NCBI GenBank assembly: GCA_027491295.1
Contig: JAIXWK010000003.1
Span: 124,001 to 188,000 of the forward strand
Direction of reading: 5' to 3'
DNA: 64,000 bases
Source: Microbacteriaceae bacterium
GTDB taxonomy: Bacteria > Actinomycetota > Actinomycetes > Actinomycetales > Microbacteriaceae
Positions 1-64,000 of the stretch are shown here, piece by piece (position 1 is the stretch's first letter; every line of letters begins with the position of its first letter). Below the pieces are notes generated by a model that saw nothing but the letters and a program-made list of their open reading frames with translations, had not been told where the DNA came from and made no database searches. A program made the translations under genes and the position numbers.

Positions 1-2776
1 CAGCAATAACCAAACCTCCACCTGAGCCACCCTCGGGACCTAGGTCAATTACCCAGTCCGAGCATCTAATGACATCGAGGTTGTGCTCGATAACCAGGAC
101 GGTATTGCCCTTCTCGACTAGGCCAGAAAGCACAATCAAGAGCTTCCGGACGTCCTCGAAATGCAGACCGGTGGTTGGCTCGTCGAGCACGTAAATGGTC
201 TTACCAGTTGATCTGCGCTGCAGCTCAGTTGCCAACTTCACGCGCTGAGCCTCACCACCGGAAAGCGTGGTTGCGCTCTGGCCCAAGGTCACATAACCCA
301 GACCGACATCCACCAGAGTATTTAGATACCTAGCGATGGAGTTAATCGGTGCAAAGAACTCAGCAGCCTCACTGATTGGCATATTCAGCACATCGCCGAT
401 TGACTTCCCCTTGTACTTCACCTGCAGGGTCTCGCGGTTGTAGCGTGCGCCCTTGCAGTCTTCACACATCACATAAACATCCGGTAGGAAGTTCATCTCG
501 ATACGAATGGTTCCATCGCCCGCACAGGTCTCACAGCGACCACCCTTGACGTTGAAGGAGAAGCGTCCCTGCAGGTAACCGCGAACCTTTGACTCCTGGG
601 TATCTGCAAACAGCTTGCGAACGTGGTCGAAAACACCGGTGTAGGTTGCAGGGTTTGATCTAGGGGTGCGGCCAATCGGAGCCTGGTCAACGTGAACTAC
701 TTTGTCGAGATGCTCAAGGCCTTCGATGCGGGTGTGCTTTCCAGCAACCCCCTTGGCTCCATTTAGCTTGTTGGCAAGCACTTCGTAGAGCACGTCATTT
801 ACAAGTGACGACTTACCAGAACCGGATACTCCGGTGATTGCGGTCATTACTCCCAGCGGGAACTCAACATCAACATTTTGAAGATTGTTCTCGCGAGCAC
901 CAACCACCTTGATCTTGCGAGCCGGGTCAATTGGTCTGCGTTTCTTTGGAGTCTCAATCTTGATTCGACCTGCTAGGTAGTCACCGGTGATCGACTTCTT
1001 GTTCTCCAAAAGCGCCTTGTAGCTTCCAGAGTGAACAACTTCCCCACCGTTTAGCCCAGCACCGGGACCTATGTCCACGAGCCAGTCTGCGGTTCGGATG
1101 GTGTCCTCATCGTGCTCAACCACAATCAAGGTGTTTCCTAAGTTCTTGAGCTTTACCAGGGTTTCAATTAGGCGCAGGTTGTCTCTTTGGTGCAGGCCAA
1201 TAGATGGCTCATCCAGCACGTAGAGGACGCCGGTAAGACCGGCGCCAATTTGAGTGGCCAAGCGAATTCGCTGAGCCTCGCCTCCTGAAAGGGATCCTGC
1301 AGCTCGCTCGAGAGACAGGTAGTCCAGGCCAACTGCCAAAAGGAAATCGAGTCTGGCTCTAATCTCCCTGAGTACCTGAGCCGCGATAGTGGCCTCACGG
1401 TCGGTTAGTTCAATGGTCTCGAAGAAACCGTGAGCGTTTCTTAGGCTCATGGCAGCAACATCGTGAATCGACTTCTCATGGACCTTCACGGCCAATACCT
1501 CAGGGCGAAGTCGTGAACCATCACACTCCGGGCACGGAATCTCTCTTAGGAACTCGGACCACTTGCCGCGTGCCCAGTCGGAGTCCGCTTCCAGGTAGCG
1601 TCTTTCGACGTATGGAAGCACTCCCTCGAAACCCGATGTGTAGCGCATTTCACGGCCGTACTTTGAGCGCCATTTCACCTGGACCTCAAAGTCATTGCCG
1701 TTCAGAATCGCGTCCTGAACCTCTTCGGCAAGGTCCTGCCAAGGAGTGTCGAGGGAGAAATCAAGATCTTGAGTCAAACCATCCAAAAGCCTTGTGAAGT
1801 AGCTGTAAAGGCCCTTTCCTTGGGTTGACCACGGCAGCAACACACCCTCGTTGATGCTGGCACCCTCATCGCCAATCACAAGCTGCGAGTCAACCGCCAT
1901 CTTGACACCAAGACCCGAGCAGGCCGGGCAGGATCCAAATGGGGCGTTGAAGCTAAAGGTTCGAGGTTCAATCTCCGAAAGTGCGATATCGTGCTCATTT
2001 GGGCATGACAGTCGCTCTGAGAAGGTGCGCAGTTTGCCATCGTCGACAAAGTCCACAATCACTCGACCGTCGGCGAGCTTCAGCGCAGTCTCAACCGAGT
2101 CCGTCAGACGCGAAATGACATCGGACTTGATGGCTAGGCGGTCCACCACAACCGCGATGTCATGCTTGAAGCTCTTCTTGAGAGGCTTAGCCTCTGATAG
2201 CACAACGGTCTCGCCATCAACCACGGCTCTGGCATAACCCTGGGACTGCAATGATGCGAAAAGGTCTTGGAACTCGCCCTTTTTCTGCTGCACGATCGGT
2301 GCTAGCAGCTGGAACCTGGTGCCTTCTGGAAGGGTAAGCAGCTGGTCGACAATTGCCTGTGGGGTTTGCTTTGAAATAACCTCGCCGCAGATGTGGCAGT
2401 GTGGGACTCCAATTCGAGCCCAGAGCAATCTCAAGTAGTCGTGAATCTCTGTGATCGTGCCAACTGTTGAGCGCGGGTTTCTGTTGGTCGATTTTTGATC
2501 GATAGAAACCGCAGGACTCAGTCCCTCAATGAAATCAACATCTGGGCGGTCAACCTGTCCTAGAAACTGCCTGGCGTAAGCACTGAGTGACTCAACATAG
2601 CGTCGTTGACCCTCAGCAAAGATGGTGTCGAAGGCAAGTGAGGACTTACCCGAACCGGAAAGTCCGGTAAAAACAATCAGCGCATCCCTTGGAATCTCTA
2701 GGTTGAGGTTCTTGAGGTTGTGGACGCGTGCGCCCTTGATGGACAGCTTTGCGCCGGATGGGGTTTGAATACTCAC
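1..2776 (-). CDS. uvrA: UvrABC excinuclease subunit A (3' end outside window)
   Basis: DNA damage-recognition ATPase of nucleotide excision repair; a UvrA dimer loads UvrB at lesions. The first 925 codons are present; the C-terminal few dozen residues lie beyond base 1. Two ABC ATPase modules are visible: Walker [11 protein letters not shown] near the N-terminus and [10 protein letters not shown] in the second half, with signatures [12 protein letters not shown] and [12 protein letters not shown]. Zinc-finger cysteine pairs are seen ([16 protein letters not shown] with CEDCKG). The GTG start at 2776 lies 9 bases after the uvrB stop and gives the expected N-terminus ([16 protein letters not shown]). 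The last in-window residues, [11 protein letters not shown], are the usual UvrA C-terminal motif. No clear Shine-Dalgarno precedes the GTG, so coupling to uvrB is likely. Confidence 0.97.
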
Positions 2777-2785
2777 CCTAGAAGT

Positions 2786-4852
2786 TTAGGCGTGTCCGGC
2801 TGACTCGATTTGCCTGAGCTCGCGCTTCAGCTCGGAAATTTCATCGCGGATTCTGGCAGCAAGTTCAAACTGCAACTCTGCTGCTGCACCCTTCATCTGA
2901 GCATCGAGATCCAAAATGGTGGAGAGCAGGGCATCCTTGCCGGCAGAACCGATGTTCGGGCGGCCTCGCATCGGAACGCTGGACTTACGCTTTGGTTCTT
3001 TTTTCAGTTCTTCAATCAGCTGGGCGGTGTCTACCTCTTCGCGCATTAGCTGGTCCGTGATGTCCGCAATCTTCTTTCGAAGTGGTGTTGGGTCAATGCC
3101 GTTGGCGAGGTTGTAGGCAACCTGCTTCTCTCGCCTGCGGTTGGTCTCATCGATTGCCTTGGCCATCGAATCTGTAACTCGATCGGCATACATGTGGACT
3201 TCACCGTTGATGTTACGTGCTGCTCTACCAATGGTCTGAATCAGCGATGTAGCAGATCTGAGGAAGCCCTCTTTATCGGCATCCAAGATTGCGACCAGCG
3301 ATACCTCTGGAAGGTCCAGACCCTCTCGCAAGAGGTTGATACCGACTAGGACATCGAAGATGCCCTGTCTGAGTTCGCGAAGCAGCTCAACTCTTCGCAG
3401 GGTGTCAACGTCGGAGTGAAGGTAGCGTACCTTTATGCCCATCTCGGTGAAGTAGTCGGTCACCTCTTCGGCCAGACGTTTGGTAAGGGTTGTCACTAGG
3501 ACACGTTCATTGCGTTCGGCGCGGAGCTTGATTTCCTCCAGTAGGTCATCAATCTGGCCTTTGGAAGGCTTCACGACAATCTGGGGATCAACAAGACCTG
3601 TTGGTCGAATGATCTGCTCCACTACCCCATCAGCTTTAGCAAGCTCATACTTTCCAGGCGTAGCAGATAGATAAAGAGTCTGACCGGTTCGCTCCAGGAA
3701 TTCCTCAAACCGCAGCGGCCTGTTGTCTAGCGCCGAAGGTAGGCGGAAGCCGTGCTCAACCAGGGTGCGCTTTCTGGAGGCGTCTCCGGATGACATAGCG
3801 CCAATCTGTGGGACTGTGACGTGTGACTCGTCGATGACGGTTAGAAAGTCCTCGGGGAAGTAATCCAGTAGGCAAGCTGGTGGTTCGCCCGGTTCACGCT
3901 GGTCAATCTGTCTCGAGTAATTCTCAATACCGGAGCAGAAGCCAAGTTCGCGGATCATCTCGAGGTCAAAGGTGGTGCGCATTTTGATGCGCTGAGCCTC
4001 TAGAAGCTTTCCCTGCTGCTCGAATTCGCGGTAGCGACCTTCTAGTTCCTCCTCGATAGCTTCCATGGCCTGGGCCATGCGTTCGACAGGAGCCACGTAG
4101 TAGGAAGCAGGGTAGATTGCCACCGACTGGCGCTCCATCAAGATCTCACCGGTCAAAGGATGTATTCGGTAGATCTTTTCGATCTCGTCACCGAAGAACT
4201 CGATGCGGGTGGCCTCCTCATCGTAGACAGCGATGATCTCAACGGTGTCACCCTTGACGCGGAAGTTTCCACGAACGAACTCGATGTCATTTCTCTGGTA
4301 CTGAATCTGAACCAGGCTACGAATCAGTTCATCGCGATCAATGCGCTGCCCAACCTGCAGTGGTAGCGACTGGGCCAAGTATTCTTTCGGAGCACCAAGA
4401 CCGTAGATGCACGAAACCGTTGACACCACGATGACATCGCGTCTCGATAGCAAAGACATCGTCGCTGAGTAGCGAAGACGCTCGACCTCCTCGTTGATGG
4501 TTGAGTCCTTCTCAATGAATGTGTCAGTCTGAGGTACGTAAGCTTCTGGCTGGTAGTAGTCGTAATAGCTGACAAAGTACTCAACTGCGTTATCCGGGAA
4601 CATCATGCGTAATTCGCTTGCTAGCTGGGCGGCCAAGGTTTTGTTGTGAGCAATTACCAGTGTTGGACGCTGTAGCTTCTCAATTACCCATGCGGTGGTG
4701 GCCGATTTTCCAGTACCAGTTGCACCTAACAGGACAACGTCGCGCTCCCCCGCAGTAATTCTCTCGGTTATCTCCCTGATAGCTTGCGGTTGATCACCGG
4801 AGGGCTCATATGGAGTTTCTGCGCGGAAGGGCCTGGCATCCTCTGGCGTCAA
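2786..4852 (-). CDS. uvrB: UvrABC excinuclease subunit B
   Basis: Damage-verifying helicase-like subunit that receives the lesion from UvrA and recruits UvrC. The 688 residues match normal family length. Visible are Walker [10 protein letters not shown] (about residue 43), the beta-hairpin region [27 protein letters not shown], helicase motif [11 protein letters not shown], and a C-terminal UVR domain that contacts UvrC. The start is TTG at 4852; AAGGAG sits 5 bases upstream inside the coaE end, and the TTGA shared with the coaE stop gives a 4-base overlap. This supports translational coupling coaE-uvrB-uvrA. No in-frame ATG would give a better N-terminus. Confidence 0.98.
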
Positions 4853-5433
4853 AACTGCTCCTTGAAGCCAAGGTAGATTGCGTCGGCCTTTTTGATTAGT
4901 TCCTCAAGCGAACAGTTCGAATCAATCACGAGGTCGGCAACTGCCTCGCGCTGGCTGTCGGTCGCTTGCGCAGCTATCCGGCTTTTTGCCTCAGCCTCGT
5001 TCATACCTCGCTGTTCGATGAGCCTGCTTACGCGAACCTCTTCATCGCAACTAATGGCGACAACCTTGTCGAACTGAAGTTTCGACTTACTCTCCACAAA
5101 CAACGGGATTGTGTAGACGACGATGCCCTCTAGCTTGGATACCTTTTGTAGCGCGAGATCCTGGATCAGCGGGTGAAGAATACTTTCGAGCTTGACTCGA
5201 TTGGCATCGTTAGCAAAGGCAATCTTGGCAAGTGCAGCTCGATCCAAGGTGCCGGACTGGGTTAAAACCGATGGCCCAAATTCTTTTGCGACTTGCTCTA
5301 GGCCGATGCTTCCCGGTTCAACAACTTCACGAGCTAGCAGGTCTGCATCGACTTCGGTTGCGCCAAGTTCGACCCAGCGTCGAGCCACGGTCGACTTACC
5401 GGATCCAATACCACCTGTTAGCGCAATCAGCAC
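4849..5433 (-). CDS. coaE: Dephospho-CoA kinase
   Basis: Last step of CoA synthesis: ATP-dependent phosphorylation of the 3'-OH of dephospho-CoA. The P-loop GGIGSGKST is at residues 7-15, followed by a [10 protein letters not shown] segment typical of CoaE. At 194 residues it is the single-domain form, lacking the extra C-terminal domain found in mycobacterial CoaE. The start is GTG at 5433 with no Shine-Dalgarno; instead a -10-like hexamer ends 6 bases upstream, so the message may be leaderless. It overlaps uvrB by 4 bases. The rpsA-coaE-uvrB order is common in Actinobacteria. Confidence 0.96.
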
Positions 5434-5439
5434 TGGCTA

Positions 5440-5468
5440 AGGATAAACGAAAGCGGGGGTGCTGTCGC
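5440..5468 (-). promoter_or_regulatory. Putative coaE promoter (leaderless)
   Basis: On the minus strand GCGACA (5463-5468), a 17-base spacer and TATCCT (5440-5445) fit a sigma70-type promoter with the actinobacterial TANNNT -10 pattern. The -10 ends 6 bases before the coaE GTG, so the expected transcription start is at or next to the start codon. The -35 lies within the loop and distal arm of the rpsA terminator hairpin. Based on sequence match only. Confidence 0.4.
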
Positions 5469-5478
5469 ACCCCCGCTT
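5451..5478 (-). terminator. Intrinsic terminator after rpsA
   Basis: A 12-bp perfect stem (AAGCGGGGGTGC paired with GCACCCCCGCTT) with a 4-base loop lies 14 bases beyond the rpsA stop. On the minus strand the stem is followed by CGTTTATCC, a modest T-rich tail. It sits between rpsA and coaE and separates the two transcripts. Confidence 0.8.
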
Positions 5479-5491
5479 CGCTTTAGATAAT

Positions 5492-6952
5492 TTACTTGTC
5501 GCCAGATAGCTTGTCGCGCAATGCCGCTAGGGACTCGTCGTCTGCCAAGGTGCCCTCGGTAGCTGCGGTTCCTGCAGAAGCGGTTGGCTCCTGAGCTGGG
5601 GTCGCTGGTGCCTCTGGTAGGGCAGCAAGCTGCGCACGAGTCGCCTTGACCTGTGACTTGTGAGTACCCCAACGAGTGTGAGCCTCGGCGTATTCTGCCT
5701 CCCACTTGGTGCGAGCCTCCTCGAATCCGGCCTTCCATTCGCTGGTGGCTGGGTCGAAGCCCTCTGGGTAACGGTAGTTGCCGTTCTCGTCGTAGTCTGC
5801 GCTCATGCCGTAAAGCACTGGGTTGAAGTCGCTGCCATCTGGGTCAACCTCGTCCAAAGCCTGCTTTAGCGATAGCGAAATGCGGCGACGCTCTAGGTCG
5901 ATGTCGATCAACTTGACGAAGACGTCTTCGTTGACAGAAACAACCTGGTCAGCATGCTCAACGTGCTTGGAGGATAGCTCTGAGATGTGAACTAGACCCT
6001 CGATGCCGTCTGCAACGCGAACGAACGCACCGAATGGAACGATCTTGGTGACCTTGCCCGGGATGTACTGGCCAATGGCGTGAGTACGGGCAAATAGCTG
6101 CCATGGGTCTTCCTGAGTTGCCTTGAGCGAAAGCGATACACGCTCACGGTCGTTGTCAACTTCGAGAACCTCAACGGTGACCTCTTGGCCAACCTCAACT
6201 ACCTCGCTGGCGTGCTCGATGTGCTTCCAGCTCAACTCGGAAACGTGGACTAGACCGTCTACGCCGCCTAGGTCGATGAATGCACCGAAGTTTACGATCG
6301 AGGAAACCACACCGGTACGAACCTGGCCCTTGGCTAGGTCGTTTAGGAATGTGGAGCGGTTAGCGCTCTGGCTCTCCTCCAAAAGTGCACGACGAGATAG
6401 CACAACGTTGTTGCGGTTCTTGTCTAGCTCAAGAATCTTGGCCTCAACCTCGGTACCAAGGTATGGTCCTAGGTCGCGAACGCGGCGAAGCTCGATTAGG
6501 GATGCCGGTAGGAAGCCTCGTAGACCAATGTCAACGATTACACCACCCTTAACAACCTCAATAACGACACCCTTGACCACGCCATCGGCTTCCTTGATCT
6601 TCTCAACGTCGCCCCAGGCACGCTCGTACTGAGCACGCTTCTTGGAAAGAATTAGTCGGCCTTCTTTGTCTTCTTTCTGAAGAACAAGGGCCTCGATTGC
6701 ATCGCCAACCTTGACGATGTCATTTGGATCTGCATCCTGACGGATGGAAAGTTCGCGAATTGGGATTACACCCTCGGTTTTGTAACCGACGTCTACTAGG
6801 ACTTCGTCGCGATCGATTTTTACGATAGTTCCAGAGATTAGGTCACCGTCGTTGAAGAACTTTAGTGTGGCCTCTACTGCAGCTAGGAAGTCTTCTGCTG
6901 AGCCAATATCGTTTACTGCTACCTGCTTTTTAGCGGTTTTGTTGGTTGCCAT
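5492..6952 (-). CDS. rpsA: 30S ribosomal protein S1
   Basis: Binds mRNA at the small subunit and helps initiation. The 486 residues hold four S1 (OB-fold) repeats at about 36-105, 123-190, 208-277 and 293-363; the last two are near-identical in pattern (GAFVRVADGIEGLVHISELS-type). The C-terminal about 120 residues are acidic and Ala/Thr-rich without a recognised fold. Four repeats rather than the six of E. coli S1 is normal for Actinobacteria. The ATG at 6952 has no visible Shine-Dalgarno, and the 128-base upstream region can form several hairpins, suggesting unusual initiation or autoregulation. A strong terminator follows. Confidence 0.97.
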   Translation of the reverse strand: MATNKTAKKQVAVNDIGSAEDFLAAVEATLKFFNDGDLISGTIVKIDRDEVLVDVGYKTEGVIPIRELSIRQDADPNDIVKVGDAIEALVLQKEDKEGRLILSKKRAQYERAWGDVEKIKEADGVVKGVVIEVVKGGVIVDIGLRGFLPASLIELRRVRDLGPYLGTEVEAKILELDKNRNNVVLSRRALLEESQSANRSTFLNDLAKGQVRTGVVSSIVNFGAFIDLGGVDGLVHVSELSWKHIEHASEVVEVGQEVTVEVLEVDNDRERVSLSLKATQEDPWQLFARTHAIGQYIPGKVTKIVPFGAFVRVADGIEGLVHISELSSKHVEHADQVVSVNEDVFVKLIDIDLERRRISLSLKQALDEVDPDGSDFNPVLYGMSADYDENGNYRYPEGFDPATSEWKAGFEEARTKWEAEYAEAHTRWGTHKSQVKATRAQLAALPEAPATPAQEPTASAGTAATEGTLADDESLAALRDKLSGDK

Positions 6953-7080
6953 ATGTGGTGTTATTCACTTTGTTTTACTCGGGCCGAGCAAGGGAAAACC
7001 TAAGGAAAAGCTTTCCGATTTGTCCGGCGATTGGACAGGGATTTGTGCCAAGTAGCACTCGCGCAAGCTTACAGGTATAT
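6953..7080 (-). promoter_or_regulatory. rpsA leader region with inverted repeats
   Basis: This 128-base gap between polA and rpsA is long for the window. It contains three short inverted repeats: TGTCC/GGACA around 7021-7037, GGAAAAGCTTTCC around 7004-7016, and CTCGGGCCGAG around 6978-6988. No AGGAGG-like sequence precedes the rpsA ATG. I could not pick a convincing -35/-10 pair. Its role as promoter plus structured leader of rpsA is inference from position. Confidence 0.4.
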
Positions 7081-9768
7081 CTAGTGCCCTGCTAGTTCCC
7101 AATTAGCGCCGACGCCGATGTGAACATCGAGCGGAACCGAGAGTTTCGCCACTTCACTCATAGCCTTGGTTGTGAGTGCCTTGAGCTGTTCCAACTCCCC
7201 CGGAGCCACAGCCAGCACCAACTCATCGTGCACCTGAAGCAGCAGCTGAGACTTGAGACCTTCAGCCAACATCGAATCGTGCACCCTGATCATTGCAAGT
7301 TTCATAATGTCAGCGGCCGTGCCCTGAATTGGGGCGTTTAGCGCGGCTCGTCTGGCAATCTCGCGAAGCTGGAAGATCTTAGAGTTGAGATCCGGGAAGG
7401 GCCTGCGACGTCCATAAACGGTTGTGGTGTAGCCCAGAGTCTTGGCTTTCTGGACAACTTGGTCGAGATAGGTCTTTACTCCACCAAAGCGGTCAAAGTA
7501 GTCAGACATCAGCTGCTTGGCTTCTTTGCTCTCAATGCGGAGCTGTCTCGCCAGACCGTACTCGCTCAGGCCGTATACCAAGCCATAGCTCATTGCCTTG
7601 ACTTTGGATCGCATTTGAGAGGTAACTTCACTGGGCTCGACACCATAGATGCGAGCTCCAACAAAGCTGTGCAGGTCCTCACCCTGGTTGAAGGCTTCAA
7701 TAAGTCCGGCATCCTGCGACAGGTGGGCCATGATGCGCATTTCGATCTGGGAGTAGTCCGCAGTCAGCAGCGTTTCGAAACCGGCTCCAGCCACAAATGC
7801 ACTGCGCAGCTTCTGGCCCTTAGCCGTCTTGATCGGGATGTTCTGCAGGTTGGGGTTTTCGCTACTGAGGCGACCGGTAGCTGTTCCAACCTGCGAGTAG
7901 GTGGTGTGTATGCGTCCATCCGGCTCGATTGCCTTGATGAGGGTTTCTGCCATTTGGCGCAGCTTGGTGGAATCGCGGTGTGCAAGCAAACGCTCCAGAA
8001 ACGGGTGCTCGGTTTGCTCAAAAAGTGTTGCGAGGGCTTCCGCGTTTGTTGAAAAACCGGTCTTCACGCTTCTGGTTCCCTGCATCCCCAACTCTTCGAA
8101 CAAGACTGTTTGAAGCTGTTTTGGACTTGCGAGATTTACTTCGTGGCCAATCATGGCGTAGGCCTGCTTCGCCACCTCTTCAACTTCGGCACTTAGTTCA
8201 TCGAATTGCTGTTCCAGGTTTGCCCTATCGATAGCAATTCCCCGCTGCTCCATTTGCGCAAGCGTCACGCTGGCTGGAAGCTCGATGTTCCGGTAGACGC
8301 CGAGCGAACCTTCGGCTTCCAACTGTGCGTTGGCGATTTTCGATAGCACCGCAAATACCCAGGCGTCCAGAGATGGATCGCTTTGGGCCAAAAGCTCATT
8401 TGGATCCTGGCGAACAATGTCGATACCTGCGTAGGTGCGAATTAGTGCGTCTGGGTTTAGGTCCTTGGTAAGCGGGTCAATGATGTAGCTAGCCAAAAGC
8501 GGGTCGTTGGTAATCGGACCAAGTGTCAATCCAATGGCCTTTAGCTGCTTTGACACTTCCTTGAAGTTCCAGGTGCCAAAACCACCTTTGGTGATTAGGT
8601 CCTTGGGATCAGCCTGTCCATCCCAGTTCATTCTTGCTTCTAGAGTTGCGGCACCAATTCCAACAATGCGATCATTTGCAATCTCAATCTTCAGGTGGGC
8701 ATCCCCATTGGTGACCATCGCAGCGATCTCGCTGAGTGTCGCGGTACTTGTCTCAACCGGCTGCGAAGGTAGCTCTGAGATCAGCTCGCTGGCTGCGGAA
8801 GAAATAGGGTCAGCCGAAAGTGATTCCTGAACCTTTTCAGGCTCAATTTTTGCGCTGATTACCTTGTGCTGAGATCCATCGGTTCCGCGAAGTTTTAGAA
8901 CCCTAGTCAGAAGTGTCCTGAATGAGAGCTTTGCAAAGACCTCTTTCACCTGCTCTTCATTCACTGAACCAAGCTCTAACTCATCAAGGGTGAATTCGAA
9001 CTCTAGATCGCGCAGTAGGTGATTTAGCCTGCGATTTCTAACAGCAAGCTCTTTATGCTCCCTGAGGCTTTCGCCGACTTTGCCGGGTATCTGCTCAGCA
9101 CCATCCAAAATGGCCTGCAGTGAACCAAACTCTTGAATCCACTTTGCCGCGGTCTTGGGACCGACTCCGGGGATGCCCTTTAGGTTGTCCGAAGTTTCCC
9201 CAACTAGCGCTGCTAGCTCTGGGTACTGCCTGGCGTGCACTCCGTACTTCTCGAGCACGGCGGCATCGTCCATGCGGGCAAGATTCATGACGCCTTTGAC
9301 CGGGTACAAAATTGTCACTTCATCTGTAATGAGCTGGAAGGTGTCCCTATCACCCGAGACAACCAGCACCTTATAGCCGGCCTGCTCTCCCTTGACGCTA
9401 AGCGATGCCAATAGGTCATCGGCCTCAAACATTTCCCTAGAGACGCTGGTGATGTTCATTGCGGTCAGTGCTTCAACCAAAAGTTCAGTCTGGCCCATGA
9501 ACTCAGGCGGCGTCTCTCCGCGAGTCCCCTTGTACTCCGGAAGCTCAATGGTTCTAAATGACTCTCTGGATACATCGAATGCCACACAGAGGTGGGTTGG
9601 CTTCTCCAGCTCAAGTATGTTCAGCATCATCGAGATAAAGCCGTGGACCGCGTTGGTGTGCTGACCGGCGGCATTTTTGAAGTTGTCCGGGCTCAGCGCG
9701 TAAAAGGCGCGAAATGCCAACGAGTGCCCGTCAATAAGTAAAAGGGTAGGCTTTTCGCTAGCGCTCAT
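7081..9768 (-). CDS. polA: DNA polymerase I (proofreading domain degenerate)
   Basis: Repair and Okazaki-fragment polymerase with 5' nuclease. Start set at the ATG at 9768 (MSASEKPTLLLIDGHS, 895 residues); an in-frame upstream start at 9813 would overlap the divergent thioesterase gene. Domains: 5' nuclease about 8-300 (LLLIDGHSLAFRAFYAL, SGDRDTFQLI, GIPGVGPKTAAKW); a 3'-5' exonuclease-like fold about 345-510 that lacks the DxE metal-binding motif; family A polymerase with motif A DYSQIEMRIMAHLS and motif C QVHDELVL. Loss of proofreading residues is known for actinobacterial PolA. It stands alone between rpsA and the divergent thioesterase. Confidence 0.97.
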   Translation of the reverse strand: MSASEKPTLLLIDGHSLAFRAFYALSPDNFKNAAGQHTNAVHGFISMMLNILELEKPTHLCVAFDVSRESFRTIELPEYKGTRGETPPEFMGQTELLVEALTAMNITSVSREMFEADDLLASLSVKGEQAGYKVLVVSGDRDTFQLITDEVTILYPVKGVMNLARMDDAAVLEKYGVHARQYPELAALVGETSDNLKGIPGVGPKTAAKWIQEFGSLQAILDGAEQIPGKVGESLREHKELAVRNRRLNHLLRDLEFEFTLDELELGSVNEEQVKEVFAKLSFRTLLTRVLKLRGTDGSQHKVISAKIEPEKVQESLSADPISSAASELISELPSQPVETSTATLSEIAAMVTNGDAHLKIEIANDRIVGIGAATLEARMNWDGQADPKDLITKGGFGTWNFKEVSKQLKAIGLTLGPITNDPLLASYIIDPLTKDLNPDALIRTYAGIDIVRQDPNELLAQSDPSLDAWVFAVLSKIANAQLEAEGSLGVYRNIELPASVTLAQMEQRGIAIDRANLEQQFDELSAEVEEVAKQAYAMIGHEVNLASPKQLQTVLFEELGMQGTRSVKTGFSTNAEALATLFEQTEHPFLERLLAHRDSTKLRQMAETLIKAIEPDGRIHTTYSQVGTATGRLSSENPNLQNIPIKTAKGQKLRSAFVAGAGFETLLTADYSQIEMRIMAHLSQDAGLIEAFNQGEDLHSFVGARIYGVEPSEVTSQMRSKVKAMSYGLVYGLSEYGLARQLRIESKEAKQLMSDYFDRFGGVKTYLDQVVQKAKTLGYTTTVYGRRRPFPDLNSKIFQLREIARRAALNAPIQGTAADIMKLAMIRVHDSMLAEGLKSQLLLQVHDELVLAVAPGELEQLKALTTKAMSEVAKLSVPLDVHIGVGANWELAGH

Positions 9769-9801
9769 GCCCGCTAGCCTACTTCGCCAAGGAGTCAAAT
9801 T

Positions 9802-10233
9802 ATGTCCGACCAACCCATCAAAGCCTCAGATAGCGCTCTTGAACTTATGAAGCAGCGCGGGCTTGGCGCACTGGCAGAAAAGATGGGTATCGAGCTGGTT
9901 GAACTCAGCGCTGATCGAGCCATTGCCACCATGCCGGTAGCCGGCAACACGCAGCCAATTGGCCTTTTGCACGGTGGAGCTCACGTAGTACTTGCCGAAT
10001 CACTGGGTTCTTTCGCTGCTAATGTTCACGCTCACCCATGGGGTTATGCAGTTGGTATCGAGCTGAACGCCACTCACCATGCATCAATCACCGAGGGTGT
10101 CGTCACTGGAACCTGCGTCGCAATCAAGCTTGGAAAGACCCTAACCAGCCATGAGATCACGATGACTGATGAATCGGGTCGACTGCTCTCTACAGTTCGC
10201 ATTACGAACTACCTAAGGCCTAAGGGTCAGTAG
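9802..10233 (+). CDS. PaaI/MenI-type hotdog thioesterase
   Basis: A small acyl-CoA thioesterase of the single-hotdog family; 143 residues is typical. The signature LLHGGAHVVLAESLGS (about 54-69) holds the HGG turn and the catalytic Glu position used by 1,4-dihydroxy-2-naphthoyl-CoA and phenylacetyl-CoA-type thioesterases. The substrate cannot be told from sequence: MenI in menaquinone synthesis is possible, but no men genes are nearby. AAGGAG lies 7-8 bases before the ATG. It diverges from polA across 33 bases, and its TAG stop directly abuts the pdtaR stop with no space between the convergent genes. Confidence 0.85.
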   Translation: MSDQPIKASDSALELMKQRGLGALAEKMGIELVELSADRAIATMPVAGNTQPIGLLHGGAHVVLAESLGSFAANVHAHPWGYAVGIELNATHHASITEGVVTGTCVAIKLGKTLTSHEITMTDESGRLLSTVRITNYLRPKGQ

Positions 10234-10812
10234 TTACTTATCCCCAAGCTGTTCAATGACAGCTTTCGCGACCTGGGCCATCGTAAGCCTGCGATCCATA
10301 GACGCCTTTTGAATCCAGCGGAAAGACTCTGGCTCACTTAGCTTCATTTTGCTCTGCAGAAGGCCCTTGGCGCGGTCCATAAGCTTTCTAGTTTCAAGCC
10401 GATCGCTCAGATCTGCTATCTCAGCCTCGAGTGAAACCATTTCCTCGTGCCTGCTAAGGGCAATCTGGATGGCAGGGAGCAAGTCGGTCGGCTTGAATGG
10501 CTTGGTAACGTATGCCATTGCTCCGGCCTCTGCGGCCCTGGCTACTAGGTCAGACTGCGAAAAGGCGGTTAGCAGCACGACTGGAATCTTTAGTTCCGCG
10601 ATCTTCTCAGCGGCACTAATTCCATCGAGCTTTGGCATCTTGATGTCCATCACGACTAGATCTGGCTCTAACTCGGTGGCGAGTTTTATTGCCTCTTCAC
10701 CGTCTGCACCTTCACCGACCACCTCGTAGCCGGCCTCCTGCAAGGTAGCTACCACGTCCATGCGAATAAGGCCTTCGTCTTCAACGACTACTACTCTGAG
10801 TGCATCTGCCAT
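10234..10812 (-). CDS. pdtaR: ANTAR-domain response regulator (PdtaR-like)
   Basis: Two-component response regulator acting on RNA rather than DNA. Residues 1-125 form a receiver domain: acidic pair ED at 11-12, phospho-acceptor Asp in VVMDIKMPKLDG (about 55), T in LLTAFS, and K in VTKPFKP. Residues about 130-190 form an ANTAR domain (RKLMDRAKGLLQSKMKLSEPESFRWIQ), which binds paired-hairpin RNAs to cause antitermination. This architecture matches mycobacterial PdtaR (Rv1626), encoded in the same region near polA and pyk in relatives. The partner kinase is not in the window. AAGG lies 8 bases before the ATG; a TANNNT hexamer 6 bases upstream would alternatively allow a leaderless message. Confidence 0.9.
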   Translation of the reverse strand: MADALRVVVVEDEGLIRMDVVATLQEAGYEVVGEGADGEEAIKLATELEPDLVVMDIKMPKLDGISAAEKIAELKIPVVLLTAFSQSDLVARAAEAGAMAYVTKPFKPTDLLPAIQIALSRHEEMVSLEAEIADLSDRLETRKLMDRAKGLLQSKMKLSEPESFRWIQKASMDRRLTMAQVAKAVIEQLGDK

Positions 10813-10846
10813 GGGAATACCTTATAACTAGCGGTCCAACATCCAC

Positions 10847-10852
10847 TAGAAT
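10847..10852 (+). promoter_or_regulatory. -10 element upstream of tRNA-Leu
   Basis: TAGAAT (5 of 6 to TATAAT) lies 10 bases before the first base of tRNA-Leu, the right distance for a start just ahead of the tRNA. No good -35 was found 16-18 bases upstream. Confidence 0.4.
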
Positions 10853-10862
10853 TTACAAGCTT

Positions 10863-10944
10863 GCCGGGATGGCGGAATGGTAGACGCGTCGCACTCAAAA
10901 TGCGATGTCCTCTGGGCGTGTGGGTTCGAGTCCCACTCTCGGTA
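10863..10944 (+). tRNA. tRNA-Leu (anticodon CAA)
   Basis: An 82-base class II tRNA read by hand. Acceptor GCCGGGA pairs with TCTCGGT (one G-U at position 1 and one internal), discriminator A. The D arm is GCG...CGC, the anticodon stem TCGCA/TGCGA carries loop CTCAAAA giving anticodon CAA (reads UUG), the long variable arm is TGTCC...GGGCGT, and the T arm is GTGGG TTCGAGT CCCAC. The long variable arm and A73 fit leucine. CCA is not encoded. A terminator follows 7 bases later. Confidence 0.96.
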
Positions 10945-10951
10945 CAAAAGA

Positions 10952-10977
10952 AAAAGCGGTGGTCTCCCACCGCTTTT
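10952..10977 (+). terminator. Bidirectional intrinsic terminator (tRNA-Leu / pyk)
   Basis: An 11-bp stem, AAAAGCGGTGG paired with CCACCGCTTTT, closes a TCTC loop. It is T-rich on both strands (TTTTCTTTGTTT on plus; TTTTTCTTTTG on minus). It lies between the plus-strand tRNA-Leu and the minus-strand pyk, so it can end both transcripts. It would be the end of the long gene run that starts near rpsD. Confidence 0.9.
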
Positions 10978-10993
10978 CTTTGTTTAACTCTCT

Positions 10994-12436
10994 TTAGTTG
11001 CCGTAACCAGGTGCTGCAAGGTGAACAGCATCCCCTACGCGGTGAACACGCAGGCTGTTGGTTGAACCTGGGATTCCCGGAGGGGAACCAGACACGATTA
11101 CAACCTCATCGCCAACGCGGCACTTACCGCTGGAGAGCACGATCTCATCAACCTGGCGAATCATCTCGTCGGTGTGCTTGACCTTGTCCACCTTGAATGT
11201 GGTCGCTCCCCAAACTAGTGAAAGCTTGCGGCGCACCTCTTCGCTAGGGGTGAATGCCAGTACCGGAACACTTGAGCGCAGGCGTGAAACTCGACGCAGG
11301 GTGTCTCCAGACTCCGTGAAGACGCAGACAAACTTCGAACCCAACAGCTCAGCGATTTCCATCGCTGCTAGCACAACCGCACCAGAGTGAGTGTGAGGCT
11401 TAGTGCCAAGAGCAGGAATGCGATCCATGCCGTTCTCTTCGGTTGACTCGATGATGCGAGCCATGGTCTGAACGGTCTCAATTGGGTATTCGCCAACCGA
11501 GGTCTCACCCGAAAGCATTAGCGCGTCAGCGCCATCCAGCACAGCGTTGGCAACGTCAGAAGCCTCGGCACGAGTTGGGCGAGATGCGGTGATCATGGTC
11601 TCAAGCATCTGGGTCGCAACGATTACCGGTTTTGCCCAGCGGCGTGCAAGCTCAACAGCGCGCTTTTGCACCAGTGGAACCTGCTCCAAAGGAAGCTCCA
11701 CACCGAGGTCACCGCGAGCAACCATCACGCCATCAAAGGCATCAATGATTTCCTCGAGGTTCTCAACTGCCTGTGGCTTCTCAATCTTGGCGATGGTTGG
11801 CACAAAGCGGCCTTCTTCGGCCATGATCTCGTGAACACGAACGATGTCCTTGGCGTTTCTCACAAAGCTAAGTGCGATCATGTCGGCACCAAGCTTTAGA
11901 GCCCAACGTAGGTCGTCCTCGTCTTTTTCGCTCAGGGCAGGAACGTTTACCGCAACACCTGGAAGGTTGATTCCCTTGTTGTTGGAAACCGGTCCGCCAA
12001 TTTCAACCACACAGGTAACGGTGGTTGCATCTACTGCAGTTGCACGGAGGCCGATACGGCCATCATCGATTAGAAGCTGGTCGCCTGGCTTTACATCTCC
12101 CGGAAGACCCTTGTAGGTCGTCGAGCAAATGTTTACATCGCCCTGAATGTCATCGGTTGTGATCTTGAAAGTCGCACCGTTGACCAAGTTGACCTTGTCC
12201 TCGGCAAAGCGGCCCAGGCGGATCTTTGGTCCCTGGAGGTCAACCAAGATACCGACGCTCTTCCCGACGTCTGCTGCAGCCTTGCGAATGGTTGCATAAA
12301 CAGCCTCGTGAACCTCGTGTGAGCCGTGGCTCAGGTTCATGCGGGCAACGTCAACACCCGCTTCAATGACGGCTTTAGCCTTGTCGTAGTCCGCAATAGC
12401 AGGACCGAATGTTGCCACAATTTTGGCGCGTCTCAT
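10994..12436 (-). CDS. pyk: Pyruvate kinase
   Basis: Final glycolytic step: phosphoenolpyruvate plus ADP to pyruvate plus ATP. The 480 residues are typical of bacterial enzymes. Visible are the substrate-binding RMNLSHG (about 32-38), catalytic-lysine motif IAKIEKPQAVENLEEI, metal-binding VARGDLGVELP, and ATQMLETMITASRPTRAEASDVANAV with the SGETSVGEYP loop. The C-terminal allosteric domain is present but there is no extra C-terminal PEP-utiliser-type domain. It is 26 bases after gltD and is the last gene before the bidirectional terminator. AAAGG lies about 12 bases before the ATG, a weak placement. Confidence 0.98.
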   Translation of the reverse strand: MRRAKIVATFGPAIADYDKAKAVIEAGVDVARMNLSHGSHEVHEAVYATIRKAAADVGKSVGILVDLQGPKIRLGRFAEDKVNLVNGATFKITTDDIQGDVNICSTTYKGLPGDVKPGDQLLIDDGRIGLRATAVDATTVTCVVEIGGPVSNNKGINLPGVAVNVPALSEKDEDDLRWALKLGADMIALSFVRNAKDIVRVHEIMAEEGRFVPTIAKIEKPQAVENLEEIIDAFDGVMVARGDLGVELPLEQVPLVQKRAVELARRWAKPVIVATQMLETMITASRPTRAEASDVANAVLDGADALMLSGETSVGEYPIETVQTMARIIESTEENGMDRIPALGTKPHTHSGAVVLAAMEIAELLGSKFVCVFTESGDTLRRVSRLRSSVPVLAFTPSEEVRRKLSLVWGATTFKVDKVKHTDEMIRQVDEIVLSSGKCRVGDEVVIVSGSPPGIPGSTNSLRVHRVGDAVHLAAPGYGN

Positions 12437-12462
12437 TTATAACTACTTACCTTTTCAATTGG

Positions 12463-13920
12463 TTAGCTGTAAACCGAAATTGGTCTATCAGTTGGCTTCA
12501 CTGGGAAGGGAAGCCCTGTCTCACCTTCGAGATATTCGTCGATCGCGGCAGCGGCGGCACGACCTTCGGCTATAGCCCAAACTATCAGGCTTTGGCCTCT
12601 TCCGGCGTCACCTGCAGCAAACAATCCATCGGCAACCTTGTATCGGCCGTCTCTAGCCACATTTCCCCTTGAATCCGTTGGGGTTTCTAGCTGAGTGGAA
12701 AGATCTTGAGTCTCAGGTCCAACGAACCCAAGCGCTAGGAAGACTAGATCTGCCGGCAAAATGCGCTCGGTTCCAGCCTTGGGCACTCGCTTGCCGTCCA
12801 CAAACTCCGTGTCTGCAACCTTGACGCCTGTGAGAACGCCGTTCTCCCCCACGAACTCAACTGTCGAGTGCAGATACTTGCGCTCGCCAAACTCTTCGTG
12901 GGCAGAGGCAACCTCGAAGAGGTTTGGCATCATTGGCCATGGCTGGTCAGCGGTGCGCTCCAGCGGAGGCTGAGTTCCGATGGCCAAGGTGGTGACGCTA
13001 AGTGCCCCTTGGCGAGTTGCGGTGCCAAGGCAGTCTGCACCGGTGTCTCCACCGCCGAGGATGATGACGTGCTTTCCGGAAGCGTCGATCTGAGAAACGA
13101 CCTCATCACCGGCAACAACCTTGTTGGCCTGAGCCAAGTAGTTCATTGCAAAGTGCACGCCATCTAGATCCCTACCGGTTACAGCAAGGTCCCTAGGAAC
13201 CATTGCGCCGGTTGCTATCAAAACTGCGTCATATCGCTTCTGAAGTTCATCCCAGGTGATGTCGACACCAACGTTTACCGAGGTTCGGAAGCGAGTGCCT
13301 TCAGCTTCCATCTGGGCTACGCGGCGGTCGATAAGGTGCTTCTCCATCTTGAAATCTGGAATGCCATAGCGCAGCAAACCGCCGATGCGGTCATCGCGCT
13401 CATAAACTGCGACGGTGTGGCCGGCTCTGGTCAGCTGCTGTGCAGCAGCTAGTCCTGCAGGTCCTGAGCCAACCACCGCGATGGTCTTTCCAGTCAGGCG
13501 CTCTGGGATGCTCGGTGTTACAAAACCATTCTCAAATGCGTCATCGATGATCGATACTTCGATCTCCTTAATGGTGACCGCAGGCTGGTTGATCGCCAAA
13601 ACGCAGGAGCTCTCGCATGGAGCCGGGCAAAGCCTTCCGGTGAACTCCGGGAAGTTGTTGGTGGCGTGTAGGCGATCGATCGCCTCTTTGTTTCTGCCGC
13701 GGTGAGTTAGGTCGTTCCATTCCGGAATCAGGTTCCCGAGCGGGCAACCCTGGTGACAGAAAGGGATTCCGCAGTCCATGCAGCGAGATGCCTGACGAAC
13801 GATGGTTTCACCGTTACGCTCGGCATAAACTTCCTTCCAGTCCTTGATTCGAACTGGTACTGGTCTGCGAGTTGCGGTTTCACGCTCGGTTACCTTGATA
13901 AAGCCCTTTGGATCAGCCAC
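12463..13920 (-). CDS. gltD: Glutamate synthase small subunit
   Basis: NADPH-dependent electron-input subunit of glutamate synthase (GOGAT). The 485 residues begin with cysteine-rich segments for [4Fe-4S] clusters (CMDCGIPFCHQGCPLGN and CPAPCESSC). These are followed by two dinucleotide-binding folds, GSGPAGLAAAQQ for FAD (about 151-162) and GGGDTGADC for NADPH, and the terminal FAD motif LFAAGDAGRGQSLIVWAIAEGR. It overlaps gltB by 8 bases, so the two subunits are probably made by coupled translation. Confidence 0.97.
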   Translation of the reverse strand: MADPKGFIKVTERETATRRPVPVRIKDWKEVYAERNGETIVRQASRCMDCGIPFCHQGCPLGNLIPEWNDLTHRGRNKEAIDRLHATNNFPEFTGRLCPAPCESSCVLAINQPAVTIKEIEVSIIDDAFENGFVTPSIPERLTGKTIAVVGSGPAGLAAAQQLTRAGHTVAVYERDDRIGGLLRYGIPDFKMEKHLIDRRVAQMEAEGTRFRTSVNVGVDITWDELQKRYDAVLIATGAMVPRDLAVTGRDLDGVHFAMNYLAQANKVVAGDEVVSQIDASGKHVIILGGGDTGADCLGTATRQGALSVTTLAIGTQPPLERTADQPWPMMPNLFEVASAHEEFGERKYLHSTVEFVGENGVLTGVKVADTEFVDGKRVPKAGTERILPADLVFLALGFVGPETQDLSTQLETPTDSRGNVARDGRYKVADGLFAAGDAGRGQSLIVWAIAEGRAAAAAIDEYLEGETGLPFPVKPTDRPISVYS

Positions 13921-16900
13921 CGGTCACCTCCAGAATCTGGGTCCATACCTCTTCACCGTCAAGGTCAATGCCGTCGGCACTGGCGTTGCGTTGAATCTCC
14001 ATTACGCGTGCGTAGTCACGAGGCAGTACTCTGACAAAGTTAGAAACCTCAGCATCAAAGTTTGCAAGAAGCGATTCACCCAGCGGCGATCCAGTCTTGG
14101 CGACATGAGAGTTCAAAAGCTCTCGCAGGGTGGCGATGTCATCGGCTTCTAGGTGGTCGAGTGAAATCTCTCCCGAAGCCAAGGCTTCGCGGTTCACTCG
14201 TGCTTCAGAGAGCTTGTACACGTAAGCCACACCTCCGGACATACCCGCACCGAGGTTTACACCTGAACGACCAAGAATCACGGCGGTTCCGCCGGTCATG
14301 TATTCCAGAGCGTGGTCACCAACACCCTCGACGACGGCCTCCACTCCAGAGTTTCGAACGAGGAATCTCTCCCCCACAATTCCGTTTAGGAATATCTGGC
14401 CGCTGGTCGCGCCATAACCAATTACGTTGCCAGCAATCACGTTCTTTTCGGCGACAAAGCCAGCACTGTGCTCAGGCTTTACGACGATAGTGCCCCCTGA
14501 GAGACCCTTGCCAACGTAGTCATTGCAATCGCCCTCGACCTCGATGGTGATGCCTCTAGGGACAAAAGCTCCGAGGGACTGTCCAGCAGAACCACGAAGT
14601 TTCAGAGTCAGTGTGCCGGGCTCTAGCCCCTGCTCACCCCAGCGCTTGGTTAGCTCGTTACCTAGCATGGTTCCAATTGCCTGGTTGGTGTTGTTGATTG
14701 CAATTTCGTGAGTCACTGGTTTGGCATCGCGAAGCGCCGCTTGGCTAAGTTCAATAAGTGGGTAATCGAAGTGTGACTCAAGCTCGTGATCTTGACTCGT
14801 GGTGTTACGAAGGTTCTGGTTTAGGTCGATGTCCTTGGCCGCAAAGATTGGCGAGAGGTCAAGACCATCTGCCTTGTAGTGAGATACGGCTCGGTTTACA
14901 TCCAATAGATCCACTCGACCAACCGCATCCGCCAGGGTCCTAAAGCCAAGTTCCGCAAGGTACTCGCGGACCTCTTGAGCCAAGAACTCAAAGAAGTTCA
15001 CTACGTGGTCGGCCTGGCCCTTGAATCTTGCGCGAAGATCTGGGTTCTGGGCAGCAACTCCAACCGGGCATGTGTCTAGGTGGCAGACGCGCATCAAGAT
15101 ACAGCCTTCAACCACCAAAGGAGCGGTGGCAAAACCATACTCTTCGGCTCCAAGCAGGGCTGCGATAACGACATCGCGACCTGTCTTCATCGAACCATCT
15201 ACCTGAACCACAATGCGATCGCGTAGACCGTTCAGCAAAAGAGTCTGCTGAGCTTCTGCAAGTCCAAGCTCCCAAGGGGTACCGGCGTGCTTGAGCGAGT
15301 TCAAAGGGCTTGCACCAGTGCCACCATCGTGGCCAGAAATCAGTACCACATCGGCCTTCGCTTTTGCCACACCGGCTGCCACGGTTCCAACACCGAACTG
15401 GCTTACCAACTTGACGTGCACGCGTGCCGAGCGGTTTGCGCGCTTTAGGTCAAATATCAGTTGCTTGAGGTCTTCGATCGAGTAGATGTCGTGATGCGGG
15501 GGCGGTGAAATTAGTCCGACGCCAGGAGTTGAGTGACGAAGCTGCGCAATCCACGGGTAAACCTTGTGCGATGGAAGCTGTCCGCCCTCTCCTGGCTTGG
15601 CTCCCTGTGCCATCTTGATTTGAATGTCATCGGCGTGTGTCAGATACATCGAAGTTACGCCAAAACGTCCAGAAGCGACTTGCTTCACTGCGCTGCGGCG
15701 GTTGCGGTCCAATAGGCGCTCTACCGATTCGCCACCCTCGCCGGTGTTGCTCTTTGCGCCAATTCGGTTCATCGCGATGGCAAGCACCTCGTGTGCCTCT
15801 GGTGAAATAGCTCCAATTGACATGGCTCCCGTTGAGAAGCGCTTCACAATCTCAGAGACCGGCTCAACCTCTTCGATTGGGAGCGAAGGCCTAGCACCCT
15901 TGTTGAAAGCAAACATTCCACGAATGGTCATTAGGCGCTCTGATTGGTCATCGACGGCGTGGGTGTATTCCTTGAAGATGTCGTAGCGCTTTTGTTTTGT
16001 GGAGTGTTGCAGCTTGAAAATGGTTTCAGGGTTGAAAAGGTGCGGTGGCCCATCGCGGCGCCACTTCATCTCGCCACCAACCTCAAGCGGCAGGTGAATC
16101 TTGGAGGCACCTTCGATTGGGTAAGCAGCGCGGTGACGCTTCTCAATTTCCTGGTGCAAAATGTCCAGGCCTACGCCGCCAAGCTTGGTTGTGGTGCCGG
16201 TGAAGTACTTGTCAACTAGGTCTTGGCTAAGTCCAATTGCCTCAAAGCACTGCGCTCCACCGTAAGAAGCAACAGTAGAAATGCCCATCTTGGACATGAT
16301 CTTGAGGATGCCTTTACCGAGCGCTTTAACCATGTTTTTACTCGAGCGCTCCGGAGTGATCCCGGTGATCAAGCCCTTAACCACTAGGTCCTCGGCGGTC
16401 TCGAGTGCAAGGTACGGGTTGATAGCCGCTGCGCCGTAGCCGATCAAAGTCGCCACGTGGTGCACGTCTCTGGCATCGCCACACTCAACTACCAGACCTA
16501 CCTGCAAACGAGTTCCCTTGCGGATCAGGTGGTGGTGGACGCTGGAAAGTGCAAGCAGCGAAGGAATTGGAGCAAGTTCGCGGTTTGAGTCACGATCGCT
16601 AATGATGATGAAGGTGTTACCAGCCTCGATAGCCTCATCGACTTCGGTTGCCATTTCCGCTAAGCGCTCTTCCAGCGATTCAGCTCCGTCGTCAACGCGG
16701 TAAAGCGCTGAGATGGTTTCTGCCTTGCCGATGTTGTTTGCCTTGTCAATGTGCTTGATACGGGCAATCTCATCGTTGGTGAGAATTGGGAAGTCCATTA
16801 CCAACTGCTTGGCATGCTCAGGAGTCGCACCCAAAAGGTTTAGCACCGGACCGATGGAGGCGGACATAGAGGTCACGACCTCTTCACGAATTGCGTCCAG

Positions 16901-18466
16901 CGGTGGGTTGGTCACCTGAGCGAACTGTTGGGTGAAGTAATCAAAGAGCAATCTGGAGTGCTGCGAGATCGCAGCGATCGGAGTGTCGGTTCCCATTGCA
17001 CCAATAGGCTCTTGACCGGATCTGGCCATCGGAGCAATGAACTCCTTGAGGTCTTCTTCGGTGTATCCGAACACTCGCTGACGACGGTTGACCGAAGCAC
17101 TGGAATAGCGAATGTGCTCTCGCTCTGGCAAATCGCGCAGGTTGATCATGTTCTCTTCAAGCCAGGTACTCCAAGGCTGAGCAGCGGCTACTTCGCTCTT
17201 GATCTGCTCATCCTCGATGATCTGACCGGAAGCGGTGTCGATCAGGAACATCTTGCCCGGCTGCAGTCTGCCCTTGCGAACGATCTTTTCGGCAGGGATG
17301 TTTGCAACACCAATTTCCGAGGCAAGGATGATGAATCCATCCTCGGTTACCACGAAGCGACCGGGGCGCAGACCATTGCGGTCCAATGTTGCACCAACCA
17401 ATGTTCCATCGGTGAAGACAACTGCGGCTGGTCCATCCCAAGGCTCCATGATCATGGAGTGGTACTCGAAGAAGTCTCTGAGCTGTGGTTCAAGGTCGAG
17501 CTGCTTCTCCCAAGCGCCTGGAATCATCATCATCATGGCGTGAGGAAGGGAGCGGCCAGATAGCACCAGCAGTTCTAGAACTTCGTCAAAGGTGGCCGAG
17601 TCTGAAGCCCCTGCGGTCACAATCGGCTTGAGCTGCTCGATGTCTCCAAGCTGGTCGCTCTCAAGCTGTGATTCGCGAGCTCGCATCCAGTTTGCATTGC
17701 CCTTTACGGTGTTGATCTCACCGTTGTGAGCAATAAAGCGGAATGGGTGCGCGAGCGGCCAGGAGGGGAAAGTGTTGGTCGAGAACCTGGAGTGAACGAG
17801 GGCCAATTGCGATTCAAATTCTGCATCTGACAGGTCAGGGAAGAACGGCTCCAGCTGCAAAGTTGTTACCATGCCCTTGTAGACCATGGTGCGCATCGAG
17901 AGCGACGGGTGATAGATGCCGATCTCTCGCTCGCTGCGCTTGCGCAAGCGGAACAATCTTCGTTCAAGCTCTAGATCTGCTGCCTTATCAATTGCGGCTA
18001 CAAATACCTGCTCAATAAGTGGCATTGCCGCACGTGCTAGATCTCCCAGAACCTCAGGACGGGTAGGAGGAGTTCTCCAGCCCAAAACCTCAAGCTTCTC
18101 TTCTTTGGCGAGTATTTCGAACTTTACTTTGTCGCTCTGTGCCTCCGGCTCGCTGAGGAACACTAGTCCTGCGCCATAGCTACCTCTAGCTGGCAGTTTG
18201 AAAGAAAGAACTTTTCTAAAGAATCGGTCTGGAATCTGCGTCAGGATTCCTGCTCCGTCACCGGTGCCAGCGTCAGAACCAACAGCTCCGCGGTGTTCGA
18301 GGTTTCTAAGCGAGGAAAGAGCCATGTCGACAATGTCGTGACCTGGAGTCCCACGCAAGGTTGCAACCATTGCCAGACCACAAGCATCCTTTTCCGCGCT
18401 TGGGTCATAAAGTCCCTGCGCGGAAGGACCAGCGTTAAAACGCTGGAAAGGGCTTAGGGCCGGCAT
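13913..18466 (-). CDS. gltB: Glutamate synthase large subunit
   Basis: Catalyses glutamine plus 2-oxoglutarate to two glutamates. In the 1517 residues the Ntn-type glutamine amidotransferase nucleophile is Cys29 (KDACGLAMVA), meaning a 28-residue propeptide is removed. A central domain follows, then the FMN-binding synthase domain (KSNTGEGGE, GHDGGTGASP), with the [3Fe-4S] cysteines in CILMRVCHLDTCPVG (Cys-x5-Cys-x4-Cys), and a C-terminal beta-helix domain with GxGxG repeats (GKGLSGGTIVVKP). AGGAGA 5-6 bases before the ATG supports the start. It follows lgt after 54 bases, one of the largest gaps in this run, where an internal promoter is possible though not identified. Confidence 0.98.
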   Translation of the reverse strand: MPALSPFQRFNAGPSAQGLYDPSAEKDACGLAMVATLRGTPGHDIVDMALSSLRNLEHRGAVGSDAGTGDGAGILTQIPDRFFRKVLSFKLPARGSYGAGLVFLSEPEAQSDKVKFEILAKEEKLEVLGWRTPPTRPEVLGDLARAAMPLIEQVFVAAIDKAADLELERRLFRLRKRSEREIGIYHPSLSMRTMVYKGMVTTLQLEPFFPDLSDAEFESQLALVHSRFSTNTFPSWPLAHPFRFIAHNGEINTVKGNANWMRARESQLESDQLGDIEQLKPIVTAGASDSATFDEVLELLVLSGRSLPHAMMMMIPGAWEKQLDLEPQLRDFFEYHSMIMEPWDGPAAVVFTDGTLVGATLDRNGLRPGRFVVTEDGFIILASEIGVANIPAEKIVRKGRLQPGKMFLIDTASGQIIEDEQIKSEVAAAQPWSTWLEENMINLRDLPEREHIRYSSASVNRRQRVFGYTEEDLKEFIAPMARSGQEPIGAMGTDTPIAAISQHSRLLFDYFTQQFAQVTNPPLDAIREEVVTSMSASIGPVLNLLGATPEHAKQLVMDFPILTNDEIARIKHIDKANNIGKAETISALYRVDDGAESLEERLAEMATEVDEAIEAGNTFIIISDRDSNRELAPIPSLLALSSVHHHLIRKGTRLQVGLVVECGDARDVHHVATLIGYGAAAINPYLALETAEDLVVKGLITGITPERSSKNMVKALGKGILKIMSKMGISTVASYGGAQCFEAIGLSQDLVDKYFTGTTTKLGGVGLDILHQEIEKRHRAAYPIEGASKIHLPLEVGGEMKWRRDGPPHLFNPETIFKLQHSTKQKRYDIFKEYTHAVDDQSERLMTIRGMFAFNKGARPSLPIEEVEPVSEIVKRFSTGAMSIGAISPEAHEVLAIAMNRIGAKSNTGEGGESVERLLDRNRRSAVKQVASGRFGVTSMYLTHADDIQIKMAQGAKPGEGGQLPSHKVYPWIAQLRHSTPGVGLISPPPHHDIYSIEDLKQLIFDLKRANRSARVHVKLVSQFGVGTVAAGVAKAKADVVLISGHDGGTGASPLNSLKHAGTPWELGLAEAQQTLLLNGLRDRIVVQVDGSMKTGRDVVIAALLGAEEYGFATAPLVVEGCILMRVCHLDTCPVGVAAQNPDLRARFKGQADHVVNFFEFLAQEVREYLAELGFRTLADAVGRVDLLDVNRAVSHYKADGLDLSPIFAAKDIDLNQNLRNTTSQDHELESHFDYPLIELSQAALRDAKPVTHEIAINNTNQAIGTMLGNELTKRWGEQGLEPGTLTLKLRGSAGQSLGAFVPRGITIEVEGDCNDYVGKGLSGGTIVVKPEHSAGFVAEKNVIAGNVIGYGATSGQIFLNGIVGERFLVRNSGVEAVVEGVGDHALEYMTGGTAVILGRSGVNLGAGMSGGVAYVYKLSEARVNREALASGEISLDHLEADDIATLRELLNSHVAKTGSPLGESLLANFDAEVSNFVRVLPRDYARVMEIQRNASADGIDLDGEEVWTQILEVTGG

Positions 18467-18520
18467 GCTTGTCTCCTATCGAATAATCAAAAGGGACATC
18501 GTCGGCCCGGGTGGGTAAAA

Positions 18521-19420
18521 CTAGCTTTCTGTTGGCTCTTTTACTGTCTTGCGCGGCTTTTTAGCCGGTTCCGCAACAGTTTCACGGCCTGGTAGCCAGA
18601 TGCTCGGTTCAAGGCCGGGGTGTCGGCGGGACTGAACAATCAGGAGGGTAACTCCGATGGCGATTCCGATCAACGCTGACCAGATATTTACTCTGAGGCC
18701 AAGAATAATCTCACTTGGATCAATTCGGATAGTTTCTATCCAAAGTCGTCCAGTTGAATACAGGATCGCGTAAAGCGCAAACTGCTTACCCCACTGCAGA
18801 TTCAAGCGCTTTCCAAGGTAGATAAGCAAACCGGCCGCGGCCAAGTTCCAGATCATTTCGTACAGGAAAGTCGGGTGAAAGGTCAAACCATCTGGCAATC
18901 CGGCTGGGTAGGTCGCGTTGGAAGAAGGAATCTCTAGCGCCCAAGGCAGATCGGTTGGCAATCCGTAGAGCTCTTGGTTGAAGTAGTTACCCAGCCTTCC
19001 GATCGCTTGTGCAATCAGTACTCCCGGGGCAACGGCGTCGGCAACGGTCCAGAATCTCAAGCCGGCTTGTCTTGCCCCGTACCAAAGACCGGCTGCACCA
19101 AAAAGCAATGCGCCATAGATGGCCATGCCGCCCTCCCATATACGGAAAACAGCTAGAAAGTCTGCACCCTCGTAGAAGTAGTCTCGCGGGTGGGTGATGA
19201 CATGGTAGAAACGTCCACCGATAATTCCGGCTGGCACAGCCCAGAGCGCGATGTCTAGAAAAAGACCGCGCTCAGCACCGCGAGCATGCAGTCTGCGGTC
19301 CGCTAGCCATGAGGCGACAACAATGCCGGTCAGAATGAAAAGCGCATAGAAGTGAATGCGAAGCGGTCCTAGGTCAACAAAGCTGATCTCAGGAGAAGGA
19401 ATGCTGGTAAGAAAATCCAC
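18521..19420 (-). CDS. lgt: Prolipoprotein diacylglyceryl transferase
   Basis: Integral membrane enzyme that transfers diacylglycerol from phosphatidylglycerol to the lipobox cysteine of prolipoproteins. The 299 residues show about seven hydrophobic segments and the family signatures GGRFYHVITHPRDY and GRLGNYFNQELYG (HGGL-like and essential-Arg regions). The C-terminal tail is cytosolic and Lys/Pro-rich. It sits between trpA and gltB, an arrangement common in Microbacteriaceae, and starts 4 bases after... upstream trpA ends, so it is co-transcribed with trp genes without an evident functional link. Confidence 0.95.
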   Translation of the reverse strand: MDFLTSIPSPEISFVDLGPLRIHFYALFILTGIVVASWLADRRLHARGAERGLFLDIALWAVPAGIIGGRFYHVITHPRDYFYEGADFLAVFRIWEGGMAIYGALLFGAAGLWYGARQAGLRFWTVADAVAPGVLIAQAIGRLGNYFNQELYGLPTDLPWALEIPSSNATYPAGLPDGLTFHPTFLYEMIWNLAAAGLLIYLGKRLNLQWGKQFALYAILYSTGRLWIETIRIDPSEIILGLRVNIWSALIGIAIGVTLLIVQSRRHPGLEPSIWLPGRETVAEPAKKPRKTVKEPTES

Positions 19421-19424
19421 TGGG

Positions 19425-20204
19425 CTATCCTAATCCGCCGGCGAGCTCTTTGGTCTTTGATACGAGTCCTGCAAGTCCGCCCTGCTGGTATGCCTTTACA
19501 AATGCAGTGCCAACGATCGCCCCATCGGCGTAGCTGTTTACTTCTCGGACCTGATCAGCCGTCGAAATGCCGACGCCAACGCAGGTTGGAGTGTCGCCCA
19601 GGCTCTTGACTCGGGACACTACAGACCTTGCAATGCGATCAAGTTCGGTGCGTTCACCGGTGATTCCCATGGTGGATACCGAGTAGACAAAACCCTTGGA
19701 TGACTTTGAGTTGTTCTCAACACGGGCGTCCGAGCTGGAAGGAGCAACTAGGAACACTCGGTCTAGGTTGTGCTGATCGGATAGACCAATCCACTTTGAC
19801 GCTTCGTCTGGAATTAGGTCTGGAGTGATCATGCCCTGAGCGCCAGAGCTAACCAGGTCCTCACTAAATTTTTCGACACCGTACGAAAGCACAGGGTTCC
19901 AATAGCTCATAACCAAAAGTGGAGTATCGACCTTCTCGCGGACACCCTTGATGATTTCGAACAGGTCTCGCAGTCTGAATCCGTTGGCAATCGCCTCTTC
20001 GGTGGCGTGCTGAATCACTAGCCCATCCATCGCCGGGTCGCTGTAGGGAACACCAATTTCGAGAATGTCGCAACCGTTTTCGGCCATTGCAACTAGCGAA
20101 TCAATGCTGTCCTGCTTAGTTGGGTAACCAGCTGGGTAATAGCCAATTAGAGTGCCGCGACCAGATTCCTTGTTTCGCTCTAGAACGTCGTTTGTAATGC
20201 TCAC
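19425..20204 (-). CDS. trpA: Tryptophan synthase alpha subunit
   Basis: Cleaves indole-3-glycerol phosphate to indole and glyceraldehyde 3-phosphate, passing indole to TrpB. The catalytic Glu and Asp are in [14 protein letters not shown], phosphate-binding glycines are in GVGIS and GAIVGTAFV, and the 259 residues are close to family length. The ATG overlaps the trpB stop by 4 bases (ATGA type), consistent with equimolar alpha and beta chains. Confidence 0.97.
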
Positions 20205-21406
20205 TTATCCCCCAACAATCCAAAGTACTTACCTGCGGTTTCCATGTCCTTATCACCGCGTCCGGAGAGGTTCACCAGGATGTGTGCACCGGCTGGGAGA
20301 ACCGTGGAGAGGTGCTTCATGCCAGCCAGTGCGTGCGCGGTTTCGATAGCCGGGATGATTCCCTCGGTCCTCGAGAGAAGTCGCATGGCATCCATTGCCT
20401 CTGCATCGCTGATGCCGAAGTAGTTTGCGCGACCAAGGTCCTTGAGCCAAGAGTGCTCAGGTCCTACACCCGGGTAATCCAATCCTGCCGAAATGGAGTG
20501 CGACTCCATGGTCTGACCATCTTCGTCCTGCAGCATGTAAGAACGAGCTCCGTGCAACACCCCTGGGCGGCCCCTAGAGAGCGTTGCAGCGTGCTTAGGG
20601 GTGTCGATTCCATCGCCAGCTGCTTCAAAACCCCAAAGTGCGACGTCTTGATCATCTAGGAAAGGGTGGAAGATTCCAATCGCGTTAGAGCCGCCACCAA
20701 TACAGGCTGCTACAGCGTCCGGCAGGCGTCCGGTTAGTTCCAGCATTTGCGCGCGCGCTTCGATACCGATGACAGAGTGGAAGTCACGAACCATGGTTGG
20801 GAAAGGGTGCGGACCGGCGACTGTACCAAGTAGGTAGTGAGTATTGTCCACATTTGCAACCCAGTCGCGCAGAGCTTCATTAATGGCGTCCTTGAGGGTT
20901 CTGGAGCCGGTGGTAACTGGAATCACCTGAGCTCCGAGTAGCTTCATCCTCGCTACATTCAAGGCCTGACGTTCGGTGTCCACTTCGCCCATGTAGACCA
21001 CACAGTCCAGCCCGAAATATGCAGCTGCCGTGGCGCTGGCAACACCGTGTTGCCCAGCTCCGGTCTCTGCAATGATTCGCTTTTTACCCATGCGCTTGGC
21101 AAGTAGGGCCTGACCCATGACGTTGTTGATCTTGTGACTACCGGTGTGGTTTAGGTCCTCGCGCTTTAGGAAAATGCGCATATCTCCAAACTGGCTGGCA
21201 AAGCGCTGCGCCTCGGTGATTATCGATGGACGGCCGGTGTAGGTCTTGTGCAGTTCAGCAAGTTCCGCGACAAAGCTCGGGTCGGCCTTCGCAGCTAGAT
21301 AGGTCGCTTCAAGTTCGTCTAGGGCTGCAATCAGCGGTTCCGCAACAAACCTGCCGCCGAACTCGCCAAAGTATGGCCCAGCCTGAGAACGAAGATTTGT
21401 TTGCAT
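20201..21406 (-). CDS. trpB: Tryptophan synthase beta subunit
   Basis: PLP enzyme joining indole and serine to make tryptophan. The ATG at 21406 is chosen because AGGA lies 7 bases upstream and the protein then begins [24 protein letters not shown] at 21427 would add seven residues and overlap trpC. The PLP lysine is in [10 protein letters not shown], the phosphate loop is GGGSNAIG, and the C-terminal SGRGDKD motif is present. 401 residues, standard length. Confidence 0.97.
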
Positions 21407-21416
21407 TCTGTAAATC

Positions 21417-22190
21417 CTAGGCAACACTTACGAACTCTGGGATCAAAATCCCAGGATCGGATGTAACCAATGCCTCTCCGACGAGCGCAACGTCTGCTCC
21501 GGCGTTGCGGTATCGGATTACATCCTGCACATTCTTCACCGAAGATTCTGCGACCTTGATGGCGTCTTGGTTTAGGGCTTGAGCCATTTGCTCAAAGAGT
21601 CCGAGGTCAGTTTTGAAGGTTTGCAGATCCCTGGTGTTGATTCCAATTAGACGTGACCCCAGCTGGTTGGCAACAGCAATTTCCTCAAGCGTGTGGGTTT
21701 CAACCAAAACTCCCATTCCAAGCTCGTGGGCGAATCGATAGAGCTCGGCAAAGCGTCTTTCAGTCAACCAGGCCAAAATCAAAAGGACAAAGTCAGCACC
21801 GGCTGCCCTAGCCTCAAGAATTTGATACTCGGTGCTGATGAAGTCTTTACGAAGAAGTGGAATGCTCGCCTTGGTTCTTGCGTCAACCAAATCCTCGAGC
21901 CTGCCGCCAAACCCGGTCTCCTCGGTAAGAACAGAGATAGCGTGCGCACCGGATTGTTGGTAGAGCTCAGCCTGATCGGCAGCCGATGGAATGTCTGCGA
22001 GAAATCCCCGTGATGGGCTACGTCTTTTGATTTCGGCAATCAGCTTTATGTGACTGGATTTAGAAAGAGCCGCGTAAACGTCCAACGCGCTGCTTATTTT
22101 GGAAATGGTGTCGAGTAGGTCTTGCTCGCTGATCGCTAGCTCTCGCCTTTTAGATGCCTTTGCTGCTGCGTCAAAGAGTTGGTCAAGCAC
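21417..22190 (-). CDS. trpC: Indole-3-glycerol phosphate synthase
   Basis: Ring-closing decarboxylation of CdRP to indole-3-glycerol phosphate. The start is taken as GTG at 22190 ([17 protein letters not shown]), which shares one base with the stop of the upstream small gene (TAGTG) and gives 257 residues, the normal length. A longer open frame reaches 22289, but its extra 33 residues are basic, unlike the family, and overlap the upstream gene. Catalytic features: [40 protein letters not shown] and GEALV. Confidence 0.95.
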
Positions 22191-22414
22191 TAGTGCGCTT
22201 TGGTGTGCTCGCCGCCGACACCGTAGCCTGCGCGTCTTAGAATCCAGCCAACTACGGGGCCTAGCACAGCGAGCCCTGCTGAAGCCCAAACCATTGCAGC
22301 ATTGTCAAGCCAGAAGAACAAGGTGCCAATGCCAAAGGCAACGATGATGATAATCACGCTGGTCCAAGCCGCTACTGAGCTTCCGTGGCCTGGTTCAGTT
22401 GAGTTCTGCGACAT
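22190..22414 (-). CDS. HGxxPAAW-type small membrane protein
   Basis: A 74-residue protein of the family found in actinobacterial trp operons. The motif HGSSVAAWTSV (about 10-20) is a variant of HGxxPAAWTGV, with Val in place of Pro. Two hydrophobic segments follow (about 15-36 and 41-61), then a charged C-terminus. Function is unknown; position between the Trp-associated membrane protein and trpC suggests a role tied to tryptophan synthesis or transport, but nothing in the sequence shows a reaction. The GAAGGAGAACA sequence just upstream provides a good Shine-Dalgarno. Confidence 0.85.
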   Translation of the reverse strand: MSQNSTEPGHGSSVAAWTSVIIIIVAFGIGTLFFWLDNAAMVWASAGLAVLGPVVGWILRRAGYGVGGEHTKAH

Positions 22415-22449
22415 ATTGTTCTCCTTCGACTAGCCAATTCTAGCAAGCA

Positions 22450-22950
22450 TCAGTTCTGTTCATCCCATAGCGAGCGGTTGTCTTCCGTTTCATCGGACTT
22501 CGCACTGGCTAGTGACTTCGAACTAGTTCCAAAGAGGCTGATTGCGATGGCAAGCGCTGAGGCGATGCCAGCACCAATTGCTGCAAACTGACCCCAAAGA
22601 TTCGAAATCGAGACTCCAGCTTCATGCGACTCCGGGTTCAGAACTCCACTGAGCCGCTCGAGCTCGGCAATCACAACAGCACTGGCTACAAGGTCTTGGC
22701 TGAATGAAAGATAGACACCCAAAGTGGTGGCGACCGCGGCCAGCACAAGAAGAGTTCTGCGAAGTTTGCCGTAGAAAGAAATGAACACCGCCGTCAAAAC
22801 GATGGCAGGTAGCAGGTTTAGGACCGGAATCAATTGTCCGCCGGTGAATTCCTCCTCACCAACCGCAAGCCAGGGCAGATTTACTAGGACCCACCACAGC
22901 GCTAGGGCCATGACCACAAACGAGGATTTAGACCGCATTACCCATCGCAT
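22450..22950 (-). CDS. Trp biosynthesis-associated membrane protein
   Basis: A 166-residue membrane protein matching the actinobacterial Trp-operon membrane protein family (TIGR02234/Trp_oprn_chp type). It shows four hydrophobic segments, at about 10-30, 40-60, 66-85 and 115-140, and an acidic C-terminal tail. The outer loop between segments three and four carries ELERLSGVLNPES. Function is unknown. The ATG at 22950 overlaps trpE by 23 bases; another ATG at 22938 overlaps by 11, and neither has a clear Shine-Dalgarno, so the exact start is uncertain. Confidence 0.85.
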   Translation of the reverse strand: MRWVMRSKSSFVVMALALWWVLVNLPWLAVGEEEFTGGQLIPVLNLLPAIVLTAVFISFYGKLRRTLLVLAAVATTLGVYLSFSQDLVASAVVIAELERLSGVLNPESHEAGVSISNLWGQFAAIGAGIASALAIAISLFGTSSKSLASAKSDETEDNRSLWDEQN

Positions 22951-24412
22951 TCGCTGCGGCGATCGCCTTTAGCATGACGGCTGCCTTGGCCTTAGTCTCG
23001 GCGTATTCACTCTGCGGGACAGAATCCAACACGATTCCGGCACCCGCTTGGATCCTGGCGATGCCATCTCGTATGAAGGCAGTTCGGATTGCTATCGCTA
23101 GGTCGCTATTGCCCTGGAAATCAAAATAGCCAACAACACCACCGAACAGTCCTCGGTAGCTAGGCTCCAAATCGTGGATGATCTCAAGTGCTCTTGGCTT
23201 GGGTGCTCCGGAGAGAGTTCCAGCCGGGAATGTTGCGCGCAGCGCAGCTACCGGTCCCATATCCTTCCGTAGCTCCCCCTCGACGGTGGAAACCAGGTGC
23301 ATGATGTGGCTAAACCGGTGAATTTGCATGAACTCAGTGACCTGCAGTGATGCCGGTTCGCAAACCTTGAGAAGATCATTGCGAGCAAGATCGACCAGCA
23401 TCAGGTGTTCGCTCTGCTCCTTGGCATCCGCCAACAGCTCATCGGCCAAGCGAAGGTCTGTTGAGGTGTCAACTCCCCTTGGTCTTGAGCCGGCAATCGG
23501 ATGCATGATTGCCTTGCCTTCACTGACCTTGACCAGCGCTTCTGGTGAGGAACCCACAATGGTGAAATCGCCGTCGCCATCTTGCCAACGGGTCAAATAC
23601 ATGTATGGGCTTGGGTTTAGTGCCCTCAGCGCTCGGTAAACCTCGATAACGTCGACCTCGACCTTTTGGTCAAATCTCTGTGAGAGGACAACCTGGAACA
23701 CATCCCCAAGCCTTACGTGGTGCTTAGCCTTCTCGATTTGAGAAAGAAAGTCAGGTTCGCTAGTGCGCTTTTCAAATTCTGGCGCAGGCCAGATTGGCTC
23801 CGAAATCAATGCCGGGGTGGGCCTACGAAGCTGCGCTTCTGCGCCTGCTAATTCTGCAAGCACCCTGTTGTAGCTGGCCTCAAGGTCTGAGCCATCATCG
23901 AAAACAACACCAACCAGAATCAGTTCCGCACTTAGGTGGTCCATAACAATCAGCTGGCTGAACTGGTTGAAAGCTAGAAGTGGAACTTGATAGTCCGCGA
24001 GCTTTGACTCGGGCAAGCGCTCAAGTAAGTTGACCGCTCCCCAGCTAACAAAACCAACCAGACCGGAACTGAGGGGGAAGTCAACCGGTGAGGAGTGCCA
24101 GTTCGATTGGAGAGCTTCTAAGGCGTCAAGTGGTTCGCTTGGAAGTTCTCCCGAAGGCAGAGCGTTGTGTTCGGAGATCCATTGGACAGACTGTTCGGTT
24201 GCAACAAGCTGACCACGTGAGCGCACTCCAATGAAGGAGTAGCGACCCCATACGCCTTGCTCGGCGGATTCCAACAGGAAAGTGTTCGGTCTTGAATCGC
24301 AAAGCTTCTGATAGATCCCCATCGGGGTTTCTGTTCCGGCAAACAGCTTCTTGCTAATCGGAATGACGTTGAAGGACTTAGCTAGTTCTTTGACCTGTTC
24401 AAAGCTAAGCAT
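22928..24412 (-). CDS. trpE: Anthranilate synthase component I
   Basis: Converts chorismate to anthranilate, using ammonia supplied by a TrpG amidotransferase that is not in this window. The 494 residues include the tryptophan-feedback element LLESAEQG near residue 47, and the active-site blocks PIAGSRPRG, DLARNDL and GTLSGAPKPRALEII with QAGAGIV. It could be confused with PabB, but the LLES motif and trp neighbours favour TrpE. The start shares one base with the hisI stop, so the trp genes continue directly from the his genes with no room for a leader-peptide attenuator. Confidence 0.96.
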   Translation of the reverse strand: MLSFEQVKELAKSFNVIPISKKLFAGTETPMGIYQKLCDSRPNTFLLESAEQGVWGRYSFIGVRSRGQLVATEQSVQWISEHNALPSGELPSEPLDALEALQSNWHSSPVDFPLSSGLVGFVSWGAVNLLERLPESKLADYQVPLLAFNQFSQLIVMDHLSAELILVGVVFDDGSDLEASYNRVLAELAGAEAQLRRPTPALISEPIWPAPEFEKRTSEPDFLSQIEKAKHHVRLGDVFQVVLSQRFDQKVEVDVIEVYRALRALNPSPYMYLTRWQDGDGDFTIVGSSPEALVKVSEGKAIMHPIAGSRPRGVDTSTDLRLADELLADAKEQSEHLMLVDLARNDLLKVCEPASLQVTEFMQIHRFSHIMHLVSTVEGELRKDMGPVAALRATFPAGTLSGAPKPRALEIIHDLEPSYRGLFGGVVGYFDFQGNSDLAIAIRTAFIRDGIARIQAGAGIVLDSVPQSEYAETKAKAAVMLKAIAAANAMGNAV

Positions 24413-24732
24413 CAGTCCTCCTCAAAACAAGTTGAGGTGCCATTGTGGCATGCTGGGCCGGATGTGTGAACCATGGCCAAGACGGTATCGCCGTCGCAGT
24501 CCAGGTTTAGCGAAGCGAGCTCTTGATAGTTTCCAGAGGTCTCACCCTTGAGCCAGCGCTGATTTCTGGATCTTGAGAAGTAGACCATTTTCTTGATCTC
24601 TAGTGACTCCAAGAGCGTCTCGCGATTGGCATAGGCGAGCATCAATACTTCTTTGGTGTGGGCGTCTTGAGTCACAACCGGAACTAACCCGCGCTCGTCA
24701 AATCTGACTTCGTCAATCTTTAGAGTTCTCAT
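24412..24732 (-). CDS. hisI: Phosphoribosyl-AMP cyclohydrolase
   Basis: Third histidine step, opening the adenine ring of PR-AMP. The 106 residues form the single-domain actinobacterial form; the PR-ATP pyrophosphohydrolase is the separate hisE here. Metal ligands are visible in LDCDGDTVL and in the C-terminal [10 protein letters not shown], along with the [16 protein letters not shown] motif. It overlaps hisF by 4 bases and trpE by one. Confidence 0.97.
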
Positions 24733-25484
24733 CTGACTTCCAATCCAGCTAAGCGCAGGAAATCTTTCACATCTGAAATCGTAAACAAGCCCTCGTGAAA
24801 AACGCTTGCGGCAAGCAAAGCATCTGCCCCGACATTGGCCGCAGCGACAAAGTGCTCAAGCTTTCCGGCTCCACCCGAAGCAATTACTGGAACGTGTGAA
24901 ATCTTCTTGATTGCTTCGATTAGCTCTAGGTCGAAGCCATCTCTGGTGCCATCTGCATCGATGCTGTTTACCAACAGCTCGCCAGCTCCAAGGTCTTGGA
25001 CCTTTCGAACCCAATCCAAAGCATCTAACTCCGTCATCTGACGTCCGCCATGAGAAGTGACACCAAAGCCGGATGAGGTAGGTGCTCGCTTGAGGTCAAG
25101 TGAAATCACGAGGACTTGATCGCCGTGTTCCTTTGAAATCTCAGCAAGCAGTTCAGGTCGCTTGATACCCGCGGAACCAACCGATACTTTATCCGCGCCT
25201 GATGCAAGTAATTCAGTGACATCCTGCATCTGGCGCACTCCACCACCAACGGTTAGTGGAATGAAGACCTGCTCGGCGCACCTGGTAACCATCTCGAGCA
25301 TGGTGCCACGGTTTTCGTGAGTTGCGGCAACATCCAAAAAGGTGACCTCATCAGCCCCCTGCAGGTAGTAGCGACTGGCTAGCTCAACCGGGTCGCCGCT
25401 GTCCTTCAAATTCTGAAAGTTGACACCTTTGACCACGCGCCCGGCTGCAACATCAAGACAGGGAATTATGCGGATTGCTGGCAC
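24729..25484 (-). CDS. hisF: Imidazole glycerol phosphate synthase cyclase subunit
   Basis: Cyclase half of the HisFH enzyme, making IGP and AICAR from PRFAR. A (beta/alpha)8 barrel of 251 residues with [18 protein letters not shown] at the N-terminus (catalytic Asp about 10), VGGGVR, VSLDLKR-type second catalytic Asp (ISLDLKRAP) and SGGAGKLEH. HisH, its glutaminase partner, and HisA are not in this window. The start shares one base with the hisG stop. Confidence 0.97.
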
Positions 25485-26326
25485 TAGATTCTCGCGGCGT
25501 GAATCGCGCTTACCAGAATGGCACGTGCGCCAATTTCATAGAGCTGGTCCATCACCAGATTGGTCTGATCCGCCTTTACTAGGGCTCTCACAGCAACCCA
25601 ATCCTTATCCTCGAGAGGAGAAATGGTAGGTGACTCGATGCCAGGGGTGACCTTGGTCGCTGCCGATAGCAACGCGACCGGGCAGTCGTAATCGAAGATT
25701 ACGTATTCTCTTGCGACGATTACTCCCTGGAGTCTTCTTAGAAGCTTTGCCGCCTCCTGTGACTTTCCAGGCGCCGAAATCAGTCTTGCGGTTGACTTCA
25801 GGATGACAGGACCAAAGATTGCAAGCCCGGCCTTGCGAAGGGTATTGCCCGTAGAGACCACGTCAGCGACTGCGTCAGCAACGCCAAGCTTCACCGCTGA
25901 TTCGACAGCTCCGTCAAGCTTTACGATCTCGGCTCTTACTCCGTGCTCAGCTAGGTAGTCTGAAATTAGATTGGGGTATGCGGTAGCAAGACGCTTTCCC
26001 TGAAGATCTGAAACCGATTGAAATCCGGACTCTATAGGTGCGGCAAATCTAAATGTCGATGCTCCAAAACCTAGGTCAGCTACTTCATCCGCTTTCGATT
26101 GCGCGTCCTTCAGAAGGTCCAAACCAGTGAGACCAACATCCAGTGACCCGGAGCCGACATAGGTTGCAATGTCCCTTGGTCTTAGGTAGAAAAACTCAAT
26201 CTGGTTCTGCTCGTCTACGAGGTGTAGTTCCGCAGTGTCTCTTCTTACGGCATAGCCGGCTTCCCGAAGCATCGAGATAGCTGAGTCGGACAGGATGCCC
26301 TTATTTGGGACCGCTACTTTAAGCAT
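25484..26326 (-). CDS. hisG: ATP phosphoribosyltransferase (long form)
   Basis: First and rate-limiting histidine step: ATP plus PRPP to PR-ATP. The ATG at 26326 ([10 protein letters not shown]) is used; it shares a base with the hisE stop (TGATG) and gives 280 residues. A longer open frame to 26452 adds a segment unlike HisG that lies over hisE. This is the long HisG with a C-terminal ACT-like domain (about 210-280), which in relatives binds histidine for feedback inhibition, so no HisZ is needed. The PRPP loop region [14 protein letters not shown] is present. Confidence 0.95.
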
Positions 26327-26589
26327 CAGAGCTGCTCCTCTACCTTGGAAAGCGGAATCCCGCGGGCGATCAAAATTAGTTGCAGGTGGTAGATCAATTG
26401 CGAAGCTTCTAGGGCTAATTGTTCGTCCGATTCGTGTTCTGCAGCCATCCAAACTTCGGCTGCTTCCTCCACAATCTTCTTTCCGATTGCATGAACTCCT
26501 AGTTCGAGCAAATCGGTCGATCGCGACCCCTCAGGGCGCTCCAAGTTTCGAATGCTGAGCTCTTCAAAGAGCTGTTCAAAGGATTTCAT
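26326..26589 (-). CDS. hisE: Phosphoribosyl-ATP pyrophosphohydrolase
   Basis: Second histidine step, hydrolysing PR-ATP to PR-AMP and pyrophosphate. An 87-residue all-alpha MazG-like protein with the metal-binding pattern [14 protein letters not shown] and a downstream EASQLIYHL. In Actinobacteria hisE and hisG are usual neighbours, as here (1-base overlap). It begins 23 bases after rpe and opens the his block. Confidence 0.96.
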
Positions 26590-26612
26590 GGGACTAGGTT
26601 ACCGCCCCGGCG

Positions 26613-27263
26613 CTAGTGAGAGTGGGCCAGTTCTCTCAGCTTGGCAATTTCTAGGTTGCGATTTTCCGCCCTAAAGACCGCGCTTCCTGCAACAAAAACA
26701 TCCGCTCCGGCTTCGGCAAGCTGTGAAATGTTTGACTCCGTTACACCGCCATCGACCTGAATAGCTAATGACAGACCCCGTGAATCAAGTGCTTTTCTGG
26801 CTTGAGCGATCTTGACAATCGTCTCTGGAAGCAGCTTCTGACCGCCAAAACCGGGCTCAACGGTCATAACTAGCAGCATATCTATCTCAGGTAGAAGCTC
26901 TGCAACGGCTTCAAAAGGAGTGCCGGGCTTAATAGCGATTGCCGCCTTAGACCCGATGTCTCGAATCTTTCTGGCAAGACCTATTGGGTCGGTTGCCGCC
27001 TCAAGGTGGAAGGTCACTGATTCACAACCGAGCTCCGCGTAAGCAGGAGCCCAACGCTCTGGGTCGGAAATCATTAGGTGGATGTCGAGTGGCAGTTTTG
27101 AGACCTCAAACAACCTTGAAACAATCGGTAAACCCAGGGTCAGGTTTGGCACAAAGTGGTTATCCATGACATCGACGTGCGCGGCATCGGCGCTTGAGAT
27201 CGTTGCTAGTTCGGCCTCGAGGTTCGCAAAGTCTGCGCTCAGAATCGAAGGGTGAATCTTCAT
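26613..27263 (-). CDS. rpe: Ribulose-phosphate 3-epimerase
   Basis: Interconverts ribulose 5-phosphate and xylulose 5-phosphate in the pentose phosphate pathway. The 216 residues carry HPSILSADFANLE, the metal-binding HVDVMDNHFVPNLTLG and DIHLMIS, MTVEPGFGGQ and the second catalytic Asp in IQVDGGV. It lies 9 bases after rsmB and just upstream of hisE. Confidence 0.97.
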   Translation of the reverse strand: MKIHPSILSADFANLEAELATISSADAAHVDVMDNHFVPNLTLGLPIVSRLFEVSKLPLDIHLMISDPERWAPAYAELGCESVTFHLEAATDPIGLARKIRDIGSKAAIAIKPGTPFEAVAELLPEIDMLLVMTVEPGFGGQKLLPETIVKIAQARKALDSRGLSLAIQVDGGVTESNISQLAEAGADVFVAGSAVFRAENRNLEIAKLRELAHSH

Positions 27264-27272
27264 ACCGCGAGC

Positions 27273-28592
27273 TTACTTCTTGCGAAGGATTGCGATGAAC
27301 ATCGCATCTGTGGCGTGAAGGTGTGTCCAAAGCTGAGCCGTCTTACGATCTGTGCCCATTTGCAATTGTGGGGAGATTTCATTTAGAACTTCATTTGCAT
27401 TTACTAGTTCCAGCTCTGGGTGATTGTCGAGCGCTTGTTTGATCTGGGTATTGGTCTCAAGAACTAGTGGTGAGCAGGTGGAATAGAGCAAATAGCCCCC
27501 AGGCTTGAGCGCGTCAGCTGCTGAATCAAGCAACTCTCCCTGCAACTTGGTGAGTCCGGTTAGCTGCTCGGTAGTCTTGCGCCAACGGGATTCTGGCTTT
27601 CGCCTTACTGATCCGAGCCCCGTACAAGGTGCATCAAGTAGAACCGCGTCGTATGTGCTCTTCTTGGCGTCCTGCCCATAACCAACCTTCACCGTCCCAG
27701 GGAGGTTTGGGTTCAGAGCAGATCTCACCAAGTCAGCGCGATTAGGTATTGGTTCAAGGCAGTCAAGCACTCCGCCATCGCTTGCGATTCCCGCCTGCAG
27801 CATCGCTGCTTTTCCGCCGGGACCGGAGCACATATCCAGCCAACGTCCAGATTTGTCCGCTATGGCAAGAAGTGCGAGAGCGACCAACTGAGAACCCTGA
27901 TCTTGAACTCTGACTCCCGGAACTGATAGATACGGTTCTGGGTTACCTGTTGCCAAAAACGCAGTTGGAGCGGCTTCTCCAGGCTGCAACCCTTCACCTG
28001 TCAAGTATTCCGCCGCATTGGTGTTTGGTAGCGCTGCGAGATTCACGGTAGGTGTTTCGTTATTCGCTTCGAGCAGAGCTTCTAGCTGTTCCTTTTTACC
28101 GTCTAGCTCCAAAGCGCTACTTAGCGCTGCAATAACCCAGGTTGGATGCGAATAGCGAATCGCGAGCACCTCTTCCGGGCGTTTACCTTCACAGCAATCC
28201 TCTAGGAGTTTCTCAAAGCCTGCGCGCTCAGCGTTTCTAAGCACCGCATTGGCAAGCCCGGCTGCACTTTTCTCAAAGGTCTTGACCAGCTCAACGGTTT
28301 CGTGAATCGCAGCGTGTGCCGGAATTCGCATTCTAAAGAGCTGATGCATTCCAACTCTAAGAACGATACGGAGCTTTGGCGAAAGAGTTTTGCCGGTTGT
28401 GAAGTGGTCAATAAAACTGTCGTATTGAAGCTGCCAACGAAGGCTTCCGTAGCTGAGTTCCTGAATCAAACCACGATCGGAATCCGCAACATTTGCCTTG
28501 GTTAGAAAGCTAGGAAGAAGCAGATTTATGTAGCTGTCTGAATCCGCTACGCGAGTCAGTAGATCTATCGCAACCATTCTTGGGTTAGGCAA
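27273..28592 (-). CDS. rsmB: 16S rRNA (cytosine-967-C5) methyltransferase
   Basis: SAM-dependent RNA m5C methyltransferase (Sun/RsmB family). The N-terminal about 140 residues form a NusB-like RNA-binding domain, followed by the Rossmann methyltransferase domain with SAM motif LDMCSGPGGKAAML, motif IV LLDAPCTGLGSVRR and the catalytic-Cys motif YSTCSPLVLETN. 439 residues. It overlaps fmt by 8 bases; fmt-rsmB pairing is widely conserved. Confidence 0.95.
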   Translation of the reverse strand: MPNPRMVAIDLLTRVADSDSYINLLLPSFLTKANVADSDRGLIQELSYGSLRWQLQYDSFIDHFTTGKTLSPKLRIVLRVGMHQLFRMRIPAHAAIHETVELVKTFEKSAAGLANAVLRNAERAGFEKLLEDCCEGKRPEEVLAIRYSHPTWVIAALSSALELDGKKEQLEALLEANNETPTVNLAALPNTNAAEYLTGEGLQPGEAAPTAFLATGNPEPYLSVPGVRVQDQGSQLVALALLAIADKSGRWLDMCSGPGGKAAMLQAGIASDGGVLDCLEPIPNRADLVRSALNPNLPGTVKVGYGQDAKKSTYDAVLLDAPCTGLGSVRRKPESRWRKTTEQLTGLTKLQGELLDSAADALKPGGYLLYSTCSPLVLETNTQIKQALDNHPELELVNANEVLNEISPQLQMGTDRKTAQLWTHLHATDAMFIAILRKK

Positions 28593-29490
28593 GATAAACC
28601 TCGTCGCCTAAGCCTCGGAACCAGTCGGCGGCGGCCATCGCTTGCTTCCCTGCGGGTTGCACGGAGACCAGTTCTAAACGACTGCCATCGGAACATTCCA
28701 GCAAAATCTTCTCCGCAGACTTGAAGACTTTGCCTTTAGTTGCGCTCTCAGTCCAAGTAGAAGACCCAAGTGACCTGGTTTCCAAGATTCTGATTGGGTT
28801 GCCATCAAGTTCGCACCAGGCCATTGGTTCAGGATTGAAAGCCATGACTGCCCTATGAACACTTAGCGCATTGTCACTTAGGTTCAAGCGCGCTGTCGAT
28901 CGATTTAGCTTTGGTGCCAAGCTAGCGTCTCCGGTTTGTGGGGTTGGCACTGTTGGTTGCCCTGCGTGCTGCTGAAATAGATTCACACCGGCAATCGTGA
29001 ATCGCTCAAGGGCCGCCGCAGTGGTCTCGTTCTCCCCCGGTGAAATCTCCTGGGAGGCGATTATTGGCCCGGTATCCATTCCTGCATCGAGCTCAAATAG
29101 AGTTACACCTGCACCGATTCCACCGGAGAGGATCGACTGCTGCAACGGAGATGCTCCCCGCCACTTTGGTAGCAAGCTGAAGTGTATGTTCCACCACGGC
29201 AAAGCATTCAGAGCAGCTTGCGGGATCAAGCTCCCAAAGGCAACAACTAAAGCAAGCTCCGCCTCGGCATCGTTGATTCTTGCTAACTCTTCTTCATTGA
29301 TCCTATTCGCCTTCAATATGGGAAGGCCTAGTTCCATGGCCTTGGTAGCGACTGGAGATGGGGTAAGGATTCGCTTTCTGCCGATTTCGGAATCCGGGCG
29401 AGTGATCACCAGAACGACCTCATGGGTCTTAGAAACTAACTCCAGTGCAAGAGCGGCATTCACTGGAGTTCCAGCAAAGATTATTTTCAT
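28585..29490 (-). CDS. fmt: Methionyl-tRNA formyltransferase
   Basis: Formylates initiator Met-tRNA using 10-formyl-THF. The ATG at 29490 (MKIIFAGTPV) is preferred because AGGTGA lies 7 bases upstream; a GTG at 29496 would be too close to it. 301 residues. The catalytic core shows NIHFSLLPKWRGASPLQQSI with the conserved His, and GVTLFELDAGMDTGPI. The C-terminal OB-like domain is present. The Shine-Dalgarno overlaps the priA stop, consistent with coupling. Confidence 0.96.
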   Translation of the reverse strand: MKIIFAGTPVNAALALELVSKTHEVVLVITRPDSEIGRKRILTPSPVATKAMELGLPILKANRINEEELARINDAEAELALVVAFGSLIPQAALNALPWWNIHFSLLPKWRGASPLQQSILSGGIGAGVTLFELDAGMDTGPIIASQEISPGENETTAAALERFTIAGVNLFQQHAGQPTVPTPQTGDASLAPKLNRSTARLNLSDNALSVHRAVMAFNPEPMAWCELDGNPIRILETRSLGSSTWTESATKGKVFKSAEKILLECSDGSRLELVSVQPAGKQAMAAADWFRGLGDEVYLA

Positions 29491-29501
29491 TCTCACATCA
29501 C

Positions 29502-31346
29502 CTACAGCGCGCCCGGGTCATCCATGACGATTTTGAGCCCTCGTCGCTTGTTGGCTCCGACCAATCGAGCATTGGTTTTCAGAGCAAGTGCTTTGAGGCT
29601 AGCTGATACTTCGGCTCCCTGGCTGTAGCTGAAGCGGATCAGAGCGGATGCGCTCTCCGAAAGGTTACTGCGAAGAACAGTCGCACCTGCCTTGGTAGCC
29701 AGTTCTAGTGCCTGAGAAATAGTGTCCTGAATTCCCTCCAGAGTGGCTATTCGCGCAGCCGGCGGAAGCGAGAGTGAGTTCACTTCTCGGAAGGCGTTAG
29801 TTGCTAGTGCCCGATGTTGACCAAGTGACAGAGCTTGCCCCAAGTCTTGATCGACGCCGGCTATATGTGCCCGACCAGTGTCTGAGAGAAGCTCAATAGC
29901 CTCCATCCAGTCTCTAATTGCCGTCTGTTCGGATCTAAGCTGCGGCATTGCCAACCAAACATCCGAATCAAGAATTAGAAGGGCCGAATAACCCTGTTGG
30001 ACTCTCGGAGCAGAGCCTGGGGTTGCCAGCACAAGGTGTTTGGATTTCTTGACTGCTGTTTGCTTTGTGTCTGAAGTGAACTCCGAAATGGTTATACCCG
30101 GGAATGCCTTGCCAAACTCCGCTGCGGTTCTGGTGCTTCCAGTTCGACCTCTGCGCAGTTTGTTTGAACCGCATGCTGCACAGCTGTGGCTAATGCCCTG
30201 GCAGACGCGACAGCGATACTCACCCTTTTCATTTTCCCAAATTGGACCCTTGCAGTTATTGCATACCAAACGCTGGTCGCATCCCGCGCAGTAAACAGTC
30301 GCAGAGTTTCCTTTTCGAGGAATCAATACCAAGACAGGACCGACCTCTAAGCCGTCGCGCATCAGTTTGAAGCTAGCCGCGTCCAAGCGTTGCGCCGGAG
30401 GCGAGTAGGAAATGCGTGCTGGTGGAAGCTTGATGTCCAAATCCTTCAGGTATCCAATCTCCACGAGGCGTTGAATCTCCAGTGATCGATAGTTAGCGGC
30501 GAAGAGTAATTTCACATCGTCAGTCGCCCTCATTAGTGCAATTTCTCTGGCGTGGGTATATGGCGACCCCTGCTCGCGAAGTGAATCATCACCGTCGTCA
30601 AGCAACGCAATCAAACCCAAGTCTCTAACTGGTGCATAAACAGCAGAACGGCTTCCAATAACAATTGAACGCTCTTGAATAAGCGCTCGGTGGAAGTTTG
30701 TAAAACGATCGGACTTCTTTGCTCCCGGCAGCCAAGTTGAGATTAGATCCTTCAAACCCATGCTGCTAAATAGAGCGGCAAGCTGACTAATTTGATCTCG
30801 CTCTGGGACTATCAGAATCGCTGACTTGCCAGATTCAATGGCCTCCACAGCAGCGCGAAGGAACAGCCAGCACCAGTCGGGATAGCGCAGTCCCGCATGA
30901 GTAAGTGACCTAGCGGAGGTAAGAATCGCGGACCTCTTTGGAAGTGAGGTTACTCCTGGAATGTCTGGGAGCTCGACTACAACCTCGGCAATTGGCTCGC
31001 TAACCGGCTTTGGAATTCTCGGCATGTGCTCGACGACTGCCTGCTGCAGGATCTCACCCACCGCCACCGCTTGCCGATTGGCAACCTGTCTAGCAAGTTT
31101 GAAGATCTCCTCTGTGACAACCGGTTCAAGGTCGACTATTTCAAACAGTTCCGATGTTGCGAATGAGCTTTCTAGTGGAAGCGATGAAATGAAACCAGAG
31201 GCTAGCTTCTTGGCTCTACCCAGCTGAAATCTGACTCGCTGTCCAACTCGAACGCTTTGGGAAAGGCTTTCCGGAACTAGGAAATCAAACTCTCTATCAA
31301 GTTGGAGCAGGTCCGACTCAACAACTACGCGCGCGTAGTTGGCCAT
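29502..31346 (-). CDS. priA: Primosomal protein N' (PriA) without intact helicase motifs
   Basis: Replication-restart factor that binds stalled forks. The 614 residues are shorter than E. coli PriA. The N-terminal DNA-binding domain is recognisable (FDFLVPESLSQSVRVGQRV) and the eight zinc-binding cysteines are intact (CAGCDQRLVCNNC, CRVCQG, CAACGSNK). The Walker A expected after the N-terminal domain is replaced by AAVEAIESGKSAILIVPE, and the DEAH position reads DDGDDS. Such degenerate PriA proteins are known in Actinobacteria and are thought to lack helicase activity. It abuts metK with no gap. Confidence 0.93.
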   Translation of the reverse strand: MANYARVVVESDLLQLDREFDFLVPESLSQSVRVGQRVRFQLGRAKKLASGFISSLPLESSFATSELFEIVDLEPVVTEEIFKLARQVANRQAVAVGEILQQAVVEHMPRIPKPVSEPIAEVVVELPDIPGVTSLPKRSAILTSARSLTHAGLRYPDWCWLFLRAAVEAIESGKSAILIVPERDQISQLAALFSSMGLKDLISTWLPGAKKSDRFTNFHRALIQERSIVIGSRSAVYAPVRDLGLIALLDDGDDSLREQGSPYTHAREIALMRATDDVKLLFAANYRSLEIQRLVEIGYLKDLDIKLPPARISYSPPAQRLDAASFKLMRDGLEVGPVLVLIPRKGNSATVYCAGCDQRLVCNNCKGPIWENEKGEYRCRVCQGISHSCAACGSNKLRRGRTGSTRTAAEFGKAFPGITISEFTSDTKQTAVKKSKHLVLATPGSAPRVQQGYSALLILDSDVWLAMPQLRSEQTAIRDWMEAIELLSDTGRAHIAGVDQDLGQALSLGQHRALATNAFREVNSLSLPPAARIATLEGIQDTISQALELATKAGATVLRSNLSESASALIRFSYSQGAEVSASLKALALKTNARLVGANKRRGLKIVMDDPGAL

Positions 31347-32534
31347 CTAGCGACCTGCTGCCTCGCGGAGCGCATCGACACGATCGGTTCGCTCCCAAGT
31401 GAAGTCAGGGAGCTCGCGACCGAAGTGTCCGTAGGTGGCAGTCTTTGCGTAGATTGCGCGCTTGAGGTCAAGTTCCCGGATGATTGCAGCCGGCCTTAGG
31501 TCAAATACGCTGTGCACCGCGCGCTCAATAGCCTGGGTGTCTACCTTCTCGGTGCCAAATGTCTCAACGAAGACTGCTACCGGCTTCGCAACACCTATGG
31601 CATAAGCCACCTGGATCTCAGCTTTGTCCGCAAGTCCCGCGGCAACGATGTTTTTTGCAACCCAGCGCATGGCGTAGGCAGCAGATCTGTCAACCTTTGA
31701 CGGATCCTTGCCGCTAAAGGCTCCGCCGCCGTGCCTTGCCATACCGCCATAGGTATCAACGATGATTTTGCGACCAGTTAGACCAGCATCTCCCTGCGGT
31801 CCACCGATAACAAAGCGACCTGAAGGATTGATAAAGAACTTTGTTTCCGAGCTGTCTAGCCCTGAATCTCTAAGGACTGGTTGGATGACCTGCTCCAGCA
31901 CCAGGATCGCGAGGTCATCTTGTGAGATGTCTGGATGGTGCTGAGTGGAAAGCACAACTGTGTCGATTGAGACCGGAGTATTGCCGTCATAGTTGACGGA
32001 TACCTGAGCTTTACCGTCTGGACGAATAAGTCCGTTGTTCAGTTCGCGACGAACTGTGCTTAAGCGCTCGGTGATTCTGTGGGAGAGAAGAATTGGGGTT
32101 GGCATCAAGACTTTGGTCTCGTTAGTTGCGTAGCCGAACATCATTCCCTGATCGCCAGCACCCAGTTGGCTGTCCTCGTCCGAGGATCCTGCTCTGGATT
32201 CGAGTGCAGTATCAACGCCGTGGGCAATGTCAGGAGATTGAGCGCCAATCGAGACCGAAACACCGCAACTGTTGCCATCAAAACCTATTTGCGATGAGTT
32301 GTAGCCGATGTCTACTAGCTTCTGACGCACCAGCTGTGGAATGTCAACGTATCCACTGGTGGTGACCTCGCCGGCGACATGAACTAGGCCGGTGGTAACT
32401 AGTGTCTCAACAGCTACACGTGCCTCTGGATCCTGCTCGAGCATGGCATCGAGGATGGTGTCGGAGATTTGATCACAGATCTTGTCTGGGTGACCTTCGG
32501 TCACGGATTCCGAGGTAAATGTGCGTAGCGTCAT
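31347..32534 (-). CDS. metK: S-adenosylmethionine synthetase
   Basis: Makes SAM from methionine and ATP. The 395 residues contain [12 protein letters not shown] (active-site His and Asp), the mobile-loop and signature [12 protein letters not shown], and [19 protein letters not shown]. It follows coaBC by 21 bases, too little space for a SAM riboswitch. coaBC-metK-priA order is typical of Actinobacteria. Confidence 0.98.
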
Positions 32535-32555
32535 GGCAAAAAGTCTAATCGCTGG

Positions 32556-33698
32556 TTACTTATTTAGCCCAGCGACTAAATCAATAATCGAGGCGCTTAC
32601 CTGAGCCTTGCTGCCGCTGAGTTCAACGGCGTCATCTGTGGTGACAAATTGAACCACTGTCTCTTTGCTACCCAGTGCTTCAAAGGAGTTTCCAACAACT
32701 GCGTTTACCGACTTATCGGAAAGTTTGCTGCGGGCTATCTCAATCAGTGGTTCCCCAGTTTCCTCAGCCAATGCAAATGCAATTTGGATGGTCTTCGGGC
32801 GGAGTGCAGCGTAGTTAGCGATCAGGTCTTTGGTTGGAGTCAGTGACAGGCTTAGGCCTTCAGAACGCTTTAGTTTTCCAAGATATGGATTCTCAACCCT
32901 GAAGTCAGAAACAGCTGCCGCCATGATCATCACGTCACAGTCCCGATCCATGGCCAGTTCAAGTTCATCCACGCTTCCCACGCGAGTGACCTCGATGCCT
33001 TTCGGAAGCGGAAGGTCAATGTTTGCAGCTATCAGGTGGACTGATGCTCCGGCGTCTCGGGCAGCTTTGGCAAGTTCAATCCCCATTCGGCCCGAGGATG
33101 AGTTTCCGATGTAGCGGACGGCGTCAATCGGCTCTCTGGTGCCTCCGGCGGTGACGATGACGCGCTTGCCTTTTAGAGCTCGATCTTGGAGTGCGAAGGC
33201 GATGATGTCTTCGGTCTCTGGCAGTCTTCCAGGCCCAGTGTCATCTCCGGTTAGGCGTCCGGTTGCCGGTTCCATGACCCTTACTCCCCTGGCCTCAAGC
33301 GTTGCAACGTTTGTTTGAGTGGCTTCGTTCTGCCACATTTCTGTGTGCATCGCAGGGCACACGATTACTGGAGCCTTTGAAGCCAAGATCGCATTCAACA
33401 TCAGGTCATCAGCAATACCCGCTGCGAATCTTGCAATAAATGATGCAGTGGCAGGTGCGATGAGAATTAGATCGGCCTGCTGGCCAAGCTCGACATGCCT
33501 GACTTGAGCGACATCCTGATACATGTCGGTTTCAATGGCGTGGCCACTTAGCGATTCAAGTGTTGGTTTGCCTATGAATTTCAGAGCATTCTCGGTTGGA
33601 ACGACAGTTACGTCATGGCCTAGTTCACTCAGGCCGCGAATAAGGCCGGCGGCCTTGTAGGCAGCGATTCCGCCAGTGATGCCAAGCAGAATGCGCAT
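32556..33698 (-). CDS. coaBC: Bifunctional CoaBC (PPC synthetase/decarboxylase)
   Basis: Carries out two CoA steps: CTP-dependent joining of 4'-phosphopantothenate with cysteine, then decarboxylation. The N-terminal flavoprotein decarboxylase domain (about 1-175) shows GITGGIAAYKA and CPAMHTEMW. The C-terminal synthetase domain (about 185-380) shows VTAGGTREPIDAVRYIGNSSSGRMG and KRSEGLSLSLTPTKDLIAN. 380 residues. Together with coaE at the other end of the window, it covers three of the CoA steps. Confidence 0.97.
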   Translation of the reverse strand: MRILLGITGGIAAYKAAGLIRGLSELGHDVTVVPTENALKFIGKPTLESLSGHAIETDMYQDVAQVRHVELGQQADLILIAPATASFIARFAAGIADDLMLNAILASKAPVIVCPAMHTEMWQNEATQTNVATLEARGVRVMEPATGRLTGDDTGPGRLPETEDIIAFALQDRALKGKRVIVTAGGTREPIDAVRYIGNSSSGRMGIELAKAARDAGASVHLIAANIDLPLPKGIEVTRVGSVDELELAMDRDCDVMIMAAAVSDFRVENPYLGKLKRSEGLSLSLTPTKDLIANYAALRPKTIQIAFALAEETGEPLIEIARSKLSDKSVNAVVGNSFEALGSKETVVQFVTTDDAVELSGSKAQVSASIIDLVAGLNK

Positions 33699-33707
33699 GT
33701 TAAAAAA

Positions 33708-33962
33708 TTAGTTAGCGGACTTCTTGATGAGTTTGCCCTCGTAAGCCTCGCGAAGCGCGATGCTAAGTGGCTTGTCATCAATTGAGGAGTCAACCAAAGG
33801 GCCAACGTAGTTGAACAGGCTTCCCTCATGCAGAGCGCTGTAGTACTCGTTGATCTGGCGAGCACGCTTGGATGCGAAGATAACTAGCTCGTAGTTTGAG
33901 CCAACCTTGGCCAACAACTCGTCGATTGGTGGGTAAACAATTCCCTCAAGCTTGTCGTTCAT
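33708..33962 (-). CDS. rpoZ: RNA polymerase omega subunit
   Basis: Small assembly subunit of RNA polymerase that wraps the beta' C-terminus. The 84 residues include the conserved [20 protein letters not shown] core and a C-terminal [15 protein letters not shown] helix. It overlaps gmk by 4 bases (ATGA), the usual gmk-rpoZ-coaBC order. Confidence 0.96.
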
Positions 33963-34519
33963 GATCCTCTTTCAGCTTCGTGAACCAATTCTACGACCTG
34001 ACGGGCGCAAGCCTCTAGGTCCAAATTGGTTAGTTGGTAGTCAAACTCCCCCGCAGCTGCAAGTTCTGTGCGGGCTGTTGTAAGTCTAGTTTGTATTTGC
34101 TCTTCTGTCTCGGTTCCTCTTGATCTCAACCTTCTCTCAAGCTCCTCGAAGCTAGGTGGGTTGATGAAGATCATCAATGCACCTGGCAACTTCTCAGCTA
34201 CCTGGCGGGCACCCTGCAGGTCAATCTCGAGAAGTAAGTGCTTGTTTTGCTCCTCTGCACGGGCCAATTCATTGAGTGGAGTGCCATATAGGTGGTTGCC
34301 GTGAACCTGAGCCCACTCCAACATTTGGCCGTCTTCGATTTGCTGCTCAAAAACAGATTTGGAAACGAAGTTGTAGTGAACCCCATCTACTTCTCCTGCC
34401 CTAGGGTCACGAGTTGTCGATGAAACCGAGAGCATAAAGTCCGGGTGGTTATCCAGAATCCATTTGACGATCGAGCCTTTACCGACTCCGGCAGGACCTG
34501 CTAATACCACCAGGCTCAT
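33959..34519 (-). CDS. gmk: Guanylate kinase
   Basis: Phosphorylates GMP to GDP. The 186 residues carry the P-loop [11 protein letters not shown], the GMP-binding [21 protein letters not shown], and [20 protein letters not shown]. In many Actinobacteria a mihF integration-host-factor gene lies just upstream; here gmk instead overlaps pyrF by 4 bases. Confidence 0.97.
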
Positions 34520-35322
34520 AGCTTTGCCTTCGCTTTATCGATCAGTTGACCAATCTGTTCCGGGCCATTTTTAGTGAGCTCTCGAGACATTGATGCAACA
34601 ACCCGCGGCGCGGATGCTCCGAAGATCGATTTCAGGTCTTCCAGCTTTGCGCCCTGTGCTCCAAAACCTGGAGCCAGAATAGGGATTTTGATGTCTTGCT
34701 CAGTCAGGAAGTCGATACCAAAGTCCTTCAGGTTCTGAGTGGCTCCAATAACGACACCCATCTCCCCCTGACCAATCTCCTTGGCGGCGTCAATCACTGT
34801 CCGTGAGACTGTGCGATCACCGATTAGTGCCTGCTGCAGTTGTGCTGCCTCAGGATTGGAGGTTGCGGCAAGGATAAACAGACCGCCCTGGACGTCCTGG
34901 GCATAGTTCAAAGTCTCGCGAAGTGATTCGGGGCCCAGGTAGCCGCTGACTGTAAGGGCATCAGATCGAAGTGGGGAATCATCACCAAACCAAGCTGACG
35001 CGTAACCGAGCATTGTGGAACCAATGTCGCCTCGCTTGGCATCCGCTATGACGATCAGCCCGGCGTCCTTAGCCTCGCGAATGATCTCTTCAAGGGTTTG
35101 GTAGCCAAGTGATCCGAATCTCTCGAAGAAGCCAACCTGTGGCTTTACGATGCCCAAACGCCCTTGCGCACTATCGATAATCCTTAGGCCATACTCTCGC
35201 GCTCCCGCAGCTGTATCAGGAAGCTCCCAGTTGTCCAGCTCGCTCTCCGATGGGTCAATGCCAATGCAAATCGGAGAGTGAGTCGCCATTGCCTCGGCGA
35301 GCCGGAGGGAAAACTTAGCCAC
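34516..35322 (-). CDS. pyrF: Orotidine 5'-phosphate decarboxylase (type 2)
   Basis: Final UMP step. The 268 residues match the longer mycobacterial-type enzyme, with the catalytic Lys/Asp network in [18 protein letters not shown] and a C-terminal [10 protein letters not shown] phosphate-binding loop. It overlaps carB by 8 bases and gmk by 4. pyrD, the preceding enzyme, is not in this cluster. Confidence 0.96.
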
Positions 35323-38300
35323 TGATCATCGCCTTTCGCTCACGCGCATATTCTTGCAGTGGCTTGACCTTGAATTTACCCTCGCGGATAACTTCGAATG
35401 ATCCAATAGCTGCGCTTAGCTGCGCCGCTGTGGTGAAGATTGGCTTATCGGCGGCGGTAGTTGCGGCTCTAATCTCATAGCCATCGATGCGAGCATCGGC
35501 ACCGCTCGGTGTATTCACCACGACATCGACCTCACCAGCAGTGATCATGTCAACGATTGAGCGCTGTCCACCTGTGGCCTTGGAGTGCTTGATTACCGCC
35601 TCAGCCACAATGCCGTGTCTTCCGAGCATCTTCGCGGTTCCCTCGGTTGCCAGGATTCGATATCCCAGCTGAGAGAGCCTTCTAACTGGAAGCAGCAGCT
35701 GTGGCTTGTCTCGGTCGGCAACAGAAACAAACACAGTTCCACTTTTCGGCAGAGCAGAACCAGCTCCGGCCTGGCTTTTAGCAAACGCAGTTGGGAAGTC
35801 AACGTCGATCCCCATTACCTCGCCGGTTGAGCGCATTTCTGGGCCCAGTAGTGAATCAACAAAGCGTCCATCCTTGGTTGCAAAGCGCTTGAATGGAAGA
35901 ACGGCTTCCTTTACGGAAATCGGAGTGCCAGCCGGTAGGTGTTTTCCATCCTGGGCTGGTAGGTGCCCTTCGGCAACCAATTTCTTGATGCTCCACCCGG
36001 CCATAACCAATGAGGCAGCCTTTGCCAGAGTGATACCTAGGGCTTTTGACACAAATGGCACGGTTCGCGATGCGCGTGGGTTGGCCTCGAGCACATACAG
36101 CACATCTGATGCCAGAGCGAACTGGACATTGATAAGGCCTCTAACCTGAAGGCCCCTCGCGATCTCTTCGGTTGCCTTTGCAACTCGATCAATCTGAGTT
36201 TCACTCAAAGTAATCGGTGGCAGCGTGCAGCTCGAATCGCCAGAGTGGATACCCGCCTCTTCGATGTGCTCCATGACGCCACCGACAAACAACTGCTCGC
36301 CATCGAAGATAGCATCGATGTCTATCTCGATTGCGTCATCTAGGAACCGATCAACCAATAGTGGGTGCTCGGAATCAACTAGGGCGTGGTTTGCGATTCG
36401 ATCGAAGTAACCGTTCAAGGTGTTTTCGTCGTAAACGATCTCCATGCCACGGCCACCAAGTACAAACGATGGACGAACCAATACCGGGTATCCAATGCGG
36501 TTCGCGACAGCCACTGCCTCTTCCAAGTTGGTGGCCATGCCATTGGCTGGCGAGCGTAGTCCGGCAGCATCAAGAATCTGCTGGAACTGGCCGCGCTCCT
36601 CAGCCTGATCGATGGACTCGGGAGTTGTTCCAAGGATTGGAATGCCATAGGACTTTAGCCCTTTGGCAAGGCCCAAAGCTGTCTGTCCACCAAGCTGAAC
36701 CATGACGCCAAGCAGTTCTCCGGATTGCGATTCCGCATGAATGACCTCGAGTACGTCCTCGAGAGTGAGCGGCTCGAAATAGAGCCGATCTGAGGTGTCG
36801 TAGTCGGTGGAAACAGTTTCAGGGTTGCAGTTGATCATGATGGTTTCAAAACCAGCGTCGCGTAGGGCAAAAGCTGCATGCACGCAGCTGTAGTCAAACT
36901 CAACGCCCTGACCGATGCGGTTTGGACCACTGCCGATGATCACTATCTTCTGGCGATCGGATGGGATCACCTCAGTCATTTGCTCATATGAGCTGTAGTG
37001 ATAAGGAGTAAGGGCAGGAAACTCCCCCGCACAGGTGTCAACGGTCTTGAAGACTGGCCTAAGTTCCAGGCTGTAACGCAGCTCGCGAACATCCTTCTCG
37101 GTTAGTCCTCTAATCTGGCCAATCTGAATGTCAGAGAAACCATGCTGCTTGGCACGCTTCAGTGCATCTCTATCTATTGCATCGAGATCCTTGAGCCATT
37201 TCGCGATTTCGTTAATTAGAACGATCTGGTCGATGAACCATGGGTCTATTTTGGTTGCCTCAAAGGCTTGCTCCGGAGTGACTCCGAGTCGCAAGGCCTG
37301 TTGCAGCTGAACCACTCGCTCGTCGGTAGGGGTCTTTATCTTCTCGAGTAGCTCGGCTGCCGTAAGAGCTTGTGGGCCCCAGTGGAACGAGCTGCCACGC
37401 TTCTCAAGGGATCTAAGCGCCTTCTGCAGCGCTTGGGTAAAGGTTCTGCCGATTGCCATCGCCTCACCAACGCTCTTCATGGTGGTTGTGAGGGTTGGAT
37501 CAGCCGCCGGGAACTTCTCAAAGGCAAAGCGAGGAGCCTTCACCACGATGTAATCCAGGGTTGGCTCGAATGAAGCAGGAGTCACACCGGTGATGTCATT
37601 AGGAATCTCATCCAAGGTGTAACCAATTGCTAGCTTCGCCGCAATCTTCGCGATCGGGAAACCAGTCGCCTTTGATGCTAGAGCGGAGGATCTTGATACA
37701 CGGGGGTTCATCTCAATGACGATGATTCGACCATCAACTGGGTCAACCGCAAACTGAATGTTGCAACCACCGGTGTCAACACCAACCGCACGAATGATGT
37801 CGATTGAGATGTCACGAAGTCTTTGGTACTCGCGGTCAGTCAATGTCATAGCCGGGGCAACGGTGATCGAGTCGCCGGTGTGCACACCAACCGGGTCAAA
37901 GTTCTCGATGGAACAAACCACGACAGTGTTGTCGTGTCTGTCTCTCATGAGTTCTAGTTCGTACTCTTTCCAACCAAGGATGGATTCTTCAAGCAAGACT
38001 TCTGTAGTTGGAGATGCCTGTAGTCCAGCCCCCGCGATGCGTCTGAGGTCAGTCTCGTTGTATGCAAAACCAGAACCTAGACCACCCATTGTGAAACTTG
38101 GGCGAACCACCACCGGGTAACCAAGTTGGTTTGCACCCGCAATTACTTCATCGATGGTGTGGGCAATAACGCTCTTTGCAACATCAGCGCCGGCATCCAG
38201 CACCAGCTGCTTGAAGATCTGGCGGTCTTCGCCAGCGTTTATGGCAGCAACATTTGCACCAATAAGTTCGACGCCGTACTTCTCGAGTGACCCGCGGGCA

Positions 38301-38608
38301 TGAAGTGCCATCGCCGCATTTAATGCGGTTTGACCACCAAGGGTAGGCAAGATTGCGTCAGGCTTCTCCTTTTCAATTATTGCCTCGATAACCTCAGGGG
38401 TAATCGGCTCAATGTAGGTGGCGTCTGCAAAGTCTGGATCGGTCATGATCGTGGCAGGGTTTGAGTTAATCAGGATTACCCTGATTCCCTCTTCCTGCAG
38501 CACGCGACAAGCTTGAGTTCCGGAGTAGTCAAATTCGCAAGCCTGACCGATCACGATGGGACCTGACCCGATTACCAATACGGATTTAATGTCACTGCGT
38601 TTTGGCAT
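35315..38608 (-). CDS. carB: Carbamoyl-phosphate synthase large subunit
   Basis: Makes carbamoyl phosphate for pyrimidines and arginine from bicarbonate, ATP and ammonia delivered by CarA. 1097 residues with two ATP-grasp halves ([15 protein letters not shown] in the first; [15 protein letters not shown] in the second), the oligomerisation domain between them, and a C-terminal MGS-like allosteric domain (about 950-1090) containing [13 protein letters not shown] and VVNTPSG. The start shares one base with the carA stop. Confidence 0.98.
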
Positions 38609-39723
38609 TAGCGGTGCTCCTCAATCATGCGAACAAACTTGTCAAAGAGGTAGTGGCTATCGTGTGGACCAGCAGCTGCCTCAGGGTGGTACTGAACTGA
38701 GAACGCAGGGATGTCCACACACTCAAGACCCTCAACGACCTGGTCGTTTAGTCCGCGGTGGCTTACGCGGACTTTTCCAAAGCCCTGGGGCGACTCTTGC
38801 TCATCGCCATAAACGCGCACAGCAAAACCGTGGTTGTGGGCGGTTACCTCCACGCGGCCGGTCTCAGCGTGCATCACAGGCTGGTTGATGCCACGGTGTC
38901 CGAAGGCGAGTTTGTAGGTTTCGAAACCAAGAGCTCTACCCAGTAGCTGGTTTCCAAAACAGATGCCGAAGAACGGAATACCGCGCTTGAGGACTTCTCT
39001 AAGCATCTCCACCTGAGAGCCACTGGCCTGAGGGTCACCAGGACCGTTTGAGAAGAACACCGCATTCGGCTTGCTCGCCAGAATCTCATCCGCGGAGGAG
39101 CTTGCTGGATGCACCTCAACCTCAAGGCCTCGTTCGGCGAGATGTTCGATTGTCGAGCGCTTGATTCCAAGGTCCAGGATTGCAACCTTGCCGATGCGGT
39201 TACCTACTGCAGGAACCGAGTAGATCTCCTTGGTTGTTACCTGGTTGCTAAAGCTTGCGCCCTTCATCTCAGGTGCCGCGGTTACCTTTGCAAGCATCTC
39301 GGCTTCGCTGGCAATCCTTTCTCCAGAGAAGATTCCTGCTCGCATCGCTCCTGAATCGCGAATCTGCAAAGTGATAGCTCTGGTATCAACATTGCAGATT
39401 CCGACGATGTGCTGCTCGATTAGGTCCTGGACCAAATCGCGCTCGGCGCGGAAGTTGCTGGACATTCTGGATGGTTCGCGAACCACGTAGCCTGCGACCC
39501 AGATTTGGCTTGATTCCTCATCACGCTGGTTGGTTCCGACTATGCCGATGTGGGGTGCGGTTTGCAACACGATCTGACCGGCGTAAGAAGGGTCGGTAAT
39601 CGTCTCTTGGTAACCGGTCATACCTGTGGCAAATACCAGCTCCCCAAGGGTTTGCCCCTTTGCGCCGTAACTCTCGCCCTCAAAGACCAGTCCGTTCTCA
39701 AGAACTAGGTAAGCCTTATCCAA
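38608..39723 (-). CDS. carA: Carbamoyl-phosphate synthase small subunit
   Basis: Glutaminase subunit feeding ammonia to CarB. The class I amidotransferase domain shows nucleophile Cys in [15 protein letters not shown] and the catalytic His/Glu in [12 protein letters not shown]. The start is set at TTG 39723 ([11 protein letters not shown], 371 residues) because GGAG (39730-39733) lies 6 bases upstream. An earlier in-frame TTG at 39735 is possible but has no properly spaced ribosome binding site. With the chosen start it overlaps the upstream PH-like gene by 8 bases. Confidence 0.95.
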
Positions 39724-40201
39724 TTTGTGCTCCAATCAATTGCAAGACCTTCTCTTCAAACTCTTTACGTTCTTCTGGTCTGGTGAACCTAAAGTGCGTT
39801 ATGACCTTTGTGTCACCCAATGACCAGTGAATAGCCGTCAATCCGGATTTCTCGACAGCCTTGTCGATGGTCGCAGTAGCAGCCTCAACAAGGTGCAGGT
39901 CCTTGCGTGGAATCAGAAAGCTGTCCTCGCCGGCTCGGACAACCGACACACCTGATGAATCGACCGCAAGCTTGGCGTTGCCGCGCATGCCTAGTCCGTA
40001 AGCCCAGATGCGATCTAGGTGAGCTTGCTCAAAGACGGTGGATACGTATAGGGCAGAGAATTCACCCTGCGCAGTAGCCGATGAAGGTGCAGAGATGGAT
40101 TGCTCTTGGACCTGTCGCTTTTTCTTGGTGCTTAGCCAAACACTAACCGCTATCACTACAACCAGTGAGATAGCTAGAAATCCGATTAGCTCGCGAGTCA
40201 T
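39716..40201 (-). CDS. PH-like domain membrane protein of the pyr operon
   Basis: A 161-residue protein with one N-terminal transmembrane segment (about 5-24), a basic stop-transfer KKKR, a linker, and a soluble C-terminal domain (about 50-160) resembling the bacterial PH-like domain of the protein found between pyrC and carA across Actinobacteria (Rv1382 position). The sequence gives no catalytic motif. Function is unknown; its fixed place in the pyrimidine operon suggests a conserved role, possibly only through co-expression. It overlaps pyrC by 4 bases. Confidence 0.75.
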   Translation of the reverse strand: MTRELIGFLAISLVVVIAVSVWLSTKKKRQVQEQSISAPSSATAQGEFSALYVSTVFEQAHLDRIWAYGLGMRGNAKLAVDSSGVSVVRAGEDSFLIPRKDLHLVEAATATIDKAVEKSGLTAIHWSLGDTKVITHFRFTRPEERKEFEEKVLQLIGAQIG

Positions 40202-41472
40202 TGTTGTTCCTGTATTTGGGTGTTTTTGAGAGTAAATCTGCCTTTGAAAATTGTGTGAACTATCCGTCCCGGCAACGTGATGCCCGCAAATGGGTTGTTC
40301 ACGCTCTTCGAATTGGTTTGTCTTTCAATAACTCGCTTTGCGGTCGGGTCAATCAGTGCGATGTTCGCAATCGACCCAACACTTAGCTGGCCTTGGTGTT
40401 CAAGTCCCGCAATCTGTGCGGGCTTTACGCTCAGCACATTTGCGAAACGTTCCCAGCTCGCACCACTTTGAATTAGCACCTCTTGCAGAACGGATGCCGC
40501 GTGTTCAAGTCCAACCATTCCAAAGGCGGCGTTCTGCCACTCGCACTCCTTCTTTTCACGAGAGTGTGGGGCGTGATCTGTTCCAAGCACATCGATGGTG
40601 CCATCAAGCAGTGCCTCTCGTAACGCCAAGGTGTCCTCAAGTCTCCTAAGCGGCGGATTCACTTTGTAGACGGAGTCGTAGCCTCGAACTAACTCTTCGG
40701 TCAGCAGCAGGTGGTGCGGGGTTACCTCCGCTGTGATGTTTATGCCTCGAGCTTTTGCCCATCGAACTACCTCAACAGCACCGGCGGTAGTGAGGTGGCA
40801 GATATGAAGTCTTGAACCTGTTTGCTCAGCGAGCTCTGCGTCTCGTTTGATGATTGACTCTTCTGCCTCGGCAGGCCACCCGGCCATTCCCAATTCGGCT
40901 GCAAGAGCTCCGGCATTCATCTGAGCACCAACAGTCATGGTTGGGTCCTGCGCATGCTGAGCAATTACGCCGTTGAATGCCTTGACTGCAACTAGGGCCT
41001 GGCGCATTAGATCCTCATCAAAGACACAGACTCCGTCATCGCTGAACATTCGAACCTTCGAGCGAGATTCGGAGAGGCCCTGGATGTCTGAAAGCTCTGC
41101 CCCTTGGAGCCCCTTGGTTACAGAGCCAATAGGTTTCACCTCAACGAAGCCAGCTCTAACACCAGCATCCAGAATGAAATCCGCCACCTCGGCTGTGTCT
41201 GTGACTGGGCTGGTGTTAGCCATTGCCATTACAGCCGTGTAACCGCCTGCCGCTGCACTTCTGCTGCCACTAAGAATCGTTTCGCTCGCCTCAAATCCAG
41301 GCTCGCGAAGGTGAGTGTGGGCATCTACAAAGCCAGGCAGAGCTTGCAACCCAGCGCAATCAATACCAGAACCAGAAACGGAACCGATTTTGGTGATGCG
41401 ACCCTTTTCAATCTCAATATCTGCTCCAGAGCCATTTGGCAGAGTGAGGTTTTTTAGAATCAAAGAGGTCAT
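40198..41472 (-). CDS. pyrC: Dihydroorotase
   Basis: Cyclises carbamoyl-aspartate to dihydroorotate. 424 residues of the type I amidohydrolase family: zinc-binding [10 protein letters not shown] (about 50-59), further His ligands in QHAQDP and [10 protein letters not shown], and catalytic Asp in GTDHAPHS. The reverse-order overlap with pyrB (4 bases) and coupling to the downstream PH-like gene fit a single pyr transcript. Confidence 0.97.
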
Positions 41473-42401
41473 AGCTGCTCTCCGCTCAGACAGCGGTAGA
41501 GCACTGCCATTCTTACCGCTACCCCGTTAGAAACCTGCCTGAGTACCTGGGACCTTGGGTCATCGGCAGCCTCAGATGAAATCTCGAAACCTCTGTTCAT
41601 GGGTCCCGGGTGGAGGATCAAGGCATCCTGTCCAACCATCGCTAACCGGTCACCCTCTAAGCTCCAAGCCTTGGAGTAAGCGGCGGTTGAGCTAAAGAAC
41701 TCCCCCTGCATACGCTCTTTCTGAACGCGTAACATCATGACGACATCCGGCTTTGCACTCAGTGCATCCTCGAACGAGCTGTTGACCGTTGTCCCCATCT
41801 GCTCAATTCCAACAGGGATGAGAGTCCTAGGTCCAGCAACAGTCACAGTCGCTCCCAAAAGATTGAGAAGCAAAATGTTTGATCTTGCGACCCTGCTGTG
41901 AAGGATGTCACCAACAATCAGCACTTTGAGTCCAGAGAGGTCCTGGCTCAGGCCGAAACCCTGCCGGATAGTCAGAGCGTCCAGCAGTGCCTGGGTTGGG
42001 TGTTCATGGGATCCATCGCCTGCGTTGATTACACTCGCGGAAATCCAATCCTGCTCTGCCAGAAGCTTCGGAGCTCCCGATAGAGGATGCCTGATAACAA
42101 TCGCGTCTGCACCTAAAGCTTCGAGAGTCTGGGCGGTGTCTTTGAGCGACTCTCCCTTTGATACCGAAGAGCTATCCGCTGAGAAGTTGATGACGTCTGC
42201 GCTAAGTCTTTTGGCTGCAACTTCGAAGCTGATGCGGGTTCTGGTGCTGTTCTCAAAGAATAGGTTTACAACTGTCTTGCCTCTAAGAGCTGGCAGCTTC
42301 TTGACCTCACGATCATTCACCTGAGAAAGCTGCTGGGCATTGTCTAACAGGCTGATCGCAGCGTCTTTGGTTAGTTCGCGTATCGAAGTTAGGTGCCTCA
42401 T
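41469..42401 (-). CDS. pyrB: Aspartate carbamoyltransferase catalytic subunit
   Basis: Joins carbamoyl phosphate and aspartate, the committed pyrimidine step. The 310 residues contain the carbamoyl-phosphate motif [13 protein letters not shown], the [12 protein letters not shown] segment and the HPGPMNRG aspartate-binding region. No pyrI regulatory chain is present, as expected in Actinobacteria. The start shares one base with the pyrR stop, so pyrB translation is likely coupled to that of pyrR. Confidence 0.97.
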
Positions 42402-42928
42402 TAGCCGATCACCACCTGATCTTGTCCGTCAGTTTGGTTCAGCAGCACCCTCACTCGTTCGGTCTTTGCGGTCGGTAAGTTCTTCCCCACAAAGTCAGGT
42501 CGGATCGGAAGCTCTCGGTGGCCCCGATCCACTAGCACGGCAAGTTTTACCTGTCTTGGTCTACCAAAATCTGTAATCGCGTCAAGCGCAGCTCTTACGG
42601 TCCTTCCGGAATAGAGCACGTCATCAACCAAGACCACTACTTTGTCTGTGATGCCACACTCTGGAATTGAAGTGGTTTGAATCCTGCGCTCTGCATTAGT
42701 GGCGTCATCTCTATACATAGTGATGTCTAAAACGCCGCAATTGGCTTGGTATCCGGGGTCTATTTGACCAAGGAGGAAATTGATTCGCTCGGCAAGATAC
42801 TTACCACGAGTCGGAATGCCGAGCAGAACTAGATCCTGAGGACCTTCGTTAGCTTCGAGAATTTCATGAGCAATGCGCTTTAGGGCCCGATCAATGTCGG
42901 GCGAATCGAGTACGACGCGCTTTTGCAT
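42401..42928 (-). CDS. pyrR: Pyrimidine operon regulator PyrR
   Basis: UMP-sensing RNA-binding regulator related to phosphoribosyltransferases, often with weak uracil phosphoribosyltransferase activity. The 175 residues carry the PRPP-binding motif [19 protein letters not shown] (about 96-114) and the N-terminal [17 protein letters not shown] typical of PyrR. Its own ribosome binding site sits within a PyrR-type hairpin (42934-42955), implying autogenous translational repression extended to pyrB by coupling. In Mycobacterium PyrR is known to act this way. Confidence 0.96.
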
Positions 42929-42933
42929 TTGCA

Positions 42934-42955
42934 GTCCTTCTTCGCCTCACAGGAC
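42934..42955 (-). promoter_or_regulatory. PyrR-binding hairpin sequestering the pyrR ribosome binding site
   Basis: On the minus strand GTCCT and AGGAC form a 5-bp stem around the 12-base loop GTGAGGCGAAGA. The string TCCTGTGAGGC...AAGGA matches the known PyrR binding-loop pattern (UCCnGnGAGGCunnnAAGG) with one mismatch. The 3' arm contains AAGGA, which is also the Shine-Dalgarno, 6 bases before the pyrR ATG. Binding would block translation rather than transcription; no terminator follows. Confidence 0.8.
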
Positions 42956-42980
42956 GAATTTAAAGGTGGTTTCTTGGAAA

Positions 42981-42986
42981 AGTATA
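42981..42986 (-). promoter_or_regulatory. -10 element of a putative pyr operon promoter
   Basis: TATACT on the minus strand lies 7 bases after the nusB stop and about 50 bases ahead of the pyrR ATG, placing a transcript start upstream of the PyrR hairpin. No TTGACA-like -35 is seen at 15-19 bases, so the call rests on the -10 and position. Confidence 0.4.
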
Positions 42987-42992
42987 CTGCTA

Positions 42993-43412
42993 TTAGAGAG
43001 CTTGGCGGCCTTTAGCTAGGCGTGCCAAAACACCATTGATGAACTTTGGCGATTCATCGGTTGAAAGCTCCCCCGCAAGACTTACTGCCTCGGAGATTGC
43101 GACCTCATTTGGCACCTCGCTGTTGTGAAGGATCTCCCAGGCGGCCATGCGCAAGATAGCTCTGTCTACTGCAGGCATGCGGTCAAGCGACCAGTTGTCC
43201 GCGAGCATTTGAATCTCAGAATCGATTTGGTAGGCGTTCTCTAGGTAACCGGTTACCAGCATCTCTGCGTAATCAAAGATTCCTTGCTGGTTTTGACGAT
43301 CCAGCAGCTCGACCTCGGTTTGCCTAAGTAGCTCTAGTGCTTCTTCGCCTCGAACATCGGATGCATAGAGGGCATCAAGTGCGCGCTTTCGTGCTTTTGT
43401 TCTAGCGCTCAC
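42993..43412 (-). CDS. nusB: Transcription antitermination factor NusB
   Basis: Binds boxA RNA with NusE/S10 to support rRNA antitermination. A 139-residue all-helical protein with the N-terminal SARTKARKRALDALYASDVRG motif and the C-terminal AISEAVSLAGELSTDESPKFINGVLARL signature. The start directly follows the efp stop. It is followed by the pyrR promoter/leader region. Confidence 0.96.
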   Translation of the reverse strand: MSARTKARKRALDALYASDVRGEEALELLRQTEVELLDRQNQQGIFDYAEMLVTGYLENAYQIDSEIQMLADNWSLDRMPAVDRAILRMAAWEILHNSEVPNEVAISEAVSLAGELSTDESPKFINGVLARLAKGRQAL

Positions 43413-43976
43413 CTATTCGCTCACGCGACCCAGGTAGTCACCGGTTCTGGTGTCCACCTTTACTTTGGTGTTGTTCTCAATAAACAGTGGTACCTGGATC
43501 TGGAATCCAGTTTCCAAGGTTGCAGGCTTGGTTCCGCCGGTTGAGCGGTCTCCCTGCAAACCAGGCTCGGTGTATGTGATCTCTAGCACGACCGACGGTG
43601 GAAGTTCGACATAGAGTGGAGAACCCTCGTGAAGTGCAACGGTAGCGACCTGGTTCTCGAGCATGTAGTTAGCCACGTCGCCAACAGTCTCGGTGGAGAT
43701 AGTGATCTGGTCGTAGGTGGTGTTGTCCATGAAGACGTAGCCGGTGCCATCGTTGTATAGGTACTGCATGTCGCGACGATCAACGGTTGCGGTGTCAATC
43801 TTTACTCCAGCGTTGAAAGTCTTCTCAACAACCTTGCCGGATAGCACGTGACGCATCTTGGTGCGAACGAAAGCTGGACCCTTTCCTGGCTTTACGTGCT
43901 GGAATTCGATAACCGACCACAGCTGTCCTTCCATGTTCAGGACCATGCCGTTTTTTAGATCGTTTGAGGTTGCCAT
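43413..43976 (-). CDS. efp: Elongation factor P
   Basis: Relieves ribosome stalling at polyproline stretches. 187 residues with the three beta domains: KOW-like N-terminal domain, central OB domain and C-terminal OB domain ([24 protein letters not shown] region). The tRNA-facing loop reads [14 protein letters not shown], the PGKGP form; in Actinobacteria this loop is described as working with an unmodified lysine, so no epmA or ymfI-type modifier is expected. AAGGAG lies upstream of the ATG. Confidence 0.97.
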
Positions 43977-44003
43977 TTTTCTCCTTGATAAACCTGTGAA
44001 ATT

Positions 44004-44432
44004 CTAGTTGCGAGTAAGTTGCTGCAGAGCCAAAAGGTAACTATCGACTCCAAAGCCAGCGATCACTCCGTTAGCCACTGCTGAGATAACGCTGTTGTGA
44101 CGGAAGGTCTCGCGAGCGTGCGGGTTAGAAATGTGAACCTCGATCAACCTTGAGCGCTCCTTGAGCATGGCACAGGCATCCCGCAGAGCGTATGAATAGT
44201 GAGTGAATGCCGCAGGGTTCAAAATTACGTCGGCCTTTTCCTCAAAGGCCTGGTGTAGCCAAGAGATGAGCTGGTCTTCACTGCCGCTCTGGCCAAAAAC
44301 AAAATCAACTGCCGGAGCTTGCTTACGCATCTGGGCTTCAATGTCTGCAAGCTTCATGGTGCCGTAAACCTCTGGTTCGCGTGCGCCAAGCATGTTTAGG
44401 TTCGGACCGTTTAGGACGTATATCTTGCTCAT
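44004..44432 (-). CDS. aroQ: 3-dehydroquinate dehydratase, type II
   Basis: Third shikimate step. A 142-residue flavodoxin-like type II enzyme with VLNGPNLNMLGAREPEVYG (catalytic Arg and the lid Tyr), NPAAFTHYSYALRDA, and HISNPHARETFRHNS. It lies 9 bases after aroB. The following gap to efp is 27 bases. Confidence 0.97.
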   Translation of the reverse strand: MSKIYVLNGPNLNMLGAREPEVYGTMKLADIEAQMRKQAPAVDFVFGQSGSEDQLISWLHQAFEEKADVILNPAAFTHYSYALRDACAMLKERSRLIEVHISNPHARETFRHNSVISAVANGVIAGFGVDSYLLALQQLTRN

Positions 44433-44441
44433 GCGTAAACG

Positions 44442-45473
44442 CTATTCCACAATCGACTGAAATGCGGTGAACAGTAGCTCCGGAGTTGGAGCGCTGAGGA
44501 TGCCTGGCTTGCCAATTCCATCCAGCACTACAAATCTAAGAGACCCTGCTCGACTCTTTTTGTCTCGCTGCATGGTGGCTAAAAGCTGATCCCAACGATC
44601 CGCCCGATAAGTCATTGGAAGACCCAGCTTTTTCAACACCGAACGGTGTCTTTCCACATCGGACTCTTTTAGGCGACCGCTGAGCATCGATAGTTCTGCA
44701 GCAAAAACCATTCCAATAGAGATAGCAGCCCCGTGGCGCCACTTATAGCGTTCAGCATGCTCGATGGCGTGGCCAAGAGTGTGACCGTAGTTTAGAAACT
44801 CACGCTGCCCAGACTCTCTAAAGTCTTCCGTTGTGATCTTTTCTTTGATGGCAACCGAACGACGAATGATCTCCGCGAAGGTATCACTCTTTATGTCAGT
44901 TGCTTCGTCTGAACTCTCGACAGCCTCGAGAATCCAGGGGTCAGAGATAAAGCCATACTTCACAACTTCTCCCATGCCAGCTAAAAGCTCATTTCGAGGG
45001 AGTGTTTCAAGAGTATCCAGATCGATGATTACGCGGTGTGGGAGGTGAAATGCACCAACCAGATTCTTACCCTCGGAGGTATTAATGCCCGTCTTACCGC
45101 CGATGGCAGCATCCACCATTCCCAAAAGCGTGGTTGGAATGAGGATGGACCTAATCCCGCGAAGCCAAGTTGCGGCCACGAAGCCAGCTAGGTCAGTAGT
45201 TGAACCTCCGCCGATACCCACGACTGCATCGTTGCGGTGGAAATCCGCTTGGCCCATAACTTGCCAGCAGAAGGAGGCGACTTCGATGCGCTTGGCGTCC
45301 TCTTCGTTGGGAACCTCTACCACCAGGGCTTCAAATCCTTTAGCGCGCAGGTCCTCCTGGACCAACAGTGCTGTGGCACTAAGCGCCTGTGGGTGAAGGA
45401 TCAGAACTTTCTTTACGCCATCAAGCGAGTCACCAACTTCAGAAAGCAGTGATCTACCAATGATGGAAGTCAT
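44442..45473 (-). CDS. aroB: 3-dehydroquinate synthase
   Basis: Second shikimate step, converting DAHP to dehydroquinate using NAD and a metal. The 343 residues show GIGGGSTTDLAGFVAATWLRG, PTTLLGMVDAAIGGKTGIN, the Zn ligands in GEVVKYG, LNYGHTLGHAIEH and HGAAISIGM. The ATG overlaps the aroK stop by 4 bases. Confidence 0.97.
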   Translation of the reverse strand: MTSIIGRSLLSEVGDSLDGVKKVLILHPQALSATALLVQEDLRAKGFEALVVEVPNEEDAKRIEVASFCWQVMGQADFHRNDAVVGIGGGSTTDLAGFVAATWLRGIRSILIPTTLLGMVDAAIGGKTGINTSEGKNLVGAFHLPHRVIIDLDTLETLPRNELLAGMGEVVKYGFISDPWILEAVESSDEATDIKSDTFAEIIRRSVAIKEKITTEDFRESGQREFLNYGHTLGHAIEHAERYKWRHGAAISIGMVFAAELSMLSGRLKESDVERHRSVLKKLGLPMTYRADRWDQLLATMQRDKKSRAGSLRFVVLDGIGKPGILSAPTPELLFTAFQSIVE

Positions 45474-45958
45474 CTGGTTGCCTCCTGCTTGAGTTGGGAA
45501 ATAAGTGCCTTGATTGGCTTACCGCCTGTGAAAACGGTAGCAGTAGCGCATTGCTCGTAGAGGGCCTTACGTTCTAGGTAAATGGCATCCCAGCGCTCCG
45601 GGTTGTCCTTTAGAAGTGGCCGTTTGCTCAAATTGATCTTGTCCAACACGTGCTCGCTTGATGTGTCCAGAAAAATGGTTCGGTAGCCCGAGAGCAACCT
45701 TCGGTTTTCCTCGCTGAGCACAATGCCACCGCCGGTGGCAATCACCCCACCATTTGCCAGCGCCTTGATCAAAGCACTGGTTTCGAGGGTCCTAAAGTGC
45801 TCTTCACCAAACTTGGCAAAAATGTCGACTATTGAACCGTGCTCTTTGGCAACCAATTTGTCGGTGTCTGCGAATGGGACCTCAAGTTCCTTGGCAAGTT
45901 TCTTGCCGAGGGTGGTTTTCCCTGAACCCATTGGTCCAATCAGGATCAAGGTATCCAC
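45470..45958 (-). CDS. aroK: Shikimate kinase
   Basis: Phosphorylates shikimate with ATP. The 162 residues contain the P-loop GPMGSGKTT (about 8-16), shikimate-binding DTDKLVAKEHGSIVDIF and the GGGIVL motif (Gly-Gly-Gly, about 78). Start is GTG at 45958, sharing one base with the aroC stop (TAGTG). Confidence 0.97.
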   Translation of the reverse strand: MDTLILIGPMGSGKTTLGKKLAKELEVPFADTDKLVAKEHGSIVDIFAKFGEEHFRTLETSALIKALANGGVIATGGGIVLSEENRRLLSGYRTIFLDTSSEHVLDKINLSKRPLLKDNPERWDAIYLERKALYEQCATATVFTGGKPIKALISQLKQEATR

Positions 45959-47154
45959 TAGGGCTGCGCGATGCGGGACTTTAGAACGTCAGGAATGTTC
46001 TCGAGGTAAGAGGTTAGATTGCGCTTGGTCTCGGTAACTGAATCGCCACCGAATTTCTCCAAAACCGAGTTAGCAACAACCAGGGCAACCATGGCCTCAA
46101 CAACTACACCTGCTGCCGGAACTGCGCAAACATCCGATCTCTGATGGTGAGCGGTGGCAGCATCACCGGTAGAGGTATCGATAGTTTGCAGAGCCTTAGG
46201 GACGGTGCTGATTGGCTTCATTCCAGCTCGAACTCTGATTACCTCGCCGTTGGACATTCCACCTTCAATACCGCCGGCTCGGTCAGTGATTCTGTGGACT
46301 GATCCATCTTCGCGAATCATTTCATCGTGAGCCACACTGCCTCTGCGTTTAGTGGTCTCGAGGCCATCTCCGATTTCGACGGACTTCATTGCTTGGATGC
46401 CCATGACAGCAGCTGCAAGCTGTGCATCTAGTCTTCGATCCCAGTGCACATATGAGCCAAGCCCAGGAGGGCAACCATAAACCAAAGTTTCGGTCACGCC
46501 ACCGATGGTGTCCCCGGAGGAATGGCAGTCATCGATCTCCGCAATCATCAATGCGCTTGCGTCCTTGTCAAAGCACCGAACTGCGTTCTCGTCCAAGGTC
46601 TCGTTATCGCTTGGTCGTGGAAGAACCGTGCTGTTATTCAGAGCAGTACCAATGGCAACGGTGTGGGTAACCAACTCGATTCCGAGTTCGCTGAGAAAGT
46701 TCTTGGCAATTTGGCCAAGTGCGACCCTGGTGGCGGTTTCTCTTGCCGATGCCCGCTCGAGCACGGGTCGCGCTTCATCAAAGCCATACTTCTGCATGCC
46801 GGTGAAATCCGCATGCCCAGGCCTAGGCCTGGTTAGGGGTGCTCCCCTAGCGCCGGTTAGTTCGTCAGCTTCGATGGGTGCTGCGGACATAACGGTTTCC
46901 CATTTTGGCCACTCTGTATTTGCAATGCGAATCGCAATCGGCCCACCCTGAGTGAGCCCAAATCGAATTCCGGAGGAGAGAGTTACCTGGTCCTGCTCGA
47001 ACTTCATGCGAGCTCCGCGCCCGTAGCCAAGTCTTCGCTGGGATAGTGCATCTTGGATGTCACTCGCCAAAACCGGCACGCCAGCAGGCAGACCCTCTAT
47101 GACTCCAATGAGTTCAGGGCCATGAGATTCCCCAGCAGTGATCCAGCGCAACAT
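45958..47154 (-). CDS. aroC: Chorismate synthase
   Basis: Last shikimate step, using reduced FMN to make chorismate, the precursor used by trpE in this window. The 398 residues include [18 protein letters not shown] at the N-terminus, [14 protein letters not shown], and the signature [18 protein letters not shown]. It starts 4 bases after the aroE stop region. Confidence 0.98.
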
Positions 47155-47158
47155 CTGT

Positions 47159-47932
47159 CTATTTTGCCATGTCTAAGGCGCTTCGGATGGCCAAGAGCAA
47201 TTCTTTCTCGCCCGGAAGGGATTCAGACAGGTCATTCCCAGCGAATAAACGCTGCTGTCCAACTGCCTGCCAGATCAGCATCTCGAGTCCCGAAACTGTT
47301 CTCTCAGGGCCCCATAGCCCTGCTGCCTTAGAGGGCCATGGATCGTAGGCGACATCTAGAAGCAAGCCACTTGGCTTTGCCAAAACAATATCCAGATGCT
47401 CATCAAGTCCACGCGGTGGGAGTGTTGATATGACCAAATCTGCCTGCACAGCCTTGTGAAGTAGTGGTTCGGTCCTGATCTCATACTCAGCCGTGAGTTG
47501 CTTGATTGCAGCTGAGTTTCTGCCCCAGATCACAACGCTCTTGTCTAACTCCTGCATGGCGACTATCGCACTTCGTGCGGTGGCGCCGGTGCCAAGGATT
47601 GCGACCGATCTAAATTTCTTACTCGCCAGCGCCATTTGGATGCCGAACACATCTGTGTTGTAGGCATCCCAGCCAGTATCTGTGCGTATCAGAGTATTAG
47701 CGGCACCGCTAGCTATTGCTACTGAATCGACTCGCGCTGCAAGATTCAGCGCTTCCTCTTTCAGCGGCATGGTGACGCTAAAGCCTCGGTAGTCGATCGA
47801 CTTGGTGGCTAGGAATTCCTCCAGCGCACTGCTCACCTCGAATGAGCCATATTCCGCATCAACGCCTAGTGACGCGAACGCGGCGCTATGGATAACTGGG
47901 GACTTTGAATGAGAGATTGGTGATCCAAGCAC
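47159..47932 (-). CDS. aroE: Shikimate dehydrogenase (start uncertain)
   Basis: Reduces 3-dehydroshikimate with NADPH. Substrate-binding SPISHSKSP is at the very N-terminus, catalytic Lys/Asp are in [10 protein letters not shown] and NTDVFG, and the NADPH fold is [12 protein letters not shown]. The first canonical start is GTG 47932 (257 residues), but it begins in the middle of the first beta strand. Reading five codons further gives (I)[13 protein letters not shown], aligning with family members such as E. coli METYAVFGNPIAHS. That would start at ATT 47947-47945, with GGAG 7 bases upstream and a 5-base overlap with mltG. Fits the common AroE-like fold; QuiA/YdiB-type alternatives are unlikely given the aro neighbours. 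Confidence 0.93.
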
Positions 47933-47942
47933 CGCATATCGC

Positions 47943-49007
47943 TTAATCTTTCCACTCCGGATTCTCGCGCAACCAGGCGTAGAACTCCTGTGCTGCTCTC
48001 TCGTGTTCGGTTAGCGTGACGCTGAACTTAGTCTCACCGGTCTTGAGGTTGACAGTGACAAAGAACAGCCAGTCGCCATCGGCTGGCCTGAGCGCGGCCT
48101 CGATGGCTAGTTCCCCCGGGTTAGAAATAGGACCAGCTGGCAGGCCTGTATAAACATAGGTGTTGTAAGGACTCTTATCGGCCCGCTGGGCGTCTGTGGT
48201 GGTCACTGTCTTGCCATTGGTGCCGTAATTCACCGTCGCGTCGGACTGCAGCAGCATCCCAACATCCAAACGGTTCTGGAATACCCGCGCGACCTTGAAA
48301 AAGTCCTCTTCCAGTTTTGCCTCGGACTGGATCAGAGCCGCAAGATTCACAACATCAAATGAGTCCTTTAGAGCAATGTCGTACTGCTCGAGCTCCGCTT
48401 CTGCTCTATCAACCATTGTGTTGATTACGGTCTTGGCGGTAACCCCCGGATCGAAAGTGTAGGTTGCAGGAAATAGATACCCTTCCGCGTTGAGTGCTGC
48501 TTCCGGAAGACGCGGCATGATGGCCTCAATCGCCTGGGCAATGTCCTTCTCGTCGAGTTTCAGATCCGAAACCAATTGTGGAACGATCTCCCTAATTCGA
48601 AAGCCTTCTGGAATTGTGGTCTGCACGACGATTCGGTTCTTACCTTCGATAAGTATTTCTAGTGCTCGCTTGCCGGATAGCTTGGTGGGGAACTCATAGG
48701 TTCCTGGATAAATAATGAAATCGGTGGTCAGCATGTCCCGGTAGATAGCGTCAAAACTCAAGATGATGTCAGCTTCTACCATTTTGCGAGCGACAGCAGC
48801 ACCGTCGTCGCCGGCTTCAATCACGATCGAGGTGGGAGCACGTGGTTCACCGGAGTAGTCCGCCACCTGGAAGCGCGAAATTAAATCCCTGATTGAATCT
48901 GTGGCAAACGTCGCGACACCTCCGACGATTCCGACTACCAATAGCAGCGCGAGCGAACCAACAAGCAGCCTTCGGCGCCTTTTATGGCTATCGGTCTGTG
49001 ATGTCAT
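47943..49007 (-). CDS. mltG: Endolytic murein transglycosylase MltG
   Basis: Membrane-anchored enzyme that cuts nascent glycan strands and releases peptidoglycan ends. 354 residues from the ATG at 49007 (GGAG 9 bases upstream; earlier TTG codons are possible). A basic cytosolic N-terminus is followed by one transmembrane segment (about 14-34), a LysM-like region (about 55-120) and the YceG catalytic domain with the key Glu in LAALIQSEAKLEEDF and the QSDATVNYG motif. It overlaps ruvX. Confidence 0.95.
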   Translation of the reverse strand: MTSQTDSHKRRRRLLVGSLALLLVVGIVGGVATFATDSIRDLISRFQVADYSGEPRAPTSIVIEAGDDGAAVARKMVEADIILSFDAIYRDMLTTDFIIYPGTYEFPTKLSGKRALEILIEGKNRIVVQTTIPEGFRIREIVPQLVSDLKLDEKDIAQAIEAIMPRLPEAALNAEGYLFPATYTFDPGVTAKTVINTMVDRAEAELEQYDIALKDSFDVVNLAALIQSEAKLEEDFFKVARVFQNRLDVGMLLQSDATVNYGTNGKTVTTTDAQRADKSPYNTYVYTGLPAGPISNPGELAIEAALRPADGDWLFFVTVNLKTGETKFSVTLTEHERAAQEFYAWLRENPEWKD

Positions 49008-49428
49008 CAAGTGCAACTCCCGCTAGGTTTCCACGCTCTGAGTTCAGCGCGAAGTCCAGAATAAGTGCAGCTGCCTGCGCATCGATGTATTCACGGGACT
49101 CTTTCACCTTCTTGCCAGATAAGTGAAGCATCTGCTGGGCTGATTTCGTGGTGAGGCGTTCGTCTATCATTCGAACGCTGATGCCGTGATTCGCTAAGAG
49201 TTTTGCGAAGTCAATTGCACTTTGGGTAGAAGCGGAGAAGTTGCCCTTTAGGTTCAGTGGCAGCCCGACGTAGACGACTAAGACCTGCTTTTGCTCCGCG
49301 ATTTCAAGGACTCGAGCCACAGGATTATCGGTCGCGGAAATGCTCTCTAGCGGAAGTGCGAGCGTTCCTTCGCTAACTGCCACTCCGATTCGAGCACTCC
49401 CAACATCTATCGCAAGACGGCGGCTCAC
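48988..49428 (-). CDS. ruvX: RuvX/YqgF-type Holliday junction resolvase-like protein
   Basis: RNase H-fold nuclease implicated in pre-16S rRNA 5' maturation and possibly junction resolution. 146 residues with IDVGSARIGVAVSE at the N-terminus, YVGLPLNLKG in the middle and DERLTTKSAQQML, then a final Asp-containing helix (EYIDAQAAALIL). It overlaps alaS by 4 bases and mltG by about 20, the conserved actinobacterial order. Confidence 0.94.
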   Translation of the reverse strand: MSRRLAIDVGSARIGVAVSEGTLALPLESISATDNPVARVLEIAEQKQVLVVYVGLPLNLKGNFSASTQSAIDFAKLLANHGISVRMIDERLTTKSAQQMLHLSGKKVKESREYIDAQAAALILDFALNSERGNLAGVALDDITDR

Positions 49429-52064
49429 TTTATTGCGGCAACCGCTTCTTGGATAGCCTTCGCAAGTTTCGAGGTGTCTGTACCGCCACCCTGTGCGAAG
49501 TCAGCTTTCCCGCCACCGCCACCGCCTAGGACAGTAGCCGCGGTCTTTGCCAGCTCTCCAGCGCGAACGCCCTGCTGCTGCGCTGAAGCTCCAGAGGCAA
49601 TCATCACTAGGGGCTTATCTGCAATAACTGCGCCAAGGATCACCACAGAATCTGCTCCAAGCTGCTCAGATGCTGTAGCCGTCAACGCCTTTAGCTGATC
49701 CGCGTTTACATCCTGGTCAATGTTCACCGCTACCACGTTGAGGCCTGCGATTTTTGTTGCAGCTGCAACCAAAGAAGGAAGTAGCTGCATTGCCTGCACT
49801 GACTCAAGCTCAGAAATTCGCTTCTGTGCAACCTTTAGCTCCTCGAGTGCGCTTGCAATGCGGGCCTCGATTTCAGAAGCTGGAGCCTTTAGGTTTGCAG
49901 CGAGTCTTCTGGTTAGTTCGCGTTCTGCAGTGAGAGATCGAAGCGCGTCAATACCAACGAGCGCTTCAATTCTTCTCGAGCCAGAGCCAACAGAAGACTC
50001 GGAAGTAACCGAGACCAAACCAATTTGCGATGAGCGCATGACGTGAGTTCCACCACAAAGCTCGCGCGACCAAGGACCACCGACCTGAACGACTCGAACA
50101 TCTTCGTCGTAGGTTTCGCCAAAGAGTGCTATTGCTCCCCATTCGCGAGCAGCTGAAAGCGGCATGTACTGAGCACTCACTGCTAGGTCGGCCCTGATTG
50201 CAAGGTTTGAAACCTCTTCGATCTCGGACTTGGTTTCATCCGAGAGCGACTGGGTCCATGAGAAGTCAAGCCTCATGTAGCCAGGGCGGTTGTATGAACC
50301 CGACTGCAGCGCCTCTGGGCCTAGAACCTGCCTAAGGGCAGCATGAACCACGTGGGTTGCGGAGTGAGCTTGTGCGGCACCTAATCGCCAGTCTGCATCT
50401 ACCAGGGTTTGGGCGTCGCTACCGACGATCACCTCACCGGAGACAACCCGAACCTTGTGCGAGAACAAGCCCTTGACTGGTTTCTGGACATCAAGCACTT
50501 CTAGCTCAAAGCCATCGCCAACGATCCAGCCCGCATCTGCGGCCTGTCCACCGGACTCCGCATACAAAGTGGTGCGATCTAGGAAGAGCTCACCAAGCTG
50601 CCCAGCCCTCAAACTCAATACGGACTCACCCTCGCGAATAAGACCCAAGACCTTACCCGAGGTCTTCAACCACTCGTATCCAAGGAACTGGGTTTCACCC
50701 AGGCTTCTGAACTCGCTGTAAACCTGAAGGCCTGTTCCTCCAGTCTTCTTTGACTTAGCGTCTTGCTTCGCGCGGTCCTTTTGCTCTTTCATCAGCTCGT
50801 CAAAGCTGTCGCGGTCGACGGTCAAGCCGTTCTCTTCCGCAATCTCGACAGTTAGATCAATTGGGAAACCATAGGTGTCGTGTAATAGGAATGCAGTCTC
50901 GGCAGAGAGGCTCGATTTGGAAGCAGCAATTGCCTCAGACAGGACGATTAGTCCCGAATCAAGGGTTCTCGAGAAACCAGTTTCCTCGGCGATGGCGGAA
51001 CGAAGCACTCTTGGGAAGCTTTCTTCCAGTTCTGGGTAGGCCTCAACCATGGCGTTCTTGCTGGTAGTAAAGAGCTCTTCGAAGCAAGGCCTGTCAACAC
51101 CAAGAAGTCGCAGAGAACGAACTGAACGGCGAAGCAATCGTCGCAAAACATATCCACGGCCTTCATTCGAAGGAGATACTCCGTCAGACATCAGCATTAG
51201 CGAAGAGCGAATGTGGTCCGCAATCACACGCATGCGGACATCGTCTGACTCGTCAGCACCGTAGGTCTTGCCGGAAAGCTTGGCTGATAGGTCAACTAGA
51301 GGTCTGACCTGGTCAATCTCGTAAATGTTCTCGACGCCTTGCAATAGGAAAGCTACGCGCTCAAGACCCATTCCGGTGTCAATGTTCTTCTTTGGCAAAT
51401 CACCAAGAATCTCAAAGTGGTCCTTGGTGCCACCATCAGCACGCTCGTACTGCATGAATACGAGGTTCCAGATTTCGATGTAGCGATCTTCGTCCGCTTC
51501 TGGACCGCCCTCAAGCCCATACTCAGGACCGCGATCGTAGTAAATCTCCGAACAAGGACCGGCAGGACCTCGCTGACCAGTGGACCAGTAGTTGTCTCGC
51601 ATACCGCGCTTCTGTATGCGCTCACGCGGCACGGATGATTGCTTTAGCCAGTACGCAATTGCTTCGTCATCGTCGTTATAGACGGTAACCCAAAGCCGCT
51701 CTGGATCAAATCCGAGGCCACCGTTCTCGAGCGAGCCAGTGAGCAGTTCCCAGGCGAATCCAATGGCTTCCTTTTTGAAGTAGTCACCGAAGGAGAAGTT
51801 GCCATTCATCTGGAAGAAGGTGCCGTGGCGGGTGGTCTTTCCTACCTCGTCAATATCTAGCGTGCGAACACACTTCTGAACGCTGGTGGCACGAGTGTAT
51901 GGAGCCGGTAATACCCCGGTCATGTAGGGAATGAAGGGAACCATTCCAGCAACCACGAACATCAGGGTCGGGTCTTGGCTGATCAATGGAGCGCTTGGAA
52001 CTACGGTGTGACCATTTCTTTCGAAGTAGTCAAGCCACCGCCGCTTAATCTCGGCAGTCTTCAT
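49425..52064 (-). CDS. alaS: Alanyl-tRNA synthetase
   Basis: Charges tRNA-Ala. 879 residues: class II catalytic core (about 1-240), tRNA-recognition helices, an editing domain with zinc-binding HSATHVVH and CGGTH motifs (about 565-670), and a C-Ala domain with glycine-rich GGGGGGKADFAQGGG. The start ATG (MKTAEIKRRWLDYFERNGH) matches the family. It follows a small Lys/Ala/Pro-rich gene by 5 bases. Confidence 0.98.
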   Translation of the reverse strand: MKTAEIKRRWLDYFERNGHTVVPSAPLISQDPTLMFVVAGMVPFIPYMTGVLPAPYTRATSVQKCVRTLDIDEVGKTTRHGTFFQMNGNFSFGDYFKKEAIGFAWELLTGSLENGGLGFDPERLWVTVYNDDDEAIAYWLKQSSVPRERIQKRGMRDNYWSTGQRGPAGPCSEIYYDRGPEYGLEGGPEADEDRYIEIWNLVFMQYERADGGTKDHFEILGDLPKKNIDTGMGLERVAFLLQGVENIYEIDQVRPLVDLSAKLSGKTYGADESDDVRMRVIADHIRSSLMLMSDGVSPSNEGRGYVLRRLLRRSVRSLRLLGVDRPCFEELFTTSKNAMVEAYPELEESFPRVLRSAIAEETGFSRTLDSGLIVLSEAIAASKSSLSAETAFLLHDTYGFPIDLTVEIAEENGLTVDRDSFDELMKEQKDRAKQDAKSKKTGGTGLQVYSEFRSLGETQFLGYEWLKTSGKVLGLIREGESVLSLRAGQLGELFLDRTTLYAESGGQAADAGWIVGDGFELEVLDVQKPVKGLFSHKVRVVSGEVIVGSDAQTLVDADWRLGAAQAHSATHVVHAALRQVLGPEALQSGSYNRPGYMRLDFSWTQSLSDETKSEIEEVSNLAIRADLAVSAQYMPLSAAREWGAIALFGETYDEDVRVVQVGGPWSRELCGGTHVMRSSQIGLVSVTSESSVGSGSRRIEALVGIDALRSLTAERELTRRLAANLKAPASEIEARIASALEELKVAQKRISELESVQAMQLLPSLVAAATKIAGLNVVAVNIDQDVNADQLKALTATASEQLGADSVVILGAVIADKPLVMIASGASAQQQGVRAGELAKTAATVLGGGGGGKADFAQGGGTDTSKLAKAIQEAVAAIK

Positions 52065-52069
52065 TGTTT

Positions 52070-52378
52070 TTACTTCTTGGCTGGAGCAGGCTTTGCAGCA
52101 GCAGGTTTTACAGCCGCTGGCTTCTTGGCTGGAGCAGGCTTCTTGGCTGCAGCTTTATCAGCAGGCCCCTTAGCTGCGGCTCTTGCGGCTGGCTTTGCAG
52201 CTGGCTTAGTGAGCTCTGCTTCACGCTCTTGGTAGCCGGCAGCAACTGCCTGGCTAAAGTCTTTTGCGGCGGCAATCGCCTCATCTAGCGCAAGCTGCGC
52301 CTTTGGGTTGTCGCGAAGTTGAACTACGGCGAGTGCTCCAAGGCCAAGACCTGCTGCGAACCATCCGAGTTTTGACAT
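52070..52378 (-). CDS. Small protein with Lys/Ala/Pro-rich tail
   Basis: A 102-residue protein of unknown function. Residues 1-20 are a hydrophobic, glycine-rich segment that could anchor the membrane; about 25-55 is a charged helix; about 57-102 is almost entirely Ala, Lys and Pro in AAKKPAPAKKPAA-like repeats, resembling disordered histone H1-like tails. Its place between a DUF948 gene and alaS matches a small conserved actinobacterial gene (DUF6167-like), but I am not sure of the family. A 20-base direct repeat in the tail-coding DNA (52073 and 52121 regions) reflects the peptide repeats. Confidence 0.7.
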   Translation of the reverse strand: MSKLGWFAAGLGLGALAVVQLRDNPKAQLALDEAIAAAKDFSQAVAAGYQEREAELTKPAAKPAARAAAKGPADKAAAKKPAPAKKPAAVKPAAAKPAPAKK

Positions 52379-52380
52379 TT

Positions 52381-52728
52381 CTACCTCCGTTTTCCAATGA
52401 CTGAAAGCAGTCCCTTGGTGACACCAAAAAGTTTAGTAAGTGGGGCGCCGACTGAAGCTGTGAATACTGCAACCAGAGAGTTGATGTTCTCGGTGACCTG
52501 CTCGACATCTTCCGTGATCGAGTCAATTCGCTTTAGCTGGCGGTTCGCTTCGCCCAGGGTGACGCGAGCTTCTTGAAGCATTGGCTCAAGCTCTTTGTTG
52601 ACTGTGCTAATGGTTCTAGCGCTCTCGTCAATGAGTTTGGCAAGCTTCACAAGTGGGAAGCCAAGAAAAAGGACAAGCACGGCGAAGCTGAGGGCAAAAA
52701 TTATGCCGACAACCTCGCCACCGCTCAT
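52381..52728 (-). CDS. DUF948 membrane/coiled-coil protein
   Basis: A 115-residue protein with an N-terminal transmembrane segment (about 5-26) followed by a long amphipathic helix region with heptad-like spacing (LAKLIDESARTISTVNKELEPMLQEARVTLGEANRQL), typical of the DUF948 family. Function is unknown. It sits 2 bases before the Lys/Ala/Pro-rich gene and 9 bases after rpsD, the order usually seen upstream of alaS in Actinobacteria. Confidence 0.85.
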   Translation of the reverse strand: MSGGEVVGIIFALSFAVLVLFLGFPLVKLAKLIDESARTISTVNKELEPMLQEARVTLGEANRQLKRIDSITEDVEQVTENINSLVAVFTASVGAPLTKLFGVTKGLLSVIGKRR

Positions 52729-52737
52729 CTGACTTAC

Positions 52738-53367
52738 TTATCTAGCTGCGTAGTACTCAACAACAAGCTGAACTTCACAGGTAACTGGAACTTCAGCGCG
52801 CTTTGGACGGCGAACAAGAGTCGCCTGCAACTTGTCTAGGTCAACGCTGATGTACTCAGGAGTCTTGTTTAGGACGTCTGAGTTTCCACCGGCTGCTGCG
52901 ACCTGGAATGGCTCAACCTTCTCGCTCTTGGCGTGAACGTGAATCATCTGTCCTGGCTTTACGCGGAAAGATGGGCGGTCAACGCGCTCACCATCAACAA
53001 GGATGTGGCGGTGAACAACCATCTGGCGGGCCTGAGCCATGGTGCGAGCAAAGCCAGAGCGAAGCACTAGCGCGTCAAGACGCATCTCAAGTAGCTCAAC
53101 TAGGTTCTCACCGGTTAGGCCTTCAGTGCGCTTGGCTTCCTGGAAGGTCTTACGAAGCTGTGCCTCACGGATACCGTACTGAGCCCTGAGGCGCTGCTTC
53201 TCGCGAAGACGAACTGCGTAGTCTGAATCAGACTTGCGCTTGGTGCGGCCGTGCTGGCCCGGTGCATACGGGCGCTTTTCCATGTACTTAGCAGCTTTAG
53301 GAGTTAGTGCAATGCCTAGGGCACGTGACAAACGGGTCTTGCTGCGGGTTCTAGTTGTCTTTGACAA
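52738..53367 (-). CDS. rpsD: 30S ribosomal protein S4
   Basis: Primary 16S rRNA-binding protein. The 209 residues have the S4 RNA-binding domain (about 97-160; RLDALVLRSGFARTMAQARQMVVHRHILVDG). The N-terminal zinc-finger cysteines of some S4 proteins are absent, so this is the C-minus form (RAQYGIREAQLRKTFQEA). The start is TTG 53367, with AAAGGTGA a few bases upstream. It is a stand-alone rpsD, outside the alpha operon, as usual in this group. Confidence 0.97.
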   Translation of the reverse strand: MSKTTRTRSKTRLSRALGIALTPKAAKYMEKRPYAPGQHGRTKRKSDSDYAVRLREKQRLRAQYGIREAQLRKTFQEAKRTEGLTGENLVELLEMRLDALVLRSGFARTMAQARQMVVHRHILVDGERVDRPSFRVKPGQMIHVHAKSEKVEPFQVAAAGGNSDVLNKTPEYISVDLDKLQATLVRRPKRAEVPVTCEVQLVVEYYAAR

Positions 53368-53398
53368 AAAGTCACCTTTCGAATTTATCTATGGGATC

Positions 53399-53431
53399 TT
53401 GCTCTACGTCCCAGCCGCTGGAGCAGAGCAA
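53399..53431 (-). promoter_or_regulatory. Long hairpin in the rpsD leader
   Basis: On the minus strand TTGCTCT pairs with AGAGCAA, enclosing an inner CCAG/CTGG stem with a CGG loop, 33 bases in all. No T-run follows, so it is not a good intrinsic terminator for rarA. It lies inside the predicted rpsD 5' leader and is a candidate site for S4 autoregulation; that function is inference. Confidence 0.5.
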
Positions 53432-53438
53432 CCCTGAG

Positions 53439-53467
53439 AGCTTAGCAGTTTGAGTGTTGGCTGTCAC
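53439..53467 (-). promoter_or_regulatory. Putative rpsD promoter
   Basis: GTGACA (53462-53467; 5 of 6 to TTGACA), a 17-base spacer, and TAAGCT (53439-53444; TANNNT type) on the minus strand. The -35 overlaps the rarA stop codon. A start about 7 bases downstream would give a leader of about 65 bases containing the 53399-53431 hairpin. Confidence 0.5.
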
Positions 53468-54699
53468 TATCCTTCTAGGATTTCACGAATCGCCCTCAGG
53501 CGCTCAGAAATGACTTTTTCGTAGCCGTGGTTCGATGGTTCGTATAGCTGTCCGGAAATCTCGGCGTATTTCTGCGCGACGATTCCCTTTGGGTCATCGT
53601 GGGGGTAGCGATAGCCAACAGCACCGGTTGACCTCAGCGGTGCTGGAACCGCTGGGACCGCACCACTATTGAGATCTTCCAGCGCTTTATTGATGGCTAG
53701 ATACGCTCGGTTTGATTTAGGAGCGGTGGCTAGGTAAATAGTGACTTCAGCCAGTGGGATCCTGCCCTCCGGCATTCCGATTCGTTCTACAACATCTGCA
53801 CCTGCGCTTGCTACGACCAAGGCATTTGGGTCTGCCAGTCCGATGTCCTCCGCCGCCAAGATCATGAGCCTTCGCGCGATAAACCTGGGATCCTCTCCCC
53901 CGGCAATCATTCTTGCCAGATAGTGAATCGCGGCATCCACGTCAGAACCGCGAACGGACTTGATAAATGCGCTGATTGTGTCGTAGTGAGCATCGCCATT
54001 GGCGTCGTAAGCGATAGCTACCTCGCTGGCTTCTTTAGCAACCTCGAGGCTGATGTCTTTCTCGGCTTGTGATGCAGCAGCCTCTAGAAGTGTCAGGGCA
54101 CGTCTGGCATCACCAGAGGAAATCTTCGCCAGGTAGCCAATGGCGTCTTCTGAGACCTTCTTGCCGTTCCAATCGCTTCTAGCTATCGCGCGCTTAAGTA
54201 GCGTCTCAACCTCAGTATCCGAAAGTGGATCAAGATGCAACACAAGGCATCGAGACACCAGTGGTTTGATAACGCAGAAGGAGGGATTCTCAGTCGTGGC
54301 TGCGATCAATGTGATCTGTCCGGATTCCACTGCCGCAAGCAGAGAGTCCTGCTGGCTTTTGGAGAATCTATGGATCTCGTCGAGAAACAAAATGGTGTTT
54401 CGCTCGTAAACCTCACGGAGCTTCTTAGCGGAATCAATGACCTCGCGGACATTGGCGACCGATGCTGAGATGGCACTCAGTTCAACGAAATTGGCGTCTC
54501 GTGATTGAGAGATTAGCCTTGCCAGTGTGGTCTTACCGGATCCAGGCGGCCCCCAAAGAATCAGTGAACTCAATGCGGCGCTCATATCGCTGGTTATTAG
54601 CCGATTGAGCGCAGAGCCCGGCTTTATGATCCGAGTTTGACCGACCACCTCTGCAAGTGAGGTTGGACGCATTCGAGATGCAAGGGGAACGGATACCAC
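53467..54699 (-). CDS. rarA: Replication-associated recombination protein A
   Basis: AAA+ ATPase (MgsA/RarA/WRNIP1 family) acting at stalled forks. The 410 residues show Walker A LWGPPGSGKTTLA (about 48-60), Walker B LFLDEIHRFSKSQQD, sensor TENPSF and the C-terminal tetramerisation region ending with RYPHDDPKGIVAQKY. The GTG at 54699 keeps the SVPLASRMRP stretch expected before SLAEVVGQ. It has no Shine-Dalgarno and a -10-like TACAAT ends 6 bases upstream, so a leaderless message is likely. Confidence 0.95.
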   Translation of the reverse strand: MVSVPLASRMRPTSLAEVVGQTRIIKPGSALNRLITSDMSAALSSLILWGPPGSGKTTLARLISQSRDANFVELSAISASVANVREVIDSAKKLREVYERNTILFLDEIHRFSKSQQDSLLAAVESGQITLIAATTENPSFCVIKPLVSRCLVLHLDPLSDTEVETLLKRAIARSDWNGKKVSEDAIGYLAKISSGDARRALTLLEAAASQAEKDISLEVAKEASEVAIAYDANGDAHYDTISAFIKSVRGSDVDAAIHYLARMIAGGEDPRFIARRLMILAAEDIGLADPNALVVASAGADVVERIGMPEGRIPLAEVTIYLATAPKSNRAYLAINKALEDLNSGAVPAVPAPLRSTGAVGYRYPHDDPKGIVAQKYAEISGQLYEPSNHGYEKVISERLRAIREILEG

Positions 54700-54705
54700 C
54701 TGTTG

Positions 54706-54711
54706 ATTGTA
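54706..54711 (-). promoter_or_regulatory. -10 element for leaderless rarA
   Basis: TACAAT on the minus strand, 6 bases from the rarA GTG start codon, so transcription would begin at the start codon itself. No strong -35 was identified. Confidence 0.4.
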
Positions 54712-54720
54712 TGCAACACC

Positions 54721-54726
54721 TAGAAT
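54721..54726 (+). promoter_or_regulatory. -10 element for the cyclophilin gene
   Basis: TAGAAT on the plus strand, 27 bases before the ATG, matching the -10 seen ahead of tRNA-Leu. AAGGG lies 4-5 bases before the ATG. The rarA and cyclophilin promoters share the 54-base gap back to back. Confidence 0.4.
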
Positions 54727-54753
54727 TACTAATCGCGGATAGACAAGGGTGTT

Positions 54754-55503
54754 ATGAAGAACAACGACAAGCTAGCGAGTTTCCAAGCCAAGCAGGGTAT
54801 CAAAGTGGCTCGTGAGGCTACCAATCGCAAGGACGACCGGCTGGTGTTGATCATCTCCGGTGGCGCTCTGGGCTTGGCTCTTCTAGGGCAGTTCCTCTAC
54901 TTCTCAATCGGACCGGGTTTTGTTTCTCCAGTCGATGAGGTCGCTGTCGAGAGCGAGCAAACATCTATTAACTCTGATTTAGTTCCGGATCCTGCCCTCG
55001 CTGAAAACCGCACCTGGACTGGAGCACTGAACCTAAACGATCAGACCATCGGTTTGGAGCTCTATGGTGATCTGGCTCCACAGGCCACCGCTAACTTCAT
55101 CTCGCTTGCGAAGTCCGGATACTTTGAGGGCGGTAACTGCCACAGGCTTACTACCGCAGGAATTTTCGTTTTGCAGTGTGGTGACCCAACTGGCACCGGT
55201 TCTGGTGACCCAGGCTACAAATTTGGACCAATTGAGAACGCTCCTTCCGATGACATGTACGGTGAGGGAGTTTTGGCGATGGCAAGAGTCGGTGGCGATG
55301 GCAACTCAATGGGAAGCCAGTTCTTCATCGTCTATGGAGAGTCGCAGATTCTGAGTGATGCCGCAGGTGGCTATACCGTTTTTGGCAAGGTCACCTCTGG
55401 ACTTGACTCCGTCAAGGCTATTGCCGAGGCTGGGACTGCAGATGGTTCGAGCGATGGAGCTCCGATTAATGCCGTTTTGCTTAGCGGTATTTCGGTAGAG
55501 TAA
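54754..55503 (+). CDS. Membrane-anchored cyclophilin-type peptidyl-prolyl isomerase
   Basis: Accelerates proline cis-trans isomerisation, probably on exported proteins. 249 residues: a basic cytosolic N-terminus, one transmembrane segment (about 30-52), a Ser/Glu/Asp-rich linker, and a cyclophilin domain (about 88-248). Core motifs are present: NFISLAKSGYF, CHRL with the catalytic Arg, CGDPTGTGSGDPGYKFG and GSQFFIVYG. Two cysteines flank the active site (GNCHR and LQCGD). No Lys/Arg-independent lipobox is seen. It is in the typical actinobacterial position next to rel and DUF349 genes. Confidence 0.9.
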   Translation: MKNNDKLASFQAKQGIKVAREATNRKDDRLVLIISGGALGLALLGQFLYFSIGPGFVSPVDEVAVESEQTSINSDLVPDPALAENRTWTGALNLNDQTIGLELYGDLAPQATANFISLAKSGYFEGGNCHRLTTAGIFVLQCGDPTGTGSGDPGYKFGPIENAPSDDMYGEGVLAMARVGGDGNSMGSQFFIVYGESQILSDAAGGYTVFGKVTSGLDSVKAIAEAGTADGSSDGAPINAVLLSGISVE

Positions 55504-55527
55504 AACCTCACACCTTAGGAGATCCCC

Positions 55528-56742
55528 GTGACCAGCAACGCATTCGGCCGCGTCGACAGCGAAAACAACGTATTCGTTATCGAAGCAGGCGTCGAAAGAC
55601 ACGTTGGCCAGTACCCAAACGTCAGCGAAGCTGACGCACTTGCCTACTTTGTCCGTAAGTATGAAGACCTAGAAGCTCAGGTTCGTATCCTCGAGCAGCG
55701 TCTAGCTTCCGGAGTCACGGATTCAAAAAGTCTGAAGGCTGGTTACGACCACCTGGTCACGGAGCTAAAAGAGCCAAAAGCAGTGGGAAACCTGGTTGGT
55801 TTGCGTGAGCGTCTTGCAAAAACTGAGACTTCCATCGCCGCCGCTGCCGAGAAGATCAGTGCAGAGCGCGAAGAGTCGATGACTCAGGCTCTAGCCGCTA
55901 AGGAAGAGATTGCCGTAAAGGCAGAGGCTTTGGTGTCTAAGTTGGACAACATCAACTGGAAGAAGTCTGCCGAGCAAATGACCGCACTGTTTGAGCAGTG
56001 GCAAAAGCTTCAGAAGGATGGCCCGAAGCTTCCTAAAGCAAAGACAGACCCGATCTGGAAGCGCTTCTCACAGGCCAGAGCAAAGTTTGAAAGCGGCCGC
56101 AGAGCCTACTTTGCGACCCTGGATTCGAAGTTCAAAGAAGCTAAATCAGCCAAGTCCAAGCTCGTGGAGGCGGCCGAAGCCTTGGTATCAAAGGGCGGTG
56201 ACGCAGCAGCCACCTATCGCAAGCTGCAGGATGACTGGAAGCTAGCACCTCGCGCTGGCAAGGCTGAAGATGCGCTATGGGCACGCTTTAGGGCTGCCGG
56301 AGATGCAATCTTTGCAGCCAAGAAGGAAAAGGATTCAGAGCAGGCCACAGAGCACACCAGCAACCTCAAACTCAAGCTTGAACTGTTGAAGGAAGCGGAG
56401 AAGATCGACGTTTCAAATCTCGAAGCGGCGAAGAAGGCGATGTCTGACATTCAGTCGCGCTGGGTAAAAATCGGGCATGTCGCTAAGGACAAGGTCCGCG
56501 AGGTTGAAGACAAGCTTCGCAAGATCGAGAAAGCAATTTCGGAGGCCCAGGCAGACGCCTGGAAGCGCTCAGACCCTACGGCTAAGGCACGTAGCAGTTC
56601 TCTGGTTGCTCAGCTTGAGGAAGCAATTGCTGATCTCGAGACAGAGCTAAAGGTCGCTCCTGCTGCCAAAAAGAAGGACCTTCAGTCAGCTATCGACGCT
56701 CGTAAGTCTTGGCTAGACGCAGCAATCAAAGCTGTTGACTAA
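55528..56742 (+). CDS. DUF349 domain-containing coiled-coil protein
   Basis: A 404-residue, highly charged, Ala/Lys/Glu-rich protein. The N-terminal about 60 residues form a compact domain; the remainder is alpha-helical with repeated DUF349 units of about 70 residues, each with a W..F/W..W pattern (for example WQKLQKDGPKLPKAKTDPIW and WKLAPRAGKAEDALWARFRAA). Function is unknown. AGGAG lies 7 bases before the GTG start. Its stop overlaps the convergent rel stop by 4 bases. Confidence 0.88.
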   Translation: MTSNAFGRVDSENNVFVIEAGVERHVGQYPNVSEADALAYFVRKYEDLEAQVRILEQRLASGVTDSKSLKAGYDHLVTELKEPKAVGNLVGLRERLAKTETSIAAAAEKISAEREESMTQALAAKEEIAVKAEALVSKLDNINWKKSAEQMTALFEQWQKLQKDGPKLPKAKTDPIWKRFSQARAKFESGRRAYFATLDSKFKEAKSAKSKLVEAAEALVSKGGDAAATYRKLQDDWKLAPRAGKAEDALWARFRAAGDAIFAAKKEKDSEQATEHTSNLKLKLELLKEAEKIDVSNLEAAKKAMSDIQSRWVKIGHVAKDKVREVEDKLRKIEKAISEAQADAWKRSDPTAKARSSSLVAQLEEAIADLETELKVAPAAKKKDLQSAIDARKSWLDAAIKAVD

Positions 56743-58970
56743 GAGCTTTTCACTCTAGACACTTCGTAAACTGCTTCGATTTTGCGCACCTGGTTCAACA
56801 GGTGGTCAAGGTGAGACGGATCTGCCATCTCAAACACAAAACGGCTCAGTGCGACGCGATCTCTTCCGGTGGAAACTGCGGCACTAAGGATGTTTACATG
56901 GTTCTCGCTCAGCACTCGAGTCACATCGGATAGCAATCCAGAGCGGTCCAGTGCTTCAATCTGAATCTGCACCATAAAGACCCCGCGTGAATCATCTGCC
57001 CAGGAAACTTCCACGACGCGCTGAGGGGTGAGGCTCTTGACGTTCTTGCAGTCTCCGCGGTGCACCGAGACTCCTTCGCCACGAGTGATAAAACCAATGA
57101 TTTCATCACCGGGAACAGGTGTGCAGCAGCGTGCCATCTTGGTTAGGACATCTGGCGAACCCTTGACCAGTACGCCTTGGCTGGAACGCCTCGGACCCTT
57201 CAGCCCGCGAGGAGTTTGAGGAAGCGCAATCTCCTCAGTGTCAGGATCAGAGGTCAGGCCGCGAAGCTGCTTGATGCGCTCAATCACATTTGTAGTGGAG
57301 ATCTGACCTTGACCAATGGCGGTGTACAGCGCATTGGTGTCTGAGAGCTTTTGCTCCCCAACAATCTGCAACAGTGTCTCGGAGTTCAAAAGACTTTGAA
57401 TCGGCAATCCCTGGCGGCGAAGAGCCTTGACTAAGGCCTCCTTGCCGTCTTCAGTCGCGTGCTCTTTTCGTTCCTGACTGAACCAGTGCTTGATCTTGGC
57501 CTTGGCACTCGCGGAGCCTGCGATGTTCAGCCAATCCTTGCTGGGCCCAGCAGATTCTGACTTTGATGTCAGGATCTCGATTACATCTCCGGCTTGCAGC
57601 TTGCTCTCCAGAGGGACAAGGCGGCCATTAACCTTTGCACCAATAGTGCGGTGTCCAACTTCAGTGTGGACGGCGTAGGCGAAGTCAATCGGGGTTGAGC
57701 CACTTGAGAGTCCAACCACCTTGCCCTTAGGCGTGAATACATAGAGCTCTTTTGCTCCAATTTCAAATCTGAGGTTATCGAGGAACTCCCCCGGATCAGC
57801 TGTCTCTTCTTGCCAATCGCTTAGTTGCTTTAGCCACGCCAAATCAACCTCTTGGTCGCCGCTCTTGCTGGTTTGCGCTTTGTACTTCCAGTGCGCAGCA
57901 ACACCGTACTCCGCTCTTTGGTCCATCTCCTGCGTTCTGATTTGTATCTCTACAGCTCTGCCTTCAGGTCCAACCACCGTTGTGTGCAGCGACTGGTAGA
58001 GATTGAACTTGGGCATCGCAATGTAATCCTTGAAGCGCCCAGGTAGCGGTGACCATTTGGCGTGAATGGCTCCCAGTGCGCCGTAGCAGTCCTTGACGCT
58101 GGAAACGATCACTCTGATGCCGACCAGGTCGTAGATGTCATCGAACTCTCTACCCCTGAGAACCATCTTCTGGTAGATGCTGTAGTACTGCTTTGGTCGA
58201 CCGGAAAGCTTCGCCTTCACTTTTCCGTCGCGAAGTTCGCTGGAGATTTCATCTATGACTTTGTCGGTGTATTCGCTGCGCGAAGGGTTGCGCTGACCCA
58301 CCAAGCTCACGATCTCTTCGTAGACCTTTGGATAAAGCACGGCAAAGCTAATGTCTTCGAGCTCCACCTTGATGGCACTGATACCGAGGCGGTGCGCCAG
58401 TGGCGCGTAAATCTCCAAGGTTTCCTGAGCTTTGCGCTTTGCTTGTTCTGGATTTACGAATCCCCAGGTCCTAGCGTTGTGAAGACGGTCTGCGAGTTTG
58501 ATAACCAAAACTCGAACATCCTTTGACATCGCGACGACCATTTTGCGCATGGTCTCTGACTGCGCCGAGTCGCCGAACTTGACTTTGTCCAGCTTGGTCA
58601 CGCCGTCGACCAAAAGCGCTACTTCGTCGCCGAAATCAACCTGCAGCTGTTCGATCGAGTAACTGGTGTCTTCAACAGTGTCATGCAGCAGTGCTGCTGC
58701 GATTGTTGCAGGACCTGACCCTAGATCAGCGAGGATACGCGCGACCGCTAGCGGGTGGGTGATGTACTCCTCACCGGACTTTCTCTTTTGTCCGGTGTGG
58801 TGAAGCTCAGCCATCTTGTAGGCCTTCTCAATGAAGGCTTGGTCAGTCTTTGGGTGGTTTAGTCGGACAATGCGAATCAGTTCGCCAAGATCAGTTGAAT
58901 ACGAGGTCGAAGACCTGGTGAAGATTCTCGGCAGTCTTGACCGAAGCGACGATGCGATGCTGTCGGTCAA
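56739..58970 (-). CDS. rel: Bifunctional (p)ppGpp synthetase/hydrolase Rel
   Basis: Stringent-response enzyme. In 743 residues: HD hydrolase domain (about 45-200; HD at 96-97, VED after it), synthetase domain (about 220-390) with RFKD at 312-315, the RXKD form typical of bifunctional Rel rather than EXDD RelA, TGS (about 405-465), a CC-type zinc-finger region (CCTPVPGDEIIG) and a C-terminal ACT domain (about 665-740). Both activities look intact. Start is TTG 58970 with GGAG 6 bases upstream; an in-frame TAG 12 bases earlier excludes a longer form. Confidence 0.97.
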   Translation of the reverse strand: MTDSIASSLRSRLPRIFTRSSTSYSTDLGELIRIVRLNHPKTDQAFIEKAYKMAELHHTGQKRKSGEEYITHPLAVARILADLGSGPATIAAALLHDTVEDTSYSIEQLQVDFGDEVALLVDGVTKLDKVKFGDSAQSETMRKMVVAMSKDVRVLVIKLADRLHNARTWGFVNPEQAKRKAQETLEIYAPLAHRLGISAIKVELEDISFAVLYPKVYEEIVSLVGQRNPSRSEYTDKVIDEISSELRDGKVKAKLSGRPKQYYSIYQKMVLRGREFDDIYDLVGIRVIVSSVKDCYGALGAIHAKWSPLPGRFKDYIAMPKFNLYQSLHTTVVGPEGRAVEIQIRTQEMDQRAEYGVAAHWKYKAQTSKSGDQEVDLAWLKQLSDWQEETADPGEFLDNLRFEIGAKELYVFTPKGKVVGLSSGSTPIDFAYAVHTEVGHRTIGAKVNGRLVPLESKLQAGDVIEILTSKSESAGPSKDWLNIAGSASAKAKIKHWFSQERKEHATEDGKEALVKALRRQGLPIQSLLNSETLLQIVGEQKLSDTNALYTAIGQGQISTTNVIERIKQLRGLTSDPDTEEIALPQTPRGLKGPRRSSQGVLVKGSPDVLTKMARCCTPVPGDEIIGFITRGEGVSVHRGDCKNVKSLTPQRVVEVSWADDSRGVFMVQIQIEALDRSGLLSDVTRVLSENHVNILSAAVSTGRDRVALSRFVFEMADPSHLDHLLNQVRKIEAVYEVSRVKSS

Positions 58971-59000
58971 ATCCCACTCCTAATTCCGGTAGTGAGAAGT

Positions 59001-59975
59001 CTATTCGCGGTTGGCGGCAACCTTGTCAGCTGCGGACTTAAGCTTCTGCTCATTCTCGCGAAGGTGCACGTATACCGGAGCTGCGAGGAAGATCGAAGAG
59101 TAGGTACCCACGATAGTTCCTACGAATAGCGCCAGAGCGATGTCTCGTAGTGTTCCAGCACCCAAAAGTGTCGCGCCGACAAACAAGATAGATGCCACCG
59201 GTAATACCGCAACGATGGAGGTATTTATCGAGCGAACCAGGGTCTGGTTGACAGCAAGGTTGACCATTTCGGCGAATGTTCTAGTTTCGGAGAACTCAAC
59301 GTCAAGAGTGTTTTCGCGAACCTTGTCAAAAACCACCACGGTGTCATAAAGCGAGTAGCTCAAAATCGTGAGGAATCCAATAACCGCAGCTGGCGTGATT
59401 TCAAAGCCAACTCCCGCATAGACTCCGATCGTCAGAATCAAGTCGTGCGCCAGTGCAATCAGTGCGGCGGCGGACATCTTCCAGGAACGGAAGTAGAAGG
59501 CCATCAAAAGCGAAACGAGGATCAAGAACACGATCAGGCCGGTTACTGCCTGTCGGGTCACGTCAGCGCCCCAGTTCGGTCCGATGAAGCTTGATGCAAC
59601 GGCAGAACCCTCTACCTGATAAGCCTCCGCTAACGCCAAACGAGCAGCCTCAGACTCTTCGTCCTTTAGCTGTTCGGTCTGGATTCGAATGTCGGAGACA
59701 CCAACTTCTGTGACAACTACCTCGACCTCGGGAACCACAGTGTGAATGGCTTGTTCTGCAAGATCAAGAGAGAGCTGCTGCGAGTTGGTCAAGCGAAATT
59801 CGCTACCACCGCGGAACTCGATACCAAAGTTGAATCCACCGCGAACGATCGGCAGCAGGACAGAAAGAATTACCAGTACGGCACCGATGGTGTACCAAAT
59901 CTTGCGGCGACCAACGAAATCAAAGGAGCGCTCTCCTGAGTAGAGTTCGTTACCAATCTGCTTAAAACTAGTCAT
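59001..59975 (-). CDS. secF: Protein-export membrane protein SecF
   Basis: Partner of SecD in the proton-driven pulling of exported proteins after SecYEG. The ATG at 59975 is chosen because GGAGG lies 6 bases upstream; an earlier in-frame start would run 10 residues into secD. 324 residues, six transmembrane segments, with the family motifs FGIEFRGGSEFRL, GFLTILSYSLYDTVVVFDKVREN and GTYSSIFLAAPV. It overlaps secD by 8 bases. Confidence 0.96.
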   Translation of the reverse strand: MTSFKQIGNELYSGERSFDFVGRRKIWYTIGAVLVILSVLLPIVRGGFNFGIEFRGGSEFRLTNSQQLSLDLAEQAIHTVVPEVEVVVTEVGVSDIRIQTEQLKDEESEAARLALAEAYQVEGSAVASSFIGPNWGADVTRQAVTGLIVFLILVSLLMAFYFRSWKMSAAALIALAHDLILTIGVYAGVGFEITPAAVIGFLTILSYSLYDTVVVFDKVRENTLDVEFSETRTFAEMVNLAVNQTLVRSINTSIVAVLPVASILFVGATLLGAGTLRDIALALFVGTIVGTYSSIFLAAPVYVHLRENEQKLKSAADKVAANRE

Positions 59976-61641
59976 TAGCGGCCTCCGATGCCTTGCGTTC
60001 TGCAATTGTCTGGCGTTTTCTGGCTTCCTTAGATGCCTTCTCAGCCTTGCCCTCTGCTAAGCCATCGCTAACTCTGAATTCGGCACGACCCAAGTAGGCC
60101 GCCTTAGAGGCAGAGAGGTCAAACCCTGACCACTTGTGACCGGACGCGAAGAACTTGTTGCGGGCCAATAGCTGAAGCATTGGGTGAGTGAACAGTGCCA
60201 CGACCAAGAGGTCAATGATCGTAGTTAGACCCAAAGTAAATGCGAAGCCTCGGACCGAGGAAGTGGTTAGCACGTAAAGCACAACCGCAGCTGTAAGGCT
60301 CACGGCATCCGAAACCAAGATGGTACGAAGTGCACGCTTCCAACCGGCTTCAACCGCAACCTCAAGGGTCTTACCCTCTCGGAGTTCATCTCGAACACGT
60401 TCAAAGTAAACAATGAAGGAGTCTGCGGTTATACCAATTGCCACGATTAGACCGGCAACACCGGCGAGTGATAGGCGATAGCCCTGTCTCCAGCTGAGGA
60501 AAGCGACCGCTAGATAGACAAGTAGTGCCACAACAATTAGCGATCCAAGAACCACCGAGGCTAAACCGCGGTAGGTAAAGGTCATGTAGACCACAACAAC
60601 AATCAGACCAATCAAACCGGCAATCAATCCAGCCGAAAGCGAGTCCTCACCAAGGGTTGCGGAAACATTCTCCTGGGACTGAACTTCAAACCCGATAGGC
60701 AAGGCACCGTACTTCAGCTGATCTGCAAGAACGGTCGCTGTCTCCTGAGTGAAGGATCCTGTGATCTGCGCCTGTCCGTTAGTGATCACAGCGTTGGTAG
60801 CCGGCGCGGTAATCACCAGACCATCCAATGTGATGGCGAACTGGTTCTGTGGCGAAGGCAATGTGAATAGACGAGCCGTCACGGTTCCAAAAGCCTCGGT
60901 ACCCTCGGCGTCAAACTCAAGGTTCACCGCCCAGTCATTGGTGCTTGCACCAGTCTGAGTGGTCACCGTTCCAGAAGATGCGTTTGAGATGTTTAGGCCG
61001 AAGACTTCAACAGGTCCAAGAATGTACTTGAAGCCTGACGTGTCATCACAGGTGACCAGCGGCTTGGCAGGGTCATCTACTTGACCTGCGGTCCGGAACG
61101 ACTGCGTGCAATCCAGAGCCTCAAACTGTGCCTTAACTCTGTCAGTCACCCAGAGCGCATCTGAGCCATTAGCAGGCGTTGCACTTGGGGTGTCAGATAG
61201 CTGCGAAAAGTCAACTGCCGCAGATTCAGTAACAACTGTGTTTGCACCGTAAGTAATCACTGGGCGGAATTCCAAAAGCGCAGAGGCCTTGATCAACTGA
61301 AGTGTGTTGGCATCCGGGGTTCCAGGGATCGAAACCAGGATGTTCTGCTCGCCCTGGATGCTGACCTGCGCTTCGCTAACGCCGGTGCCGTCGATACGTT
61401 GACGAATGATCTCAAGTGCCTGGGTTAGCTGCTCTGGGTCAACGCTTTCGCCATCTGCGAGGGTCGGCGTCAAGATGATTGAGGTTCCACCTTGAAGATC
61501 CAAAGCTAGCTCTGGGGTGTAGGAGGCTCCAGGCTGGCCGGATGCAACTCCCCAAATAATTAGACCGGCGAAGAAGGCTGCAATGCCTCCGACCCAACCG
61601 AGCTTGCGCTTGGCTGATTGTGCCGTGGTGTTCTCAGCCAT
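59968..61641 (-). CDS. secD: Protein-export membrane protein SecD
   Basis: 557 residues with a first transmembrane segment (about 13-32), a large extracytoplasmic P1 region (about 40-330) and five more transmembrane segments. Motifs include LDLQGGTSIILTP, the D-containing AGLIVAIGITADSFIVYFERVRDELREGK and the C-terminal KKEARKRQ-like charged tail. The periplasmic region is longer and more acidic than in Gram-negatives, as usual for Actinobacteria. It lies 2 bases after yajC. Confidence 0.96.
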   Translation of the reverse strand: MAENTTAQSAKRKLGWVGGIAAFFAGLIIWGVASGQPGASYTPELALDLQGGTSIILTPTLADGESVDPEQLTQALEIIRQRIDGTGVSEAQVSIQGEQNILVSIPGTPDANTLQLIKASALLEFRPVITYGANTVVTESAAVDFSQLSDTPSATPANGSDALWVTDRVKAQFEALDCTQSFRTAGQVDDPAKPLVTCDDTSGFKYILGPVEVFGLNISNASSGTVTTQTGASTNDWAVNLEFDAEGTEAFGTVTARLFTLPSPQNQFAITLDGLVITAPATNAVITNGQAQITGSFTQETATVLADQLKYGALPIGFEVQSQENVSATLGEDSLSAGLIAGLIGLIVVVVYMTFTYRGLASVVLGSLIVVALLVYLAVAFLSWRQGYRLSLAGVAGLIVAIGITADSFIVYFERVRDELREGKTLEVAVEAGWKRALRTILVSDAVSLTAAVVLYVLTTSSVRGFAFTLGLTTIIDLLVVALFTHPMLQLLARNKFFASGHKWSGFDLSASKAAYLGRAEFRVSDGLAEGKAEKASKEARKRQTIAERKASEAAND

Positions 61642-61643
61642 GG

Positions 61644-61904
61644 TTACTTTTCTTCTGTTACGGCTGGCGCGATGGCGCGAACTGCGCCTCTGACGACTAC
61701 CAGCTTGGTCTTAGGGGTGGACTCGATAACCAGGTCATCACCATTGATTTCGGTTACGGTTCCCTTGATTCCAGAGTGCAGAATCACGCTAGCTCCAACA
61801 GTCAAGGAGGAGAGAAGGTTCTCTGTGTCCTTCTTGCGCTTGCGGTTCTGTGACACCAACAGCAAAATCATGACGGCGAGCACGCCAAGCAGAATGTAAT
61901 CCAA
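61644..61904 (-). CDS. yajC: Preprotein translocase subunit YajC
   Basis: Small SecDF-associated membrane protein. The 86 residues show one N-terminal transmembrane segment (about 3-19), a basic QNRKRKKD stretch and the conserved LTVGASVILHSGIKGTVTEING domain. Start is TTG 61904 with AAGGA (61911-61915) 6 bases upstream. It opens the yajC-secD-secF-rel run. Confidence 0.93.
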   Translation of the reverse strand: MDYILLGVLAVMILLLVSQNRKRKKDTENLLSSLTVGASVILHSGIKGTVTEINGDDLVIESTPKTKLVVVRGAVRAIAPAVTEEK

Positions 61905-61934
61905 GGTTTTTCCTTACCGAACAGGTCCCCCGAA

Positions 61935-61940
61935 ATTATA
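61935..61940 (-). promoter_or_regulatory. -10 element of a yajC-secDF promoter
   Basis: A perfect TATAAT on the minus strand, 30 bases from the yajC TTG, in the 58-base gap after ruvB. No clear -35 is seen at 16-18 bases, so it may rely on an extended or activator-assisted promoter. Confidence 0.45.
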
Positions 61941-61962
61941 GGCGGTCTGACTGGATTTCGCT

Positions 61963-62934
61963 CTAGCTCTGGCTAATGTGCTGGATTCCAGCCTGGGTAA
62001 TCTCTCTACCCCTCGAGGTTCTCTGAATGTAGCCAATTCGTATCAAGTACGGCTCAATCACTGCTTCTATCGTGTCTGGCTCCTCGCCAATTGCCACCGC
62101 CAATGTGCTCAATCCCACCGGCTTAGCAGCAAATTGGGTTGCCAGCAGCCGGAGAATTTGACGATCGACACGGTCCAGGCCCTGACTATCAATTTCAAAT
62201 AGCGCCATGGCTCCCGAGACGGACTCCAAATCCACGGTTGTGTGACCATTCACGGCAGCGAAGTCTCTGACTCTTCTTAGTAGGCGATTGGCTATGCGGG
62301 GGGTGCCTCTCGACCTAAGCGCCAGCGCAGCTATGGATTCGGAGGTGAGCTCGATCCCTAAACGCTTGGCTGAGCGTTCGATTACACCTTCAAGCTCGTC
62401 AGTCTCGTAGAACTCCAAGAAGGCCGTGAAACCGAACCGGTCCCTGAGCGGTGTAGGAAGCATTCCGCTTCGAGTTGTTGCCCCAACTAATGTAAATGGT
62501 GAGATGTCAAGTGAGATTGAAGTAGCACCGGGTCCTTTTCCAACCATCACGTCGACCCTGAAGTCCTCCATCGCAAGGTACAGCATCTCCTCAGCGCTTC
62601 TGGACATGCGATGGATCTCATCTATAAACAGCACATCCCCGCTCTCCAGCGCAGAGAGCATTGACGCCAAATCGCCGGAGGATTGGATTGCAGGACCCGA
62701 GGTGAGCCGCAGAGTTCGGTTGGACTCCTGGGCAACAATCATTGCAAGAGTGGTCTTACCAAGACCTGGAGGGCCAGCAAGCAAGATGTGGTCAGGAGTG
62801 CGATTGTGAAGCTTCGCAGCGGAGATTAGGAGCTCAATCTGGCTGACAACCTTCTTTTGACCGACGAACTCGCTCAGGTTGGAGGGTCGCAGCGTCTGCT
62901 CGACCTCTCTCTCATCCGGAGTTGGCTCGATCAT
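61963..62934 (-). CDS. ruvB: Holliday junction branch migration ATPase RuvB
   Basis: Hexameric AAA+ motor that drives branch migration with RuvA. The 323 residues include Walker [14 protein letters not shown], Walker [10 protein letters not shown], sensor [18 protein letters not shown] and the C-terminal winged helix ([13 protein letters not shown]). It overlaps ruvA by 4 bases. Confidence 0.98.
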
Positions 62935-63497
62935 CGATCGCCCAATCTAGCTTTACCCAGCAGAGCCAGTGCTTGCTTTAGTGCGGCTGAATTATCTAAG
63001 TTCTCAGGAATTTGAGTCAGAATCTCTCGAGCCAGACCCTCATCGGTTCCTAGCTGAAGCAGAGCTTCCAGAACTTTGGAGCGAGGTGTCGATGAGGATA
63101 AGCCCACCTTGTTGGCGAGCGAAATCACAATCAGCTTTGCAGTCTTTGGGCCGATGCCTGAAACGGCTCTAAATGCAGCGTCATCTTGGGCGTTCACAGC
63201 ATTTGCAATCGCTTGCGAATCCATACCGCTGAGCACCGTCATCGCGAGTTTTGGACCAATGCCGCTGACCGAGCAGAGAAGGTCAAAAGCCTCCTGCTCC
63301 CCCGCATTCTCAAATCCAAACAGAGATAGGTCATCCTCTCGAACAACAAGACGAGTTACCAATTCCAGTTCTTGATTTTGTTTGAGTTTCAAAGAGAACC
63401 GAGGTGTGATTGCAACGCGAAAACCAACTCCACCGACACTGAGGGTTAGCGAGTCTGAGGAGAGCCTTGAGACTCGTCCAGCAAGAAGTTCAATCAC
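62931..63497 (-). CDS. ruvA: Holliday junction binding protein RuvA
   Basis: Tetrameric junction-recognition protein. 188 residues: an OB-fold N-terminal domain (about 1-64), tandem helix-hairpin-helix motifs ([14 protein letters not shown] and [14 protein letters not shown]), and a flexible linker with a C-terminal UBA-like domain III that contacts RuvB ([20 protein letters not shown]). Confidence 0.97.
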
Positions 63498-63501
63498 GTG
63501 C

Positions 63502-64000
63502 CTAACCTAGTCGGCGAGAGGCCTTTTTAGCCGCCGCGACCCACTGTTGCTGTGCAGAAGTGCCTACCGCAACACCGCGCTTTGATGCGCAAAGTGCGAC
63601 GGCCAAAGCATCTGCCACGTCGGCTGGCCTGGGTACTTCCACAAGCTTCAAAATCCTGGTGACCATCATTGCAACTTGATCCTTGGTAGCCCTTCCGTTT
63701 CCGGTTACGGCGGCTTTTACCTCACTCGGGGTGAAGAACTGAAGAGGGATCTTTGCCTCATAGGCAATGGCCATCAAAGCTCCAGACACCTGCGCAACAC
63801 CCATCACGGATCGAAGGTTGGACTGAGCAAAGACTCTTTCGAGGGCAATCAGTTCAGGCTTGTGTTGGGCAATCAGCTTTCTAAGCTCAGAGGCGATTGC
63901 GCCAACGCGATCACGAGAATCGCTGGATGGCAACGACTGGTACATTCCAAAATCCAATGCCTCAGTCTTTGCGGTATCGATCACGGCAAATCCACAGCGG
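63502..64000 (-). CDS. ruvC: Holliday junction resolvase RuvC (5' end outside window)
   Basis: Endonuclease resolving junctions made by RuvAB. The reading frame stays open to the window edge, with ...RCGFAVIDTAKTEA at the right end, so the start codon and the first catalytic Asp (in the usual GIDPGLTRCG) lie just beyond base 64000. Within the window are catalytic Glu in LIALERVFAQSNLRSVM, the VKAAVTGNGRATKDQVAMMV motif and the final Asp pair in RPADVADALAVALC. About 10-15 residues are missing. A GTG inside the frame at 63984 is not the true start. Confidence 0.95.
   Translation of the reverse strand, partial: RCGFAVIDTAKTEALDFGMYQSLPSSDSRDRVGAIASELRKLIAQHKPELIALERVFAQSNLRSVMGVAQVSGALMAIAYEAKIPLQFFTPSEVKAAVTGNGRATKDQVAMMVTRILKLVEVPRPADVADALAVALCASKRGVAVGTSAQQQWVAAAKKASRRLG

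Follow-up and report, generated by a model that had tools for sequence, protein, structure and literature searches.

The window analysed here, a stretch of 64,000 nucleotides, carries on its minus strand a pyrimidine operon that starts directly after nusB. Between the end of the nusB stop codon at 42993 and the start of the pyrR ATG at 42928 lies a gap of 64 bases (42929-42992). pyrR (42401..42928) encodes a 175-aa protein, a regulator and uracil phosphoribosyltransferase, which scores 244 bits against NF003547 (cut-off 230) and matches solved PyrR structures; PyrR is thus encoded and intact here. It is followed by pyrB (41469..42401; NF002032) and pyrC (40198..41472; NF006836), with overlaps of 1 nt and 4 nt that agree with the 1-4 base overlaps described in the earlier note, and then by a gene for a bacterial PH-domain protein (bPH; 39716..40201; PF25362, bPH_11; 4-nt overlap), carA (38608..39735, with the start codon as listed mechanically; TIGR01368), carB (35315..38608; CPSase_L domains) and pyrF (34516..35322; TIGR02127), which overlaps carB by 8 nt. 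The series continues on the same strand with gmk (33959..34519; TIGR03263), encoding a 186-aa Gmk and overlapping pyrF by 4 nt, rpoZ (33708..33962; TIGR00690), overlapping gmk by 4 nt, coaBC (32556..33698; PF04127 and PF02441) after a gap of 9 nt, and metK (31347..32534; Pfam) 21 nt after coaBC. From pyrR to rpoZ, the overlaps between successive genes range from 1 to 20 nt.

Read 5' to 3' on the minus strand, the nusB-pyrR gap is laid out as a -10-like TATACT, a short spacer and a hairpin (42966-42936), and it contains the sequence TCCTGTGAGGC...AAGGA that the earlier note had quoted as a PyrR-binding loop, an identification upheld by RF00515, by a covariance model of our own and by conservation. 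The predicted PyrR-binding hairpin (42936..42966, minus strand) is defined by the Rfam RF00515 alignment, the MFE fold, our own model and covariation, and the MFE fold of the leader is the Rfam PyrR fold. Its lower stem pairs CCUUU (42966-42962) with GAAGG (42940-42936) and is separated by an AAA bulge (42959-42961) from an upper stem of UUCGUC (42958-42953) and GGCGAA (42946-42941), which is closed by the hexaloop CUGUGA (42947-42952). The features of the RF00515 core, namely two stems, a purine-rich 5' bulge and a CNGNGA hexaloop, are therefore all present. A pairing of TCC with GGA, drawn for this hairpin in the earlier note, is contradicted by both the Rfam alignment and the MFE fold and was rejected; the accompanying claim that the 3' arm holds the pyrR Shine-Dalgarno sequence is true by way of the lower stem, as four of the five bases of AAGGA (42935..42939, minus strand) lie inside the 3' arm of that stem. 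For its composition the hairpin is moderately stable, with an unexceptional folding energy (z -1.8 and -1.3). Only 7 nt separate it from the pyrR start codon, which leaves no space for an attenuator, and the terminator scan found no terminator-like site on the minus strand within the gap.

When the leader was compared with RF00515, a search that the earlier note had proposed, the whole binding loop aligned with 30.9 bits (E 0.007 for the 171 nt searched). Across the genome (1.45 Mb) the leader loop was the top RF00515 match with an E value of 0.014, the other matches, at three sites, being weak at E 1.5 or worse. The leader loop nevertheless falls below the RF00515 gathering score of 54 bits, and a default Rfam scan returns nothing for it. 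The gathering score was likewise reached in none of 98 class genomes, 92 of which match at E up to 1, these matches not having been individually checked. RF00515 is a model of 115 positions that reaches beyond the loop. We also used a covariance model, R1, derived from 46 actinobacterial loops of one spacing from other genera, the window's genus being absent. Over the whole genome R1 gave a single match at E up to 10, the leader loop at E 4.9e-5 (150 of 304 first-look candidates scored), and on the same candidates a second PyrR loop elsewhere in the genome was rejected. R1 provides a small covariance model able to find the element, which the RF00515 cut-off misses in the 98 class genomes tested.

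Using a canonical-pattern search that required near-canonical arms, the loop was found upstream of pyrR at 132 of 134 loci, made up of 54 loci from a genome set and the best 80 of 592 named stretches. Of the 59 genomes in the set, the window's included, 54 yielded pyrR, and the upstream DNA, read for all 54, has the canonical loop in 53. Among the best 80 of the 592 confirmed named stretches the loop is present in 79, the sources being Microbacteriaceae, Arthrobacter, Streptomyces (many), Nocardioides, Streptosporangium, Mycobacterium, Nanopelagicales MAGs and one Zixibacteria MAG; from the relatives at these loci we infer the family of the window's organism. The AAGG element is followed 4-13 nt later by an in-frame pyrR start at 121 of the 132 loci, the start at the other 11 being slightly further away or unplaceable. 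At the level of the class, R1 matches 291 of 296 genomes, covering 104 of 106 genera, which indicates that pyrimidine synthesis in a whole bacterial class is usually wired with a PyrR loop covering the first ribosome site. The five class genomes without the loop comprise three without detectable pyrR, one with an N-masked upstream region (G242) and one with a doubled loop-like sequence (G340). In all eight genomes where pyrR was not found, those three included, the loop was absent at E up to 1, two of the eight being only 50-64% complete. When 50 class loci were inspected (the 30 best-scoring and 20 chosen), pyrR followed the loop at 45 and another gene at five, which were deliberately picked second matches.

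Several loci depart from this arrangement. The doubled sequence of G340 resembles two loop-like units in tandem upstream of pyrR, though its MFE fold is not that of two canonical loops, and in G290 the loop is not at the Shine-Dalgarno sequence but about 119 nt before the aligned start of pyrR. The two loci left out of the 132 each have a diverged loop and a terminator-like stretch. In the first, from an order-level relative (L058; oriented about 411-520), the 3' arm of the loop is not a Shine-Dalgarno sequence and a GC hairpin with a T-run is visible by eye before pyrR, although the MFE folds the stretch otherwise; this locus appears to have switched to transcription attenuation. The second, from the Zixibacteria MAG (L134; 2846-2950), keeps the same fold with an upper stem of CUAGUU/AACUAG, followed by a strong hairpin and a T-run and then by pyrR. 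The layout resembles that of a Bacillus-type attenuator, here in an organism that belongs to neither Firmicutes nor Actinobacteria, and a reading of the locus as a translational loop outside Actinobacteria was rejected because of the terminator-like hairpin and T-run before pyrR.

Covariation of the two stems was analysed in an alignment of 100 of the 134 loci, the window's loop among them, which was fitted to the model structure and hence leans toward it. Among its 89 distinct aligned loops, 93% of cells pair and changes on both sides occur in six of the 12 pairs. Both-side changes amount to 39 cells versus 10.6 in shuffled alignments, with none of 500 shuffles as high, and sliding the partners by 1-3 columns reduces pairing to 60-71%. 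Further pair types are not above the shuffles (17 versus 16.3; 196 of 500), and the outermost pair is unpaired in 37 of the 89 rows in the upper stem and in 27 in the lower stem. An ungapped alignment agrees, with 12 cells versus 4.8 and again none of 500 shuffles as high. Within the window's genus, the lower stem does not vary among the 20 pyrR-bearing members and so cannot covary there, and its conservation could in part be due to the Shine-Dalgarno sequence. The upper stem is the same as that of the window in 12 of the 20, carries G-U in two, is compensated in one (L023, U-A to C-G) and is mismatched in five. The earlier note had regarded stem positions that vary without compensation in close relatives as evidence against the hairpin; such changes do occur in these five, as a single mismatch at the outermost or next pair of the upper stem. 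These mismatches weaken the structure but do not overturn it.

A predicted pyr promoter with the -10 box TATACT (42981..42986, minus strand) lies just after the nusB stop codon. It is unlisted by a consensus sigma-70 scan and has no -35 match, and its TANNNT pattern is conserved among the loci. A TANNNT begins 13-26 nt upstream of the hairpin at 121 of 132 loci, versus an average of 14 (at most 25) in shuffled sequences and 1 to 11 loci in the other 14-nt bins upstream; this bin, like that used for metK below, was picked after viewing the sequences, and with related genomes the shuffles are not probabilities. Counting about 12 nt from the first base of the -10 box places the predicted transcript start at 42974, give or take about 2 nt, with a leader of about 46 nt. 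Transcription of the pyr operon thus most probably begins no more than about 15 nt from the hairpin. A start downstream of 42955, which the earlier note had considered incompatible with its proposal, is not what is predicted.

PyrR-dependent translational repression of the pyr operon through the leader hairpin is by far the best explanation for these sequence observations, and we consider it very probable. UMP-bound PyrR is familiar from the Bacillus literature. In the mechanism that we infer, a short pyr leader would be transcribed from its own promoter just after nusB, and with UMP plentiful PyrR-UMP would bind and stabilise the hairpin, the lower stem of which would pair the pyrR Shine-Dalgarno sequence, block 30S binding and lower the translation of pyrR. 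Through the overlapping genes, translational coupling would spread the repression to pyrB, pyrC, carAB and pyrF; under pyrimidine shortage the loop would open and the operon would be translated. As no terminator fits in the leader, translational repression is favoured, in line with the earlier proposal of translational control by a leader devoid of terminator and antiterminator, with which the empty scan of the gap and the 7 nt of room agree. It is well supported that this would be an ordinary PyrR translational switch, a device already known and common to nearly all relatives examined. What is distinctive here is that the hairpin stands before an unusually long series of tightly packed genes.

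A long, tightly packed transcript with this anatomy would also be expected if PyrR acts mainly via transcription, in that a blocked pyrR start would leave the mRNA untranslated, Rho termination would follow and polarity would be the main output. This would be compatible with translational repression as the best explanation; however, Fields and Switzer reportedly described, in 2007, a pyr operon in Mycobacterium smegmatis that PyrR represses at the level of translation, with transcriptional fusions that were unregulated, and we consider polarity an improbable main output. Smaller still is the chance that the conserved segment is merely a strong ribosome binding site with its 5' leader and without PyrR control. 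Such a site would account for a 3' arm that is the Shine-Dalgarno sequence and is invariant in the genus, but not for the conservation of the 5' arm, the bulge and the CNGNGA hexaloop, which lie upstream of any ribosome site, nor for the covarying upper-stem pairs or the failure to find the loop where pyrR was not found. A Bacillus-like transcription attenuator, with an antiterminator and terminator missed by the scan, has its layout at L058 and L134, where a diverged loop, a GC hairpin and a T-run precede pyrR, but for the window, where the distance from hairpin to start is so short and the terminator scan of the gap was empty, it was rejected and retains next to no probability.

The leader was further compared with known systems. 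As reported for M. smegmatis, pyrR is first in the operon, the loop lies in a short leader over the first ribosome site and there is no attenuator; Mycobacterium alsense has the same loop anatomy. The features of a Mycobacterium-type system found here are an overlap of loop and Shine-Dalgarno sequence, a terminator-free leader, an intact PyrR and compensatory changes (six of 12 pairs). The window differs from that type in a shorter lower stem of 5 pairs, to which many relatives add a GAC/GTC extension (by eye), in an upper stem richer in A-T and in a pyrF-gmk junction that lacks an mIHF gene or domain. With the Bacillus-type attenuator described by RF00515 it shares the two stems, the bulge and the CNGNGA hexaloop; unlike that type, it has no antiterminator or intrinsic terminator downstream of the loop by the scan, and its score stays well under the gathering threshold. 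One citing passage states that in M. smegmatis a PyrR mutation leads to overexpression of the pyr operon. Another study analysed RF00515 sites in groups that include two actinobacterial families (PMC3766115). Within the open-licence literature we found no survey of PyrR leaders in actinobacteria, which does not show that none exists. What is new here, modestly, is the class-wide count, the Rfam blind spot, a loop on carA and a refined view of the reach of the operon.

The loop on carA was observed among the 11 of 296 class genomes, from family f41 and genera g75 and g118, that have two R1 matches each. The carA Shine-Dalgarno sequence lies under the second loop in five g75 genomes, with carB next, carA having been identified by NCBIfam for two of the proteins and by eye for three. 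In four of these five both loops could be placed; there the other loop covers pyrR, and the loops are 4-16 kb apart. The loop thus accompanies the pyr genes when the operon is split, which provides independent support for the proposed mechanism. The g75 loops resemble named ones, and on that basis our guess is that this genus is Nocardioides-like.

The earlier note had further suggested that PyrR control might extend through gmk, rpoZ and coaBC to metK. Close packing as far as coaBC is conserved, since in all 12 genus genomes checked (the window's included) gmk and pyrF share an overlap of 4-10 nt and the genes from carB to metK lie within 23 nt of each other, with starts projected from those of the window; this supports a reach of PyrR as far as coaBC. 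Three minus-strand terminator-like sites inside carB and gmk count against an unbroken transcript, the scan's total of 11 such sites not exceeding that of shuffled sequences (12.8). metK is the part of the suggestion that did not hold. A predicted leaderless metK promoter has the -10 box TAGACT (32542..32547, minus strand), and in all 12 genus genomes a TANNNT precedes the metK ATG by 12-14 nt (shuffled mean 1.9, maximum 7), versus two of 12 for gmk, none for rpoZ and three for coaBC; the metK box was first noticed by eye and then counted in related genomes. The box was absent in the four other family members examined. Its spacing is consistent with a leaderless mRNA, and metK is probably the first gene of its own transcript; PyrR control is therefore expected to fade at metK, strong pyrimidine control of which is unlikely, and the view that metK simply belongs to the PyrR operon was rejected.

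It is possible, though we put this forward tentatively and with the balance somewhat against it, that in this small-genome genus a single leader under PyrR control governs one coupled polycistron running from pyrR up to and including coaBC, and that metK is the first gene to escape, under its own leaderless promoter. If true, guanylate kinase, the omega subunit of RNA polymerase and coenzyme A synthesis would depend directly on the pyrimidine level for their supply. The analysis points to downstream genes that could be drawn into pyrimidine control, metK probably not being one of them.

At the pyrF-gmk junction, an mIHF domain was not found in 22 genus genomes, 13 of which are at least 90% complete, and a narrow literature search that combined the terms returned no paper on an mIHF-Gmk fusion. 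Seven family relatives have, after pyrF, an ORF of 293-323 aa that has an mIHF-like start, covers Gmk and overlaps pyrF, and NCBIfam found both the mIHF and the Gmk domain in all three fusion ORFs tested. As these relatives already have an mIHF-Gmk fusion that overlaps pyrF, recent loss of a separate mihF promoter at gmk was rejected, and the overlap suggests that gmk was coupled to pyrF before the genus arose.
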